A stretch of 64,000 bases of DNA from Dermatophilus congolensis. Its GTDB lineage: Bacteria > Actinomycetota > Actinomycetes > Actinomycetales > Dermatophilaceae. The stretch spans positions 1,302,001 to 1,366,000 of the forward strand of contig NZ_LT906453.1 in the NCBI RefSeq assembly GCF_900187045.1. The letters run 5' to 3'. Position numbers and translations under genes: made by a program. Below are positions 1-64,000 of this stretch, piece after piece; the stretch's first letter is position 1, and each line of letters opens with the position of its first letter. The notes under the pieces are model-generated. The model ran no database searches. It was not told the DNA's origin and worked only from the letters and a program-made list of their open reading frames with translations.

Positions 1-150
1 GCTGCGTGTCGGAAAGAGCTGATGCGGCGTGAAATTTCTTACTGGACTACGAGTACTCTCACTGACAACGCTGCCACCATTCACCTCTTCCAAAAGAACG
101 GTTTTAAGCCTTTTCTCTTGCGTATGGGGCAGCGTCTTGAAGATGACTGA
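1..150 (+). CDS. GNAT-like acetyltransferase, C-terminal fragment (5' end outside window)
   Basis: Open from base 1 to a TGA at 148-150, giving the last 49 residues of a protein. The segment TLTDNAATIHLFQKNGF resembles the last part of GNAT N-acetyltransferase folds, where an N-x-x-A...LYxKxGF pattern precedes the final strand. This would transfer an acetyl group from acetyl-CoA to an unknown substrate. The acetyl-CoA binding loop lies outside the window, so the assignment rests on a short segment. The same frame stays open after the TGA to 318, which is reported separately. Family assignment is an inference from the motif only. Confidence 0.45.
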   Translation, partial: AACRKELMRREISYWTTSTLTDNAATIHLFQKNGFKPFLLRMGQRLEDD

Positions 151-396
151 GCTGCGTATCGAAAATTAGTCGGCTGTGGCTATGCCTGTATGCCCAAAAG
201 TTCATGGATGCCTCAGCGGCCTGGTGAGGGTGAGAAAGCCACAGTAGAACACGGACTGGGAGCGGAGTTTCTCGATGCTTGTTGTAAGCGCCTTCAGGTT
301 GAGGGGTTAGCGGATTGAGGCCGAGTGCTCCTTTGGTGTTCGAGTGGGTCGTGTTCGATTCCCGTCGCTTCCCCGATGCGTGGCAGGATCGGCGGT
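151..396 (+). other. Spacer with a small in-frame open stretch
   Basis: The stretch between the acetyltransferase stop and the methyltransferase start. The acetyltransferase frame continues open from 151 to a TGA at 316-318, and an ATG at 190 would give a 42-residue peptide (190-318). I recognise no domain and see no clear Shine-Dalgarno sequence before 190. It could be a decayed C-terminal extension, a small protein or chance. No terminator hairpin is obvious. Confidence 0.3.
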
Positions 397-1092
397 ATGG
401 AAGGTTCCGAAGTACGTAAGCTCGCAGCTCTCGAAGACAACCACTGGTGGTACCGGGAGCGTCGTCACATCCTCAAGAAGCTCCTCGAGGGGCGTACCCC
501 TGGTCGCGCTCTCGATGTTGGCGCAGCCGGTGGGGGTAACACACGCGTGCTGCGGGACATGGGGTGGCAGGTTTCTCCGCTGGAGTATGGCCCTGAAGGC
601 GCGGAAGTGGCAAAGGAACGTGGACTAGCTGTCATGCGTGCTGACGCCATGCAGCTTCCGCTACCGGATGCCAGCCTTGATCTCGTTACTGCTTTTGATG
701 TGCTTGAGCATCTTGAAGAAGACGATCGCTGTGTCAAAGAAGTGGCGCGCGTACTCAAACCGGGTGGAGCTTTCCTAGTAGCTGTTCCAGCGGATCCGAA
801 ACTGTGGAGCTCTCACGACGTAGCTGTGTCTCATCTTCGCCGATACACCCGCGAGACTCTCACTCAGGTTCTGGACCAGCCAGGCTTCCGTTTGGAGTGG
901 ATGAAGTCGTGGATGGTTTTGCTTCGACCAGCTGTTGCTCTTCGCCGCTCTTCATCGAGCGGCAGCGACCTACAGCCGATGAACCCCATCGTCAATGCGG
1001 GGCTTTCTGCTGTGGTCGCTGCCGAGCGTTACTTGCCGGTTTCCTCGCTTCCGGGAGTGAGCTTGTTTGCTGAGGTGCGTCGTACCGCCTGA
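397..1092 (+). CDS. Class I SAM-dependent methyltransferase
   Basis: A 231-residue methyltransferase of the Methyltransf_11/UbiE type; the substrate cannot be told. Motif I (glycine-rich SAM loop) is RALDVGAAGGGNT, followed by an acidic residue and then DLVTAFDVLEHLEE and VARVLKPGG, the usual motif IV and post-motif signature. The ATG at 397 is chosen because GGCAGG lies about 10 bases upstream and the conserved sequence starts just after it; ATG 376 is an alternative, and the longer upstream reading is low-complexity and unlikely. It converges with the glycosyltransferase on the other strand and the two coding regions overlap by 64 bp at their 3' ends. A role in modifying a glycolipid or polyprenyl-linked product beside that enzyme is only a guess. 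Confidence 0.8.
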   Translation: MEGSEVRKLAALEDNHWWYRERRHILKKLLEGRTPGRALDVGAAGGGNTRVLRDMGWQVSPLEYGPEGAEVAKERGLAVMRADAMQLPLPDASLDLVTAFDVLEHLEEDDRCVKEVARVLKPGGAFLVAVPADPKLWSSHDVAVSHLRRYTRETLTQVLDQPGFRLEWMKSWMVLLRPAVALRRSSSSGSDLQPMNPIVNAGLSAVVAAERYLPVSSLPGVSLFAEVRRTA

Positions 1093-2396
1093 CGGGCTTC
1101 GGCGTCGATCATTTGTGTGCGGGGGGTATCCGGGTGGGTGCCCTCCGCAGCTTCACCAGAAGCGGTCACGAGTGCAGGCTCGGTGGCCGTTTCTTCGTAT
1201 GCGCGGGTGAAAGCGGTGACAGACGCTGCTGCTGGCTTCTCTGTAGAGGATTTGTTTTCGGTTGCGGTGGCAGCATCAGGTGTGGTGAGTGAGGCTGGGG
1301 TTTCCGGTGCCGTTGCTTCTGCGGTTACTGCAGGCGTATCGGCATTGCGGGTCATGGGAATTTCGCCGCTGGCAGGGACGTCAAGGTCGGCGAGTTCGGT
1401 GAGGAAATCGCGGTCACCGCTGGTGTCGTGGTGGGTGGGTTCGTTTTCTCCGATGTTTTCGTGGCTGATGAAGTCGGTGTCATGGGCGACGAAGTAGGTT
1501 GGGCGGCCTTGCATCATGCTGTACATGCGGCCGACGTATTCACCAAGGATGCCGACGCAGATCAGCTGTGCACCGCCAACAGCTGAAACCGCCATAACGG
1601 TAGATGTCCATCCGGCTACGGCGCGGTCGGTCAGTGAAGAGATGAGAGCGTAGAAGAAAATGAGTACAGCGCCGACAAATCCGAGTACGCCGAACCATGT
1701 TGCTAGGCGCAGTGGTGCCATGGAGCCGGCAGTGAGGCTGTCAACAGACAGGGCGATCATTTTGCTGAGCGGATATTTTGATTCCCCTGCGGCGCGTTCT
1801 TCACGTTTGTAGTAGACCTCGCCTGATGGGAAGCCGAGTTGAGGTACAACCAGGCGTAGTACGCGGTGATGTTCGGGAAGAGCGTTGACAGCATCGACGG
1901 TGGCGCGCGACATGAGACGGAAGTCGCCAGCATTGGCTGGGGCGTCAGTTTTTGATAGGTGCCGCAGGGTGGCGTAGAAGGCTTGGGCAGTGCCGCGTTT
2001 AAAGGCGGTGTCGGTGCTGCGGTCGCTGCGGATGCCGTAGACGACGTCGAGTTTCTTCTGTTGTGCTAGCTCGAGCATTTCCGCGATGGTTTCGGGTGGA
2101 TCTTGCAGGTCTGCGTCGATGGTGACGACGTAGTCGCCGTGTGCGCGAGCTAGACCAGCGGAGATGGCGGCCTGGTGGCCGGAGTTCGCGCGAAGGCGAA
2201 TGATGCGAAATTGCGGCCAAGATCGTCGCAAACGGGCCATGACCAGTGCAGATTTGTCCTTACTGCCGTCGTCGACCGCGACGACCTCGTAGGTCTGGCC
2301 AAGGCCGTCGAGTACGGGACGGAGCCGCTCCACCATGAGAGGGAGGACTTCCTCTTCGTTGTAGACGGGGATAACGACGGACAACACGGGATGCAT
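1029..2396 (-). CDS. GT2 glycosyltransferase, polyprenyl-phosphate sugar transferase type
   Basis: A 455-residue family 2 glycosyltransferase of the dolichyl-phosphate mannosyltransferase / GtrB-ArnC type, expected to transfer a nucleotide-activated sugar to undecaprenyl (polyprenyl) phosphate at the inner membrane. The N-terminal GT-A domain has VVIPVYNEE, the nucleotide-binding VDDGSKD and the metal-binding DADLQDPPE. Two hydrophobic segments follow at about residues 235-300, and then EYVGRMY, typical of this family. After about residue 315 comes a tail of roughly 140 residues rich in Thr, Ala, Glu and Pro, with no recognisable domain, which is longer than usual. The ATG at 2396 is preferred (GGG eight bases upstream); an earlier ATG at 2417 lacks a Shine-Dalgarno sequence. 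The 3' end overlaps the convergent methyltransferase. Confidence 0.85.
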   Translation of the reverse strand: MHPVLSVVIPVYNEEEVLPLMVERLRPVLDGLGQTYEVVAVDDGSKDKSALVMARLRRSWPQFRIIRLRANSGHQAAISAGLARAHGDYVVTIDADLQDPPETIAEMLELAQQKKLDVVYGIRSDRSTDTAFKRGTAQAFYATLRHLSKTDAPANAGDFRLMSRATVDAVNALPEHHRVLRLVVPQLGFPSGEVYYKREERAAGESKYPLSKMIALSVDSLTAGSMAPLRLATWFGVLGFVGAVLIFFYALISSLTDRAVAGWTSTVMAVSAVGGAQLICVGILGEYVGRMYSMMQGRPTYFVAHDTDFISHENIGENEPTHHDTSGDRDFLTELADLDVPASGEIPMTRNADTPAVTAEATAPETPASLTTPDAATATENKSSTEKPAAASVTAFTRAYEETATEPALVTASGEAAEGTHPDTPRTQMIDAEARQAVRRTSANKLTPGSEETGK

Positions 2397-2529
2397 GCCC
2401 CATACCCTATGCATCATCAGCTTCGTGCAGTGTTAGTGGTGAGGTGGGCGTGGTGGGATGTGAGGTGGTTGTGTGTTGTGTCTTGCTAGAGGTGCTGTGC
2501 GGGCAGTGAGCACGGGTACGCTGGATCAC

Positions 2530-2769
2530 ATGTCCACTCATGTTTTTAGTCTTGCGGCTCATACACCTCACGTCGTGAATCATTTGCCAATGCCTGCTTG
2601 GGTTTTCGGTGCGATTGCTCTAGCCGTAGGCATCCTTTTGCTTGTTTTTACGTGGATGTTCCGTCACTCGGCGCAGGCCATGATTGAGGGGCGGGATATC
2701 CATGGCAGTGCTAGCCGTGGTCATGTGTCTCAGGAGCATGGATCCGCCGAGACTGGGGGATCCCACTGA
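2530..2769 (+). CDS. Small single-pass membrane protein upstream of nadD
   Basis: A 79-residue protein with one clear membrane segment ([21 protein letters not shown], given here only by its central part: about residues 24-45) followed by a hydrophilic His/Ser/Gly-rich tail. It starts at ATG 2530. Small membrane proteins commonly sit directly before nadD in Micrococcales, and this one ends 14 bases before the nadD start, so it is probably co-transcribed with nadD-rsfS. Function unknown. A longer reading from 2473 adds sequence without support. Confidence 0.6.
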
Positions 2770-2783
2770 CGCACAGGATAGGC

Positions 2784-3365
2784 GTGATGGGGGGAACGTT
2801 TGATCCAATCCATCATGGCCATCTCGTTGCGGCAAGTGAGGTTCAACACCGTTTTGGTTTGGATGAGGTGGTGTTCGTTCCTACTGGGCACCCGTGGCAG
2901 AAAAGTGGGCGGAAAGTTTCGCCTGCTGAGCACAGGTATCTCATGACGGTGATTGCGACCGCTTCAAACCCCCGTTTTACTGTCAGTCGCGTCGATATTG
3001 ATCGACCAGGGTTGACGTACACGATTGATACGTTGCGGGATTTGCATGAAGAACGCCCGGAGTCGGAGCTGTTTTTTATCACGGGAGCGGATGCGTTGAA
3101 ACGCATTCTGTCCTGGAAAGATGTTGATGAGCTGTGGTCGTTGGCTCATTTCGTGGGGGTGACCCGCCCCGGGCATGAGTTGACATCAGAGGGTTTGCCC
3201 AGTGAAGGGTTGAGCTTGGCGGAGATCCCAGCGATGGCGATTTCGTCGAGTGATTGCCGTGAGCGTGTCGCGGCGGGACAGCCGGTTTGGTACTTGGTGC
3301 CAGACGGGGTGGTCCAATACATCGCTAAACATTGTTTGTATCTAGATGGGCAGGAGACCCAGTGA
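2784..3365 (+). CDS. nadD: Nicotinate-nucleotide adenylyltransferase
   Basis: NadD transfers AMP from ATP to nicotinate mononucleotide to give deamido-NAD, in the cytoplasmic NAD pathway. The 193-residue protein opens with [14 protein letters not shown], the family's GGTFDPxHxGH nucleotide-binding signature, and ends with a variant of the ISSTxIR motif (ISSSDCRER). The GTG at 2784 is chosen because AGGATAGG lies just upstream and no other in-frame start exists before the preceding gene; homologues usually carry a few more residues (the upstream codons read THRIG), so a rarer start such as CTG 2766 cannot be excluded. The stop overlaps the rsfS start as GTGA, so the two are translationally coupled. 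Confidence 0.93.
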
Positions 3366-3742
3366 CGGTTGTCGCACCGATCAAGGAACTAGTCGATGTG
3401 GCTGCTTTAGCCGCTGATGAGAAGAGCGCAGAGAATATCGTTGCGTTGGATGTGACTGGCCGATTCGCGCTGGCTGATGCATTTGTGCTCGTTTCCGCTG
3501 AGTCTGAGCGCCAAGTGCAGGCGGTCGCTGAAAACATTCAAGACCGTCTGCGGGAAGTTGGTGCTAAGCCGATCCTTATGGAGGGGTTTGCTGGCGGGCG
3601 TTGGGTGCTCATGGACTTTGATGGGGTGATTGTGCATGTGCAACACACCGAAGAGCGTGAGTTTTACCAGTTGGAGCGCCTCTGGAAGGACAGTCCTGCG
3701 CTTGAGCTGCCGGAGTTTCCTACGGCTGCGCAGTTGTCGTGA
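3362..3742 (+). CDS. rsfS: Ribosomal silencing factor RsfS
   Basis: A 126-residue RsfS/Iojap protein, which binds ribosomal protein L14 on the 50S subunit and blocks subunit joining when nutrients are scarce. Recognisable blocks are [25 protein letters not shown] and [14 protein letters not shown], with the closing FYQLERLW typical of the family. The GTG start at 3362 overlaps the nadD stop by four bases (GTGA). The nadD-rsfS-phosphatase order is the standard actinobacterial arrangement, which supports the call. Confidence 0.92.
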
Positions 3743-3782
3743 CGTGTAGGTCCAGGGATTGCGTGGTAGCAAGGTGGGGTGA

Positions 3783-4427
3783 TTGACAGTGACGCGTCGT
3801 TTGTTGGTGATGCGGCATGGGGTTACTGCGCACAATCGTGACCGGGTGGTTCAAGGGCATTTGGATACTCCTTTGTCTGATGAGGGGCGTTCTCAAGCCA
3901 GGCAGGCAGCAGGTTTTGTTGCGGGCTTTTCTCCTGAGTTCATTCTTTCTTCGGATCTTTCTCGTGCCGCTGAGACTGCTGAACAGGTCGCAGCGGTTCT
4001 CGGCGTCCGTGTTGAGTTGGATCCGCGGTTGCGTGAATCTCACAGTGGTATGTGGCAGGGCAAGCGAGTTACGGAGCTGGAGCCTCGTCCGGACTGGGCC
4101 ACCTTTGGTGTCTCGGATAAGCGTGGTGGTCCGACTGGGGAGTCGGTGCTTGATGTGGTGGAACGCGTTCGACCTTTGTTGGCTGAAGTGGATGCGCGGT
4201 TATCAGCTGGGGGAGTCGGGCTTTTGGTAACTCATGGGGTGACTGCGCGTGCTTTGGTTGCCGAGCAGGTGGGGCTGGATCAAGCTGTTGCGTGGCGGAT
4301 GCTCGGTGGTTTGCAGAACTGTGCTTTGGCTGAGTTAGAGGACTCTGATCGGGGGTGGCGGGTACGTTCGTGGAACGTTCTCCCTAGCCAGGCTGCCGAT
4401 TTGGGTTTAAACCCGGAGTATGGCTAG
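3783..4427 (+). CDS. Histidine phosphatase family protein (phosphoglycerate mutase-like)
   Basis: A protein of 212-214 residues in the histidine phosphatase superfamily. The catalytic RHG is in LLVMRHGVTAHN, followed by the family's QGxLDTPLSxxGxxQA pattern and a second catalytic His in VTHGVTARAL. In actinobacteria this gene usually follows rsfS; some family members act on phosphosugars or phosphoglycerate, so the true substrate is open. Two starts are possible: TTG 3783, six bases after AAGGTG, or GTG 3789, where the family's N-terminus would begin as VTRRLLVMRHG. I keep the longer one with low certainty. Confidence 0.85.
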   Translation: MTVTRRLLVMRHGVTAHNRDRVVQGHLDTPLSDEGRSQARQAAGFVAGFSPEFILSSDLSRAAETAEQVAAVLGVRVELDPRLRESHSGMWQGKRVTELEPRPDWATFGVSDKRGGPTGESVLDVVERVRPLLAEVDARLSAGGVGLLVTHGVTARALVAEQVGLDQAVAWRMLGGLQNCALAELEDSDRGWRVRSWNVLPSQAADLGLNPEYG

Positions 4428-4459
4428 TATTAAAGAGTCGCCGCGGGAACGGGGTGAAA

Positions 4460-4477
4460 ATACTACGAATGTAGTAT
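4460..4477 (+). repeat. 7-bp inverted repeat abutting the tRNA gene
   Basis: ATACTAC and GTAGTAT are perfect inverted copies separated by GAAT, ending exactly one base before the tRNA. It may be part of the tRNA promoter region, or the 5' precursor could fold beside the RNase P cleavage site. Seen directly; the function is inference. Confidence 0.4.
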
Positions 4478-4550
4478 GGGGCTATGGCGCAGTTGGTAGC
4501 GCGCTTCCATGGCATGGAAGAGGTCTGGGGTTCGAATCCCCATAGCTCCA
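4478..4550 (+). tRNA. tRNA-Ala (anticodon GGC)
   Basis: A 73-nt cloverleaf. The acceptor GGGGCTA pairs with TAGCTCC (one G-U). The D arm contains the standard AGTTGGTAG, the anticodon stem is CTTCC/GGAAG with loop ATGGCAT (anticodon GGC), and the T arm is TGGGG-TTCGAAT-CCCCA. The CCA end is not encoded, since C and T follow the discriminator A. It decodes GCC/GCU alanine codons. Confidence 0.97.
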
Positions 4551-4557
4551 CTTAAAT

Positions 4558-4605
4558 AAAAAGGATCTGGCCCACCTATTAGGTAGGCCAGATCCTTTTT
4601 ATTTT
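4558..4605 (+). terminator. Intrinsic terminator after tRNA-Ala
   Basis: A 15-bp perfect stem (4558-4572 with 4586-4600), with a further ACCT/AGGT pairing inside, followed by a T-rich tract. It is nearly symmetrical with A-rich and T-rich flanks, so it could stop transcription from both sides. Confidence 0.93.
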
Positions 4606-5052
4606 CTTTTGGAGTGTTCCTCCTCCCTTCCGTGACGGCTCATGTGCTTTCGAAATGTGAGGTGGCATCAAAAATGAGGGCATGTGGGCGTGGATGACTT
4701 CATGTAAGTGCCCTATGGCTAGGGGTACATAAAGCGTTAGAGGTAGTTGAATCATTGGATTTTGAGCGCTCGGCGGGGGTGTCGGCGTGTCGCTCGTGTA
4801 CATGCTCAATGCGCTCCACTTCTCTCCACCTGTGCATTCCATACTCATCACCCCATGGTTTGTTCCGGTAAATGACCTGGGTCATATTTATTTATATCCA
4901 TTGCTCTGAGCTGCGGTTTTGTTCCGATTGAAGGTGATGTTCAGTGTTGTGAGGGTGGTTTTTCCTTAGGTGTCGATAGGCGGTTGCGCCTGGGGGAGAG
5001 GTTGATGGCAGAGGTGGGTCAGGTGGGGTGTATGTACTTTCTGACGTGCGTC
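4606..5052. other. Intergenic region upstream of mraZ, no gene seen
   Basis: About 450 bases between the tRNA terminator and the mraZ promoter region. Short open frames on the minus strand have no recognisable content and no Shine-Dalgarno support. I see no RNA gene or repeat here. It separates the nadD cluster from the dcw cluster. Confidence 0.5.
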
Positions 5053-5081
5053 TTTACTGACTAATTGAAACTGGCTACATT
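5053..5081 (+). promoter_or_regulatory. Candidate mraZ promoter
   Basis: TTTACT (5053-5058) and TACATT (5076-5081) are separated by 17 bases, a plausible primary sigma-factor promoter. Its predicted start lies just before the MraZ repeats, where a repressor would act. The -35 match is weak, so this is a candidate only. Confidence 0.35.
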
Positions 5082-5097
5082 CCCTTCGCGCTGCGGG

Positions 5098-5132
5098 AGG
5101 AGCGAAGTGGAGTAAAGTGGAGGGCGCTGGAG
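5098..5132 (+). promoter_or_regulatory. MraZ operator: GGAG repeats at 10-bp spacing
   Basis: TGGAG occurs at 5108-5112, 5118-5122 and 5128-5132, with a fourth imperfect copy (AGGAG) at 5098-5102, all exactly 10 bp apart. MraZ proteins are known to bind short direct repeats of a TGGG-like core at one-helical-turn spacing in their own promoter. The position, about 85 bases before the mraZ ATG, fits autoregulation of the dcw operon. Binding by this MraZ is inference. Confidence 0.7.
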
Positions 5133-5216
5133 GGGAAGGTCCGGCAAACCGTCAGGTCCACGAAGGTGCCCCATCAGAGGTGGCATCGATCCCGCGGAGG
5201 GAAGGGGTGTTGCGAG

Positions 5217-5648
5217 ATGTTTCTCGGTACTCACAACCCCCGTCTGGATGAAAAAGGACGCTTGATCCTTCCCGCCAAATACCGGGAACGTCTGGCCCCC
5301 GGGCTGGTCGTGACGCGCGGACAGGAACACTGCCTCTACATCTTTCCGATGGATGAATTCGTCCGTGTGGCCGACGGTTTGCGTTCTGCTCCCATGACCA
5401 GCAAAGCCGCGCGTGATTACATGCGGGTCTTTTTGTCTGGTGCATCAGATGAAATACCGGACAAACAAGGTCGCTTCACGATTCCACCCGCGTTGCGTCA
5501 ATATGCCGGACTCGACAAAGAGCTCACCGTCATTGGTGCTGGCTCTCGCCTTGAAGTCTGGGACAGCGCAGCGTGGGAGGAGTATCTCGCGGCATCCGAG
5601 GAATCTTTCGCGGCTCAGGCCGAGGAGGTGGTTCCTGGCCTCTTCTGA
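5217..5648 (+). CDS. mraZ: Transcriptional regulator MraZ
   Basis: A 143-residue MraZ with two AbrB-like SpoVT repeats: the first near [23 protein letters not shown], given here by its core [14 protein letters not shown], and the second around [15 protein letters not shown]. MraZ represses the division and wall cluster it heads by binding repeats upstream of itself. The ATG at 5217 is fixed by the conserved MFLGTH start and by AAGGGG nine bases upstream; the longer reading from 5166 does not match the family. Unusually, 448 bases with hairpins separate it from rsmH, so the two may also be controlled separately. Confidence 0.95.
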
Positions 5649-6096
5649 GGTGTCGGATCTGTCCATGTCCGTTTAGCGGGAGTTTGACCACACTGTTGTG
5701 GCTTTTCACCCGCCCGATGCTCGGGATGCTCTGCCCCCTGCCGGTCGACTTCCCTCCGCTCAGTTCTTGTTCCGACGCACTTCCCCGGCGCCGGAACAAG
5801 AATGAATCCGCAGGCCTACCCAGCTAGTTGGATTCATCAAGAGTCAGGCCACCCAACCTGACTAAGAAGCGGTGGGGGATCCGCCGGCACGGTGTAGTCG
5901 AGCAGTCATTACCTCAACGGCACAGCGCAGTTCACATATGTGAGCAAAGTTTGTCGAAGCGGAACCTTGCTAATGACACGCTCGTTGCATTTCGCACCGG
6001 AAGTGAATATGCGTTAACTAAGTGTGTGTAGCCACACGCTGCAGACCGACCCCGTCACCACGGCGGGACACGCCTCGAACAGACAAAGGAGGGACG
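5649..6096. other. mraZ-rsmH intergenic region with three hairpins
   Basis: No convincing gene. Three inverted repeats lie in tandem: 5764-5774 with 5792-5802 (11 bp), 5802-5809 with 5830-5837 (8 bp), and 5842-5848 with 5857-5863 (7 bp). None is followed by a T-tract. They could act as an attenuator, RNA processing site or mRNA stabiliser between mraZ and rsmH. The rsmH promoter is probably in the last 200 bases, but I could not fix it. Confidence 0.5.
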
Positions 6097-7143
6097 ATGC
6101 GTCACGAAGACCCCGCATCGCTCCACCGTCCCGTGATGCTCCACCGCGTCACCGAAATTCTTCTACCAGCCCTCACTGGTCCAGAAGCCGCCGACGGCAC
6201 ACCCGTGCACGTAGACGGCACCTGTGGAATGGGCGGACACATCGAAGCCATTCTCGAGGCCTGCCCTAACGCCATCGCCATCGGCATCGACCGCGACACC
6301 GAAGCCCTCGAACTAGCAAGCTCCAGACTTGCTCGCTTCGGTGACCGATTCCGGCCCTTCCATGCCACCTACGACAAAATCAGTGACGTCATCACCGATG
6401 CCGGTTTCTCCCACGTCAATTCCATCCTCCTAGACCTGGGAGTTTCCTCCCTGCAACTCGATGCCGACGACCGTGGCTTTGCCTACCGTGTCGATGCACC
6501 TCTAGACATGCGCATGGACCAAACAACAGGCCCTACTGCAGCTGACCTGCTCAACACCCTCAGCGCAGACGAACTCACCCGCATCCTGCGCGAATACGGC
6601 GAAGAACGGTTCGCTGGACGCATTGCCCGCCGCATTGTCCAAGCCCGCACCGACCAGCTTTTCACTACCTCGGCCAGGCTCACTCAACTTATTGACCAAG
6701 CCATCCCTGCGGCATCTAGCCGCACTGGCGGACACCCAGCAAAACGTACGTTCCAAGCCCTGCGCATCGCAGTCAACGCTGAACTCGACTCTCTAGCTGG
6801 CGCCCTTCCAGAAAGCCTGCGCGTACTCAAACTTCGAGGCCGAGCAGCAGTGCTCTCGTACCACTCCCTCGAAGACAGAATGGTCAAAAGAGTTTTCACT
6901 GCCGCAGCCACCAGCTCCGCACCCCCGGGACTACCCGTCGAATTACCTGAACACGCCCCCACCCACCAACTCCTCACTCGCGGTGCTGAAGAGCCTGACA
7001 GTCAAGCCATTGCGGAAAACTCTCGAGCCGCCTCAGCGCGCCTTCGCGCAGCCTGCCGAATCCGTGAAGGAAACCGCCCACAAATAGTTTCCGCACAAAC
7101 AGCTTTCCCAACTCAACGCCGCTCGAAAGGACGCCACCGATGA
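6097..7143 (+). CDS. rsmH: 16S rRNA (cytosine-N4)-methyltransferase RsmH
   Basis: RsmH (MraW) methylates N4 of C1402 in the 16S rRNA decoding centre using SAM. The 348-residue protein shows HRPVMLHRV near the start, the SAM loop VDGTCGMGGH, LLDLGVSS, the signature RVDAPLDMRMD, GGHPAKRTFQALRIAVN and VLSYHSLEDRMVK, all diagnostic. The ATG at 6097 has AAAGGAGG five bases upstream. The stop overlaps the next start (ATGA). Codon choice is strongly C-ending, unlike most plus-strand genes here. Confidence 0.97.
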   Translation: MRHEDPASLHRPVMLHRVTEILLPALTGPEAADGTPVHVDGTCGMGGHIEAILEACPNAIAIGIDRDTEALELASSRLARFGDRFRPFHATYDKISDVITDAGFSHVNSILLDLGVSSLQLDADDRGFAYRVDAPLDMRMDQTTGPTAADLLNTLSADELTRILREYGEERFAGRIARRIVQARTDQLFTTSARLTQLIDQAIPAASSRTGGHPAKRTFQALRIAVNAELDSLAGALPESLRVLKLRGRAAVLSYHSLEDRMVKRVFTAAATSSAPPGLPVELPEHAPTHQLLTRGAEEPDSQAIAENSRAASARLRAACRIREGNRPQIVSAQTAFPTQRRSKGRHR

Positions 7144-7748
7144 GCCAGCAACCACTGACTTCTCGGCCCGTCCGCCGAGCCACCCCACGCCCCACCACAC
7201 CCCAGCGGCCGCCTCTGCGTGTCGTGGCACCCACCCCACGACGAGTCGGACGCATTCCCTTCATCGTCTTCTGCAGCATCCTCATGACACTGGGCCTCGG
7301 TGCGCTTCTGGCTCTTAACCTCTCCCTCGTCGCAGGAGCCTACGAACTCCACGACGTCACCGAGCAAGTAGAAGCACTACGCGCACAAGAATCTGAACTC
7401 ATCGAAAAAGTTGCTCTCCGATCCACCCCCTCGGAACTGGCAACCCGCGCCAAAGAACTCGGCATGGTCACTGGCGGGACTCCGGCCTATCTCAAACTCA
7501 AAGATGGATCCGTCGTCGGTAACCCAACACCCGCCCCCTCTGGAGGGCCCAACCGTCAAGTACCCCCACCCCCGAACTCCTCACCCACAAACGACAACAC
7601 CCCCAACCCCAACCCCAATACCGCAGAACCCAGCCAAACACCCGGCGCACAGAACAATGGCAATAACCCCAGCACGTTTCCTGAGGCCAACGCCCCCGAC
7701 GCTGACCCAGCGCCGCAGACCAATGACGCACCAACCAACGCACAATGA
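7140..7748 (+). CDS. ftsL: FtsL-like septum protein
   Basis: A 202-residue bitopic protein in the usual ftsL position between rsmH and ftsI. A basic cytoplasmic N-terminus rich in Pro/Arg (about 38 residues) precedes one membrane segment (about residues 40-62), then a short leucine-zipper-like region (VTEQVEALRAQESELIEKV) and the VGNP/GMV type end common to FtsL/DivIC proteins. The last 85 or so residues are Pro/Asn/Thr/Ala low complexity. FtsL joins FtsB and FtsQ to activate FtsW-FtsI. Sequence conservation in this family is weak, so position and architecture carry the call. Start ATG overlaps the rsmH stop. Confidence 0.8.
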   Translation: MSQQPLTSRPVRRATPRPTTPQRPPLRVVAPTPRRVGRIPFIVFCSILMTLGLGALLALNLSLVAGAYELHDVTEQVEALRAQESELIEKVALRSTPSELATRAKELGMVTGGTPAYLKLKDGSVVGNPTPAPSGGPNRQVPPPPNSSPTNDNTPNPNPNTAEPSQTPGAQNNGNNPSTFPEANAPDADPAPQTNDAPTNAQ

Positions 7749-7757
7749 GGTGAGGAC

Positions 7758-9914
7758 GTGAGTAACGGACCAAGCAACAAAAAGCCGCCACGCCGCACCC
7801 CTCGCCCCACCGCGCCCCAGGGCAAACGCAAACACCCGCATCGCCCAGCAAACCCCAACCAGAACCGAAAAAACCAAACAAAGAAACCCAGCGCGCCCCC
7901 GAGCCCCATTAAACCTACCGTGCCCTCACCAGCGGGCCCGGATACACCCCAAAACACCAATCCAGCACGTCCTCCACAAGGCCCAGGCGAAACAACAAAA
8001 GCTACTAAAAAACGCGCAGCTGGTGACCCCAGACGCCGCAGCAGAGCCATGTTCATTGCTCTGCTCTTTATCTTCACTGTTTTCGCTGCCCAACTAGTGC
8101 GACTCCAAGCCATCGACGCTGAGACCATTGCTCAACAAGCCCAAAGGCTCCGTTCTCGCCCCACCCCAATCCCTGCCAAACGCGGCACGATCCAAGACCG
8201 CTACGGAGCACCCCTAGCTGAGTCCAGCGAACGCTTCGACGTCGTCGTCGACCAAGTTGCCGTAGCCGAATACACCAAAAAAGATCCCAACACGAAAAAA
8301 AGCACCAAAGTTGGTGCTGCAGGTGCAGCAGCGGACCTAGCCCCCATCCTCGGCATCGACGAAAAACAACTCGCCACCAGCATGACCGGACGAAAACCAT
8401 GGGTCCCCATCGCCCGATCCGTGGTTCCCACTACCTGGCTCAAAGTCCAAGGCCTGAAAATCCCCGGCGTCACTAACGAACTTGTTCCCATCCGTTATTA
8501 CCCCGGTGGAGAGCCCGCAGCCGCCACCGTCGGATGGGTTGGATCTGATGGCACTGCCAAAGGCAACACCGGTGGTGGACTCGAATACCTCTACAACCAA
8601 GCCCTCACCGGTCGCCCAGGAAAAATCGTTCGCGAATACTCTCTCGATAACCGCGTCATACCCATGGGCAACTCAAAAATCACCCCGGCCGTACCCGGCG
8701 AAGTCATTCGAACCACCATTGATAACGACCTCAACTGGTTTGCCCATGACGCCATCGCCAAACAAGTACAAGACCTCGGTGCCGAAGCCGGAGTCATCGT
8801 CATCATGGATAAACAAGGACGACTACTCGCCGTCACCCAAGCACCCTCCTTCGACCCAGCAGACCGCGGTCGCAACAACTCAGACTTCTCCAACATGGCT
8901 TTCCAAGGCGCCTTCGAACCCGGGTCAGTCACCAAAATCATCACTGCCGGAGCAGCTCTCGACCTTGGTCTCACCACTCCCACCACCCAGTGGGAAATCC
9001 CCAACCGCTACACCGTCGACGGCCAAGAATTCCGTGACTCACACGACCATCCCACCGAACACCTCACCACAGCAGGTGTTCTCGCTAAATCCAGCAACAT
9101 CGGCACCGTCAAACTCGCTCAGCTCTACCCACGAGAAAAGCTCGCCGAATATATGCAACGTTTCGGACTAGGCGAACGCACTGCTGTCGGATTCCCGGGC
9201 GAATCTGCCGGCTATCTCGGGGATCCCAGCACCTGGGACGGACGAAGCCGCTACACCATTTCTTTCGGTCAAGCCTTCACCGCTACTCCAGTGCAAGTCA
9301 CCGGAATCATGCAAACTATCGCTAACAAGGGAGTCCATATTCCCCCCTCCCTCATCGCTGGCCGCACTGATGTCGAAGGTCAATACCACCCCCAACCACT
9401 GCCACAACAGACTCAAGCAGTCTCTAAAGAGACCGCCAGCCAGCTTGCTTCCATGCTCCAATCCGTCGTTTCTAACGAAGGAACCGCGCTACAAGCGGCT
9501 GTCCCGGGCTTCAACATCGCAGGAAAAACTGGAACCTCTAACCGCTACACAGGTAAAGGAGGATACGTCTCCTCATTTGTCGGCTACGCACCCGCCGACG
9601 ATCCGCAATTCGTCATGGGTGTTTTTCTCGTCAACCCGAAAAAAGACATCTACGGCGGTTCCACCTCAGGCCCAGTGTTCTCCTCAGTCATGTCACATGC
9701 CCTTCAGAAATACGGAATCGCTCCCAGCGGCGCCAAAATTGCTGAATTCCCACTTACCTTCGACCCCTCCCAGGCGACTCCTACCCCACAAAGCGCACCC
9801 GCCGGCGATAACAAACCTCAAGCCGTGACGCCCAACACCCCCGAAACAAAAACTGGACTCCAACCACCTGCCGTATCACCTACGGACAACACCTCCGCGG
9901 CCAGACGCAGGTAG
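7758..9914 (+). CDS. ftsI: Class B penicillin-binding protein, septal transpeptidase FtsI
   Basis: A 718-residue transpeptidase that cross-links septal peptidoglycan. The cytoplasmic N-terminus of about 95 residues is Pro/Lys/Arg-rich, followed by one membrane anchor (MFIALLFIFTVFAAQLVRL region), the PBP dimer domain (RGTIQDRYGAPLAES) and the transpeptidase domain with Ser390 in SVTK, Ser445-Ser-Asn447 (SxN) and Lys590-Thr-Gly (KTG). I see no PASTA domains; the C-terminus is a Pro/Thr-rich tail. The GTG at 7758 follows GAGG and lies nine bases after the ftsL stop. It partners with FtsW downstream in the same operon. Confidence 0.96.
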   Translation: MSNGPSNKKPPRRTPRPTAPQGKRKHPHRPANPNQNRKNQTKKPSAPPSPIKPTVPSPAGPDTPQNTNPARPPQGPGETTKATKKRAAGDPRRRSRAMFIALLFIFTVFAAQLVRLQAIDAETIAQQAQRLRSRPTPIPAKRGTIQDRYGAPLAESSERFDVVVDQVAVAEYTKKDPNTKKSTKVGAAGAAADLAPILGIDEKQLATSMTGRKPWVPIARSVVPTTWLKVQGLKIPGVTNELVPIRYYPGGEPAAATVGWVGSDGTAKGNTGGGLEYLYNQALTGRPGKIVREYSLDNRVIPMGNSKITPAVPGEVIRTTIDNDLNWFAHDAIAKQVQDLGAEAGVIVIMDKQGRLLAVTQAPSFDPADRGRNNSDFSNMAFQGAFEPGSVTKIITAGAALDLGLTTPTTQWEIPNRYTVDGQEFRDSHDHPTEHLTTAGVLAKSSNIGTVKLAQLYPREKLAEYMQRFGLGERTAVGFPGESAGYLGDPSTWDGRSRYTISFGQAFTATPVQVTGIMQTIANKGVHIPPSLIAGRTDVEGQYHPQPLPQQTQAVSKETASQLASMLQSVVSNEGTALQAAVPGFNIAGKTGTSNRYTGKGGYVSSFVGYAPADDPQFVMGVFLVNPKKDIYGGSTSGPVFSSVMSHALQKYGIAPSGAKIAEFPLTFDPSQATPTPQSAPAGDNKPQAVTPNTPETKTGLQPPAVSPTDNTSAARRR

Positions 9915-9924
9915 TGTCCTGCAC

Positions 9925-11583
9925 GTGGTGATCACAGTGAACCGGCCAGAACACGTATCAGGCACATCGATCGCGCAGATCGTCGACCTCATCCGGGGCA
10001 CCGGCGTCGACGTCAAATTACGCGGTGCAATAACCGAAACCGACAAACTCCTTACCGGAGCCACCCTTGACAGCCGCGAAGTGCAGCCCGGAGACCTCTA
10101 CGCTGCGCTTCCTGGAGCCAACGTGCATGGTGCCCAGTTCGCACAGAAAGCAGTGGAATCGGGTGCTCAAGCAATCCTTACCGACCCCCACGGTGCCGAA
10201 CTAAGTACTAACTGCAACAGCACGCTCATTGTGGTTCCGGATCCACGAGCCGTTCTAGGTGCAGTATCAGCAGCTATTTATAACAACCCCACTGCTCAGC
10301 TAGGCATGGTCGGCATCACCGGGACTAACGGCAAAACCACTACTGCCTACCTTGTCGAATCTGCATGGAGGGCGCTCGGCCGCACCACCGGACTCATCGG
10401 AACCATCGAAACCCGCATTGCAGGTAGCGTCCTGCGCAGCTCACACACCACACCTGAATCCCCCAAGCTCCAGGGTGTACTGGCACTCATGCGAGAGCAC
10501 GAAGTCAGTCACTGCGTGATGGAAGTAAGCAGCCATGCCCTGTCACTGCACCGCGCTGACGCTATCCGCTTCGACACCGCAGTTTTCACGAACCTCTCTC
10601 AAGATCACCTCGACTTCCACGAGTCCATGGAGGACTACTTCCAAGCCAAAGCCACCCTCTTTACCCCTGAACACGCTACGACGGGAGTCATCTGCATCGA
10701 TGACACTTGGGGACGTCGTCTCGCCCAGCAATCGACCATCCCCACCATCACACTTGCCACCCCGTCTTTTAGCGACAGCACCTGCGCGACAACTGACCAA
10801 ACATCACCAACTGCTGAAGACACGCCAACCCCGGACTGGCGCCTAGTCACCACTGGCGACAAAGCAGATACCGCATTCGAACTTGTCCGTGAAGGTACTC
10901 ACACCGGCCCAGGAAGACTTCGGCTCAACAGTGCGCTGCCTGGCGAGCACAACCGCATCAACACAGCACTTGCCGCACTTGTCTTGCTCGCTTCAGGGCT
11001 CCCCGTCAACGAGATCGAACGAGCCATGGGAGCCCGACCTCGTGTTCCCGGACGTATGGAGATCGTCCCTCTTCACACATCGACACTAGGCAGTGCAGAC
11101 AATGCACTCACCCCAGAGGCCTACGTCGACTTCGCACATACGCCCGACGCCATTACTGCCACTCTCACTGCCCTGCGCGCTCGAGCTGACCAGCGGGGAG
11201 GCAACCTCGTCGCAGTTATTGGGGCAGGTGGCGACCGCGATGCGGGAAAACGCCCGCTTATGGGAGCCGCTGCAGCAGCTCTGGCTGATGTTGTTGTCGT
11301 CACCGACGACAATCCACGTTGCGAAGACCCAGCTATCATCCGAGCTGCCGTCACCGCGGGCGCTCATAGCGCTTCGCAAACCACTGTGCTGGAACAAGCA
11401 GGTCGCGCAGAAGGAATCGCAGCTGCAATCAGGCACCTCGAACCTCAAGACATCCTTGCAGTGCTTGGCAAGGGCCACGAAAGCACCCAAACAATCGGGA
11501 CGGAAACCATTCCTTTCGATGACCGCGAAGCCATTGCGGCAGCGTGGGCCTCACATCTGGGATCGGATCAGGAGGATCGATGA
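9925..11583 (+). CDS. murE: UDP-MurNAc-L-Ala-D-Glu:meso-DAP ligase MurE
   Basis: MurE adds the third residue to the peptidoglycan stem peptide with ATP. The ATP loop is [14 protein letters not shown]; the carbamylated Lys region (YFQAKATLF) and central domain are present. The DNPR motif at residues 462-465 is the one associated with meso-diaminopimelate ligases, so a meso-DAP wall is predicted. At 552 residues it is slightly long, partly from a Thr/Ser-rich insertion at about residues 275-300. GTG 9925 is used; GTG 9928 or 9937 are possible. The stop overlaps the murF ATG. It is the last gene of the C-rich block. Confidence 0.96.
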   Translation: MVITVNRPEHVSGTSIAQIVDLIRGTGVDVKLRGAITETDKLLTGATLDSREVQPGDLYAALPGANVHGAQFAQKAVESGAQAILTDPHGAELSTNCNSTLIVVPDPRAVLGAVSAAIYNNPTAQLGMVGITGTNGKTTTAYLVESAWRALGRTTGLIGTIETRIAGSVLRSSHTTPESPKLQGVLALMREHEVSHCVMEVSSHALSLHRADAIRFDTAVFTNLSQDHLDFHESMEDYFQAKATLFTPEHATTGVICIDDTWGRRLAQQSTIPTITLATPSFSDSTCATTDQTSPTAEDTPTPDWRLVTTGDKADTAFELVREGTHTGPGRLRLNSALPGEHNRINTALAALVLLASGLPVNEIERAMGARPRVPGRMEIVPLHTSTLGSADNALTPEAYVDFAHTPDAITATLTALRARADQRGGNLVAVIGAGGDRDAGKRPLMGAAAAALADVVVVTDDNPRCEDPAIIRAAVTAGAHSASQTTVLEQAGRAEGIAAAIRHLEPQDILAVLGKGHESTQTIGTETIPFDDREAIAAAWASHLGSDQEDR

Positions 11584-13010
11584 TTCCACTTACTTTAGGC
11601 AAGATCGCTTGTATCACTTCAGGACGTCTGAGCTCTCCTGAAGCAGCTGACATCCTCGTGAAGGGGTCGGTAGTCACCGATTCGCGCGCTGCTGAGGAAG
11701 GTTCGCTTTACATTGCTCGAATTGGTGAGCACGCAGACGGACATGCCTACGCAGCTTCTGCTGCAGACAACGGTGCTGTGGCTGCTCTAGTCACCACGCC
11801 TATCGAGGATCTTCCCTACGTTCAGGTTGACGATGTCCAGGATGCATTTGCTGCGCTGGCCTCTTTTCTCATCGAAACACAAGAGGCAGCAGGTGAACTC
11901 ACCGTAATCGGCGTCACCGGATCAAGTGGAAAAACCACAACGAAAGATCTCATTGCGCATGTCCTGAACTTCCAAGCAAACACAGTCGCCAACGTCGGTT
12001 CTTTAAATTCTGAAGTCGGTGTTCCGTTGACTGTGTGTCGGATTACACCGCAAACCCGATACCTTGTGCTCGAAATGGGAGCTCGCGGTATTGGCCATGT
12101 CAACTACCTCACTACCATGACGCACCCGAGCGTGGGCGTTGTCCTTAATGTGGGAAGCGCGCACATTGGTGAATTTGGATCGCGTGAAGCAATTGCGCGC
12201 GCAAAATCTGAACTGCCTATGTCTTTGCCTAAGGGCGGGCTTGCCGTTCTGAATGCCGATGACGAGCTCGTCAGTACGATGTCAGTAGCTGACGAAGCCA
12301 GCACTGTTCGTTTTGGCACAAGTGAAGGCAGTGATATCCGCGCATCACATATCGTCGTCGGTGAGGACGGGTGCCCATCCTTCACACTGACTATCGATGA
12401 GGAGTCCATCCACGTCGACTTAGGTCTCATGGGTGACCATCAAGTTTGGAATGCTCTCGCTGCTGCTGCTGTTGCTACGTGGGCCGGGATGAACTTGAGC
12501 GAACTGAAGACAGCCTTGGAAACAGCTCGTCCAGCAAGCCGGTATCGCATGGAGCGTCATGATCGGCCCGATGGCACCACCGTGATCAATGATGCTTACA
12601 ACGCCAACCCTGAGTCCATGTCTTCGGCCATCCGAACCCTTTCGGTGATGGCGGGACAAGGTGAAACGCGCCGCCGCACATATGCCGTTTTGGGTGCAAT
12701 GTTCGAGCTTGGCGATGAAGAAGAAGCTGAGCATCGAGCGGTCGGCCAATTGGCGGCTCGTTTGGGGATTGATGAAATCGTGGCGGTGGGTGAAAGCCCT
12801 GGCGTCGAGGCTTATGTTGATGGTGCCAATAGCGAGATTCTGCCTGGTTCGCCGAATTTGCATGTTCAGCACGTCGCTACTGTGGAAGCGGCACTTGAGA
12901 AACTCGAGAGCATGCTCCATGACGGAGATTTAGTTCTCGTCAAGTCATCCCATGGCGCAGGTTTGTGGCGCCTTGGTGAGGATTTGGTGCGAGGGGGAGG
13001 AAACGCGTGA
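11580..13010 (+). CDS. murF: UDP-MurNAc-tripeptide:D-Ala-D-Ala ligase MurF
   Basis: A 476-residue Mur ligase that adds the D-Ala-D-Ala dipeptide to the UDP-MurNAc tripeptide. The ATP loop is [15 protein letters not shown], followed by [15 protein letters not shown], typical of MurF, and [12 protein letters not shown], the signature of the C-terminal domain. ATG 11580 overlaps the murE stop and is preceded by GGAGG. The stop overlaps mraY as GTGA. Base composition changes through this gene from balanced to G-rich. Confidence 0.96.
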
Positions 13011-14101
13011 GACTCATCATTGTTGCAGCCGGGACAGCACTCCTGGTTGCGTTGTTTGCCACCCCGTGGTTCATCAAATTCTTAGTGAAAAAGCATTACG
13101 GCCAGTTCATTCGAGATGATGGCCCTACAAGTCACCACACCAAGCGCGGAACGCCCACGATGGGTGGTGTGGTCATTATTGTGGCTACTGTTCTTGGATA
13201 TTTAATTGCCCATATTGTCACGATGCATCCGGTTTCTTCCAGTGGGTTAGCAGTTTTGTTTCTCGTCGTTGGCATGGGGACAGTTGGCTTTCTTGATGAC
13301 TACATTAAAATCAGTAAGGCGCGAAGTCTTGGTTTACGAGCATGGCAAAAACTCGTAGGTCAAACTTTGGTTGCCTCTGTTTTTGGTGCAGTCGTCATCA
13401 TGTTTCCGAATGCAAATGGTATAACTCCCGGATCGACAGCCATATCTTTTGTTCGTGATACCGAATTCGACTTTCGTGAGTTGGGTGTCGGTGCCGCGAT
13501 CGGCATCGTGCTTTACCTCATATGGGTGAACTTGATGGTTGCGGGAACCACAAATGCGGTGAACCTCACCGATGGTCTCGATGGGTTAGCTACGGGGGCT
13601 ACAGCAGCAGTAGCCGCTTCTTACCTGCTCATCGGGCTGTGGCAGTTCAATCAGAACTGTTGGATGCCCGCACCATCGCCTAAGTGTTACCCCACTCCTG
13701 ATCCGCTTGATCTAGCGATTGTTGCTGCTGCGCTACTGGGTGCCTGTGTTGGTTTCTTGTGGTGGAACGCTTCTCCAGCTCGGATCTTTATGGGTGACAC
13801 GGGATCACTGGCTCTTGGTGGTGCTGTTGTGGGGCTTGCCATTACCTCACGTACACAGTTGTTGTCGGTCATTCTTTGTGGCCTGTTTGTGATTATCACT
13901 ATGTCAGTGATTGTCCAAGTTGCTTCTTTCAAGCTTCGTAAGAAGCGTGTTTTCCGCATGGCGCCTTTGCAGCACCATTTTGAGCTTTTGGGATGGGCTG
14001 AGGTAACTATCGTCATTCGGTTCTGGATTATTGCTTGCTTGTTCTGCGGTTTGGGTGTGGCTGCTTTCTACGCAGAATGGATGACCGGAGGGACGGTGTG
14101 A
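13007..14101 (+). CDS. mraY: Phospho-MurNAc-pentapeptide translocase MraY
   Basis: MraY moves phospho-MurNAc-pentapeptide from UDP to undecaprenyl phosphate, giving lipid I at the inner membrane. The 364-residue, roughly ten-segment membrane protein shows [18 protein letters not shown], the acidic GFLDDYIKI loop, [13 protein letters not shown] and the catalytic-loop [12 protein letters not shown], ending with [11 protein letters not shown], all diagnostic. GTG 13007 overlaps the murF stop, and its own stop overlaps murD as GTGA. Confidence 0.97.
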
Positions 14102-15708
14102 GCGTGACAGAAGGTATGAGCGGTTCATCGATCGAGAAAACAGTCCACGTGTGTGAAAGCGACGACTTTGTCACCACTTCGGTGGTGGGACTGGACCCTC
14201 GTCCGGGCCTTACTCACCGCGATGCGAATTGGGCTGGGCTGCGAGTACTCGTTGCGGGGCTAGGGCTCAGTGGATTTGCTGCCGCAGATGCGCTACTGGA
14301 GCGAGGAGCTCGTGTAACGGTGGTCGATGGTGCGCAGGCTCCTGCGGAGAGCGTTTTGGCTGAGAAAGCCAAAATTTTGCAAATCTTAGGTGCTGTAACC
14401 CTGTTGGGCCAGGAGGGTCAGGCCGCGATTGAGTCACCGGAAACAGTCTCTGAGATTGATTTGGTTGTCACCTCGCCCGGGTGGCGTCCGGATAATTCCC
14501 TCCTTGTTCATGCTGCCCAGGCAGGTGTGCCGATTTGGGGAGAAGTGGAGCTGGCTTGGCGTATGCGGCCAGCAGAGAACCCTGCGCCATGGTTGTGCAT
14601 CACTGGAACCAATGGAAAAACCACGGCTGTCACAATGGCTGCTTCTATTCTCTCTGCCGCGGGATTGAGGTCAGTCGCGGCGGGGAACGTGGGAACGCCT
14701 CTCCTTGAGGCGGTTTTGCATCCAGATCCGTATCAAGTTCTAGCGGTGGAGCTATCGAGTTTCCAGCTGCATTGGCAGCGTTCGATTTCTCCCGCTGCAT
14801 CGGTTTGTTTGAACGTTGCACCTGATCATGTCGATTGGCACGGGTCGATGGAGGCCTATGCGGCAGATAAGGGAAGAATTTACGAAAACACGCAGATCGC
14901 GTGCATTTACAACGGGTCGGACCCTGTCACAGAGCAGCTCGTTCGAGATGCGGATGTTATCGAGGGATGCCGAGCTGTGGGGTTCACCCTGGGGATGCCT
15001 GGGCTATCGATGTTGGGGGTAGTCGAGGATGTGTTGGCTGATCGAGCTTTTGTCGAGGATCGAGCTAATTCGGCAGCTGAAATCGGAACTTTGACTGATT
15101 TGTCGCGGGGGTCGCTGCCTCCAGCGCCACATTTTGTTGCTAACGCATTAGCTGCAGCAGCCTTGACTCGGGCGATTGGTGTTCCTGCTCCAGTTGTGCA
15201 GGCTGGTCTGCGCAACTATGAAGTAGAGAAGCATCGCATTGCGGAGGTTGCGGTTGTTGATGGAGTTACGTTCATTGATGACAGTAAGGCAACAAATCCG
15301 CATGCGGCTGCTGCCTCTTTGGGGTCTTTTGCGAGTGTGGTGTGGGTTGCAGGTGGGCTGCTTAAAGGCGCTGACGTCGATGAGCTGGTGCGGACCAGAG
15401 CTGATCGGTTGCGAGGCGTGGTTTTGCTGGGGCGTGACCGAGCAATTTTGGCGGATGCGTTGGAACGCTATGCGCCTTCTGTTCCCGTGATTGATGTGGG
15501 TGACGAGGCGCCTCCGGAAGGTTCGGAGCTGATTATGGATCGCATTGTTCGTGAAGCTTCGGCTCTAGCACAGCAAGGTGATGTTGTTTTGTTGGCGCCT
15601 GCGGCGGCATCAATGGATATGTTCCTTAATTACGGTGCTCGCGGGGATGCTTTTGCTGAGGCTGTTAGACGTTTCGCTGGTGATACGTGTGCCGGGGAGT
15701 CTGAGTAG
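14098..15708 (+). CDS. murD: UDP-MurNAc-L-alanine:D-glutamate ligase MurD
   Basis: MurD adds D-glutamate to UDP-MurNAc-L-Ala using ATP. The 536-residue protein has the N-terminal Rossmann motif [17 protein letters not shown], the ATP loop [15 protein letters not shown], and the C-terminal [27 protein letters not shown] region given here by its core FIDDSKATN. About 45 residues precede the Rossmann strand, more than in typical MurD; GTG 14098 is chosen because it overlaps the mraY stop (GTGA), but a later start is possible. Transcribed with ftsW two bases downstream. Confidence 0.94.
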
Positions 15709-15710
15709 CC

Positions 15711-16961
15711 ATGAGTAAACAGCTGCGTGACCGGGAACGAGTCATCGGTGAGCGAGAGCGTGAGAGGCCGTCGTTGTGGGATCGGCTGGAATCTCCGTTG
15801 TCGACGTATTACTTGTTGCTCACGGCGACTGGCATGCTTCTCATCATCGGTTTGGTGATGGTTTTGTCAGCAAGTTCTGTTACGCAGCTGAATAACAATA
15901 AGTCTCCTTTTAATCTTTTTTTCCGCCAAGGTATTTTCGCTGTGGTGGGAGTAGGGGCAGCGTGTGTGACGGCACGATTGCCTGTGCGCTTTTGGAAGCG
16001 TATTGGGTTACCCCTTCTTTTTGTTTCTGTTTGTTTGCAGATGCTGGTCTTTACGCCATTGGGGCATACGGTAAACGGGAACCGGAACTGGGTTAGTATT
16101 GCTGGAGTTCAGCTGCAGCCCTCTGAAATCGGCAAAGTTGCCCTCATTCTGTTTTCTGCTGCAGTTTTGGCGAAAAAGAAAAAGCTGTTGGGGGACTGGC
16201 GTCATGTGGTTATTCCAGTTTTTATGCCGGCTGCTTTTGTTGTAGTTGGCTTAGTGTTGCTTGGTCGTGATTTGGGCACGGCGCTAGTTCTATTTGCTGT
16301 ACTAGGTGGAATTCTCTGGGTTCTTGGTATCTCATGGAAATTTTTTGCGATTTCGGCAGGAGTTGGTGCTGTCGGAGTTCTGGCTTTGGTGGTTGGCTCA
16401 AGTAACCGAACTGAACGTATTAATGCTTGGCTGAGTTGCACGAACGTTTTGCAGTGCTGGCAGTCGAGACACGGGCAGTTTGCGCTGGCTGACGGAGGTT
16501 TGTCGGGTGTTGGGTTGGGTGGCTCTCGGGAGAAGTGGTTGTGGCTGCCAGAGCCGCATAATGATTTTATTTTCGCGATTGTAGGGGAAGAGCTAGGTAT
16601 TGCTGGCACATTAATGATCCTTCTCCTTTTTGGTGCTTTGGCGTTGGGTTGTTATCGCTTGATCCGGCACAGCGATGACATGTTTGTTCGTTTGGTGACA
16701 GCTGGTGTTATGAGCTGGATTCTAGTGCAGGCTGTCATCAATATTGGTTCCGTAATTGGATTATTGCCGATTATTGGTGTTCCTCTTCCTTTAGTGAGTT
16801 ATGGCGGTTCTGCCTTGGTCACTACTTTGGGCGCGTTGGGGATTCTCATTTCTTTTGCAAGAAATGAGCCGGCCGCTCGTCGGGCATTGCAGGCACGTCC
16901 TCGCGTGCTTATTCGTACTCTTGCGGCTGTTCCGCGCAGACATGGAGGTCCTCGTCGATGA
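15711..16961 (+). CDS. ftsW: SEDS peptidoglycan polymerase FtsW
   Basis: FtsW polymerises lipid II into glycan strands at the septum together with FtsI. The 416-residue protein has a basic cytoplasmic N-terminus, about ten membrane segments and the SEDS blocks NGNRNWVSI, QPSEIGKVALI, LGRDLGTALV, WLPEPHNDFIFAIVGEELG and PLPLVSYGGSALV. It starts two bases after murD and its stop overlaps the murG ATG, so it is part of the same message. Confidence 0.96.
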   Translation: MSKQLRDRERVIGERERERPSLWDRLESPLSTYYLLLTATGMLLIIGLVMVLSASSVTQLNNNKSPFNLFFRQGIFAVVGVGAACVTARLPVRFWKRIGLPLLFVSVCLQMLVFTPLGHTVNGNRNWVSIAGVQLQPSEIGKVALILFSAAVLAKKKKLLGDWRHVVIPVFMPAAFVVVGLVLLGRDLGTALVLFAVLGGILWVLGISWKFFAISAGVGAVGVLALVVGSSNRTERINAWLSCTNVLQCWQSRHGQFALADGGLSGVGLGGSREKWLWLPEPHNDFIFAIVGEELGIAGTLMILLLFGALALGCYRLIRHSDDMFVRLVTAGVMSWILVQAVINIGSVIGLLPIIGVPLPLVSYGGSALVTTLGALGILISFARNEPAARRALQARPRVLIRTLAAVPRRHGGPRR

Positions 16962-18082
16962 ATATGGGTAGTGAGTCAGTAAAGATGCCAGCTTCGGTTC
17001 TTTTAGCTGGGGGCGGCTCGGCGGGACATGTGTCTCCTCTGTTAGCGACGGCGGATGCGTTGCGGAGACGTGACCCACATGTGCGAATTACGGCTTTGGG
17101 TACGCGTGAAGGGTTGGAGGCGCGTTTAGTTCCGGCGCGTGGCTATGATTTGGCTTTTGTTCCCAAGGTTGCTTTTCCGCGGCGACCTAATCGCGCGGCC
17201 TTGAAATTTCCAGGGAAGCTGGTGGAGGAAATTCGTGCCGCAGATCGGGCAATCCTTGATGCGGAGGCTGAGGTTGTGGTGGGGTTCGGTGGCTACGTGT
17301 CCACCCCTGCATACTTGGCGGCTAAACGCCGGGGCGTACCGATTGTTGTTCACGAGGGTAATGCGCGGCCAGGGCTAGCAAATAAAGCTGGTTCGCGGAT
17401 GACGGAGTTCGTGGCGACTACGTTCAGTTCAACGAGTCTTCCAAATGCTCGGTGTATCGGAATGCCAATGCGGGCGGAAATTACACGGTTGGATCGTGCT
17501 GCGTTGCGGAATGAGGCTTTGGCTCATTTTGGCTTGCGCGGGGATGCACCGGTGCTTTTGGTGACGGGTGGGTCATTGGGGGCCAAGCGGTTGAATGATG
17601 CTTTCTCTGCTTCTGTGCGGGATCTGCAGGAGGCGGGGGTACAGGTGTTGCATTTGGCTGGTGGCGGTAAGGGGTTTGAGCCTGATCTGCGTGTGGATGG
17701 GCCAGCTTATCGGGTTCTTGAGTATGCAGATCGTATCGAGCTGGCTTATGCGGCAGCGGATCTGGTTGTTTGCCGTTCGGGTGCGAATACGGTGTGTGAG
17801 TTGACGGCGGTGGGGCTTCCTGCCATTTTCGTTCCTTTGCCGATTGGGAATGGGGAGCAAAGAATCAACGCTGATGACGTGGTCGCCGTTGGTGGGGCTT
17901 TGCTGGTTGATGATGCGCAAGTCTGTCGTGAATGGGTTACCGGGACAGTTATTCCTTTGATGCGTGACCGTGAGCGGCTCTCTTCGATGGCTGATGCGTC
18001 GGCGCGTGTGGGGGTCCGCACGGCTGATGATCAGCTGGTGGACATGATTATTGCTGCTGGAGCGAAGGGTGCTGTTCGATGA
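16958..18082 (+). CDS. murG: MurG N-acetylglucosaminyltransferase
   Basis: MurG adds GlcNAc from UDP-GlcNAc to lipid I to give lipid II on the cytoplasmic side of the membrane. The 374-residue GT28 protein shows LAGGGSAGHVSPLLA, GFGGYVSTPAYLAA, HEGNARPGLANK, LVTGGSLGAKRLN and the UDP-GlcNAc pocket CRSGANTVCELTAVGLPAIFVPLP region. ATG 16958 overlaps the ftsW stop and the murG stop overlaps murC (ATGA). Confidence 0.97.
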   Translation: MNMGSESVKMPASVLLAGGGSAGHVSPLLATADALRRRDPHVRITALGTREGLEARLVPARGYDLAFVPKVAFPRRPNRAALKFPGKLVEEIRAADRAILDAEAEVVVGFGGYVSTPAYLAAKRRGVPIVVHEGNARPGLANKAGSRMTEFVATTFSSTSLPNARCIGMPMRAEITRLDRAALRNEALAHFGLRGDAPVLLVTGGSLGAKRLNDAFSASVRDLQEAGVQVLHLAGGGKGFEPDLRVDGPAYRVLEYADRIELAYAAADLVVCRSGANTVCELTAVGLPAIFVPLPIGNGEQRINADDVVAVGGALLVDDAQVCREWVTGTVIPLMRDRERLSSMADASARVGVRTADDQLVDMIIAAGAKGAVR

Positions 18083-19515
18083 GGCCGACGCGTTTTGACG
18101 TCACGGGTGAAGTTTTGCCGGTTGCTGAGTTGGGGCGTACCCATGTGTTGGCTGTAGGTGGCGCGGGGATGTCTGCGGTGGCGCGTCTGCTGTGTGCGGC
18201 GGGTTTGTCGGTGAGCGGATCTGATGCCAAAGATTCTGCGGTTCTTGACGGTTTGCGTCAGGCAGGTGTTGACGTACACGTCGGGCATGATGTTGCTCAC
18301 CTTGAAGGTGTTGAAACGGTAGTGGTTTCCTCTGCCATTCGTGATGACAACGTTGAGCTGCTGGCGGCTCGTGAGCGTGGCTTGCGTGTGTTGCATCGCT
18401 CGATGGCGTTGGCGAGTGTGGCGAAGGATGTTCGCCGCGTTGCGATTGCAGGTGCGAATGGGAAAACCACGACTACAGCGATGACTGCCACGTTGTTGCG
18501 TGATGCTGGTGTGGATCCCTCTTTCGCCGTTGGTGGTGATTTGGTGGCGACGGGGTCAAATGCAGAGCTGGGCGCTGGTGGTGTTTTTGTTGTGGAGGCT
18601 GATGAGTCGGATGGCTCGTTCCTCGCTTATCGGCCTGACGTGGCGGTGGTGACGAATGTGCAGCCTGACCATCTGGATTTTTACGGCACGTTTGAGGCGG
18701 TTCAGGATGCATATCTGGAATTTGTGATGTCGATGCGTCCGGGTGGGTTGTTGGTTACGTGTGCTGATGATGATGGTGCTTTGCGCCTGGCCGAGCGCGC
18801 CGGTCTGGCCGGCATTCGTGTGGTCACGTACGGGCAGTCTGCTGATGCTGATGTCCGTGTTGATGCAGTCGAGTTTGTGGGCATGACGAGTCGGGCGCGT
18901 GTGTATATGCCTGGTGGGGGAGTGATTGCGCTCGAACTGCCGTTGCCGGGTTTGCATAACGTGTTGGATGCGGTGGCCGCATTGGTGGCCGCCACGGTGG
19001 GGCTTGGGGTGTCGCCTGAGGCCGGGGTGGCCGGGTTGGCCGGTTATGGAGGTGTGCGGCGGCGCTTTGAAATTAAGGGCTCGTCGGGGGATGTCACGGT
19101 TATTGATGACTATGCGCATAACCCCGGTAAGGTTCGAGCTTTGGTGCAGACGGCGCGTGAGTTGGTGGGTTTTGGACGGCTGGTTGTGCTTTTTCAGCCG
19201 CATTTGTATTCGCGTACTAGAGATTTTGCTGAGCAGTTTGCTCAGGGGCTGGCCCCTGCTGATGAAGTGTTTGTTCTGGATGTCTATGGGGCTCGGGAAG
19301 AGCCGATGCCTGGGGTGAGTGGGCGTTTAATCACAGAGCATCTTTCTGCGTTGCCAGGGCAGCGAGGAGTGCACTTCGTGGCGTGTTTGTCTGATGCGGC
19401 ATCAGTTGTGGCGGATCATGTGCGGGAAGGTGATGTGGTTTTGACTGTGGGAGCTGGTGATGTGACCACGGTTGGGCCTGCATTGCTGACGTGTTTAGCT
19501 GATCGTTCTGTGTGA
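18079..19515 (+). CDS. murC: UDP-N-acetylmuramate:L-alanine ligase MurC
   Basis: MurC adds the first residue, L-alanine, to UDP-MurNAc. The 478-residue protein has AVGGAGMSAVARLL, the ATP loop AIAGANGKTTTTAM, VVEADESDGSF, NVQPDHLDFYGT and DDYAHNPGKVRALVQTARE, given here by its core DDYAHNP. murB and ddl are absent beside it; murB is elsewhere in several actinobacteria, so this need not be a loss. ATG 18079 overlaps the murG stop. Confidence 0.97.
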   Translation: MRPTRFDVTGEVLPVAELGRTHVLAVGGAGMSAVARLLCAAGLSVSGSDAKDSAVLDGLRQAGVDVHVGHDVAHLEGVETVVVSSAIRDDNVELLAARERGLRVLHRSMALASVAKDVRRVAIAGANGKTTTTAMTATLLRDAGVDPSFAVGGDLVATGSNAELGAGGVFVVEADESDGSFLAYRPDVAVVTNVQPDHLDFYGTFEAVQDAYLEFVMSMRPGGLLVTCADDDGALRLAERAGLAGIRVVTYGQSADADVRVDAVEFVGMTSRARVYMPGGGVIALELPLPGLHNVLDAVAALVAATVGLGVSPEAGVAGLAGYGGVRRRFEIKGSSGDVTVIDDYAHNPGKVRALVQTARELVGFGRLVVLFQPHLYSRTRDFAEQFAQGLAPADEVFVLDVYGAREEPMPGVSGRLITEHLSALPGQRGVHFVACLSDAASVVADHVREGDVVLTVGAGDVTTVGPALLTCLADRSV

Positions 19516-19521
19516 GGTGGT

Positions 19522-20307
19522 GTGGTGCGTTCTCGATCACGAGCTAAGGACGCGGGGGCGCGAGGTTCCGGGCAAGCGGCGGTAAACCCGAAGGTGACTC
19601 CGCATAAACGTTTTGTGCAGCGGGCGCGTCGTGTGCGGTTGCGGGTGTGGCGCCTTGTGGCCTGGCTTTTGCTTGTGGCGGGAGTGGCTGGAGGTGTTTA
19701 TTGGCTGTTGACGCAGAGTGACTGGTTTCGTGTGGATCAGGTGACTATTGGGGGAGCGTCGGCGCATCGGGAGACGATTATTCGGGACCGGACGCAGTCT
19801 CTTTTGGGTAAACCTCTAGTTGAGGTTGATCTTGTGGAGGCGCGTGATGCGGTGGATCAGGTGCATTTGTTCTCTGCTGTAAGGGTGCGGCGTGCCTGGC
19901 CAAATGGAGTGCATGTGGAGGTTTCCGAACGGACACCGGTGGCTGCTGCTGCTTTGCCTTCGGGGGCATATCGTTTGATCGATAAAGCTGGAGTTGGGTA
20001 TGAGAGTGTGCCTGCGCCTCCCGCTGGTGTTCTTCCGGTCAAGATTGCTAATCCGCGTGATTCTAGGTCGCTTGCTACCGCTGCTGCGGTGGGAACTTCT
20101 ATGCCTGCTGGTTTGGTTGCCAGGGTGAAGAACTTCGAGGTGGATGGTAGTGCGCGTGGTTCATTTGAACTCTCTGGGGTTCGAGTGATGTGGGGTGACT
20201 CTTCAGAGGGGCGCGTTAAGGCTGCTGTATTGGAGCCGCTGATGCGGCGGGGGAAGATCTCAACCTTGGATTTGTCGGCTCCGTTGAGTCCTGTAACGAC
20301 GCGGTGA
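19522..20307 (+). CDS. ftsQ: Cell division protein FtsQ (POTRA domain)
   Basis: A 261-residue bitopic divisome protein. A basic N-terminus is followed by one membrane segment (about residues 48-68), a POTRA-type domain (SDWFRVDQVTIGGASAHRE onward, core VDQVTIGGA) and the FtsQ beta domain with VRVRRAWPNGVHVEVSERTPVA, core RRAWPNGV. FtsQ recruits FtsL/FtsB and restrains FtsWI. GTG 19522 follows GAGGTGG; GTG 19525 is an alternative. Confidence 0.93.
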   Translation: MVRSRSRAKDAGARGSGQAAVNPKVTPHKRFVQRARRVRLRVWRLVAWLLLVAGVAGGVYWLLTQSDWFRVDQVTIGGASAHRETIIRDRTQSLLGKPLVEVDLVEARDAVDQVHLFSAVRVRRAWPNGVHVEVSERTPVAAAALPSGAYRLIDKAGVGYESVPAPPAGVLPVKIANPRDSRSLATAAAVGTSMPAGLVARVKNFEVDGSARGSFELSGVRVMWGDSSEGRVKAAVLEPLMRRGKISTLDLSAPLSPVTTR

Positions 20308-20672
20308 TAAGGATCGTTCCTTCCGCGAGTTCCCTACGGATCAACTGGAGGTCGAGACATCCCGGCGTGTTAGGAATGCGTGGACAAGGCGTATAACTCA
20401 CGTAGGATGGTATGGAGGTCAAGAGCGACCGCTCGAGAACTCAGACGGTCCGTCTGTCAAGATGTATTGCATCTGAAACCCGTTGATGTCGTGGACAGGT
20501 CTTCCTGAAGTGGCAGCATCGTTGTCAGAAGAGGGATCGCCCCGGGGAGTCGACCGGTATGGGAATCAGGCGATCGGGAATACCTCCTCAACATTGACTT
20601 GAAGTCGAGGGTTTTGCTGAAGGTGAAATCACTCGCCACATCGTTAACATCTCCGTCTCGAAAGGCCCCCCA
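20308..20672. other. ftsQ-ftsZ intergenic region
   Basis: 365 bases without a gene. It holds a good promoter candidate (20381-20408, listed separately) and, close to ftsZ, further promoter-like sequence (TTGACT at 20597). Several promoters in front of ftsZ are usual in actinobacteria. I see no terminator that would end the upstream message. Confidence 0.5.
20381..20408 (+). promoter_or_regulatory. Candidate ftsZ promoter
   Basis: TGGACA (20381-20386) and TAGGAT (20403-20408) are 16 bases apart, close to actinobacterial primary sigma-factor consensus. The predicted start would leave an untranslated leader of about 260 bases before ftsZ. Confidence 0.45.
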
Positions 20673-21947
20673 GTGGCAGCTCCACAGAACTACCTGGCCG
20701 TCATCAAGGTCGTCGGTATCGGCGGGGGCGGTGTCAATGCGGTCAACCGGATGATCGAGGTCGGCCTCAAGGGTGTCGAGTTCATTGCGATCAACACTGA
20801 CGCGCAGGCGCTGCTCATGAGTGACGCCGACTTGAAGCTGGATGTCGGTCGTGAACTTACTCGTGGCTTGGGCGCTGGCGCCGACCCTGAGGTCGGTAAG
20901 AAAGCGGCTGAGGATCATGCCGAGGAGATCGAAGAGGCGCTTCGTGGCGCCGATATGGTCTTCGTTACCGCCGGTGAGGGTGGCGGTACCGGTACCGGTG
21001 GCGCGCCCGTTGTCGCGCGAATCGCTAAAGGCTTGGGTGCGTTGACTATTGGTGTGGTCACGCGTCCATTCACGTTTGAAGGCCGCCGTCGAGCCAACCA
21101 GGCTGAGTCGGGTATCGGCGCTCTCCGTGAAGAAGTTGACACGCTCATCGTTATTCCTAATGACCGTTTGCTGTCTATTAGTGACCGCGCGGTTTCCATG
21201 CTTGACGCGTTCCGCAGCGCAGACCAGGTGTTGCTTTCCGGTGTGCAGGGCATCACCGATCTCATCACCACGCCTGGTCTGATCAACCTTGACTTCGCTG
21301 ATGTGAAGTCTGTTATGCAAGGTGCTGGCAGTGCTCTTATGGGTATTGGGTCAGCACGTGGTGATGATCGTGCAGTGCAAGCTGCTGAGCTTGCTATTTC
21401 CAGTCCGTTGCTGGAGGCAAGCATTGATGGCGCACATGGTGTGCTGTTGTCCATTCAGGGTGGCAGTGATCTTGGATTGTTTGAGATCAATGAGGCTGCT
21501 CGTTTGGTGCAGGAGGCAGCCCACCCCGAAGCGAACATTATCTTCGGTGCGGTCATCGATGATGCTCTTGGTGACGAGGTGCGGGTGACTGTGATTGCGG
21601 CGGGTTTTGATGGGGGTACTCCCCAGCCTCGTCGTGAGCAGCAGTCGCAGGGTTCTTCTGCGCAGCAGGGGCAGCAGGCCCCTCCGCGTTCTGCGCCGCG
21701 TCCTGCTCAGCAGGTGGCTCCGCAGGCGGAACGGCCTATGGTGCCCAGTCAGCCGCAGGCGGCCGCGGCTTCTGCTGGACGTCCGGGGCAGGTTCAGCCT
21801 CAGCCGGTGAGTCCGCGTCCTGCACCTGCACAGCCGGAGGCTGAGCAGGAAGCTCCTGTTGAAACGCATCGTGAAGCAGTGCGTCCTCCACGAACGGTTA
21901 CGTTCGATGAGGGTGATGATCTGGACGTTCCAGATTTCCTTAAGTGA
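20673..21947 (+). CDS. ftsZ: Cell division GTPase FtsZ
   Basis: FtsZ is the tubulin-like GTPase that forms the Z-ring. The 424-residue protein has [15 protein letters not shown] at the N-terminus, the GTP-binding [13 protein letters not shown], and the T7 loop [11 protein letters not shown]. After the folded core (to about residue 315) comes a linker of about 95 residues rich in Gln, Pro and Ala, then the C-terminal peptide [10 protein letters not shown], which binds SepF/FtsW-type partners in actinobacteria. GTG 20673 is preceded by GAAAGG. A strong terminator follows immediately. Confidence 0.98.
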
Positions 21948-21962
21948 TGTAGTTCATTGATC

Positions 21963-21998
21963 GCGAAGAAGCGCTCCCTTAAGGGAGCGCTTCTTCGC
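21963..21998 (+). terminator. Hairpin terminator after ftsZ
   Basis: A perfect 16-bp stem (21963-21978 with 21983-21998) and a TTAA loop, 15 bases after the ftsZ stop. Only a short AT-rich stretch follows, not a full T-tract. It probably ends the dcw message. Confidence 0.85.
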
Positions 21999-22017
21999 AT
22001 ATTTCGAGGGTGATGTT

Positions 22018-22791
22018 GTGTTGTATGCGCGTGGAGTTCTTCCGATGGATCATCACCTCGGTGATGGGGAGCATCGAGTGGCGTGGGGGTTCACAGATGC
22101 GGGAGGGCATTTACCGGAGTCTGGCCAGGAGGAGCCTGCATATGGTGAGTTCAACGTGGGGGGGCATGTTGGTGATGACTTGGCGCGAGTGATGGCTAAT
22201 CGTGTAGCCCTGGCGCGTGAGATGGGGGTGGGGTCTGGTGGGGTGGTGTTCATGAATCAGGTGCATGGAAATGATGTTGCGGTGGTAGATGGGCCGTGGG
22301 GTCAGGGGCCAGTTGCAGATGTGGATGCGTTGGTGACAACGCGTCCAGGGCTGGGGTTAGGGGTTTTGGTGGCGGACTGCGTGCCAGTTGTTTTCGCTGA
22401 TGTGCGTGCTGGTGTGGTGGGTGTTGCGCATGCTGGGCGTCGAGGCATGTTGTCTGGTGTGGCTACGCGTACGGTGACTGTGATGCGCGAGTTGGGAGCA
22501 GAGCGGGTTGTGGCCTGGATTGGTCCCTCGATTTGTGGTGAGTGTTATGAGGTGCCTGTTGAGTTGGCGCGGGAAGCTGAGTTGGTTCGTCCGGGGGTGC
22601 GGTCGCGGACTCGTTGGGGTAGTGCGGGTATTGATGTGGCTGCCGGGGTGGAGATGGAGTTAAGGGCGGCTGAGGTTGAGGTGAATCGGATTTCAGGGTG
22701 CACGCTGGAGGACCGTTCTTTGTACTCGTATCGGAGGCATAAGGTGACTGGGCGTTTTGCTGGGGTTGTTGTGCTTGATCCGGCAGTGTGA
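22018..22791 (+). CDS. pgeF: Peptidoglycan editing factor PgeF (YfiH, laccase-domain)
   Basis: A 257-residue Multi-copper polyphenol oxidase-like (DUF152) protein. Its E. coli homologue removes wrongly incorporated serine-type muropeptide precursors made by MurC; purine nucleoside phosphorylase/adenosine deaminase activity is also reported for the family. Motifs: NQVHGNDVAVVD, DVDALVTTRPGLGLGVLVADCVPV (core VADCVPV), VGVAHAGRRG and CTLEDRSLYSYRR. The GTG at 22018 follows GAGGG; a TTG at 22021 is possible. It sits between ftsZ and yggS as in most actinobacteria. Confidence 0.93.
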   Translation: MLYARGVLPMDHHLGDGEHRVAWGFTDAGGHLPESGQEEPAYGEFNVGGHVGDDLARVMANRVALAREMGVGSGGVVFMNQVHGNDVAVVDGPWGQGPVADVDALVTTRPGLGLGVLVADCVPVVFADVRAGVVGVAHAGRRGMLSGVATRTVTVMRELGAERVVAWIGPSICGECYEVPVELAREAELVRPGVRSRTRWGSAGIDVAAGVEMELRAAEVEVNRISGCTLEDRSLYSYRRHKVTGRFAGVVVLDPAV

Positions 22792-22800
22792 GGGGCTGTT

Positions 22801-23571
22801 GTGAGTAAAGCGGGTGCTATGAATGAGGGGTTAGAGGGCGCGTTGGTGGAGCGTGAGTGTGAGTTGCGCAGGAACCTTGAGATGGTGCGTGGGCGGATTG
22901 AGTCTGCGTGTGTGCGTTCTGGGCGTTCTGTTGATTCTGTGCAGCTTGTTGTGGTGACGAAGTTTTTTCCTGCGACTGATGTGGCGGCGTTGGTTAGGTG
23001 TGGTGTGACTGACGTGGGGGAGAGTCGTGATCAGGAGGCTGTGGCCAAAGTTGGCGAAGTTGCCCGTTTGTGTGGTGAGATATCCATGCCTCGTTGGCAT
23101 TTCGTTGGTCAGGTGCAGTCGAAAAAAGCAGTTTCGATTGCGCGCTACGCGGATGTCGTGCAGTCAGTGGATCGGCCTAAGCTTGTGACAGCTTTGGCTG
23201 GTGCTGCGAGTCGAGCGGGGCGAAGGCTTGATGTGCTGCTGCAGGTGGACCTGCGTTCGTCTGAGGCGATCTCTGAAGATCCCGGGCGGGGTGGTGTTCC
23301 CCCAGCTGAGCTTGCTCGGTTGGCTGACTTTGTAATGCAGCACAAGGATTTGCGACTACGAGGCCTGATGAGCGTCGCTCCAAGAAACGTTGAACCCGCG
23401 GCCGCATTCGCGGAACTGTTCTGTGCGCGTGAGCGTTTCTTGTGTAATCACCCCAGTGCCACTTGGCTTTCCGCGGGGATGAGCGGCGATTTTGAAGAGG
23501 CTATCCAAGCGGGGGCCACGCATGTGCGTGTCGGTAGCGCAATCCTGGGGTCCCGGTCTACGTACGGGTAG
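22801..23571 (+). CDS. yggS: YggS-family pyridoxal-phosphate homeostasis protein
   Basis: A 256-residue fold-type III PLP-binding protein with no known catalytic reaction, involved in PLP and amino-acid homeostasis. The PLP Lys is Lys54 in VVVTKFFPATD, followed by VGESRDQEAVAK, WHFVGQVQSKK and LRLRGLMSVAP. The closing SAGMSGDFEEAIQAGATHVRVGSAILG region (core SAGMSGDFEEAI) matches the family. GTG 22801 starts nine bases after pgeF. sepF follows. Confidence 0.94.
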   Translation: MSKAGAMNEGLEGALVERECELRRNLEMVRGRIESACVRSGRSVDSVQLVVVTKFFPATDVAALVRCGVTDVGESRDQEAVAKVGEVARLCGEISMPRWHFVGQVQSKKAVSIARYADVVQSVDRPKLVTALAGAASRAGRRLDVLLQVDLRSSEAISEDPGRGGVPPAELARLADFVMQHKDLRLRGLMSVAPRNVEPAAAFAELFCARERFLCNHPSATWLSAGMSGDFEEAIQAGATHVRVGSAILGSRSTYG

Positions 23572-23698
23572 TTTGAGGCGAAATCACGCATCGGGCTCCC
23601 CGGTGTGCCGCTGATTGATGTGAAAGTCAGTGGGGGGTGGTTGTTGGCCGGAGACTCGGTCCATTAAACGTGAAGTGGAATTCAATGAGGAGCGAGCG

Positions 23699-24346
23699 AT
23701 GGCAGGTGCCCTGCACAAGGCAATGGTGTACCTGGGTCTGACCGATGAGGTCGACCGTTATGACGAGGAGTACGCCAACGGATACCGTCGTGCCACAGAT
23801 GGCGCAGCGGATGGTCGCGATCACCGGTCTAGGGGGCATCACGCTGCGTCCGCTGTGTCGGAGCGGGAAGCTCAGGGGGATGAGTGGGGGGCTTCGCAAG
23901 CAGATACTCCTACTCCTATCCGTCGTTCGACGCCGGTGTCGTCGGCTGCGGCGGTTGCCCAGGAGGATGTGCATGATAGTGAGGAATATCACGCTGAAGT
24001 GGCGCAGTTTCCGCGTCGGGTTCCTGTTTCAGAGGTAGTTGACGATGTGGAGGTCATGGGCGTGCATCGCATTACCACCATTCACCCTCGTACGTATAAC
24101 GAGGCTAAGAAGGTGGGAGAGGCGTTCCGTGATGGGACGCCGGTGATCATGAATCTGTCGGATCTGGATGACGCGGATGCTAAGCGTTTGGTGGATTTTG
24201 CGGCGGGTTTGGTGTTTGGATTGGCCGGGTCGATTGAGCGGGTGACGAACAAGGTGTTTCTTTTGTCGCCTTCTGATGTGGAGGTGACGACCACGTCTGA
24301 AGTCGAGGACAGTGGTGCACATGCCGGAGTGTTTGATCAGCACTAA
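23699..24346 (+). CDS. sepF: Cell division protein SepF
   Basis: SepF anchors FtsZ to the membrane and bundles it; it is the main FtsZ anchor in actinobacteria. The 215-residue protein has the N-terminal amphipathic membrane helix ([15 protein letters not shown]), a variable acidic and Arg-rich linker, and the C-terminal SepF domain from about residue 118 ([20 protein letters not shown], core [35 protein letters not shown]). ATG 23699 has GAGGAG seven bases upstream. Confidence 0.95.
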
Positions 24347-24406
24347 GCGCCGCGGTCGGTTCTATGTGGGTCCGGTTGTGTGCATGTGTTGTATGCGTTG
24401 AATTGA

Positions 24407-24440
24407 TGAGGTCGGTCCTTTGAAGTGAGGGCCGACCTCA
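24407..24440 (+). terminator. Hairpin after sepF
   Basis: A 13-bp stem (24407-24419 with 24428-24440, one G-U) with an 8-nt loop, 60 bases after the sepF stop. It lacks a T-tract. Confidence 0.6.
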
Positions 24441-24573
24441 CGTGTGTGCGTGGCGTTTTCGTGGGTGTGCAGTGGTTGTGGGTGTTGGGGCCGTTGTGGG
24501 TGCCCAATAAGAGTTGGTGTGGGGTTACTGGAGCGAGGGAATGCCCCTCGGGAGAGCTAGGGATACTTAGGTT

Positions 24574-24861
24574 ATGCAGGGATTTTTTGCTCTTGTGGCG
24601 TGGTTGCTGAACCTCTACATGTTCGTGTTGATTGCCCGGCTGGTCATTGACTGGATTCAGCTCTTGGCACGTGATTGGCGCCCTAAGGGCGTGATTCTTA
24701 TGCTTTGCGAGGGTGTCTACACGGTGACGGATCCGCCTCTGAAAGCCTTGCGGAAAGCTATTCCTCCGCTGCGTTTGGGGGCTGTTGCGTTGGATCTGTC
24801 GTTCCTCGTACTCATTCTCATGATTTCCTTGCTGGTAGGCTTTTTTCAACAGCTCAGTTGA
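24574..24861 (+). CDS. YggT family membrane protein
   Basis: A 95-residue protein with two hydrophobic regions (about residues 5-25 and 68-92) and the YggT pattern of LNLYMFVLIARLVIDWIQ, then YTVTDPPLKALRKAIPPLR, core TDPPLKALRK. YggT proteins sit between sepF and divIVA in Gram-positives and are linked to division or osmotic tolerance; no biochemical role is settled. ATG 24574. Confidence 0.88.
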   Translation: MQGFFALVAWLLNLYMFVLIARLVIDWIQLLARDWRPKGVILMLCEGVYTVTDPPLKALRKAIPPLRLGAVALDLSFLVLILMISLLVGFFQQLS

Positions 24862-25077
24862 AATGTGCTCGTCTACACGTTGATCGTTTCCGTGTTTTCG
24901 GGTCGGCCGTCCTGGTCAGATCAGTTCTCGTCGTGCAGAATCATCGGGTCTGGTCGGGTCCGTGTTCGTGCCTGACCAGCGGTCCAGCGATTTGTCGTGG
25001 TGTCGAGTGTTCGGGGGCTCGGCTATGGTTGCCGATCATCTGGGCACACGCTTCCGCCAATGCAAAGGGGACGGTTG

Positions 25078-25998
25078 ATGGCTCTCACGCCAGAAGACAT
25101 TCTCAACAAAAACTTCACAGCCACTCAGTTCCGTCGTGGGTACGACGAGCAGGAGGTCGACGACTTCCTTGACGAGATCGTTGCGGAGTTCCGTCGACTC
25201 AACGCTGAGAACGCGGACTTGCGGCGGCGTGCTGAGACCGGTGGCGGCGGCGCCACCGATGGTCGCATTGACCCTGCACAGCTCGAGGCCGAGGTGGCCG
25301 AGCGTATCGCTGCGGTGAAGCGGCGTGCCGAAGAGCAGGTTGCTGCGGTTGAGCGTGAGGCAGAGAAGAGGATCGCCGCGGCTCGTGAGGAGGCAGCTGC
25401 TCAGGCCAGTGCAGCTCCGCCTGCGCCGAGTCCCGTGGCTGAGTCCGGCTCTACTGATGCCGCCGGTGTTATCGCCCTGGCTCAGCGGGTGCACGATGAG
25501 TACGTTGCGCAGGGTAAAGCTGAGCACGAGCGCTTGGTGAATGAGGCGACGGTTACTCGCGACAAGATGATGAGCGAGGTCCGGGTTCAGCGGGATTCCA
25601 TGCTGGCTGATGCCACTACTAAGCGTGACACGTTGTTGCGAGAAGCTCAGCAGCGGCATGATGACTTGGTGCGTACTGGTCAGCAGAAGCACGCTGACTT
25701 GGTTTCCTCCGCGCAGGAACAGCATGATCGGTTGACGGGCGAGGCTCAGGCCACGCATACGCGTTTGCTTGGTGAGGCGCGCAGTGAAGCTGATCAGCTT
25801 GTCGGTGAGGCGCAGCGCCGTCGTCAGGAAATTTTGGCGGCCTTGGAGGGGGAGAAATCTTCTTTGGAGGCTGCTATCAGTGGCTTGCGTTCTTTTGAGT
25901 CTGAGTACCGTACGCGCCTGCGTTCGTACCTGGAGAAGCAGCTGGGGGCTCTTGAGTCGCAGGCTCCTATGGCGCCTGCTGGTCTTGGTGACGCCTGA
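25078..25998 (+). CDS. divIVA: Polar growth protein DivIVA (Wag31)
   Basis: A 306-residue coiled-coil scaffold that binds curved membrane at cell poles and directs wall synthesis in actinobacteria. The N-terminal membrane-binding domain is LTPEDILNKNFTATQFRRGYDEQEVDDFLDEIV, core FRRGYDEQEVDDFLDEI. A Gly/Ala/Pro linker at about residues 55-65 and another at 105-130 separate coiled-coil regions; the second half is rich in Gln/Arg/Glu/His heptads. ATG 25078 is fixed by the conserved MALTPEDI start, with AAAGGGGAC upstream. Confidence 0.96.
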   Translation: MALTPEDILNKNFTATQFRRGYDEQEVDDFLDEIVAEFRRLNAENADLRRRAETGGGGATDGRIDPAQLEAEVAERIAAVKRRAEEQVAAVEREAEKRIAAAREEAAAQASAAPPAPSPVAESGSTDAAGVIALAQRVHDEYVAQGKAEHERLVNEATVTRDKMMSEVRVQRDSMLADATTKRDTLLREAQQRHDDLVRTGQQKHADLVSSAQEQHDRLTGEAQATHTRLLGEARSEADQLVGEAQRRRQEILAALEGEKSSLEAAISGLRSFESEYRTRLRSYLEKQLGALESQAPMAPAGLGDA

Positions 25999-26018
25999 CT
26001 GTAGAAGGAAGTTAGCGA

Positions 26019-26053
26019 GGACGCTCCGCCTTGGTGTGCCGGGTGGGGCGTCC
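26019..26053 (+). terminator. Hairpin after divIVA
   Basis: A 12-bp stem (26019-26030 with 26042-26053, two G-T pairs) with an 11-nt loop, 20 bases after the divIVA stop. No T-tract follows, so termination is likely but not certain. Confidence 0.6.
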
Positions 26054-26108
26054 GCACGTCTTCGTCGATGATTAGTCGTGGTGGGGTGGTTAGGGCACCA
26101 TTCTTGGT

Positions 26109-26687
26109 GTGATGCTCTGGAAAAAAATCGATTCTCGTGCTGCCTATGGGGCTGCACGGCTGATGCCAGGTGTTCTTGTGTTGCTTATTGGCTCGGTCGT
26201 GTTTGTCTTGGATCAGTGGTCGAAGTCTGTGGCTTTGCGCACGTTGGCGGAGGGGCCAGTCGCCGTTATTGGGGATTGGGTTCGTTTTCGTTTGGTTTTT
26301 AATCCGGGTGCTGCGTTTTCTGTGGGCGAATCTATTACTCCCGTGTTCACGGTTTTTCAGGCTGTGGTTGGACTGGGAGTGTTCGTGGCTGCCTGGCGTT
26401 TGAGGTCTATGTGGTGGGCTGTGACGTTAGGGCTTGTGTTTGGCGGTGCGACTGGAAATCTTTTCGATCGGTTGTGGCGGCCACCTTCGTTTAGTTATGG
26501 GCATGTCGTTGATTTCATCTCGGTCGGGTCGTTTCCAGTTTTTAACGTTGCGGATTCGGCAATCACTGTGGCTGCCGTAATGATTTTTGTGGCAGCTGTG
26601 GCTGGGTGGGAGGCGTTTTCGGTGGCGGCACCTCAGGAGGGGGATATGAAGTTTGGTGAGGCGATGAGTGGGCAGGAACGCGAATGA
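26109..26687 (+). CDS. lspA: Lipoprotein signal peptidase LspA
   Basis: LspA is the aspartic membrane protease that removes signal peptides from diacylated prolipoproteins. The 192-residue protein has four membrane segments, [22 protein letters not shown] and VVDFISVG...[11 protein letters not shown], carrying the conserved catalytic Asp residues in NLFDR/VVDF and NVADS. GTG 26109 is directly followed by ATG 26112; either may be used, since no strong Shine-Dalgarno is visible. The stop overlaps rluD (ATGA). Confidence 0.95.
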
Positions 26688-27616
26688 GTGAAGTGAGACG
26701 GTTGCCGGTCCCGGAGGGGCTTAGCGGCGAGCGTGTGGATGCTGTGTTGGCCAGGCTGTTTGGTTTGTCGCGTTCCAAGGGCAGCAAATTGATTGAAGCT
26801 GGCGATGTGCTCGTTGATGATGTGGTGGTTTCGAAGGGGGACAGGGTTTCAGCGGGCGCAATTTTGGAAGTGTCTTTGCCGGGGCCAGAGTTGCCTTCTG
26901 GTTTAGAGGTTAAGGCTGAGCCTGTTCCGGGTATGCGTATCGTGCATGATGATTCGGACATCGTGGTGGTCGATAAGCCAGTAGGTGTGGCTGCGCATCC
27001 CAGTGTGGGGTGGTCTGGTCCGACTGTTGTTGGTGGGTTGCGTGCAGCTGGTTATCGGATCTCTACTTCGGGGGCCCCTGAGCGCCAGGGCATTGTGTCG
27101 CGTCTTGATGTAGGGACGAGCGGCTTGATGGTTGTTGCGAAGAGTGAACATGCCTATTCGGTACTCAAGCAGGCTTTCCGTGACCGCACTGTTGACAAGA
27201 CTTATCACGCTGTTGTGCAAGGGCTGCCGGATCCGATTGTCGGTACTATCGATGCTCCGATCGGAAGGCATCCTGGGCATGATTTCAAGTTTGCTGTTAT
27301 GCGTTCTGGTAAGCCGAGTGTGACGCATTATGAAGTGCTTGAGGCTTTTCGTGAGGCTTCTCTCATTGAGGTTCATCTAGAGACTGGTCGTACACACCAA
27401 ATTCGTGTGCATTTTGCAGCGACAGGGCGTCCGTGTGTGGGGGATCCCTTGTATGGAGCTGATCCGAAGCTGGCAGCTCGTCTAGGTTTGATACGCCAAT
27501 GGCTGCATGCAATGAAACTTGGTTTTATCCATCCGGATTCTGGGCGATACGTGGAATTCACCAGCTCTTATCCTGCGGATCTTGCCGATGCAGTAGATCT
27601 TTTGCGTGCAGGATGA
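26684..27616 (+). CDS. rluD: RluA/RluD-family 23S rRNA pseudouridine synthase
   Basis: A 310-residue pseudouridine synthase. The N-terminal S4 RNA-binding domain ([28 protein letters not shown], core [11 protein letters not shown]) is followed by the catalytic domain with [15 protein letters not shown] and the catalytic Asp142 in [29 protein letters not shown] is also diagnostic. It modifies uridines in helix 69 of 23S rRNA in the RluD subgroup; exact sites here are inferred. It is coupled to lspA, as in most bacteria. Confidence 0.93.
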
Positions 27617-27695
27617 GCTGCTAGCTTCCGCACACGTACGCCTCCTGGGTAACTGTCGAGGACTGCTTCGAGGTAGCGTCAGGGTTTAGTTGTAC

Positions 27696-27720
27696 GTGCA
27701 CCTGCTTGTGTGAGGTGCAC
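27696..27720 (+). repeat. 8-bp inverted repeat upstream of the PTS fusion gene
   Basis: GTGCACCT (27696-27703) and AGGTGCAC (27713-27720) are perfect inverted copies 9 bases apart, 42 bases before the ATG of the PTS fusion gene. It could be an operator for a sugar-responsive repressor or a hairpin in the leader. Confidence 0.4.
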
Positions 27721-27762
27721 GGCGGCGTCCCCTTAAGCAACCTTGAAGAAAGTGATCGAGCA

Positions 27763-30324
27763 ATGACTGCAGATCGCGTGGTCTTGATGGCACCGATGAC
27801 TGGTGCTGTTGTGCCCTTGGAGGAGGTCCCCGACCCAGTCTTCGCGAAGAGGATGGTCGGGGATGGTTTCTCCATCTATCCGATGAGTTCGGAGCTGTGT
27901 GCGCCTGTAGATGGTGAGGTGATTGATCTTCATCCTTCTAAGCATGCGGTGACTATTCGGACAGGTGAAGGTCTCGAGGTGCTGATGCACATCGGACTTG
28001 AGACCGTGCGTCTTGATGGAGAGGGTTTCGAAGCCCTGGTCGAGACTGGACAGGTTGTTCGAGTTGGTGAACCGTTGGTGCGCTTCGATTTGGCAGTCGT
28101 CTCTGAGAAAGCAACTAGCACCTTGACCGAGGTGGTTATCACCAATGGCGAGTTGGTCAGTGGTGTTGAGGTCGTTGGTGGATTGGTGACTGTCGGGGAG
28201 GATGCTGTCGCTCGAGTCACGCTTGTGCCTGGGGCGCAGCTCTCTGCTCAGGTGGAATCTGCCTTTGAGGGTGATTTTGTTGTTTCCGAAGAGCTGATCA
28301 TTCCGAATCCAACGGGTATGCACGCGCGTCCGGCTGCCACTTTGGTGACGTTGGCTAAAGAGCTTGGTGGCGAGTCTGAGCTGCGCTATGCAGGAAAATC
28401 TGCAAATGCGACGAGTATCACTAGTGTGCTAGCGCTTGGATTGACTCGGGGTTCTGCTGTGCAGGTGGCTGCGCGCGGCGATAACGCGCAGAAGACGGTG
28501 GAGCGTTTGGCTGCGGCAATTCTCAGCGGTCTTGGCGACGAAATTGGCCCGGATATAGGTTCTAGTGCCGCTGTGGCTGTAAGTGACTCTTCTGTCGACT
28601 CTTGGTCGGGGCCACGGTCAGGGGATCCGAACCTGCTTCTTGGTGTTGCGGCCTCAACAGGATTGGCGATTGGGCATGTTCGGCAGTTGCATGTTGATAT
28701 TGCTGACTTTGCCGAAGATGCATCTGATCCTGCTGAAGAGTTGCGAGTGCTAGATGCGGCCATTGAGCGGGCGCGTCAGCAGATTGTGGCATTGAGCGAG
28801 CGCGTTGCTAGCGACGATGAGAAAGCAGCGATTTTCGCTGCGCATAGTGAGATCATCGCTGACCCCGAGTTGCGGACGGGCGCTGTTGCACAGATTAATG
28901 CCGGTAGAAGTGCACCATTTGCTTGGCAGCAGTCGTTTATGGCGCAGGCGGCACAGTTGGCTGCGCTACGTGATGAGGTTTTGTCTGGGCGGGCGACAGA
29001 TATTCGTGATGTTGGTCGGCGAGTGCTTGCTGAGCTGACAGGCAATGCCGGCGAGGTGATGGAGTTCGAGGAGGGAACCATCCTTGTTGCTGAGGATCTC
29101 ACTCCCTCTGACACTGCAGCCCTTGATCGCAGCAAGGTTGTTGGGTTTGCTACTACCGCTGGTGGAGCCTCGAGCCACGTAGCGATTATTGCCCGCAGCA
29201 TGGGGATCCCTGCGGTGGCTGGTATTGAGCGCGCAGCGTTGGAAGTGCCTGATGGAACGCGGGTTATTCTCGATGGTGCAGCTGGCACCTTGCGTATGGG
29301 AGCCGATGATGCCGAGATCGCGCGTATTGAAGAACGTCAGGCAGCATTAGCTGCTAAGCACGAGGCAGACCTATCTCACGCGCATGAGAGTGCGGTGACG
29401 ACGGATGGATACTCCATCGAGGTTGTAGCCAACATTGGCAACGTTGAGGATGCACGTTCGGCGATGAAATATGGCGCCGAGGGTGTTGGCTTGTTGCGGA
29501 GTGAGTTTATCTTCTTGGGGCGTTCGTCTGCTCCAAGTGAAGATGAGCAGACGAGTATTTATCGCGAGATCTCACGTTCGCTGCATCCAGGGCAACCGTT
29601 GGTGATTCGCACGCTTGATGTGGGTGGGGATAAGCCATTGCCCTATCTACCTATTGAGCGTGAAGAAAACCCCTTCCTCGGTGTTCGGGGAGTGCGTGTG
29701 GGATTGGAGCGCCCGGAGGTGTTGCGCACCCAGGCCAGGGCGATTCTTCGCGCCGCAGATGGTGGCACGAATTTGCAGGTCATGTTCCCGATGATCGCTA
29801 CTCTTGAAGAATTCCGTGCCGCGAAAGCGATCTTTGATGCTGAGGCTGCTTCCCTTGGTGTAGCGCGTGTGCCGTTGGGAATCATGGTTGAGGTTCCTTC
29901 TGTGGCTGTGATGGCTTCACAATTCGCAAAAGAAGTCGATTTCTTTAGTGTCGGCACCAATGATTTGACGAGTTACACGCTTGCGATGGATCGCGGGCAC
30001 CCTAAGCTGGCCAGTCAGGTGGATCCGTGCAATCCGGCGGTTCTACAACTGATTGGTCGAGCAGCGAAAGCTGCACATTCTGAAGGAAAGTGGCTGGGAG
30101 TTTGCGGCGGAATAGCTTCTGATCCTCAAGCCGTTCCTTTCCTTATTGGGCTTGGCGTGGATGAGCTTTCGTGCTCTATTCCTGCCATCCCGGAGATTAA
30201 AGCCGCAGTACGTGCGGTTTCATTTGAAGACTGTCGTGTGCTGGCCGACAAAGCCCTTGAAGCTAGCACTGCGACTGAGGTGAGAGCCCTCAATCCCCTT
30301 GATGGTCAGTCCACGTCGGCCTGA
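27763..30324 (+). CDS. PTS multiphosphoryl transfer protein: EIIA(Glc)-HPr-Enzyme I fusion
   Basis: An 853-residue fusion of three PTS steps. Residues 1-150 are a glucose-type EIIA with the phospho-acceptor His76 in LMHIGLE. Residues about 170-260 are HPr with His187 in GMHARPAAT. Residues about 285-850 are Enzyme I, with His472 in GGASSHVAIIARSMGIPAVAG (core GGASSHVAII), the PEP-binding RSEF..GRSS and LDVGGDKPLPY regions, and Cys781 in GVCGG. Phosphate would pass from PEP through EI and HPr to EIIA within one chain. The ATG at 27763 is chosen at the start of the EIIA fold (TADRVVLMAPMTG). The order EIIA-HPr-EI differs from the separate ptsI and ptsH of many actinobacteria. It lies 23 bases before the EIIBCA permease and likely feeds it. 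Confidence 0.93.
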   Translation: MTADRVVLMAPMTGAVVPLEEVPDPVFAKRMVGDGFSIYPMSSELCAPVDGEVIDLHPSKHAVTIRTGEGLEVLMHIGLETVRLDGEGFEALVETGQVVRVGEPLVRFDLAVVSEKATSTLTEVVITNGELVSGVEVVGGLVTVGEDAVARVTLVPGAQLSAQVESAFEGDFVVSEELIIPNPTGMHARPAATLVTLAKELGGESELRYAGKSANATSITSVLALGLTRGSAVQVAARGDNAQKTVERLAAAILSGLGDEIGPDIGSSAAVAVSDSSVDSWSGPRSGDPNLLLGVAASTGLAIGHVRQLHVDIADFAEDASDPAEELRVLDAAIERARQQIVALSERVASDDEKAAIFAAHSEIIADPELRTGAVAQINAGRSAPFAWQQSFMAQAAQLAALRDEVLSGRATDIRDVGRRVLAELTGNAGEVMEFEEGTILVAEDLTPSDTAALDRSKVVGFATTAGGASSHVAIIARSMGIPAVAGIERAALEVPDGTRVILDGAAGTLRMGADDAEIARIEERQAALAAKHEADLSHAHESAVTTDGYSIEVVANIGNVEDARSAMKYGAEGVGLLRSEFIFLGRSSAPSEDEQTSIYREISRSLHPGQPLVIRTLDVGGDKPLPYLPIEREENPFLGVRGVRVGLERPEVLRTQARAILRAADGGTNLQVMFPMIATLEEFRAAKAIFDAEAASLGVARVPLGIMVEVPSVAVMASQFAKEVDFFSVGTNDLTSYTLAMDRGHPKLASQVDPCNPAVLQLIGRAAKAAHSEGKWLGVCGGIASDPQAVPFLIGLGVDELSCSIPAIPEIKAAVRAVSFEDCRVLADKALEASTATEVRALNPLDGQSTSA

Positions 30325-30347
30325 CCCGGAAAAATCAGGAAGTCAAA

Positions 30348-32378
30348 ATGGCAAATAATGAAGCGAGCGAGATTCTCGCTGGCGTTGGTGGGGCAAACAA
30401 TGTCGTAAGCCTCACACACTGTGCCACCCGCTTGCGGTTTCAGCTGGTGGACAGCTCCAAGGTAGACGCGGCTGCCTTGGAACAACTCCCCGTGGTTATG
30501 GGGGCCGTGCCGCAATCCGGTGATCGGTACCAGGTAGTTATTGGCGGTCACGTCGATAGCGTCTATAACCACATCATGGCCTTGCCAGGCATGGCTGAGG
30601 GTGGTAGCGGAAAGAAATCTTTCGAGGACGAGATGGCAGCGACCAAGGCTGCAGCTCGGGCTGGGGGAATTCGGGGGAAGTCCGCAGCAATTGACTCCTT
30701 CTTCGAGTTCCTCTCTGACAGCTTCAGGCCGATTATTGGCGCGTTGCTCGGTGCTTCGTTGTTCATCACGTTCATGTCGTTGATGGCGACTTTGCAAGTT
30801 ATTGGCAACTGGGCTGATCCGCGGGTGCAACTTGACGGTGGATGGCCGTTCATTAACTTGATGTGGCAGGGTGTCTTCACCTTCTTGCCCTTGATGATCG
30901 CCTACAACGCTTCTAAAAAGCTGGGTGCGGATCCGTGGGTCGGATTCGGCATCATGGCTGTGTTGATGTTGCCAGCCTTCTCTGAAGGCCTCGGCAAGAT
31001 GGCCGGCACCGCAACTGTGTTCGGGTCTGAGGTGAAGATCTTCTCTGTCTTTGGTTTGCCGTTGACGATCTTTAACTACGGCAGCTCAGTGTTCCCACCT
31101 CTTCTTATGGCTGCGGTTCTTGGCCCCTTGTACAAGGGGTTGAAGAAGATCATTCCGACGAGCTTGCATCTGATCTTCGTCCCATTCATAGCCATGCTCA
31201 TTATGATCCCGCTTACTGCGTTCCTGATTGGTCCTATCGGGGTTTATGCAGGCGCGGCTATTGGGCAGGTCCTTAAGTCCATTAATGACTTCAACGCACT
31301 GATTTTTGCGATTGTCATTCCTTTGGCCTACCCGTTCATGGTGCCGTTGGGTCTGCACTGGCCTATCAATGCAATCATGCTGCTCAACATTCAGACCCTT
31401 GGGTATGACTTCATCCAAGGTCCAATGGGTGCATGGAACTTCGCCTGCTTTGGTGCAACGGCTGGTGTTTTGTTCTTGGCGGTTAAGAACAAAGAGGTTC
31501 AGATGCGCCAGACCGCTACGGGGGCTTTGGCTGCGGGTCTGCTAGGTGGTATTTCTGAGCCGAGCCTTTATGGAATTCACTTGCGTTACAAGCGCATCTA
31601 TCCTCGAATGCTCATCGGGTGTGGTCTAGGCGGTTTGGTCGTCGGCCTTGGTGGTGGTTTGCAAACGAAGGCATTCGTCTTCACCTCACTGCTCACTATC
31701 CCTGCGTTTGACAATGTGCTTCTGTACACCATTGCCATTGCTGTCGCTTTCTTCACAGCAATGATTTTGGTCATTGTCGCGGACTACATGACTCCTGAAG
31801 AGCGTGCAGCTCAGCGCGCGGCACTTGCTACTGCTGAAGATGGAGTCGTCGCTACGGAGGAGGAGAAGCCAGCCGTTGCCGAGGTGATTGTTGGTGACCG
31901 GAAGAACATTCCTTCTCCGCTTCAGGGCGTTGTTAAGCCGCTCTCTTCTGTTTCTGATGATGCTTTCGCTATCGGCGCTGTTGGCCCTGGTGTGGCAATC
32001 GAAGTAACTGGCACAGAGGTCTTTGCGCCTGCTGATGGCACAGTGAGCTTCATTGCTCAGGGCGGGCAGGCTGTGGGAGTTCAGCTCGAGAATGGTGTTG
32101 AGCTTCTCGTGCACATCGGAACAGGGACTGCCTCTCTTGGCGGTCGAGGCTTCGAGGCCCACGTGAAGCGTGGAGACAAGGTCTCTGCTGGTCATAAACT
32201 AGTTACCTTCGATCCCGCTGTCATCCGTGAGGCGGGGCACCCGCTGCTTTCGCCAGTGGTTGTTTCTAACCGCAACGAGTTCTCGCTCGTGGAGGGCGTT
32301 GCCAGTGGTGAGGTCAAGGTCGGCGATGAGCTGATCGTGGCTGTTGCTCAGGTGATGACTGAACCAGCTGGTGCATGA
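30348..32378 (+). CDS. PTS permease EIIBCA, beta-glucoside/sucrose family
   Basis: A 676-residue permease that imports and phosphorylates a sugar. The EIIB domain is N-terminal with Cys25 in THCATRLRF. The EIIC domain (about residues 115-480) has about ten membrane segments and the family's GGISEPSLYGIHL, which includes the conserved Glu near the substrate site. The C-terminal EIIA domain (about residues 515-670) has His589 in LLVHIGTGT. The B-C-A order and sequence place it in the beta-glucoside/sucrose/trehalose group, but the sugar cannot be told. No hydrolase or antiterminator gene is next to it, which is unusual for this group. It follows the EIIA-HPr-EI fusion by 23 bases. Confidence 0.92.
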   Translation: MANNEASEILAGVGGANNVVSLTHCATRLRFQLVDSSKVDAAALEQLPVVMGAVPQSGDRYQVVIGGHVDSVYNHIMALPGMAEGGSGKKSFEDEMAATKAAARAGGIRGKSAAIDSFFEFLSDSFRPIIGALLGASLFITFMSLMATLQVIGNWADPRVQLDGGWPFINLMWQGVFTFLPLMIAYNASKKLGADPWVGFGIMAVLMLPAFSEGLGKMAGTATVFGSEVKIFSVFGLPLTIFNYGSSVFPPLLMAAVLGPLYKGLKKIIPTSLHLIFVPFIAMLIMIPLTAFLIGPIGVYAGAAIGQVLKSINDFNALIFAIVIPLAYPFMVPLGLHWPINAIMLLNIQTLGYDFIQGPMGAWNFACFGATAGVLFLAVKNKEVQMRQTATGALAAGLLGGISEPSLYGIHLRYKRIYPRMLIGCGLGGLVVGLGGGLQTKAFVFTSLLTIPAFDNVLLYTIAIAVAFFTAMILVIVADYMTPEERAAQRAALATAEDGVVATEEEKPAVAEVIVGDRKNIPSPLQGVVKPLSSVSDDAFAIGAVGPGVAIEVTGTEVFAPADGTVSFIAQGGQAVGVQLENGVELLVHIGTGTASLGGRGFEAHVKRGDKVSAGHKLVTFDPAVIREAGHPLLSPVVVSNRNEFSLVEGVASGEVKVGDELIVAVAQVMTEPAGA

Positions 32379-32404
32379 GTTTGAAGGTTTAACGCGCTAG
32401 TTGT

Positions 32405-32441
32405 AGGGCTGTGTCAGGAGGTTTCTGGCACAGCCCTTCTG
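32405..32441 (+). terminator. Hairpin terminator after the PTS operon
   Basis: A 9-bp stem, AGGGCTGTG (32405-32413) with CACAGCCCT (32429-32437), followed by a short TTCT. Located 27 bases after the permease stop. Confidence 0.65.
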
Positions 32442-32550
32442 CGTTGTATAGCTATTTTGCTGTGGAACTGTGCAGCAAGGCCTGTATGCGCGAAGACGCA
32501 CGCAGTGGTCCGTCGACCATGAGGGTAAGGCGTTCTAGAGTGGGATCACC

Positions 32551-35500
32551 ATGTCGATGCACGCACCCGAAACCGCCGCCGCGCCTGTTGTGCAGGATGC
32601 TGAGCCCCAGTCACCGTCAGAAACTTCTAGCGTTAGTTCAGCGCCGTCAACTGAATTGAAGTTGACGAAACATAATGATTCTTTCGTGCATCTGCACAAT
32701 CACACCGAGTATTCAATGCTTGATGGTGCTGCAAAGATTGATGATCTGTTTGCGGCAGCTAAAAAGATGGGTATGCCTGCTGTTGCTACAACAGACCATG
32801 GGTATATTTTCGGTGCTTATGAGTTTTGGAAAAAAGCAAAAAAACATGATGTGCGTCCCGTTATTGGGATCGAAGCATATGTAACGCCGGGAACTAAGCG
32901 CGCTGATAAAACACGTGTGAAGTTTGGTCCGGGCGGTCGTGACGATGTTTCAGGTTCAGGTGCCTACACCCATATGACTATGTGGGCGCCTACGAACGAT
33001 TCTTTGCTTAATTTGTTTCGCATGTGCTCAATTGCCTCCATCGAGGGGCACTATTTCAAGCCGCGTATGGACCGGGATCTTCTGGAACAGTACGGCAAGG
33101 GGATTATTGCAACTACCGGCTGTCCTTCTGGGGAAGTTCAGACGAGGTTGCGTCTAGGGCAGTACGAGGAAGCAAAACAGGCTGCTAGTGACTTTCGAGA
33201 TATTTTTGGTCCGGAAAACTATTTTTGTGAGTTAATGGACCATGGTCTAGACATTGAGCGACGTGTTCAGCGTGATCTTCTGCGACTGGCAAGAGAACTG
33301 AAGTTGCCGTTAGTTGCCACAAATGATCTGCACTACACGCATGCTGAAGATGCAAAAGCGCATGCTGCTCTTTTGTGCGTTCAATCTGGATCTACGCTTA
33401 TGGATCCAAATCGCTTTAAGTTTGATGCTGATGAATTTTATCTAAAGTCTCCAGCACAGATGAGGCACTTGTGGCGTGAATTTCCAGAAGCTTGTGATAA
33501 CACTTTGGCTATTGCGGAAAGGTGCGAGGTTTCTTTCACGGAGGGGGAAGGGCGTTTTATGCCCAAGTATCCCTGTCCTCCAGGTGAAGACGAGACTAGT
33601 TGGTTTATTAAAGAGGTGGAAACGGGGCTGCGAGAGCGCTTCCCAGATGGTGTTCCTGAGTATGCGCGCAAGCAAGCAGAATATGAAGAGGAAGTCATTA
33701 TCGGAAAAGGTTACGCTGGATATTTTCTTGTCGTAGCTGACTATATTAAGTGGGCAAAGAATAACGGGATTCGCGTAGGGCCTGGGCGCGGTTCTGGCGC
33801 AGGATCTATGTGCGCGTATGCGATGAAAATCACGGATCTGGACCCGTATGAGCATGGGCTTATCTTCGAGCGTTTTTTGAATCCTGAGCGCAAGTCGATG
33901 CCTGACTTCGATGTTGACTTCGATGACCGCCGTCGCCCTGAGGTTATTAAGTATGTAACCGAGAAGTATGGGACAGAACGAGTGGCAATGATCGTGACGT
34001 ATGGAACGATCAAAGCCAAGCAGGCAGTTAAAGATGCTGGTCGCGTTATGGGATTTCCCTTTGCATTAGGGGAAAAGCTTACGAAGGCTATGCCACCTGA
34101 CATTATGGGAAAGGGTGTACCTCTGTCTGGGTTGTATGACCCCGAACATAAGAGGTATGCAGAAGGTCAGGATTTCCGTGAGGTAGTAGAAGCGGACCCT
34201 AATGCGCAAGAAGTTGTAGAGACAGCTAGAGGCATTGAAGGGCTTAAGCGTCAATGGGGAGTGCACGCCGCTGGCGTCATTATGTCCTCTGAGCCCCTTA
34301 TCGACGTGATCCCGATCATGAAGCGGGAGCAGGACGGTCAAATCATTACTCAGTTTGATTACCCGACGTGTGAAACGTTGGGGCTGGTAAAGATGGACTT
34401 CCTCGGGCTGCGCAACCTTACGATTCTTGATGATGCACTTGAGAACGTGAAAATGAACCGCGGCGAAGAAGTTGATTTGGATGCTTTGCGGCGTGACCCA
34501 ACAGATAAGGCTACTTATGATTTGTTGACTCGTGGCGATACGCTGGGAGTTTTCCAGTTTGACTCGACTGGATATCGGTCTTTGTTGCGTCTAATGCGTC
34601 CGGATAACTTTGAAGATATTTCAGCTTTGGGTGCTCTTTATCGCCCTGGCCCCATGGGCGCAAACGCGCATACTAACTATGCCCTGCGTAAAAATAAACA
34701 GCAGGAAGTTGAGTATCCTCACCCAGAGCTTGCTGAGGCTTTAGAGCCGATCCTTGGCGATACGTATGGCTTGATCATCTATCAGGAACAGGTTATGGCA
34801 ATTGCTCAGCGTCTTGCCGGATACACGCTTGGTAGCGCTGATCTGCTCCGTCGGGCTATGGGTAAAAAGAAAAAAGAAGTCCTTGATGCGGAGTTCCCTG
34901 CTTTTGAGAAAGGGATGTTGGAGTCTGGGTTTTCAAAGAAATCTATTCAGACTTTGTGGGATGTTCTAGTTCCTTTCTCGAACTATGCCTTCAATAAGGC
35001 GCACTCTGCGGCATATGGCGTAGTATCTTATTGGACCGCTTACTTGAAAGCCCACTATCCTGCCGAGTATATGGCAGCTTTGTTGACGAGTGTTCGTGAA
35101 AATAAAGACAAGTCGGCTCTTTATTTGAATGAATGCCGACATATGGGAATTAAAGTTCTCCCTCCAGATGTGAATGCTTCTGTTGAGAAATTTGCTGCTG
35201 TCGGTGAAGATATTAGGTTCGGGTTATCTGCGATTCGCAACGTCGGTGGGCCTGTGGTGGAGGGGATTATTAAGTCCAGAGAAGAGAAAGGGGAGTTTAC
35301 GTCTTTTAGTGACTTCTTAGGAAAAGTGCCCTCAGTTGTTTGCAATAAGCGTACGGTTGAATCGCTGATTAAATCTGGTGCTTTTGATTCGATGGGAAAT
35401 GCTCGCTCTGGCCTTGTGTCTGTCCATGAGCAGTATGTAGATGCGTTAGTTGATGTCAAGCGTAAGGAAGCAGTGGGGCAGGATTCCTTGTTCGGTGCCT

Positions 35501-36207
35501 TCGGGGATGAGGCCGATGAGTCAGTGGGCATGATGAGCGCACTGCCTGCTATACCCGATAAAGAGTGGGATAAAAAAACACTTTTGTCTTTCGAGCGGGA
35601 AATGCTCGGTCTGTATGTTTCAGATCATCCACTATATGGGCTTGAGCATATTCTCGCAAAACATGCTGATACGTCGATTGCTTCTCTTTTGGTTGAAGAA
35701 GGCGGGAGGGGTGATGGGGCAACGGTCACAATTGCTGGTCTCATCACGAATCTTTCGCTTAAGCGTACAAAAAATGGCGACTTGTGGGCAATTGTTCAAC
35801 TAGAAGACCTCGACGGTGGGATAGACTGCCTTTTCTTCCCGAAGACTTATCAAACAGTGTCAACTATGTTGGCAACTGACGTTGTTTGTGCTGTTCGTGG
35901 TCGGGTAAATCGCCGTGATGATCAAGTTTCGATTTATGCGCAGGATTTGATTATTCCGGATTTAACGGATGGTGGTGCTCGCGGTCCGGTGATGGTTTCG
36001 ATTCCCCTTGCGCGTGCAACTGTGGAAATGGCAAACAAGCTGAAATCTGTTTTGAGTGAGCATCCTGGAGGCACGGAAGTTCATGTTCGTTTGACGCAGC
36101 CAGGTCGTTCGGTGGTGATGCGTCTCGATGACACATTACGTGTGGAGGCTACTCCTGCGTTGTTTGGTGATTTGAAGGCTTTGCTTGGGCCTTCTTGCCT
36201 TGGGTAG
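32551..36207 (+). CDS. dnaE: DNA polymerase III alpha subunit DnaE1
   Basis: The 1218-residue replicative polymerase. An N-terminal extension of about 43 Ser/Pro/Ala-rich residues precedes the PHP domain (FVHLHNHTEYSMLDGA), which in actinobacterial DnaE1 provides proofreading. The polymerase catalytic acidic residues are in MPDFDVDFDDRRR. The helix-hairpin-helix and OB-fold (VTIAGLITNLSLKRTKNGDLW, core TIAGLITNLSL) are C-terminal. I see no intein. ATG 32551 is used; ATG 32557 is close. The stop directly abuts the stop of the convergent reductase-like gene. Confidence 0.97.
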   Translation: MSMHAPETAAAPVVQDAEPQSPSETSSVSSAPSTELKLTKHNDSFVHLHNHTEYSMLDGAAKIDDLFAAAKKMGMPAVATTDHGYIFGAYEFWKKAKKHDVRPVIGIEAYVTPGTKRADKTRVKFGPGGRDDVSGSGAYTHMTMWAPTNDSLLNLFRMCSIASIEGHYFKPRMDRDLLEQYGKGIIATTGCPSGEVQTRLRLGQYEEAKQAASDFRDIFGPENYFCELMDHGLDIERRVQRDLLRLARELKLPLVATNDLHYTHAEDAKAHAALLCVQSGSTLMDPNRFKFDADEFYLKSPAQMRHLWREFPEACDNTLAIAERCEVSFTEGEGRFMPKYPCPPGEDETSWFIKEVETGLRERFPDGVPEYARKQAEYEEEVIIGKGYAGYFLVVADYIKWAKNNGIRVGPGRGSGAGSMCAYAMKITDLDPYEHGLIFERFLNPERKSMPDFDVDFDDRRRPEVIKYVTEKYGTERVAMIVTYGTIKAKQAVKDAGRVMGFPFALGEKLTKAMPPDIMGKGVPLSGLYDPEHKRYAEGQDFREVVEADPNAQEVVETARGIEGLKRQWGVHAAGVIMSSEPLIDVIPIMKREQDGQIITQFDYPTCETLGLVKMDFLGLRNLTILDDALENVKMNRGEEVDLDALRRDPTDKATYDLLTRGDTLGVFQFDSTGYRSLLRLMRPDNFEDISALGALYRPGPMGANAHTNYALRKNKQQEVEYPHPELAEALEPILGDTYGLIIYQEQVMAIAQRLAGYTLGSADLLRRAMGKKKKEVLDAEFPAFEKGMLESGFSKKSIQTLWDVLVPFSNYAFNKAHSAAYGVVSYWTAYLKAHYPAEYMAALLTSVRENKDKSALYLNECRHMGIKVLPPDVNASVEKFAAVGEDIRFGLSAIRNVGGPVVEGIIKSREEKGEFTSFSDFLGKVPSVVCNKRTVESLIKSGAFDSMGNARSGLVSVHEQYVDALVDVKRKEAVGQDSLFGAFGDEADESVGMMSALPAIPDKEWDKKTLLSFEREMLGLYVSDHPLYGLEHILAKHADTSIASLLVEEGGRGDGATVTIAGLITNLSLKRTKNGDLWAIVQLEDLDGGIDCLFFPKTYQTVSTMLATDVVCAVRGRVNRRDDQVSIYAQDLIIPDLTDGGARGPVMVSIPLARATVEMANKLKSVLSEHPGGTEVHVRLTQPGRSVVMRLDDTLRVEATPALFGDLKALLGPSCLG

Positions 36208-37674
36208 TTAAGAAGCTGCTTCGCCTCTGCTTACTTCTGGGTTTGTGTCATCCAAGACAGTGGCCACGCTGCGTGCCAATTGCCCTTGTTGAGTGACTGC
36301 TTGCCGGATATTTGTATTGGGCTGAGCAGGCCAGGGTGCAGTATTTGTTGAGGTTTTCCACCATCCTCGTGCCCGTCCTAGCGCGGGTACGAGGATGGTG
36401 GTGAAGTAGGTCCGCCAGTCGAATCCGTGGAGATCGACTGCTGTTCCTCCGTTAGTGCGGTATTCAGCGAGTAAAACGCTGGTGACGGCCGCGTTGAACG
36501 CAGTGGAACTATCGAGGTAGGGGCCGAAGGTTTCGTGATGCCGAAGCTTGGTGGCCAGGCCAGCCCGTGTTGGTTTGGGTGCGCCGAAAAGACGGTTGCG
36601 CAGTTCGTTGCCAGTTTTTCTAAGTTGCTCTGTGAATTGTTGGCGACGTGTGGTGGGGGCAGGGTCGGAGGGTTCAGTGTGTTCTTTTGGTCGACCGTGG
36701 GCTTGCAGAGCAGCGTCCAGGTGTGTGAGAAGTGCGTCTAAACGTAGTGGTGCTGTTGTGCTAGTGGATTGGTGAAGATAGCGGGCTCTTCCTGGGCGTC
36801 CTGGTAGAGAGGCAGCTGCTCGGATGATGTCAACGACAGCGTCGACAGGGACGATGTCGAAGGTGGCTGTTGCTGGCGCTGGTTTCTCTTCTATGTCGCC
36901 GTGTATGTATGCCTTGATAAGTGGCTCGAGGGCGGTGGTGCCGCGGAACCACCCGGGGTGGGGGTGTGCGGCAGCGCTGGCAAGCATGCTTGGGCGGACG
37001 ATGGTGAGTTGGTGCCCTGCTCCTGCCCAGAGATCTTCGGCTACGCGTTCTCCGAGCGCTTTTGTGTAGGTGTAGGCGTCTACCCAGCCTTCGCGGCGAG
37101 CGTAGGCACGTCCTGCTTGTGGGTCGCAGGCAAGATCAGGTTTGCCAGCAATGTGGGTAATTTCTTCGCGCCAACGCAGGTCGTGACGGATGGGGCCTTC
37201 GTAGGCGAGGGCTGTACGTCCTGCCTGGGTGTACGCGGATGAGATGTGGATGACGTGCGGGGTTGACCCGGTTGCTGCGAGCGCTCGATAGAGAGATTCG
37301 GTGCTTGCGACGTTAGCTTCGATGAGTGGGCCAAGAGGGTGTTCGAGGTGTGTGTCAGCGGCTGCGTGGATAACGAGGTCGATGTTTGTTGGAAGGGGTA
37401 GGTAACGAGGTGTACGGGGGTCGATGTCGCGCAGGCTGCCTGGTAGAAGGGTGATGCGCTCACGTAGAGGTGTACGGGCTGTGCGTAGAGCGTCAAAGGC
37501 GGAGGTTCGCAGGGTGGCAAGGAGGCGTTCAGCGGCGGGCAAGTCGGCGTCGCGTACTAGGACTGAGATATGTGCGTCGCTTGTGCGGAGCCAGGATTCG
37601 AGTAGGGCGGTGCCTAGAAGTCCTGTGGCGCCGGTGATGAGCACGTGTGTGGGACGTGCTGGACCGTTGGTCAC
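36208..37674 (-). CDS. NAD(P)-dependent extended SDR, fatty acyl-CoA reductase (male-sterility) type
   Basis: A 488-residue extended short-chain dehydrogenase of the NAD_binding_4 group. The Rossmann motif is ITGATGLLGTALL, followed by LVIHAAADTHLEHPL, the NVASTESL region and HISSAYTQAG; the catalytic Tyr-x3-Lys is YTYTKALGERVAEDL (core YTKALGE). DIVPVDAVVDIIRAAA resembles substrate-domain motifs of acyl-CoA reductases and carboxylic acid reductases. Such enzymes reduce acyl thioesters to aldehydes or alcohols, but the substrate here is unknown. The GTG at 37674 has GAGAGG eight bases upstream; a longer reading from 37734 lacks one. Its coding strand is C/A-rich, as expected for a gene on this strand. 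Confidence 0.75.
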   Translation of the reverse strand: MTNGPARPTHVLITGATGLLGTALLESWLRTSDAHISVLVRDADLPAAERLLATLRTSAFDALRTARTPLRERITLLPGSLRDIDPRTPRYLPLPTNIDLVIHAAADTHLEHPLGPLIEANVASTESLYRALAATGSTPHVIHISSAYTQAGRTALAYEGPIRHDLRWREEITHIAGKPDLACDPQAGRAYARREGWVDAYTYTKALGERVAEDLWAGAGHQLTIVRPSMLASAAAHPHPGWFRGTTALEPLIKAYIHGDIEEKPAPATATFDIVPVDAVVDIIRAAASLPGRPGRARYLHQSTSTTAPLRLDALLTHLDAALQAHGRPKEHTEPSDPAPTTRRQQFTEQLRKTGNELRNRLFGAPKPTRAGLATKLRHHETFGPYLDSSTAFNAAVTSVLLAEYRTNGGTAVDLHGFDWRTYFTTILVPALGRARGWWKTSTNTAPWPAQPNTNIRQAVTQQGQLARSVATVLDDTNPEVSRGEAAS

Positions 37675-37931
37675 GGTGGCCTCTCTCGTGCGTGGTGGTG
37701 TTCGGTGCGTGGGGGGCAGACTTCCAGTCGTCACGTGTGGTGCTTCGCTGAACCTGTTGTGTGATGCGCATGTGGTTGGCGGGCGTGACGAGTTGCGGTG
37801 GCTTGTTGCCCCCGGGTGTTGTTGCTGTGTTCTTCCCCCAGAGTTGATCTTATCGGGTGATGGTGGGCGTGTTCATGCGGGTGTTGGGGAGGGGTCGTGG
37901 AAGGTGATGGCGGGTTTGTAGAGTTAGGGGC
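37675..37931. other. Divergent promoter region between the SDR and oligopeptidase genes
   Basis: 257 bases between two divergent starts. It is G/T-rich on the plus strand. No RNA, repeat or clear consensus promoter was identified. Confidence 0.4.
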
Positions 37932-40094
37932 ATGTCTGCATTGATGCCCCCTTGCCCTGTTCGTGGCGATCGTGTTCGTGTGGTGCACGGGGATGCTGTT
38001 GCTGATCCGTATGCATGGTTGGCCGATGTGGAGGATGCTCGTGTTATTGAGCATGTAGAGGCTGAGAATGCGTACGCAGAATCGGTTATGGCTGATTTGG
38101 GTCCGTTGCGTGAATCGATTGTTTCGGAAATTCGTTCGCGTACGCAGGAGACTGACATGTCGGTTCCTGTGAGTTATCGGGGTTGGTGGTATTTCTCACG
38201 GACGGTTGAGGGTGGCCAATATGGAATTGCTTGTCGTGTTCCGGATGTTGATGGTGAGCGCCCTGAGGTAGGGGTAGAGACATTGCCTGAAGAGCAGGTG
38301 TTGCTTGATGGCAATGTTGAGGCCGGGGATGCGGAGTTTTTCACTGTTGGTTCGCAGGTTGTGAGCTCTTCGGGTGAGTTGTACGCGTATTTGGTGGATT
38401 TGACGGGCGATGAGCGTTTTGATCTGCGGATTCGTCGTATTTGTGATGGCCAGGTGGTTGATGATGTGGTCCGTGGGGTGGGGTACGGGCTGGTGTGGTC
38501 TAGTGATGACCGGTTTGTGTTTTACACGCGGGTGGATGACGCGTGGCGTCCGTGTGAGGTGTGGCGTCATGAGGTGGGGTCTTCTGCTGAGAATGATGTA
38601 CGTGTTTTTGTGGAAGAAGATGAGCGTTTTTGGGTGGGGATTAGCGATTCGTCGGATGAGCGTTTTCTTGTGATTTCTTCGGGGTCGAAGAATACGAGTG
38701 AGACGCATTTGCTGGAGTTGGGTGATCCGTGTGGTGATTTGAGGTGCGTTGCTCCACGTATTGAAGGTGTGGAATATGACGTGGAGCCTGCGGGGGACGT
38801 CATGTTTGTTACGCATAATGCGAACAACGCTGACTTTGAGGTGGCGTTTGCTCCGGTGGAGTCGTCTTCGCGGGAGGATTGGGTGAGGTGGTTGGAGCCT
38901 GCCAAGGATGAGCGGGTTGTTGGGGTGAGTGCGTTTGCGCGTGATGTGGTGGTGGCGGTGCGCTCAGGTGGATTTACGCAGTTGAGGGTGGTGCGCCGGT
39001 TGGGTGTTCTCGATGGTGCAGAGGCTCCGGCTGGGCAGGGGTCGTGGTTGCCTGGAGCGTGGCGGAGTGATCCGTGGCAGATTCCTACGGACGAGGTTTC
39101 GCACACGATTGGGTTGTGGTCTAACCCGGATTACGAAACATCTGAGTTGTTGTACTCCTATGAAACGCTTGTTACGCCGCCGAGTGTTGTTTCGTTGGAT
39201 TTTGGGTCGCGTCAGCGGGTGACGTTGAAGACTAGGCCTGTTCTTGGTGGTTTTGATCAGGCGGATTATGTGAGTCGTTCGGTGATGGCTGTGGCGGCTG
39301 ATGGTACGCAGGTGCCGATGTCGTTGGTTGCGCGAGCGGATACTCCGTTGGATGGTACGGCTCCGGGGGTTTTGTATGCCTACGGTGCGTATGAAGTGAG
39401 TTTGGATCCGTGGTTTTCTGTGCCGCGTTTGTCGTTGTTGGATCGTGGGGTGGTGTGGGCTGTTGCTCACGTGCGTGGTGGTGGTGAGTTGGGGCGTTCT
39501 TGGTATGAGCAGGGACGGCTTTGTAGCAAGGCGAATACGTTCTCTGATGTAGTGGCGTGTGCAGATGCTTTGGTTGAGGGTGGGTTTGTTGCCCCGGGGC
39601 GTTTGGCTTTGGAAGGTGGCTCTGCAGGTGGTTTGACGGTGGGGGCTGCGGTGAATTTGGCTCCGGAGAAGTTTGCTGTGGTGCATGCGGCGGTTCCGTT
39701 TGTGGATGCGCTTAATACGATTCTTGATCCGTCGTTGCCGTTGACGGTGACGGAGTGGGAAGAGTGGGGGAATCCTCTGCATGATGCGGATGTGTATTCC
39801 TACATGAAGGCGTACACCCCTTATGAAAATGTGCGGCCTGTGCGTTATCCGGCGGTGTTGGCGACGACGAGTTTGAATGACACGAGGGTTTCGTTTGCTG
39901 AGCCGGCGAAGTGGGTGGCCCGGTTGCGTGAGGTGACGACGAATGGACAGGATCGCCCGATTCTTCTTGTGACTGAGATGGTGGCAGGTCATGGGGGGCG
40001 CAGTGGTCGGTATAAGGCGTGGGAGCAGTATGCGCGTGAGGAGTCTTTTGTTTTGGCGCAGTTGGGGGCCATTGAGCGCGTAGAGCGTGTGTAG
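37932..40094 (+). CDS. ptrB: Oligopeptidase B-like S9A prolyl oligopeptidase
   Basis: A 720-residue serine peptidase with an N-terminal seven-bladed propeller and a C-terminal alpha/beta-hydrolase domain. The catalytic triad is visible: Ser564 in GGSAGG, Asp650 in SLNDTRV and His687 in MVAGHGGRSG. ADPYAWLADVED near the N-terminus and YAYGAYEVSLDPWFS mark the oligopeptidase B group, which cleaves short peptides after basic residues. No signal peptide is seen, so it is cytoplasmic. ATG 37932 or ATG 37944 may be the start. Confidence 0.92.
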   Translation: MSALMPPCPVRGDRVRVVHGDAVADPYAWLADVEDARVIEHVEAENAYAESVMADLGPLRESIVSEIRSRTQETDMSVPVSYRGWWYFSRTVEGGQYGIACRVPDVDGERPEVGVETLPEEQVLLDGNVEAGDAEFFTVGSQVVSSSGELYAYLVDLTGDERFDLRIRRICDGQVVDDVVRGVGYGLVWSSDDRFVFYTRVDDAWRPCEVWRHEVGSSAENDVRVFVEEDERFWVGISDSSDERFLVISSGSKNTSETHLLELGDPCGDLRCVAPRIEGVEYDVEPAGDVMFVTHNANNADFEVAFAPVESSSREDWVRWLEPAKDERVVGVSAFARDVVVAVRSGGFTQLRVVRRLGVLDGAEAPAGQGSWLPGAWRSDPWQIPTDEVSHTIGLWSNPDYETSELLYSYETLVTPPSVVSLDFGSRQRVTLKTRPVLGGFDQADYVSRSVMAVAADGTQVPMSLVARADTPLDGTAPGVLYAYGAYEVSLDPWFSVPRLSLLDRGVVWAVAHVRGGGELGRSWYEQGRLCSKANTFSDVVACADALVEGGFVAPGRLALEGGSAGGLTVGAAVNLAPEKFAVVHAAVPFVDALNTILDPSLPLTVTEWEEWGNPLHDADVYSYMKAYTPYENVRPVRYPAVLATTSLNDTRVSFAEPAKWVARLREVTTNGQDRPILLVTEMVAGHGGRSGRYKAWEQYAREESFVLAQLGAIERVERV

Positions 40095-40104
40095 GTAGTT
40101 CCTT

Positions 40105-40157
40105 TCTCGGCACCCGAAAAGTGATATCTTTTATTTATCACTTTTCGGGTGCCGAGA
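40105..40157. repeat. 22-bp perfect inverted repeat between ptrB and the SPFH gene
   Basis: Arms 40105-40126 and 40136-40157 are exact inverted copies around the 9-base AT-rich centre TCTTTTATT. The inner part reads GTGATA...TATCAC. It starts 11 bases after ptrB and ends 29 bases before the SPFH gene start, so the promoter of the SPFH gene should lie inside or against it. It could be a repressor operator, a terminator for ptrB, or both. The G+C-rich outer arms would form a very stable hairpin. No T-tract follows. Confidence 0.85.
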
Positions 40158-40185
40158 GCGCCCGCTACCGAAAGCAGGTGAAGTC

Positions 40186-41178
40186 GTGAGCAGCGACAGC
40201 AAGAAGCCCACCGAAGTGCACCTCGAAGATATTCGGAGTGAAGGTAGGGCTCCAATAGCTACAAAACCGGTAGGGCATGACGGAGCTCGCGTTGATGTTG
40301 CGGAGCGCAGAGCTTGGTCTATTGATGGATTTGTTGCTCTCTTCGTCAGCTTGGCGCTTATTGTCGGTGGAGCTGCGATGGCTGTAGTTTTTGTGACTTC
40401 TGCTGATTCGGGGGAGCCCTCTGCGCTAGCAGGGCTGCTGTCACCGCTTTTGTTCGCATTGGGAGCGCTGGCGCTGTCGTCTTTGAGTATCGTGTCACCG
40501 GGTCAGACGAGGGTTGTGCAATTTTTTGGTCGTTATGTAGGTACGTTGCGCACTCCCGGTCTTTTGATGGCATTGCCGCTGACCTCGAAGCGGCTGATAT
40601 CCGTGCGAGTGCATAACTTTGAGACGAATCTCATTAAGGTCAATGATGCAGGTGGCAACCCTGTTGAGGTCGGGGCGATTGTGGTGTGGCAGGTTGCTGA
40701 TACCGCGCGGGCGACATTTGCTGTGGAGGACTATGAGTCGTTCGTACGCACGCAGGCCGAGTCTGCGTTGCGTCACGTAACGGGTAGTCACCCCTATGAC
40801 GATTATGACGGTTCTGGAACATCGCTTCGTGGTTCGACAGATGTAATTTCCGAACAGTTGGCTTACGAAGTAGCAGAGCGAGTTTCTCTGGCTGGTATTG
40901 AAATCATTGAGGTTCGTATTTCGCACTTGGCGTATGCGCCGGAGATCGCTCAAGCGATGTTGCAGCGTCAGCAAGCGGGGGCTGTAGTTGCTGCGCGTGC
41001 GCAGATTGTTGAAGGAGCTGTGGGGATGGTGGAGATGGCGCTTGCGAAGTTGGAGGAGGAGTCCATTGTGGAGCTAGATGATGAACGTAAAGCTGCGATG
41101 GTCAGTAATTTGCTTGTGGTGTTGTGTGGTGAGAAGTCTGTGACACCTGTAGTTAATTCGGGATCGTTGTACAGCTGA
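40186..41178 (+). CDS. SPFH/Band 7 (stomatin-like) membrane protein
   Basis: A 330-residue SPFH-domain protein. Two hydrophobic segments at about residues 48-72 and 82-102 are followed by the SPFH domain (GQTRVVQFFGRYVGTLRTPGLLMALPL, core QFFGRYVGTL; VEVGAIVVWQVADTARATFAVEDYESFVRTQAESALRHV, core VVWQVADTARA) and a helical C-terminal region (MLQRQQAGAVVAARAQIVEGAVGMV region). Such proteins form ring- or cage-like oligomers on membranes and scaffold other proteins. GTG 40186 has AGGTGA upstream. The gene ends one base before the start of an Arc-like protein, with which it is coupled. The role in this organism is unknown. Confidence 0.9.
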   Translation: MSSDSKKPTEVHLEDIRSEGRAPIATKPVGHDGARVDVAERRAWSIDGFVALFVSLALIVGGAAMAVVFVTSADSGEPSALAGLLSPLLFALGALALSSLSIVSPGQTRVVQFFGRYVGTLRTPGLLMALPLTSKRLISVRVHNFETNLIKVNDAGGNPVEVGAIVVWQVADTARATFAVEDYESFVRTQAESALRHVTGSHPYDDYDGSGTSLRGSTDVISEQLAYEVAERVSLAGIEIIEVRISHLAYAPEIAQAMLQRQQAGAVVAARAQIVEGAVGMVEMALAKLEEESIVELDDERKAAMVSNLLVVLCGEKSVTPVVNSGSLYS

Positions 41179-41179
41179 G

Positions 41180-41446
41180 ATGGCTGTGGAAAAAGGAGTC
41201 GAGGAGGGTGCGGTAGGTGAGGATTCCGCGCCCTCTGGTGGTCGTCGGCGGGGTGAGCGTAAGCAGATTTTGTTGCGTCTTGACCCGGCGGTGCATGAGG
41301 CCTTGGCGAAGTGGGCGAATGATGAGCTTCGCAGCGTTAATGCTCATATTGAGTTTGTGCTCAGGCGGGCGCTGCGTGAGCAGGGGCGAGCACCGAAAGA
41401 TGCTGCTCCTATGCGTAAGCGCGGTCGTCCGAGAAAGCAGATGTGA
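41180..41446 (+). CDS. Arc-type ribbon-helix-helix protein with C-terminal AT-hook-like motif
   Basis: An 88-residue small DNA-binding protein. Residues about 28-68 (KQILLRLDPAVHEALAKWANDELRSVNAHIEFVLRRAL, core LLRLDPAVHEALAKWA) fit a ribbon-helix-helix fold of the Arc/HicB-antidote type. The last residues (KRGRPRKQM) contain RGRP, the core of AT-hooks that bind the minor groove of A/T-rich DNA. An acidic/Gly N-terminus precedes it. It starts one base after the SPFH stop, so translation is coupled. It is a natural candidate to bind the A/T-centred palindrome 5' of this operon; that is inference. Confidence 0.8.
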   Translation: MAVEKGVEEGAVGEDSAPSGGRRRGERKQILLRLDPAVHEALAKWANDELRSVNAHIEFVLRRALREQGRAPKDAAPMRKRGRPRKQM

Positions 41447-41744
41447 GGTTGGTCGGTGGCTGCATTTTTCTCGCTTTGATTGTCAGAGAGCCCTTTTAGA
41501 CTGATTGCTGTCATTTCCTGGGTTTGATGTTCATTCGTGAATGTTGATGCCAGGGAGTCTCGTGGATGGCTCCGAAATCTGTCTTCGTGTTTTGTCGGGG
41601 GGGGAATAACTGTGTCGCAGGTGTGAATTGACGCATCGTGCGCTTTGGGTTTGTTGGGCATTGCATGTAGTGAGGGTTTCTGTGGCGTTGCTGTGTGTTT
41701 TGCCTGCGAGAATGTGGAGACGGTCGAGAGTAAGGGAGATCGGG
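41447..41744. other. Intergenic region without recognised gene
   Basis: About 300 bases after the Arc-like gene. No tRNA, repeat or strong hairpin was seen. It must hold the promoter for the downstream gene group, which I could not locate with confidence. Confidence 0.4.
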
Positions 41745-41960
41745 ATGTTTGAGACCACCGCGCAGTTCGTGGGGGCATCTTCCGGTCCCTGTGCAGCCGA
41801 TTTCGGTAAGAGCCGGTTAGTGAATAGTGCTGCGTTTGGCCTTATATGTGATGTTGCAGGGGTCATGATGCTGTCGTTGGAGATGTTGTCTGCTGTTGTG
41901 CGTGTGGTTCAGATGAACCCGCGGGTGGGGGAGATCTCTAATGCCAAAGGTGCTCACTGA
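41745..41960 (+). CDS. Small protein of unknown function, first in the HisH-like gene group
   Basis: A possible 71-residue protein starting at ATG 41745, with AAGGGAG (41732-41738) placed six bases upstream, a good Shine-Dalgarno. It has a hydrophobic region at about residues 25-50 (SAAFGLICDVAGVMMLSLEM core), perhaps a membrane segment. It overlaps the start of the next gene by 20 bases, consistent with coupling. No family recognised. Spurious translation is possible because the upstream frame is also open. Confidence 0.4.
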   Translation: MFETTAQFVGASSGPCAADFGKSRLVNSAAFGLICDVAGVMMLSLEMLSAVVRVVQMNPRVGEISNAKGAH

Positions 41961-42618
41961 TCTGGGCGCCGCGGGTGGGCGCATTGCGATGGCGGATCAG
42001 GGGGTTTTGTTGTCTACGGGGCGTTCTTCGGCGGCGGTGGCGTGGGCGCAGAGGGGGATTGCTGAGGCTGGCGTAGCTTCAGTTGAGGGGTGGACGTTGC
42101 TTTCTCCTGCGGGGCCTAGCCGGGTTCGTTTTCCGTATGACGACCCAGTACGGGCGTTGGCGGGGCGTCCAGTGAGTATGGGTATGCGGCCGGCTATCGG
42201 GATTTTTCGTGTGGGTCAGCAAGCGGCGGTGACCCTGCATCCTCGTGGTTTTCGTCGTGAGGTGAGGTGGATTATTTGGACGCCGGGTGAGGGGATGGTG
42301 CCGCCTGCGGGGTTGTTGGAGGCGGATATTGCGGATGTGGTTGCCTCTTCTGGTTTGCCTCAGTCTCGTCAGGCGCATGCGTCAGCTGTTTTGCACCGGG
42401 TTTTGGTGGATGGTGGTGGTGTCGCCGCGGAGGTTGTGGGTGCTGTGTTTGAGACGTTGGCGTTGCCGGGGGTGGAGTTGTTTGCTGAGCACGGTGATGT
42501 GAGGACGTTGCCTGGAGTGCGGGTGGTTGCTCCGCGTGAGAAATATGCGCGAGAGTTCGAGAAAGTTGTGGATGAGCTGGTTCGAGAGCGTGGTGTTGAG
42601 GAGGGGGCTAAGGAATGA
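41941..42618 (+). CDS. Protein of unknown function coupled to the HisH-like gene
   Basis: A 225-residue, mostly soluble protein that I do not recognise. The N-terminal half has beta-rich stretches (GVLLSTGRSS; RVRFPYDDPVRALAGRPVSMG, core VRFPYDDPVR; AVTLHPRGFRREVRWIIWTPG, core REVRWIIWTPG); the C-terminal part is charged and helical (EKYAREFEKVVDELVRERG). GGGGGAG lies seven bases before the ATG. Its stop overlaps the HisH-like start (ATGA), so the two are made together and may interact. The conserved-looking WTPGEGMVPP segment suggests a folded domain rather than chance. It could be a partner of the altered HisH-like protein, or a leftover from an eroded his region. Confidence 0.7.
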   Translation: MPKVLTDLGAAGGRIAMADQGVLLSTGRSSAAVAWAQRGIAEAGVASVEGWTLLSPAGPSRVRFPYDDPVRALAGRPVSMGMRPAIGIFRVGQQAAVTLHPRGFRREVRWIIWTPGEGMVPPAGLLEADIADVVASSGLPQSRQAHASAVLHRVLVDGGGVAAEVVGAVFETLALPGVELFAEHGDVRTLPGVRVVAPREKYAREFEKVVDELVRERGVEEGAKE

Positions 42619-43259
42619 GTCCTGTTGTTGCGGTGCTGGAGTACGGAGTTGGCGATGTTCGACCGGTTGCTTCTGTGCTTGAGCGTGTGGGGGCACGGGT
42701 AGTTGTGACTTCGGATCGGGGTGAGTGTCAGGATGCTGATGGGCTTGTGGTGTCCGGTTTTGGTGATTTCCGTGTGTGCATGGAGAAGTTGTCTGCGGTT
42801 TTTGGACCACAGGTGATTGAGACTCGGTTGTGTGGTGGGCGGCCAGTTCTGGGGATTGGTGTAGGGATGCAGGTGATGTTTGAAGGTGTGGTGGATGCGT
42901 TAGGGGATGAGGTTGCTGGTTTGGGGGAGTGGCCTGAGGTTGTGGAGCCGGTGAAAGGAGAGGTTGTGCCGCATGTTGGGTGGGGTGTGGTTGATGCGGC
43001 TGAGGGGTCGAAGCTGTTTGTTGGCGTGGATGGGGAGCGTTTTTATTTTGAGCACGAGTATGCGGCGCATTCGTGGTCGCTGTGGCCGACGGGCTCGTTT
43101 GAGGTTGTGAGGCCGTTGGTGTCGTGGTCGGATTATGGTTGTCGTTTTGTTGCTGCGGTGGAGAACGGCCCGTTGGTGGCTACGCAGTTTTACCCCGAGA
43201 GTTCGGGTTTGGCAGGTGAGGTGGTGTTGCGGAATTGGGTTGGAACTTTAAAACGGTAG
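42615..43259 (+). CDS. HisH-like glutamine amidotransferase lacking the catalytic Cys and His
   Basis: A 214-residue homologue of HisH, the glutaminase subunit of imidazole glycerol-phosphate synthase. The class I amidotransferase fold is recognisable: VLEYGVGDVRPVASVLE at the N-terminus (HisH: LDYGSGNLRS), the ADGLVVSGFGDF oxyanion segment (usual form VPGVG), GRPVLGIGVGMQ, and ATQFYPESSG at the C-terminus. The nucleophile Cys of GICVGMQ is Gly82, and the catalytic His of FHPE is Tyr193; only the Glu (Glu195) of the triad remains. As read, it cannot hydrolyse glutamine by the usual mechanism. No hisF, hisA, hisB, hisC or hisD is beside it. It may be an ammonia-dependent or regulatory relic, or repurposed. 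Confidence 0.82.
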   Translation: MSPVVAVLEYGVGDVRPVASVLERVGARVVVTSDRGECQDADGLVVSGFGDFRVCMEKLSAVFGPQVIETRLCGGRPVLGIGVGMQVMFEGVVDALGDEVAGLGEWPEVVEPVKGEVVPHVGWGVVDAAEGSKLFVGVDGERFYFEHEYAAHSWSLWPTGSFEVVRPLVSWSDYGCRFVAAVENGPLVATQFYPESSGLAGEVVLRNWVGTLKR

Positions 43260-43284
43260 ATGGGGTGTGCTGGCCGTTGTGAGG

Positions 43285-43350
43285 CGCCGACATTGCAGTG
43301 GGGCGGGCAAAACCCATCTGGGTTTTGCCCGCCCCACTGCAATGTCGGCG
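43285..43350. repeat. 32-bp perfect inverted repeat between convergent genes
   Basis: Arms 43285-43316 and 43319-43350 are exact inverted copies with only two bases between them. It lies between the HisH-like stop (43259) and the dcuA stop (43356, minus strand), the place expected for a bidirectional terminator, but is far longer than usual and has no flanking T-tract on either side. A transposon remnant or dispersed repeat is an alternative. Confidence 0.9.
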
Positions 43351-43355
43351 TTTGG

Positions 43356-44669
43356 TCAGATGATGATGTGAGCGAGGGCGAATCCGATGGTTACTGCATA
43401 GGTGATTGCCAGTACGCCGGGGATGAGGAATGGATGGTTGAAGACTGCTTTGCCGATGCGGGTGCTTCCGGTGTCGTCCATTTCGACTGCTGCGAGCAGG
43501 GTCGGGTAAGTCGGTAGAACGAAGAGAGCGGATACGGCAGGGAATGCTGCCAGTGCTGCGCCGGGGGCTACGCCTAGGGCTAGAGCTGAGGGCATGAGTG
43601 CTTTGGCTGTGGCGGCTTGTGAGTAGAGAAGGGATGCGGCGAAGAAGAGAACTACTGCAAGTAGCCAGGGGTATTGGGTGAGTAGGGTTCCTGCAGCTCC
43701 TTTGATTGCGGCGGTGTGTGCGTGGACGAAAGTTGTTCCCAGCCATGCAACGCCGAGCACGCAGATGGAGGCGCTCATACCTGATTTAAAGGTTGATGCG
43801 TTGAGGACATCGCTGGCGGGGACTTTGCTGATGAGTACGATGGCCGCAGCGATTGTCAGCATAAAAGCGATGATGGCTTGGTCACGGGTCATCGGTGGGT
43901 TTTCGATGAGGCCGACTTTGTCAGAGATCGCGGTTGCGTAGCCCATGACGGCGACAAGTCCGATGAGGAAAATGAGGACTGATGTGCGGGCATTGGGGGC
44001 TAGTTCTTGGTTTTGGTGTTTGCGTGATTCAACGGTGCCTGCTGCAAGTCGTTCTTGATAGATCGGGTCTTTGTGCAGGGGACTGTTGGGGTTGAATTTG
44101 TCGATGAGCATCATCGTGAATGCCGTGAGCATGCATGCGATGAATGTGGATGGTATGGCTACGCCGAGTACTTGTAGGTAGCCGATTCCTTGTTTTTCGA
44201 GGGTGCTTGAAAAGAACACCACTGCCGCTGAGATGGGGGAGGCGGTGATGGCGATTTGGGAGGCGACTACGGCTACTGAGAGTGGGCGTGAGGGGCGGAT
44301 GTCGTTTTCTTTAGCTACTTCGGTGATGACAGGCATGGTCGAGAAAGCTGTGTGTCCGGTGCCAGCCATGAGGGTCATGAGGTAGGTCACGACGGGGGCG
44401 AGGATGGTGAGGTGTTTGGGGTTTTTTCGGAGGAGTTTTTCGGCGAGGTTGACGAGGTAGTCCATTCCGCCTGCTACTTGCATTGCTGCGATGGCGCAGA
44501 TGACGGACATGATGATGGATATCACGTCGAGTGGCATGTCGCCGGGGGATACGCCTAGGAGGGCTAGTGCGAGTACTCCTAGGCCGCCGACGAAACCGAT
44601 GGCGATGCCGCCGAGTCTCGCGCCGAGGAGGATTGCGGTGAGGACGATTAAAAGGTGAATCCAGATCAT
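43356..44669 (-). CDS. dcuA: Anaerobic C4-dicarboxylate transporter, DcuA/DcuB family
   Basis: A 437-residue Dcu carrier with about ten membrane segments, exchanging fumarate, succinate, malate or aspartate across the cell membrane. [22 protein letters not shown] (core [10 protein letters not shown]), [18 protein letters not shown] (core [12 protein letters not shown]) and the [23 protein letters not shown] region (core [19 protein letters not shown]) are characteristic. It overlaps the aspA stop as ATGA on the minus strand, so transport and aspartate deamination are coupled. DcuA rather than DcuB is chosen from the pairing with aspA, as in E. coli; the symbol is tentative. Confidence 0.93.
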
Positions 44670-46117
44670 CGAGCAGCCTGTGGGTCGGAGGGAGTCCCGT
44701 TTTCTGCGAGTTCGCGCAGATCGCGGGGGCGCATGAGGTTTTCGCGTGAAAGTACGCGGTCGAGTAGGTCTGCGTCCATGAGTTCTCGTTCGAGGACGAT
44801 TTCGCGGACGCTTCTACCTGTTGCGGCGGCTTCTTTGCCGACGGCGTCACCGGCTGTGTGGCCGATGTAGTCGTTGAGGTAGGTAACCACGCCGATGGAG
44901 TTTGTGACGTATTCGTGGCATACGTCGGGGTTGGCGGTGATGCCTTGAATGCATTTGGTGCGCAGGGTGGTGCAGGCGTTTTTGAGCAGTGAGATGGACT
45001 CGAAGAGCGCTTGGGCGATGACGGGTTCCATGACGTTGAGTTGGAGTTGTCCGGCTTCTGCGGCGAGGGAGACGGTGAGGTCGTTGCCCATGACTTTGAA
45101 GCAGACCTGGTTAACGACTTCAGGTATGACGGGGTTCACTTTGGCGGGCATGATCGATGAACCTGCTTGCATTTCGGGCAGGTTGATTTCGTTGAGTCCT
45201 GCGCGGGGTCCGGAGGATAGGAGGCGTAGGTCGTTGCAGATTTTGGAGAGTTTGACGGCAAGGCGTTTGAGTGCTGCGTGGGCCATGACGTAGGCCCCGC
45301 AGTCGCTGGTGGCTTCGATGAGGTTGGGGGCGGGGATGCAGGGGCGGCCGCTGACTCGAGCGAGGTTGACGAGGGCGAGATTGGCGTATTCGGGGGGCGT
45401 GTTGAGTCCGGTTCCGATAGCTGTGGCGCCGAGGTTCATTTCGAGTAGGAGGGTGCGGGCATTGTCGAGGTGGCGGAGTTCTTCTCCGAGGGTGACGGCG
45501 AAGGCGGTGAATTCTTGGCCGAGGGTCATGGGGACGGCGTCTTGGAGTTGGGTGCGTCCCATTTTGAGGATTTCGGTGAATTCGTCGCCTTTGTTGGCAA
45601 AGGTGGCGTTGAGCTCGCCGAGTGTGTCTGCTAGTTCGCCGAGCATGGTGTCGACGGCGAGGCGGAATCCGCAGGGGTATGCATCGTTGGTGGATTGGCT
45701 GCGGTTGACGTCGTCGTTGGGGTTGACGATTTTGTAGTTTCCTTTGGGCTCGCCGAGGTGTTCGAGGGCGAGGTTGGCGATGACTTCGTTGGTGTTCATG
45801 TTGAGGGATGTGCCGGCGCCGCCTTGGAATACGTCGATGGGGAATTGGTCCATGCAGCGGTTGTTGTCGAGCATTTGGTCGCAGGCCCAGATGATTGCGT
45901 CGGCGATTTCGGGTTTGAGTGCCCCGAGGGTTTTGTTGGTCATTGCTGCGGCTTTTTTGACCATGACCATGCCGCGGATCATGGCGGGGGTGTCATTGAT
46001 GGTGTGTCCGGAGATGGGGAAGTTTTCGATGGCTCTGGTGGCGTGGATGCCGTAGTAGGCGTTGGCGGGGACGTCTTTGCTTCCGAGTAGGTCGGTTTCG
46101 GTGCGTGTGGTGCTCAT
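44666..46117 (-). CDS. aspA: Aspartate ammonia-lyase
   Basis: AspA converts L-aspartate to fumarate and ammonia. The 483-residue fumarase/aspartase-superfamily enzyme has the signature loop [10 protein letters not shown] at residues 319-328, [28 protein letters not shown] and [17 protein letters not shown] (core [11 protein letters not shown]). AspA and class II fumarase are similar, but [10 protein letters not shown] together with the adjacent dcuA favours aspartase. On the minus strand AAGGAG lies seven bases before the ATG at 46117. With dcuA it can supply fumarate for anaerobic electron transfer or use aspartate as nitrogen source. Confidence 0.93.
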
Positions 46118-46497
46118 GTGTGTCTCCTTGGTTTGGTGTCTGGGGTTCTGTTGTTGATGGTGCGGTCTCTTGGTTTAAGGATGCTCTTTTGGTGATGTGG
46201 CCGGGGCTTGTTTGGGGGTGTATTAGCTGGATGTGAGGGGATTATCAGGGCGGTGCTGGGGGTCACGTGGCAAAGGCTGTTGAAGGTGGTAGGTCGGTGG
46301 GGCTATCTGGTTTTCTGTGGGGATTCTTGATAGGGTGGTGAGTCGACCGGTCAGCCTGCGCATGCGAAGTCATTCATCTGTGAAAGATGTTGTGGTTTAG
46401 CGGTGTAGGTAGACATCAAGTGAGGCGCTACCTGCTTCCACCTGTTTATCGCTTTTTGCGTTCGGGTCACGGGTCTTCGACATTGATTTGTCGTGTG

Positions 46498-46518
46498 TCG
46501 GGTCTTTTGGGGACCCGA
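46498..46518 (+). other. Hairpin in the infC leader
   Basis: TCGGGTC (46498-46504) pairs with GACCCGA (46512-46518) around a 7-nt loop, just before the leader terminator. It could be part of an antiterminator or L20/IF3-responsive structure. Confidence 0.45.
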
Positions 46519-46532
46519 GTCTCGTGCTGGGT

Positions 46533-46567
46533 AATGCCTTTCGTGATGTCTGCGAGAGGCATTTTTT
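46533..46567 (+). terminator. Intrinsic terminator inside the infC leader (candidate attenuator)
   Basis: An 11-bp stem (46533-46543 with 46553-46563, one G-T pair) is followed by six T residues, the textbook form of an intrinsic terminator. It lies about 150 bases before the infC start and in the same direction, which is where a leader attenuator would be. In other bacteria infC-rpmI-rplT is controlled through its leader (L20 or transcription attenuation), so regulation by early termination is a fair inference. Confidence 0.7.
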
Positions 46568-46713
46568 GTGTCCCTGGTGTCCGTGGTTCGAGAAGTTTGT
46601 GGAGGTTTTCTCCGCTAGCTTCTCGAGGCATGGCCCCTGTGGGCAGCCTGGCTGGGCGAGGTGTTCAAAGAGGACCGCCTCGTTAGGGATCCACGAGTTT
46701 AAAGGAGCGCGAC

Positions 46714-47355
46714 ATCAGCGAAGCCCGTATTAATGACCGCATTCGAGTGCCCAAGGTTCGATTGGTTGGACCGAACGGCGAGCAGGCCGGGATCGTCAAT
46801 ATTGATGAGGCCTTGCGTCTGGCTGCGGAGGTTGACCTCGACTTGGTCGAGGTTGCCCCTAATGCCAATCCGCCGGTGGCCAAGCTCATGGATTATGGCA
46901 AGTACAAGTACGAAGCCGCTTTGAAAGCCCGTGAGTCCCGCAAGAACCAGGTCAATACGGTCATCAAGGAGATCAAGCTCCGACCGAAGATCGATGCGCA
47001 CGACTACGAGACGAAGAAGGGCCACGTTGTCCGATTCCTCTCTGGTGGTGACAAGGTCAAGGTGACGATCATGTTCCGTGGTCGGGAGCAGTCCCGCCCG
47101 GAGTTGGGGTTCCGTCTGCTCCAGCGTTTGGCTGACGATGTCGCCGAACTAGGAACGGTGGAAAGCCAACCAAAGCAGGATGGCCGGAACATGGTGATGG
47201 TGGTCGCTCCAACGAAGAAGAAGTCAGAAGCTAAGGCTGAGCAGCGTCGTAAGCGTGACGAGTCTGCTCGAGCGGCTGCGCAGGCTAAAGCTGAGAAGCA
47301 GGCGCCGGCAGCAGCGGCTGAGACTGCAGCTGAAGAGCCAGTCGAGCAGGCCTGA
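46714..47355 (+). CDS. infC: Translation initiation factor IF-3, with ATC start codon
   Basis: IF3 binds the 30S subunit and checks the start codon. The 213-residue protein has [21 protein letters not shown] (core [13 protein letters not shown]), [20 protein letters not shown] and the C-terminal [13 protein letters not shown] with [12 protein letters not shown]. The only open upstream frame contains no ATG, GTG or TTG before conserved sequence: the stop TAG is at 46684-46686. AAAGGAG (46701-46707) sits six bases before the ATC at 46714, exactly where infC begins in other bacteria (often a rare codon, used in autoregulation). Ends in a Lys/Ala/Glu-rich tail. It is followed by rpmI and rplT. 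Confidence 0.95.
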
Positions 47356-47509
47356 AGCTCTGCTTCACAGGATCGGCTCGCTGATCCTTTTGGCGGATGT
47401 TGTTTCATGCTTCGTCCGTATCGCCGGTTTACCGGCAGTAATAGCGCCAACCGGCGCCCATCCGCGTGTTTCGCGTGTGATGGCCCGACAGCGACAAGGA
47501 GATCGGCCC

Positions 47510-47704
47510 ATGCCGAAGAACAAGACTCACAGTGGTGCGAAGAAGCGCTTCCGCCTTACCGGTACCGGCAAGGTTATGCGCGAGCAGGCGGGCCAGCGTC
47601 ACCTTCTCGAGCGCAAGTCGAGCAAGCAGATTCGTCGTATGCAGGATGACCAGGTTCTTGCGCCGCAGGACGCCAAGAAGGTCAAGAAGCTTCTCGGCAA
47701 GTAA
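47510..47704 (+). CDS. rpmI: 50S ribosomal protein L35
   Basis: L35 is a small basic protein of the large subunit. The 64-residue sequence ([20 protein letters not shown] at its start, core [17 protein letters not shown]) matches the family throughout, with [16 protein letters not shown] is eight bases before the ATG at 47510. It lies between infC and rplT, the universal order. Confidence 0.97.
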
Positions 47705-47814
47705 GCCACTCGCACACCGAACATATTTTCCGCTGTAAGGCTTTAAGTCTTCCGGTGCCCGGCCTGTAAAGGCCGTGAGGTGCGGGTGCGGATCCGATTA
47801 GCAAGGAGAATCAC

Positions 47815-48198
47815 GTGGCACGCGTGAAGCGGGCGGTTAACGCCCACAAGAAGCGTCGTACGACCCTCGAGCGCGCCAGCGGTTACCGCGGTCAGCGTTC
47901 TCGCCTGTACCGCAAGGCGAAGGAGCAGGTCACTCACTCATTCGTTTACAGCTACCGCGACCGTCGTGCGCGTAAGGGTGACTTCCGTCGTCTCTGGATT
48001 CAGCGCATCAACGCTGCAGCTCGTGCGAACGGCATGACGTACAACCGTTTCATTCAGGGGCTGAAAGCTGCTGAGGTTGATGTCGACCGCCGTATGCTGG
48101 CTGAATTGGCTGTTTCTGACCCTGCTGCGTTTACTGCGCTGGTGGAAATCGCCAAGGCGACCGTCCCGGCTCAGTCGAAGGGTGAGCAGGACGCCTGA
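47815..48198 (+). CDS. rplT: 50S ribosomal protein L20
   Basis: L20 binds 23S rRNA early in large-subunit assembly and, in several bacteria, represses its own message. The 127-residue basic protein shows [55 protein letters not shown] (core [16 protein letters not shown]) and [13 protein letters not shown] 47815 follows AAGGAG by seven bases. The 110-base spacing from rpmI includes a short GC-rich stem. Confidence 0.97.
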
Positions 48199-48223
48199 TC
48201 CTCAGCGCAGCTACGATCGCTGC

Positions 48224-49054
48224 GTGAGTATTCATAGCAATCGACGAACCCGTTCCATTCTCGATAATCCGAGAGCGGAGCGGGTTCGTCGTGTTCGTGC
48301 ATTGCTTCGCCGGAGTGTGCGGCAAAAAGAGGGAAGGTTTCTCGCAGAGGGGCCACAAGCAGTTCGGGAGGCAGTGGCTTGGTGTCCACAATCAATTATT
48401 GATGTTTATGTTGATCCGCATGGTCGCGAGCGGCATAAGGACATTGTCGATGCGGCGTTGGCTGCGGGAGTTTTCGTTCATGATGTGACTGCTGAAGTGT
48501 TGGCTGTGATGGCCGATACGGAGAGCCCGCAAGGCGTTTTGGCCGTAGTTGAGAAAGTAGATGTGCCATTAGAGAAGATCCTTGAGGAGGGATCTGATCG
48601 TCCTCGGATGCTTGTCATGCTGGCTGCGGTGCGTGATCCAGGTAATGCAGGAACCGTTTTGCGGGGCGCGGACGCGATGGGTGCCGATGCGGTTTTGGTT
48701 GGTTCTTCAAGTGTGGATTTGTACAACCCGAAGGTAGTTCGCTCAACCGTGGGATCGTTGTTCCATCTGCCTGTTGTTACGGGAGTCGATGTGCAGAGCA
48801 CATTGATGCGGCTTCGTGAAGAGGCTGGGGTGGTTGCTTATGCCGCAGACGGTGAGGGCGATACACCTATTACTGAGGCAGATTTGACGCGTTCTCATGT
48901 GTGGGTGATGGGAAATGAAGCTTGGGGGCTCACGGAAGAGATGAGTGCTGCTTGTGATCAGGTTGTCTCAATTCCTCTTCATCGGGCAGAGTCGCTAAAC
49001 CTTGCAATGGCAGCCACGATTTGTATGTTCGCTTCGTCTCAAGCGCGTGGTTGA
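48224..49054 (+). CDS. TrmH/SpoU-family rRNA 2'-O-methyltransferase
   Basis: A 276-residue RNA methyltransferase that uses the alpha/beta-knot fold and SAM; in this position it is usually a 23S rRNA ribose methylase (TsnR/RlmB-type). The N-terminal L30e-like substrate domain (EGRFLAEGPQAVREAV) precedes the SPOUT domain with DPGNAGTVLRGADAMGADAV (core NAGTVLRGADAMG), VMGNEAWGL and the closing LNLAMAATICMF. The GTG at 48224 is chosen at the family's start; Shine-Dalgarno is weak. It follows rplT, a standard order in actinobacteria. Confidence 0.9.
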   Translation: MSIHSNRRTRSILDNPRAERVRRVRALLRRSVRQKEGRFLAEGPQAVREAVAWCPQSIIDVYVDPHGRERHKDIVDAALAAGVFVHDVTAEVLAVMADTESPQGVLAVVEKVDVPLEKILEEGSDRPRMLVMLAAVRDPGNAGTVLRGADAMGADAVLVGSSSVDLYNPKVVRSTVGSLFHLPVVTGVDVQSTLMRLREEAGVVAYAADGEGDTPITEADLTRSHVWVMGNEAWGLTEEMSAACDQVVSIPLHRAESLNLAMAATICMFASSQARG

Positions 49055-49067
49055 TGGTGCTGGTCTT

Positions 49068-50006
49068 TTAAATGGCGTAGTCGATGATGACGGGACAGTG
49101 ATCGGAGATACGGGAGTCTGGAGAGCTGTCTTTGTCTGTGGTGTCATTAACGGCGGTTTCGGCGAGTTTTGGTGTGGCTAAGTGGTAGTCGATACGCCAT
49201 CCGACGTCTTTGGCAAAAGATTGTCCGCGCCAGCTCCACCAGCTGTACGGTCCGGGGGTGGGCCCGTGACGGTGCCGGATGACATCAATGAATTTTCGGG
49301 GCGAGAGGATTTTGCTGAGCCACTCTCGTTCGATGGGTAGGAAGCCTTCAGAACGGCGATTTGCTCGCCAGTTGGTGACATCCCAGTTTTCGTGGGCGAT
49401 ATTGAGGTCTCCCATGACGAGTAGTTCGCGGCCGCGTGCTTTTGCTTGCCTTCGTGCGCGGGTGAGTTGTCTATCTAGTCCGGTGAGGAAATCCATTTTC
49501 CGGAGGTGTTTTGCACCGCCGTCCATAGGTTCGCGAGAGTTTCCGGGGCGTTGCAGTTCTGCTGGTAGGCCTCCTTTGGGTACGTATAAAGAGATGACTG
49601 TGATTGGTGCTTCTGCCAGGTCTACTTCGATCCAGCGGCCTTCGTGTATGAATTTTTTGAGTTCGCGTGCTAGGGGCGTGGGAGAGGTCTCTTGCTGTGG
49701 TGTTGGGTAGGAATCGGTTTTGTCATTGTTGGGGGTGAAGATGGTTGCGGGGTGAGTAAGGGTCCAGGTGCGTACATCTTCGGGTGGTTGTTTTGTGAGG
49801 ATGGCGACGCCGTTTCGCCCGGGGAGTGTGCCGGGGTTGTAGGCGGTGTAGTAGGGGCCGAAGGCATTGGTGGGGAGTACTTCGAGTGAGGCTCGTACTT
49901 CTTGGAGTGCGATCACGTCGCAGTTGCGTTCTTGAAGCCAGCGAGTGAATCCGCGGCGGTGTGCGGCACGAATGCCATTGATGTTGAAGGTGGCGATGCG
50001 CTGCAT
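49068..50006 (-). CDS. Exodeoxyribonuclease III / AP endonuclease (ExoA/XthA)
   Basis: A 312-residue exonuclease III family enzyme for base-excision repair, cutting at abasic sites and removing 3' blocks. ATFNINGIRA at the start holds the metal ligand Asn, then IALQEVRAS, GDLNIAHENWDV, WSWRGQSFAKDVGWRIDYHLAT and the catalytic DHCPVI at the end. A Pro/Asn-rich insertion at about residues 90-112 (NNDKTDSYPTPQQETSP) is not usual. ATG 50006 is preferred over the longer reading. It is divergent to pheS with 85 bases between. Confidence 0.92.
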   Translation of the reverse strand: MQRIATFNINGIRAAHRRGFTRWLQERNCDVIALQEVRASLEVLPTNAFGPYYTAYNPGTLPGRNGVAILTKQPPEDVRTWTLTHPATIFTPNNDKTDSYPTPQQETSPTPLARELKKFIHEGRWIEVDLAEAPITVISLYVPKGGLPAELQRPGNSREPMDGGAKHLRKMDFLTGLDRQLTRARRQAKARGRELLVMGDLNIAHENWDVTNWRANRRSEGFLPIEREWLSKILSPRKFIDVIRHRHGPTPGPYSWWSWRGQSFAKDVGWRIDYHLATPKLAETAVNDTTDKDSSPDSRISDHCPVIIDYAI

Positions 50007-50091
50007 TTTTACAAGGGTAGTGCTGTGTGATTGTGCAGAAGCGTCCGTATGGGTGCGGCACTCATGCGCTCTCGCCCTTAGGATCAGGTAC

Positions 50092-51186
50092 GTGTCCGGA
50101 CCCAATACGAATTACGACCCTGTAGAGGTGAGCGCTTTGTCGGCCGAGTCGGTCGAGGTTGCGCTTGCGGATGCCCTTGCTGCTGTGGAGGCTGCGGGGG
50201 ATCTGGATGAGTTGAAAGCTGCGCGTGTTGCGCATGCTGGTGAGAAGAGCCCGTTGGCTTTGGCGAATCGTGAAATTGGAGCGTTGCCGCCAAGTGCTAA
50301 GGCTGAAGCCGGCAAACGTGTCGGTGCTGCACGTGGGCAGATTGGTCGTGCTTTGGCTGCACGGCAGGAGATCTTGGAGGCTGAGCATGAAGAGAAGATG
50401 CTGGCCGAGGAGACTATCGATGTAACGGTCGTTCCTGAACGTCGCCGTATTGGTGCTCGGCACCCGATCTCACTGATGTCAGAGCGGATTGCCGACATTT
50501 TTGTCGGTATGGGATGGGAAATCGCTGATGGCCCGGAAGTCGAGGCGGAGTGGTTCAACTTTGACTCTTTGAACTTCGCGCCTGACCATCCGGCGCGGGC
50601 GATGCAGGACACCTTTTTCGTGGAGCCTGCCGATGGTGGGTTGGTGCTGCGGACGCATACTTCGCCAGTTCAGATGCGAGTGTTGCACGAGCGGGATTTG
50701 CCGGTATACGTGGCGGTTCCGGGCAAGGTTTTCCGCACGGATGATTTGGATGCCACGCATACACCTGTCTTCCACCAGATTGAAGGTTTGGCGGTTGATA
50801 AGGGCCTGACGATGGCTCACCTGCGGGGCACCTTGGACCGATTCTTGTCTGAGTTGGTTCAGGCAGAGGTGGTGACGAGGCTGCGGCCGTCGTTCTTCCC
50901 GTTCACTGAGCCGAGTGCTGAGATGGATGTGCAGTGCTGGGCGTGTGCCGGTGGTGAGGCATCGTGTCGGGTGTGCGGAGGTACTGGTTGGATCGAGCTT
51001 GGTGGCTGCGGCATGGTTAATCGGAACGTGTTGCTGGCTGCTGGAATTGATCCGGAGGTTTATACCGGTTTTGCGTTTGGGTTGGGTATTGAGCGTGCCT
51101 TGATGTTGCGGCACGGGGTGAAAGACATGTTTGACATCGTTGAGGGTGACGTGCGTTTCAGCACCCAGTTTGGCTTGGAGATCTGA
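50092..51186 (+). CDS. pheS: Phenylalanyl-tRNA synthetase alpha subunit
   Basis: PheS is the catalytic subunit charging tRNA-Phe with phenylalanine. The 364-residue protein has an N-terminal coiled coil (about residues 20-95), then RRIGARHPI, DSLNFAPDHPARAMQDTF (core NFAPDHPARAMQDTF), LRTHTSPVQ, KVFRTDDLDATHTPVFHQIEG (core DATHTPVFHQIEG), PFTEPSAEM, a Cys-rich CWACAGGEASCRVCGGTGWIE segment typical of actinobacteria, and GFGLGIERALMLRHG, class II motif 3. GTG 50092 follows AGGATCAGG. The stop overlaps pheT by one base (TGATG). The short leader leaves little room for a T-box. Confidence 0.97.
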   Translation: MSGPNTNYDPVEVSALSAESVEVALADALAAVEAAGDLDELKAARVAHAGEKSPLALANREIGALPPSAKAEAGKRVGAARGQIGRALAARQEILEAEHEEKMLAEETIDVTVVPERRRIGARHPISLMSERIADIFVGMGWEIADGPEVEAEWFNFDSLNFAPDHPARAMQDTFFVEPADGGLVLRTHTSPVQMRVLHERDLPVYVAVPGKVFRTDDLDATHTPVFHQIEGLAVDKGLTMAHLRGTLDRFLSELVQAEVVTRLRPSFFPFTEPSAEMDVQCWACAGGEASCRVCGGTGWIELGGCGMVNRNVLLAAGIDPEVYTGFAFGLGIERALMLRHGVKDMFDIVEGDVRFSTQFGLEI

Positions 51187-53762
51187 TGCGGGTACCGATT
51201 TCGTGGTTGAGGGACATCGTGGGCAAGAACTCCTTGCCTGATGAGATGACTGCTGAGCAAGTGGCAGCAGCATTGGTGCGCGTAGGCCTTGAAGAAGAGG
51301 CAATTCTTGGCGGTGAAGTCTCTGGGCCGTTGGTGGTTGGCCGCGTGCTGACGCGTGTTGAAGAGCCTCAGAAAAACGGCAAAGTCATCAACTGGTGCAC
51401 GGTAGATGTTGGTGAGAACGGGCAGCGTCTTTCTGAACAAAAATATCAGGAGATTGTGTGCGGGGCACACAACTTTGATGTTGGTGATCTTGTTGTTGTT
51501 GTACTTCCTGGTGCCGTGCTTCCTGGTGGGTTCGAGATCAGTGCCCGTAAGACGTATGGGCATATGAGTAACGGCATGATTTGTGCAGAAGATGAGCTCG
51601 GTCTAGGTGAAGATCACGAGGGAATCATCGTTCTGACGGAGTACTTCAAGAACAATCCGGACAAGCTTGCTCGTTGCGTGCCTGGTGCAGATGCTATTGA
51701 GTTGCTCGGTCTGGACGAGAAAGTTGTTGAAATCAACGTCACGCCTGATCGTGGTTACGCTTTCTCGATGCGCGGGGTGGCTCGTGATTTTGCTTTGTCG
51801 GTAGGTGCTCCGGTGGTGGACCCTGCGGTGGATGCGGCTTCGCGGGCACCGGAGGGCAATGAATCTGGTTATGAGGTTCGCCTGGAAGACGAAAGCCCTA
51901 TTCGTGGTAATGAGGGGTGTGATCGTTACGTTGCGCGTGTTGTGCGTGGTGTGAATCCTGATACGCCTACGCCTGAATGGATGGTTCAGCGGCTGGTGCA
52001 GTCGGGGATGCGTCCGATTTCATTTGTGGTTGATGTGACGAATTACGTCATGTTGCTGCTTGGCAATCCGTTGCATGCGTTTGATCTTTCTCACCTTGAA
52101 GGACCGATTGTGGTTCGTCGGGCTAGGCCTGATGAGAAGTTGACGACGCTAGATGGGGTGGAGCGGGAGCTTCATTGCGAGGATCTCGTTATTACTGACT
52201 CAGGGGAGAAACCGCTGGTGTTGGCGGGTGTTATGGGAGGAATGGGGGTTGAGGTCACCGATAAGACGACAGATGTTTTGATTGAAGCTGCTTGTTTTGA
52301 TCCGGTGAGTGTTGCTCGTTCTTCGCGGCGTCATCGGTTGAGTAGCGAGTCGTCGAAGCGTTTTGAGCGAGGTGTCGATCCTGCTCTTGCTCCGGCTGCT
52401 GCGGAGATGGTGGCAGATTTGTTGGTTCGTTATGCCGGTGGTACTGCGGATGAAGGTGTTACGGATGTGGGGGAGCGTGCTGCGCTGGCGCGTATTACCA
52501 CACCGTTCACCATGTCTATGCATGAGCCGGAGCGGCTAGTGGGTCTGAAGTGGACGCCGGCGCAGATTGGTGAGGAATTATCGCGGCTGGGAGTGTCAGC
52601 CACGGGCAATGGTGATGGAACGTTGAGCATTGTGGCGCCCTCGTGGCGTCCAGATTTGCGGACAGGAGCCGATGTTGTTGAAGAGTTGACTCGTTTACGG
52701 GGGTATGAGCAGATTGGGTCTGTTCTGCCTGCGGCTCCTGGCGGTCGAGGTCTAACGGTTGCTCAGCGTGTTGTGCGTCGTGTATCGGACACTTTGGCGA
52801 ATGCAGGATTCGTTGAGGTGCTGACGTATCCCTTTGTGGCTTCTGAGCGTTTCGATGAGTTGCAGTATGGCGAGGATGATGAGCGTCGTGTTGCGCGTCG
52901 TCTGGTGAATCCGCTTCGCGCTGAGCAGCCGTTGTTGCGTACGACGGTTTTGTCGACGTTGGTTGATGCTGCGGCGCGTAACGTGGCTCGAGGGATTCGG
53001 GATGTTGCTGTTTTCGAGGTGGGCCGTGTTGTGCACGGTGTTGAGGAGCCGGTAGCAGCGCCAGTTCCTGCTGTGGGTGCCAAGCCTGAAGCGGAGGTTT
53101 TGGCGCAGGTTGCTCAGGCGCTGCCTGAGCAACCGCATCATGTGGCGTTCGTGGCTGCTGGAGCTGCGGTTCCTGCTTCGCCTGGTGTTGAGGCGCGTGC
53201 GTTTGATGCAGCTGATGTCATTGGTGCTGTGCTTGAAGTCGGTCGCGCATTGGGGCTGAACTTGGTGGTTGAAGCTGCTGAGTGCGCGCCGTGGCATCCG
53301 GGACGTTGCGCCAAGGTTTCTACAGATTCTGGTGAGTGTGTCGGTTATGCGGGTGAGTTGGCTCCGCGTGTTTGCAAGGCAGTTGATTTGCCTGCACGCA
53401 CGTGCGCAGCAGAGCTTAACGTTGATGTTTTGATCGATGCGTTCGCTGCTTGTCGCGCTCAGGCTGCGAAGTTGTCAACGTTGCCTGTAGCGAATACGGA
53501 TGTCGCCTTGGTCGTGGATGAGGTGGTTTCGGCAGCAGAGGTGGAGTTGGCCTTGCGTGAGGGGGCTGGGCCATTGTTGGAAGAGTTGACTCTGTTTGAT
53601 GTGTTCCGCGGGGAGCAGGTCGGTGAGGGTAAGAAGTCGTTGGCGTATCGGTTGACGTTCCGCCCTCGGGAGAAAACGCTTAAGACGACGCAGGTTAGTG
53701 CACTGCGTGATGATGCGGTTGCAGCAGCTAAGAAGGCTACTGGAGCGGAGTTGCGTGGTTGA
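51186..53762 (+). CDS. pheT: Phenylalanyl-tRNA synthetase beta subunit
   Basis: The 858-residue PheT joins PheS in an alpha2-beta2 enzyme. From the N-terminus: VPISWLRDIVG, the tRNA-binding OB domain (about residues 45-150; IVCGAHNFDVGDLVVVVLPGA region), the B3/B4 editing domain with RDFALSVG and RPISFVVDVTNYVMLLLGNPLHAFD (core VDVTNYVMLLLG), the B5 domain around 420-490, and the FDX-ACB domain at the end. ATG 51186. Three bases beyond the stop frame an SDR gene begins, which in relatives would be argC. Confidence 0.97.
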   Translation: MRVPISWLRDIVGKNSLPDEMTAEQVAAALVRVGLEEEAILGGEVSGPLVVGRVLTRVEEPQKNGKVINWCTVDVGENGQRLSEQKYQEIVCGAHNFDVGDLVVVVLPGAVLPGGFEISARKTYGHMSNGMICAEDELGLGEDHEGIIVLTEYFKNNPDKLARCVPGADAIELLGLDEKVVEINVTPDRGYAFSMRGVARDFALSVGAPVVDPAVDAASRAPEGNESGYEVRLEDESPIRGNEGCDRYVARVVRGVNPDTPTPEWMVQRLVQSGMRPISFVVDVTNYVMLLLGNPLHAFDLSHLEGPIVVRRARPDEKLTTLDGVERELHCEDLVITDSGEKPLVLAGVMGGMGVEVTDKTTDVLIEAACFDPVSVARSSRRHRLSSESSKRFERGVDPALAPAAAEMVADLLVRYAGGTADEGVTDVGERAALARITTPFTMSMHEPERLVGLKWTPAQIGEELSRLGVSATGNGDGTLSIVAPSWRPDLRTGADVVEELTRLRGYEQIGSVLPAAPGGRGLTVAQRVVRRVSDTLANAGFVEVLTYPFVASERFDELQYGEDDERRVARRLVNPLRAEQPLLRTTVLSTLVDAAARNVARGIRDVAVFEVGRVVHGVEEPVAAPVPAVGAKPEAEVLAQVAQALPEQPHHVAFVAAGAAVPASPGVEARAFDAADVIGAVLEVGRALGLNLVVEAAECAPWHPGRCAKVSTDSGECVGYAGELAPRVCKAVDLPARTCAAELNVDVLIDAFAACRAQAAKLSTLPVANTDVALVVDEVVSAAEVELALREGAGPLLEELTLFDVFRGEQVGEGKKSLAYRLTFRPREKTLKTTQVSALRDDAVAAAKKATGAELRG

Positions 53763-54543
53763 TGTGAGTGTGAGCGGTGTGTGTAGCGCGCCGGTCGCTG
53801 TTGTGACAGGTGCGTCTCGAGGTATCGGGGCGCACCTGTCTGCAGCATTTGCTGCGGCTGGTTATGTGGTGGAAAAGTCTTCTCGTAGTGGTGAGGGAGA
53901 GAACGTCCGGGTTCTGGATGTGTCGGATCCGGCTGCGGTGAAGGCGTATGTGGATGAGGTTGTTGAACGCTGTGGTCGCCTTGATGTTCTTGTCAATAAC
54001 GCTGGTGTTATTGACAACGAAGTGGTGTTGTGGGAGGCAGATCCGGATCAATGGTGGCGCACAGTTGAGGTGGATGTGCGTGGACCGTTTTTATTAGCGC
54101 GTTTTGCTGTTCCGTATATGTTGATGGCCGGTGGTGGCCGTGTCATTAATATTAATTCTGGCGCTGGTACTCGCGCGAGCGATATATCGACTGCTTATTA
54201 TGTGGCGAAAACGGCTTTGAGCCGGATAACTGGTGGATTGCATGTTGCCGGGTTTGTTCGTGGTTTGCGTGCTTTTGATTTGGCACCTGGTGTTGTGCAG
54301 ACCGATATGACTGCGGGTATGGGAGTGCATGCGGGGCGTGTTGAGTGGACTGATCCGGCTGCGGTTACTGATTTGGCACTGGGGTTGGCTTCGGGGTGTC
54401 TAGATGCATGGTCCGGGCGTATGGTTCGGGCGGGGGTTGACACAGTCGAGTCTTTGAAGGCTGTGGCCGATCGTGGTTTGACTCCTGGTTCACGAACTGT
54501 GGGGTTGCTCAGTTTTGGTGAAGGCGATCCTTTAGGGCAGTGA
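53755..54543 (+). CDS. Short-chain dehydrogenase/reductase
   Basis: A 262-residue classical SDR oxidoreductase; substrate unknown. The cofactor loop is VTGASRGIGAHL, NNAG is present in VLVNNAGVIDNE, the active-site Ser segment is INSGAG, and the catalytic Tyr148/Lys152 is in YYVAK. The following DLAPGVVQTDMT is typical. The last 60 residues after the fold are longer than usual. GTG 53755 is chosen for GGAG nine bases upstream, overlapping the pheT stop by eight bases; GTG 53764 is possible. It lies between pheT and argR where the argCJBDF genes usually are in relatives. Confidence 0.85.
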   Translation: MVDVSVSGVCSAPVAVVTGASRGIGAHLSAAFAAAGYVVEKSSRSGEGENVRVLDVSDPAAVKAYVDEVVERCGRLDVLVNNAGVIDNEVVLWEADPDQWWRTVEVDVRGPFLLARFAVPYMLMAGGGRVININSGAGTRASDISTAYYVAKTALSRITGGLHVAGFVRGLRAFDLAPGVVQTDMTAGMGVHAGRVEWTDPAAVTDLALGLASGCLDAWSGRMVRAGVDTVESLKAVADRGLTPGSRTVGLLSFGEGDPLGQ

Positions 54544-54550
54544 GAGTGCA

Positions 54551-54598
54551 CCCAATCTACATACTCATGTATATCCCTGTATCAGTATGTAGATTGGG
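54551..54598. repeat. 15-bp inverted repeat between the SDR gene and argR
   Basis: CCCAATCTACATACT (54551-54565) and its exact inverse (54584-54598) flank an 18-base AT-rich centre; a T-tract starts eight bases later. It may be a terminator for the pheST-SDR message, or an operator before argR. Confidence 0.75.
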
Positions 54599-54727
54599 GT
54601 CATGTATTTTTTGCTGCGATATGCGTCTGTAGCTAGATATGTCTCTGGGCTGCGGCGTGACTGGTTGTCGGGGATGCCTCTGAGATGTGAAAACTGCGGG
54701 ATTACCTTGTCGGGGCGGGTGTGAGCG

Positions 54728-56738
<2,011 letters not shown>

Positions 56739-56828
56739 CTGATCTTGTGTGGGGAGGTGTCGCATGGCGTTTCCTGCGCAAGATGATGGGCGTTATCGGT
56801 GCACTATGACGAGAGAGGTCGAACGAGC

Positions 56829-58088
56829 GTGACGCATGTGCTCGATGAGCTGGAATGGCGTGGCTTGATTCACGCGACTACCGATGTAGAGAAGCTTCGG
56901 GAGGAGCTTTCGACGCCTACGACGGTCTATTGCGGTTTTGATCCGACGGCGCCGTCTTTGCATTTTGGTAATCTCGTTCAGTTGGTGGTGTTGCGGATTT
57001 TTCAGCGGCACGGTCACCATGTGATTGCTTTGGTGGGTGGCTCGACTGGTTTGATTGGAGACCCGCGTCCGACGAGCGAGCGGATTTTGAAAACGAAAGA
57101 GCAGACCGCTGAATGGGTGGAGCGCTTAAAAGCTCAGATGCGTCCTTTCTTGGACTTTGAGGGTGACAATCCAGCCCGAATGGTTAATAACCTAGATTGG
57201 ACTGAGGGATTATCTGCTCTCGATTTTTTGCGTGATTTTGGCAAGCACTTTCGCGTGAATCACATGGTGAAGAAAGATGCAGTTGCTGCGCGCCTGAACT
57301 CTCAGGAGGGTATTTCCTACACTGAGTTCAGTTACCAGATCCTTCAGGCGATGGACTTCCGGTTCCTCTATAAAGAGTACAGGTGCACGGTCCAGACGGG
57401 CGGAAGTGATCAGTGGGGAAATCTCACAGCTGGAGCGGACTTGGTGAGCCGCATGGATGGCGGTCAGGTGCACGCTGTAGTGACCCCGATCCTGACGGAT
57501 AGTTCAGGTGAGAAGTTCGGTAAATCTGCAGGTAATGCTGTCTGGCTGGATCCTGCTATGACGAGTCCTTATGCGTTCTACCAGTACTGGCTGAACGTTG
57601 AGGATGCATCGGTGATCAAGCTGTTGAAGGTTTTCGGTAGCCGTGATGCTGCTCAGGTTGAGGCTCTGGAGCGCGCGGTTGCTGAGGAGCCTTTCCGTAG
57701 GGCTGCGCAGAAAGCCTTGGCGCACGATGTCACTCTTTTGGTTCACGGGGAAAAAGCGGTGAGCGACGTGGAGGCTGCGTCAGCTGCGCTTTTTGGTGGA
57801 GCTTCCTTGGCTGACCTGGATGCACAGACTCTTGTGGATGCTACGTCTGAGTTGCCCAGTGCGACTGTGGTCGCCGGCGCAGAGGTAGTTGATCTTCTTG
57901 TGGCGACGAAGCTTTCTGAATCGCGTAAGTCAGCACGTCGCACTATCGGAGAGGGGGGCGTGTCGATCAATAACGTCAAGGTGCTAGATCCTGCCGCTGT
58001 GTTGCGAGAAGAGGACTTCCTAGGTGGCAAGGTTGCGGTGCTTAAACGGGGTCGGAAAAACATGGCCGCGGTGTATCGCGAGAGTTAG
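56829..58088 (+). CDS. tyrS: Tyrosyl-tRNA synthetase
   Basis: TyrS charges tRNA-Tyr. The 419-residue class I synthetase has YCGFDPTAPSLHFGNL (HIGH-like HFGN), GGSTGLIGDPRPTSER, TGGSDQWGNLTAG, KFGKSAGNAVWLD (KMSKS-like KFGKS) and a C-terminal S4 domain (ESRKSARRTIGEGGVSINN). The GTG at 56829 is preferred, with GAGAGG about ten bases upstream; an open reading from 56799 adds ten residues without support. Its stop lies inside a terminator stem. Confidence 0.96.
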   Translation: MTHVLDELEWRGLIHATTDVEKLREELSTPTTVYCGFDPTAPSLHFGNLVQLVVLRIFQRHGHHVIALVGGSTGLIGDPRPTSERILKTKEQTAEWVERLKAQMRPFLDFEGDNPARMVNNLDWTEGLSALDFLRDFGKHFRVNHMVKKDAVAARLNSQEGISYTEFSYQILQAMDFRFLYKEYRCTVQTGGSDQWGNLTAGADLVSRMDGGQVHAVVTPILTDSSGEKFGKSAGNAVWLDPAMTSPYAFYQYWLNVEDASVIKLLKVFGSRDAAQVEALERAVAEEPFRRAAQKALAHDVTLLVHGEKAVSDVEAASAALFGGASLADLDAQTLVDATSELPSATVVAGAEVVDLLVATKLSESRKSARRTIGEGGVSINNVKVLDPAAVLREEDFLGGKVAVLKRGRKNMAAVYRES

Positions 58089-58132
58089 AGGGGAGCGTCC
58101 TCTTGCATTACTCATGCGGCGCTCCTCTTTAG
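58087..58132 (+). terminator. Hairpin terminator at the end of tyrS
   Basis: A 12-bp stem (58087-58098 with 58121-58132, two G-T pairs) begins at the tyrS stop codon. Part of it is shared with the larger repeat at 58107-58180, so the two structures exclude each other. Confidence 0.65.
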
Positions 58133-58180
58133 AGACTCTGACCAGCAGATTTGTCAGTTAAAGCGCCGCATGAGTAATGT
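58107..58180 (+). repeat. 18-bp perfect inverted repeat between tyrS and the rRNA operon
   Basis: Arms 58107-58124 and 58163-58180 are exact inverted copies, with a small CTGAC/GTCAG hairpin nested inside (58139-58143 with 58154-58158). A T-rich run (TTCTTCTTGTT) follows the right arm, which makes it a candidate second terminator. Confidence 0.8.
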
Positions 58181-58271
58181 TCTTCTTGTTCGCCCGGCAG
58201 GGAGGAACGGACACGGCTTCTTAGCTGTGGCCGGTCTCGTTGGGTGAGGTAACTTCGAGGAAAACGAGGAG

Positions 58272-58300
58272 TTGCACCGGGCTGAATGGCCTGGTAAGAT
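58272..58300 (+). promoter_or_regulatory. rRNA operon promoter
   Basis: TTGCAC (58272-58277), a 17-base spacer and TAAGAT (58295-58300): a near-consensus primary sigma-factor promoter about 285 bases before the 16S start. This is the strongest promoter match in the window. Confidence 0.8.
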
Positions 58301-58403
58301 TGCTTCTCGGCTCAAGCGCTTAAGTAGCGCGGGTCGAGGATAGTCGATCGCCTCTGATGAGGAAATTCTTCTACTAGGGTTTCTTAGTCGTGTGCGTCCG
58401 ATG

Positions 58404-58423
58404 CTTGAGAACTCAACAGCGTG
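58404..58423 (+). promoter_or_regulatory. boxA-like antitermination block in the rrn leader
   Basis: CTTGAGAACTCAACAGCGTG resembles the conserved TTGAGAACT leader element of actinobacterial rRNA operons; a matching copy (TTTTGAGAACTGCACAGTG) lies at 60396-60414 before 23S. Such paired elements serve the NusB/NusG-type antitermination complex. Confidence 0.55.
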
Positions 58424-58583
58424 CCATGAATAATCGATGCCAATTGTTTGTTGGTTGAAGTCAATTCGGACAATAGTCGCTATAAATAATGTAGTGACAT
58501 TAATTGTCAGTGTTGTTTCGGCCAGGATTTTCCCGCGTTCGTGGTGACTAGGTTTCTAGTTACGTGTACGTGGGTGTGATTTC

Positions 58584-63499
<4,916 letters not shown>

Positions 63500-63605
63500 G
63501 CTTGATACACACTTTTAAGAGTTTTGTTCGCGTCGACTGTGCGGTTCTTGGGGCATCAGCCCTACAGGATCATGACAGATATGTTTCTGATTGGTTCTGT
63601 TGGTT

Positions 63606-63723
63606 TTTCGGTGGTTATAGCGTTGGGGAAACGCCCGGTTACATTCCGAACCCGGTAGCTAAGCCCTTCAGCGCCGATGGTACTGCACTGGGGACGGTGT
63701 GGGAGAGTAGGTCACCGCCGGAA
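63606..63723 (+). rRNA. 5S ribosomal RNA
   Basis: About 118 nt. The terminal stem TTTCGGTGGT pairs with ACCGCCGGAA (two wobbles), and CCGAACCCGGTAGCTAAGCC with the GGTACTGCACTGGGGACGGTG block are characteristic. Located 106 bases after 23S. Confidence 0.95.
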
Positions 63724-63734
63724 TATACGTGAAA

Positions 63735-63769
63735 GGAAAGGGCCTGGAACATTGTTCCAGGCCCTTTCC
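63735..63769 (+). terminator. rRNA operon terminator hairpin
   Basis: A perfect 16-bp stem (63735-63750 with 63754-63769) with a three-base loop, 11 bases after 5S. No T-tract follows on the plus strand. Confidence 0.85.
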
Positions 63770-63857
63770 GCATACCCAAAAACACCACAACCAGCTAGGC
63801 CTATCCTCATCACTGGTAGCGTCGACGCTGCGAATTTATGAACAGAGGAGCAGGAAC

Positions 63858-64000
63858 ATGGCGGAAACATCCGGGTCATCGCGGTGGAAAAAACCTCGGC
63901 ACAACAACCGTGGCCACAACAAGCAGAACAGTGCATCCGATAACGAACGCCGCTCCTACCGGAACCGTTACGACGACCGTCCTCGACGCAGCTACTCCAA
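63858..64000 (+). CDS. Arg/Asn-rich protein, N-terminal part only
   Basis: An open frame from ATG 63858 to the window edge (47 residues). AGGAGCAGGAAC upstream gives a good Shine-Dalgarno. The visible part is very hydrophilic, rich in Arg, Asn, Ser and His (SSRWKKPRHNNRGHNK, RRSYRNRYDDRPRR), a disordered nucleic-acid-binding type of tail as seen at the start of some RNA helicases and RNA-binding proteins. The folded part lies beyond the window, so no function is given. Confidence 0.6.
   Translation, partial: MAETSGSSRWKKPRHNNRGHNKQNSASDNERRSYRNRYDDRPRRSYS

Follow-up and report, generated by a model that had tools for sequence, protein, structure and literature searches.

An intact hisH-like gene without the catalytic cysteine and histidine of HisH in Dermatophilus congolensis

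What keeps a hisH-like reading frame open once the glutaminase active site, and HisF with it, is gone? The question is raised by an ORF in a window of 64,000 nucleotides (the whole stretch of DNA analysed) from Dermatophilus congolensis. The G+C content of the window is 55.7%, lower than the 58.8% reported for whole D. congolensis genomes (PMC8267673). Where HisH has a dead active site and no HisF, it is uncoupled from glutamine hydrolysis as well as from histidine synthesis, which happened at least twice. If the HisH-like protein is functional, its function must be non-catalytic, such copies would be natural separation-of-function mutants, and an old question, the effect of HisH on enteric cell division, would become testable; if the window copy is a relic, it documents a pathway subunit losing its catalytic residues while the frame survives. 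The gene is not an ordinary pseudogene; the best-supported reading is that it encodes a pseudoenzyme on which constraint is relaxed but real. The features of the locus are listed in Table 1; 'the window genus' refers to two genomes, the window's own (G000) and a second one (G014).

The HisH-like protein and its lost residues

The ORF was matched by the curated NCBIfam model TIGR01855 (HisH) with 136.9 bits, above the cut-off of 105.4, and by the Pfam family PF00117 (class I glutamine amidotransferases); the solved structures nearest to it by sequence were HisH chains. One of five GATase matches in the genome passed the HisH cut-off, and this was the same ORF; a second, intact HisH elsewhere in the genome was thereby rejected. 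The AF2 model (pLDDT 96.1) had HisH 4gud as its top structural match (Z 29.2, rmsd 1.5, 195 residues aligned); the HisH fold is that of a predicted model, not of a solved structure, and the underlying alignment held mostly active HisH, so that the model would appear folded regardless. A preliminary description of the window had stated that fold and length were kept, which stands for the 214 residues and, as a prediction, for the fold. It had also described an intact frame in an operon with a good start, in agreement with the overlap of the ATG with the upstream stop and with the AGGAGG that ends 10 bases before the ATG; the motif is also found in G014. No sigma-70-type promoters were found (vs 0.7 expected in shuffles), and the only matches to RNA elements near the operon were below the gathering score, 10 of the 13 falling on two inverted repeats. 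None of the defence-system models matched X (the protein encoded upstream), the HisH-like protein or the ribbon-helix-helix protein.

Table 1. Window positions of the features discussed in the text
Feature	Position	Strand	Basis
Gap where Mobilicoccus has hisD and hisB (hisC inferred)	41447..41940	.	No convincing remnant
Protein X, 225 aa, his-operon neighbour in many relatives	41941..42618	+	ORF; stop overlaps hisH-like start by 4 bases
AGGAGG, ribosome-binding-site-like, of HisH-like ORF	42599..42604	+	Sequence; motif also in G014
HisH-like ORF, pseudo-glutaminase, 214 aa, ATG start	42615..43259	+	TIGR01855, PF00117, AF2 model
Oxyanion strand PGVG changed to SGFG	42753..42764	+	P47 and V49 in 54/54 relatives
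Codon 82 GGT, Gly replacing nucleophile Cys (hC84 of T. maritima), in GIGVGMQ	42858..42860	+	Cys in 54/54 other family HisH
Strand of the Gln pocket, FEHEYA in place of FVHSYA (Glu for Val146 and for Ser148)	43050..43058	+	V and S in 54/54
Codon 193 TAC, Tyr replacing catalytic His (hH178), in FYPE	43191..43193	+	His in 54/54 other family HisH
Codon 195 GAG, triad Glu kept (hE180)	43197..43199	+	Sequence, alignment
Interval of priA in relatives, ahead of infC; occupied here by dcuA-like and aspartase-like genes (- strand)	43260..46746	.	Synteny
Inverted repeat, perfect 28-bp, 6-base loop, terminator-like, between convergent genes	43287..43348	.	Sequence

The HisH alignment comprised 59 sequences, i.e. 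two from the window genus, 54 from 53 other genomes of the family (one with two copies) and three from apparently replaced operons (G008, G047 and G057), which were treated separately from the 54; no HisH was obtained from one genome (G038), in which X and one HisA-type match are located at contig ends. The preliminary description had proposed such an alignment with orthologues of the family, and its reading of Gly82 for Cys and Tyr193 for His, with Glu195 kept, was confirmed by the codons, by TIGR01855 and by the alignment: Cys and His are kept in all 54 other family sequences, in the three from replaced operons and in 80 of 80 loci of a scan of named genomes, which are partly the same genomes as the family set. 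The Cys-His-Glu triad of functional HisH is thus reduced to its Glu. Both motifs are present in the HisH of a MAG labelled 'uncultured Dermatophilus sp.' (L127). Sequencing error or chance was rejected as the source of the losses, since G014 carries an intact copy, 94% identical, with the same Gly and Tyr.

The losses are wider than those of the triad first described. The oxyanion strand and residues of the glutamine pocket differ from those of functional HisH (Table 1), DYGSGN has become EYGVGD, and the triad Glu is followed by Ser in place of Lys. In T. maritima HisH, hV51 and hV140 are reported to line the glutamine site, and hN12 to make contacts with hE180 and with fD98 of HisF (PMC8115485); with T. 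maritima numbering taken from the alignment, the equivalents of all three are among the changed residues of the window protein, that of hN12 being Asp14. Changes in one or both genomes of the window genus affect 25 of 73 near-invariant columns, and among the 57 columns strictly invariant in the 54 other sequences 16 are changed in the window copy and 18 in that of G014. In a leave-one-out count every other sequence broke at most three of about 60 invariant columns. Acidic residues were gained at positions 14, 51, 146 and 148 (Asp14, Asp51, Glu146 and Glu148) in both copies. Given the lost catalytic residues and the absence of HisF, the protein cannot contribute to IGP synthesis and is almost certainly inactive on glutamine; as expected of a pseudoenzyme, it is a homologue that has lost its catalytic residues and kept the fold, the latter by prediction only.

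Histidine pathway, gene order and the upstream protein

The genome G000 consists of one contig of 2,627,820 bases and is rated 100% complete. The search for hisF and hisA proposed in the preliminary description returned only noise-level matches to PF00977 (HisA and HisF), a family that was found above its cut-off in 57 of the 59 family genomes and at noise level only in G000 and G014. A HisF that is present and divergent was rejected, the matches being sub-threshold in both genomes, and the partner that a functional HisH requires is therefore missing from them. HisD, HisB and HisG were not found in G000 or G014 and were present in all eight others examined; HisI was likewise not found in either and was present in four of nine others (five of the nine having been chosen as HisA/HisF-poor). 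From the absence of HisA/HisF, HisB, HisD, HisG and HisI, the enzymes covered by the search, both genomes are predicted to need histidine, and with HisA/HisF absent the HisH-like protein cannot serve IGP synthase.

In Mobilicoccus pelagius (L108) the gene order is S9 peptidase, SPFH protein, ribbon-helix-helix protein, a 4.3 kb gap, X, hisH, a gap and infC, where the 4.3 kb gap holds hisD and hisB (hisC inferred from the gap size) and the later gap holds priA. The window has the same order without hisDCB and priA, and a dcuA-aspA-like pair precedes infC; 14 genes tested, X and the hisH-like gene among them, are co-linear in G014. No convincing remnants of hisDCB or priA were found in the flanking gaps by translated comparison: the best upstream match (E 0.006) comprised 68 columns at 24% identity on the reverse strand of both sequences, and the significant downstream matches lie at infC. 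The gene occupies the place of hisH in its relatives, and the order common to the window and M. pelagius argues that it is the ancestral hisH copy in place and was not acquired.

Protein X had no match in Pfam or NCBIfam, and none of 43 aligned X members had a match in Pfam (the X sequence L013, interrupted by a stretch of N, is not part of alignment A1). Comparison with the PDB by sequence gave ten matches, all with E 0.3 or worse and none convincing; the AF2 model of X (pLDDT 91.4) had no Foldseek match with E <= 0.001 in the PDB, and the best VIA match reached Z 3.9. As no fold match was convincing, no function was read from the fold of X. Of the 54 other hisH loci of the family, 42 have X immediately before hisH and 12 have no adjoining X; the 4-base overlap occurs in 31 of 44 loci including the window genus (start codons assigned by script). 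In three genomes whose his operon is a different one, X adjoins a diverged HisA-type gene, with no hisH beside X. It is absent from two genomes with a degenerate HisH outside the family (G106 and G353, see below) and from 24 other HisA/HisF-poor genomes, and was found in one of nine further genomes outside the family. Since X is not always beside hisH and is absent from G106 and G353, it is a habitual neighbour and not a general partner. It is retained together with the HisH-like gene in G000 and G014, and a binding role of the HisH-like protein with X, in the window genus only, is possible; against X as a partner stand the want of a compensating basic charge and the acceleration ratios of X given below.

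Selection on the gene and a second pseudo-HisH

Over 19.5 kb, G000 and G014 share 96% identity. Between them the HisH-like gene shows 30 substitutions, with dS 0.110, dN 0.0278 and a dN/dS of 0.25, which is not near 1 as in a pseudogene; the ratio for X is 0.15. The value is the second highest of the 12 in-frame genes of the region, itself included (range 0.00-0.27; TrmH and pheS, for which the frame was wrong, are not in this set). The frame is unbroken in both genomes, with no stop and no frameshift. In a neutral simulation, whose mutation spectrum was taken from fourfold sites of seven neighbouring genes, 30 substitutions were expected to change 19.8 +/- 2.5 residues, whereas 12 were observed (P 0.0026); a stop was gained in 61% of the runs, and 39% were stop-free. 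The amino-acid changes being fewer than expected under neutrality, the gene has been under some purifying selection since the two genomes split, with Gly82 and Tyr193 already in both; this test covers two genomes and 30 substitutions.

Relaxation of selection is clear too. Unique changes in the HisH-like protein number 42-49 against 13-16 in an ingroup relative (six comparisons), an acceleration of about threefold, whereas the corresponding ratios are 0.6-2.0 for infC, 0.8-1.4 for pheS, 0.8-2.3 for TrmH, 1.2-2.3 for rplT and 0.8-2.1 for X (25:21 and 17:21 with the near-full-length outgroup; 15:7, 14:8, 19:10 and 15:8 with two partial outgroups). Six of the seven polarisable differences between the two HisH-like copies fall on the G014 branch (five more are unclear), and five of these six hit columns kept by at least 50 of the 54 relatives, so that the G014 copy is eroding. 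D. congolensis is reported to comprise two groups (9 isolates at an ANI of 94.6% and 31 above 98%), with amino-acid identities of 96.5% and 99.9% (PMC8267673), and G000 and G014 presumably correspond to two such groups. In that case X, with 96% protein identity between the two genomes, would lie at the mean and the HisH-like protein, with 94%, slightly below it. The preliminary description had named a normal HisH at this locus in close relatives, together with stop codons in this strain group, as signs against its reading; the relatives do carry a normal HisH, but the sister genome G014 has no stop codon.

A table of 396 genomes of the order was inspected by eye for HisA/HisF-poor members, which gave 26 besides the window genus and 12 genera in all. 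The resulting set of 28 genomes comprised 15 in which no HisA/HisF match was confident, 11 whose only match had an E of 1e-38 to 1e-55, and G000 and G014, the latter from outside the table; G101, which has one match of HisF strength, is not in the set. HisH was above its cut-off in G000 and G014 only. Sub-threshold matches were obtained in 15 of the 26 other genomes, which were to PdxT (10), PurQ (2), GuaA (1) and a degenerate HisH (2), and the remaining 11 had no match; a HisH that has diverged beyond E 0.001 could have been missed. A HisH-like frame is thus kept in two of the 12 genera with no or one HisA/HisF-type gene, and retention is not general.

The two degenerate HisH belong to G106 and G353, genomes of one genus of the same order and of another family. 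Their frames are intact (250 and 246 aa, with 74% identity between the two), and HisH is their sole NCBIfam match, below the cut-off. In both genomes the gene directly precedes a retained priA (one-base overlap), followed by infC, the usual place of hisH; this priA is the only HisA/HisF-type gene, HisF being lost. HisI is absent from both, and hisD and hisB had no match in the 19.5 kb around the pseudo-HisH. In the triad Cys is replaced by Gly, His by Cys and Glu by Val; of the 57 strictly invariant columns, both proteins have changes at 35. Between G106 and G353 the gene has a dS of 1.04, a dN of 0.175 and a dN/dS of 0.17, compared with 0.08 for priA and 0.05 for TrmH; translation into priA could alone keep the frame open, but not the dN/dS low. 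Only HisF was found in the 160 kb around hisF of G226 and G169, HisF-bearing genomes of the same genus that were searched for a normal HisH. The 16 strictly invariant columns that both copies of the window genus have lost are all among the 35 (chance 7e-5 if the columns are independent); the changes of Cys to Gly and of Ser148 to Glu are common to both lineages, which both keep GGRPVL 74-79 (Pro77 being Ser in G014), GEWP 104-107 and AAVENGPL 180-187. Identity of these proteins to the window and Mobilicoccus HisH is 35-38%. As the window copy is nearer to active family HisH (up to 59% identity) than to that of G106 and G353 (about 36-38%), the losses in the two genera look independent.

The G106/G353 pair is the main support for the view that selection can keep a dead HisH: purifying selection on the inactive form, as expected of a pseudoenzyme, is seen in that neutrality is rejected for the window genus and strongly so for G106 and G353. 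The statement of the preliminary description that the gene is retained and not simply decaying is in line with both ratios and with the absence of stops, with the addition that selection on it is also relaxed.

Readings of the gene and comparison with known systems

The window protein is probably a pseudo-glutaminase that selection keeps as a folded binding protein in a non-catalytic role. The gene descends directly, and in its ancestral place, from the hisH of a his operon that is otherwise lost. Without nucleophile, catalytic His and HisF, and with an altered oxyanion strand and glutamine pocket, the protein is incapable of IGP synthesis; the gene has evolved faster than active HisH, yet with fewer amino-acid changes since the split than under neutrality. 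Such a pseudoenzyme would have a role independent of both HisF and the glutamine site, and its contact surface may, most tentatively, lie among the stretches kept by both lineages. Candidate partners are X in the window genus and PriA in the genus of G106 and G353.

Slow decay is the main rival and appears unlikely. The gene would be a relic without function since the loss of the his operon, its frame intact by luck, by recency of the loss or by transcription with X, and bound to break eventually. The threefold acceleration, the 25 changed near-invariant columns, the radical changes at conserved sites in G014, the rank of its dN/dS in the region and the 39% of neutral runs without a stop all fit such a relic. 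Opposed to it are the shortage of amino-acid changes relative to neutrality, the freedom from stops and frameshifts in two lineages, the want of any convincing hisDCB or priA remnant beside the gene, and the pseudo-HisH of G106 and G353, which at a dS of about 1 still has a dN/dS of 0.17 and shows that a dead HisH can last long. Improbable, and more so than decay, is the reading in which ancestral HisH had a second, non-glutaminase job, e.g. in cell division, that alone kept the gene. It would account for the survival of the gene, after HisF and the active site had gone, in two lineages whose neighbouring genes differ, and in Salmonella overexpression of HisH alone, but not of HisF, is reported to give filamentation (PMC12345169); that effect comes by overexpression, however, a role in actinobacteria would be an analogy, and 10 of the 12 HisA/HisF-poor genera are without a HisH-like frame.

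A new catalytic function in a remodelled pocket (Tyr193, Glu195 and the gained Asp14, Asp51, Glu146 and Glu148) is very improbable: the four acidic gains are found in both copies of the genus and the fold is predicted to be intact, but G106 and G353 have Thr14, Lys146, Cys193 and Val195, hence no shared new site, and evolution in the window genus is relaxed. The preliminary description had suggested an ammonia-channelling or structural subunit, and a protein that still serves IGP synthase in this way, its HisF missed or divergent, can be given next to no credence. The HisH score is above the cut-off; against this, the genome is a single contig rated 100% complete and lacks HisA/HisF, HisB, HisD, HisG and HisI, as does G014, Asp14 stands in place of the hN12 that contacts fD98 of HisF, and Ser in place of the Lys after the triad Glu.

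Within the preferred reading, that of a retained binding protein, a role intrinsic to HisH is favoured, because the two lineages have no neighbour in common (no X in G106 and G353, no priA in the window). A wider version, a doubtful possibility, is that HisH has an ancestral function for which HisF and the glutamine site are dispensable, and that this function alone kept the gene in at least two actinobacterial lineages without histidine synthesis, giving convergent orphan pseudoenzymes with losses at the same invariant residues. The effect of HisH alone on cell division in Salmonella may be a glimpse of such a function, by analogy.

Like functional HisH, the window protein scores above the curated cut-off and has the expected length, the predicted fold, the ancestral place in the operon and the triad Glu; it differs in being without Cys, catalytic His and HisF, in having SGFG for PGVG and in its changed glutamine pocket. 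The other class I glutamine amidotransferases (PF00117; PdxT, GuaA-N, PurQ and TrpG) are of the same superfamily and predicted fold; compared with them the catalytic dyad is lost, and HisH is by far the nearest subfamily. Mammalian carbamoyl phosphate synthetase I has an amidotransferase domain without its Cys, and its synthetase partner uses free ammonia; the likeness is a class I GAT domain kept without its nucleophile, the difference that the synthetase partner is present there and free ammonia is used. The pseudo-HisH of G106 and G353 resembles that of the window in the loss of HisF, the intact frame, the same lost invariant columns, the changes of Cys to Gly and of Ser148 to Glu and a dN/dS well below 1; it differs in being more degenerate (Glu195 gone, below the HisH cut-off), in its coupling to a retained priA and in having no X.

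Among the papers listed by the searches, judged by title and abstract and with most subscription journals outside the scope, there was no HisH pseudoenzyme, inactive HisH or HisH kept after gene loss like that of the window, and within the same scope no paper on HisH in Dermatophilus was found. The filamentation of Salmonella that depends on HisH is taken by its authors to be independent of HisHF activity (PMC12345169); HisH is intact and overexpressed there, and that report gives no link to actinobacteria. The nearest published parallel is found in Actinomycetaceae, where PriA is reported to have persisted, with a new specialisation, once his and trp genes had been lost (PMC5404923). In both cases a protein of the same pathway was kept after gene loss under relaxed selection, but PriA remains an enzyme, whereas in the window protein catalysis would be lost altogether.

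Protein X and the flanks of the HisH-like gene

The features of the window considered here are listed below. The 225-aa protein X, encoded directly upstream of the HisH-like gene, belongs to a family for which there is no Pfam or NCBIfam model and which, among the genomes sampled, is nearly restricted to the bacterial family of the window. In three genomes (G047, G057 and G008), each with another his operon elsewhere, X adjoins a diverged HisA/PriA-type gene, and in the latter two this pair directly precedes infC. The dicarboxylate transporter/aspartase-like pair sits where priA is found in relatives. The perfect 28-bp hairpin is terminator-like, without a T run; in the same-genus genome G014, two matching compensatory changes in both arms leave it perfect.

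Features of the window
Feature	Positions	Remarks
Protein X	41941-42618	Also at three further loci (L105, L106, L107)
Perfect 28-bp inverted repeat	43287-43348	Lies between the hisH-like gene and the dcuA-like one, which are convergent
Anaerobic C4-dicarboxylate transporter (DcuA/DcuB) and aspartase-like genes	43356-46117	
Further inverted-repeat hairpin	40092-40164	Between S9 peptidase and SPFH genes; known solely from sub-threshold Rfam matches

HisH and HisF-type genes in other genomes

A second pseudo-HisH, more degenerate than the window copy, was seen in another family, in a genus lacking HisF (L217:9610-10362 of genome G106, with a counterpart at L218 of G353), where its gene is coupled to priA. 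Between the two genomes its dN/dS was 0.17, at a dS of ~1. At these loci dS was 0.05 at infC and rplT versus 0.6-1.0 at priA, TrmH and hisH, a contrast for which recombination around infC-rplT, or strong constraint on codons there, may account. In genome G035, the HisF-type match (C1:1878543-1879249) is split into two parts that adjoin each other but differ in reading frame, pointing to a frameshift in, or a misassembly of, hisF in that genome.

Tryptophan genes and PriA

Genes of trpE, trpC, trpB and trpA type were found in the own genome (C1:2049000-2067000, L215), and PriA was not found there by the HisA/HisF-type profile search (PF00977). This combination may be a pathway gap at the TrpF step, which in Actinomycetota, according to PMC13055916, was taken over by PriA after trpF loss.
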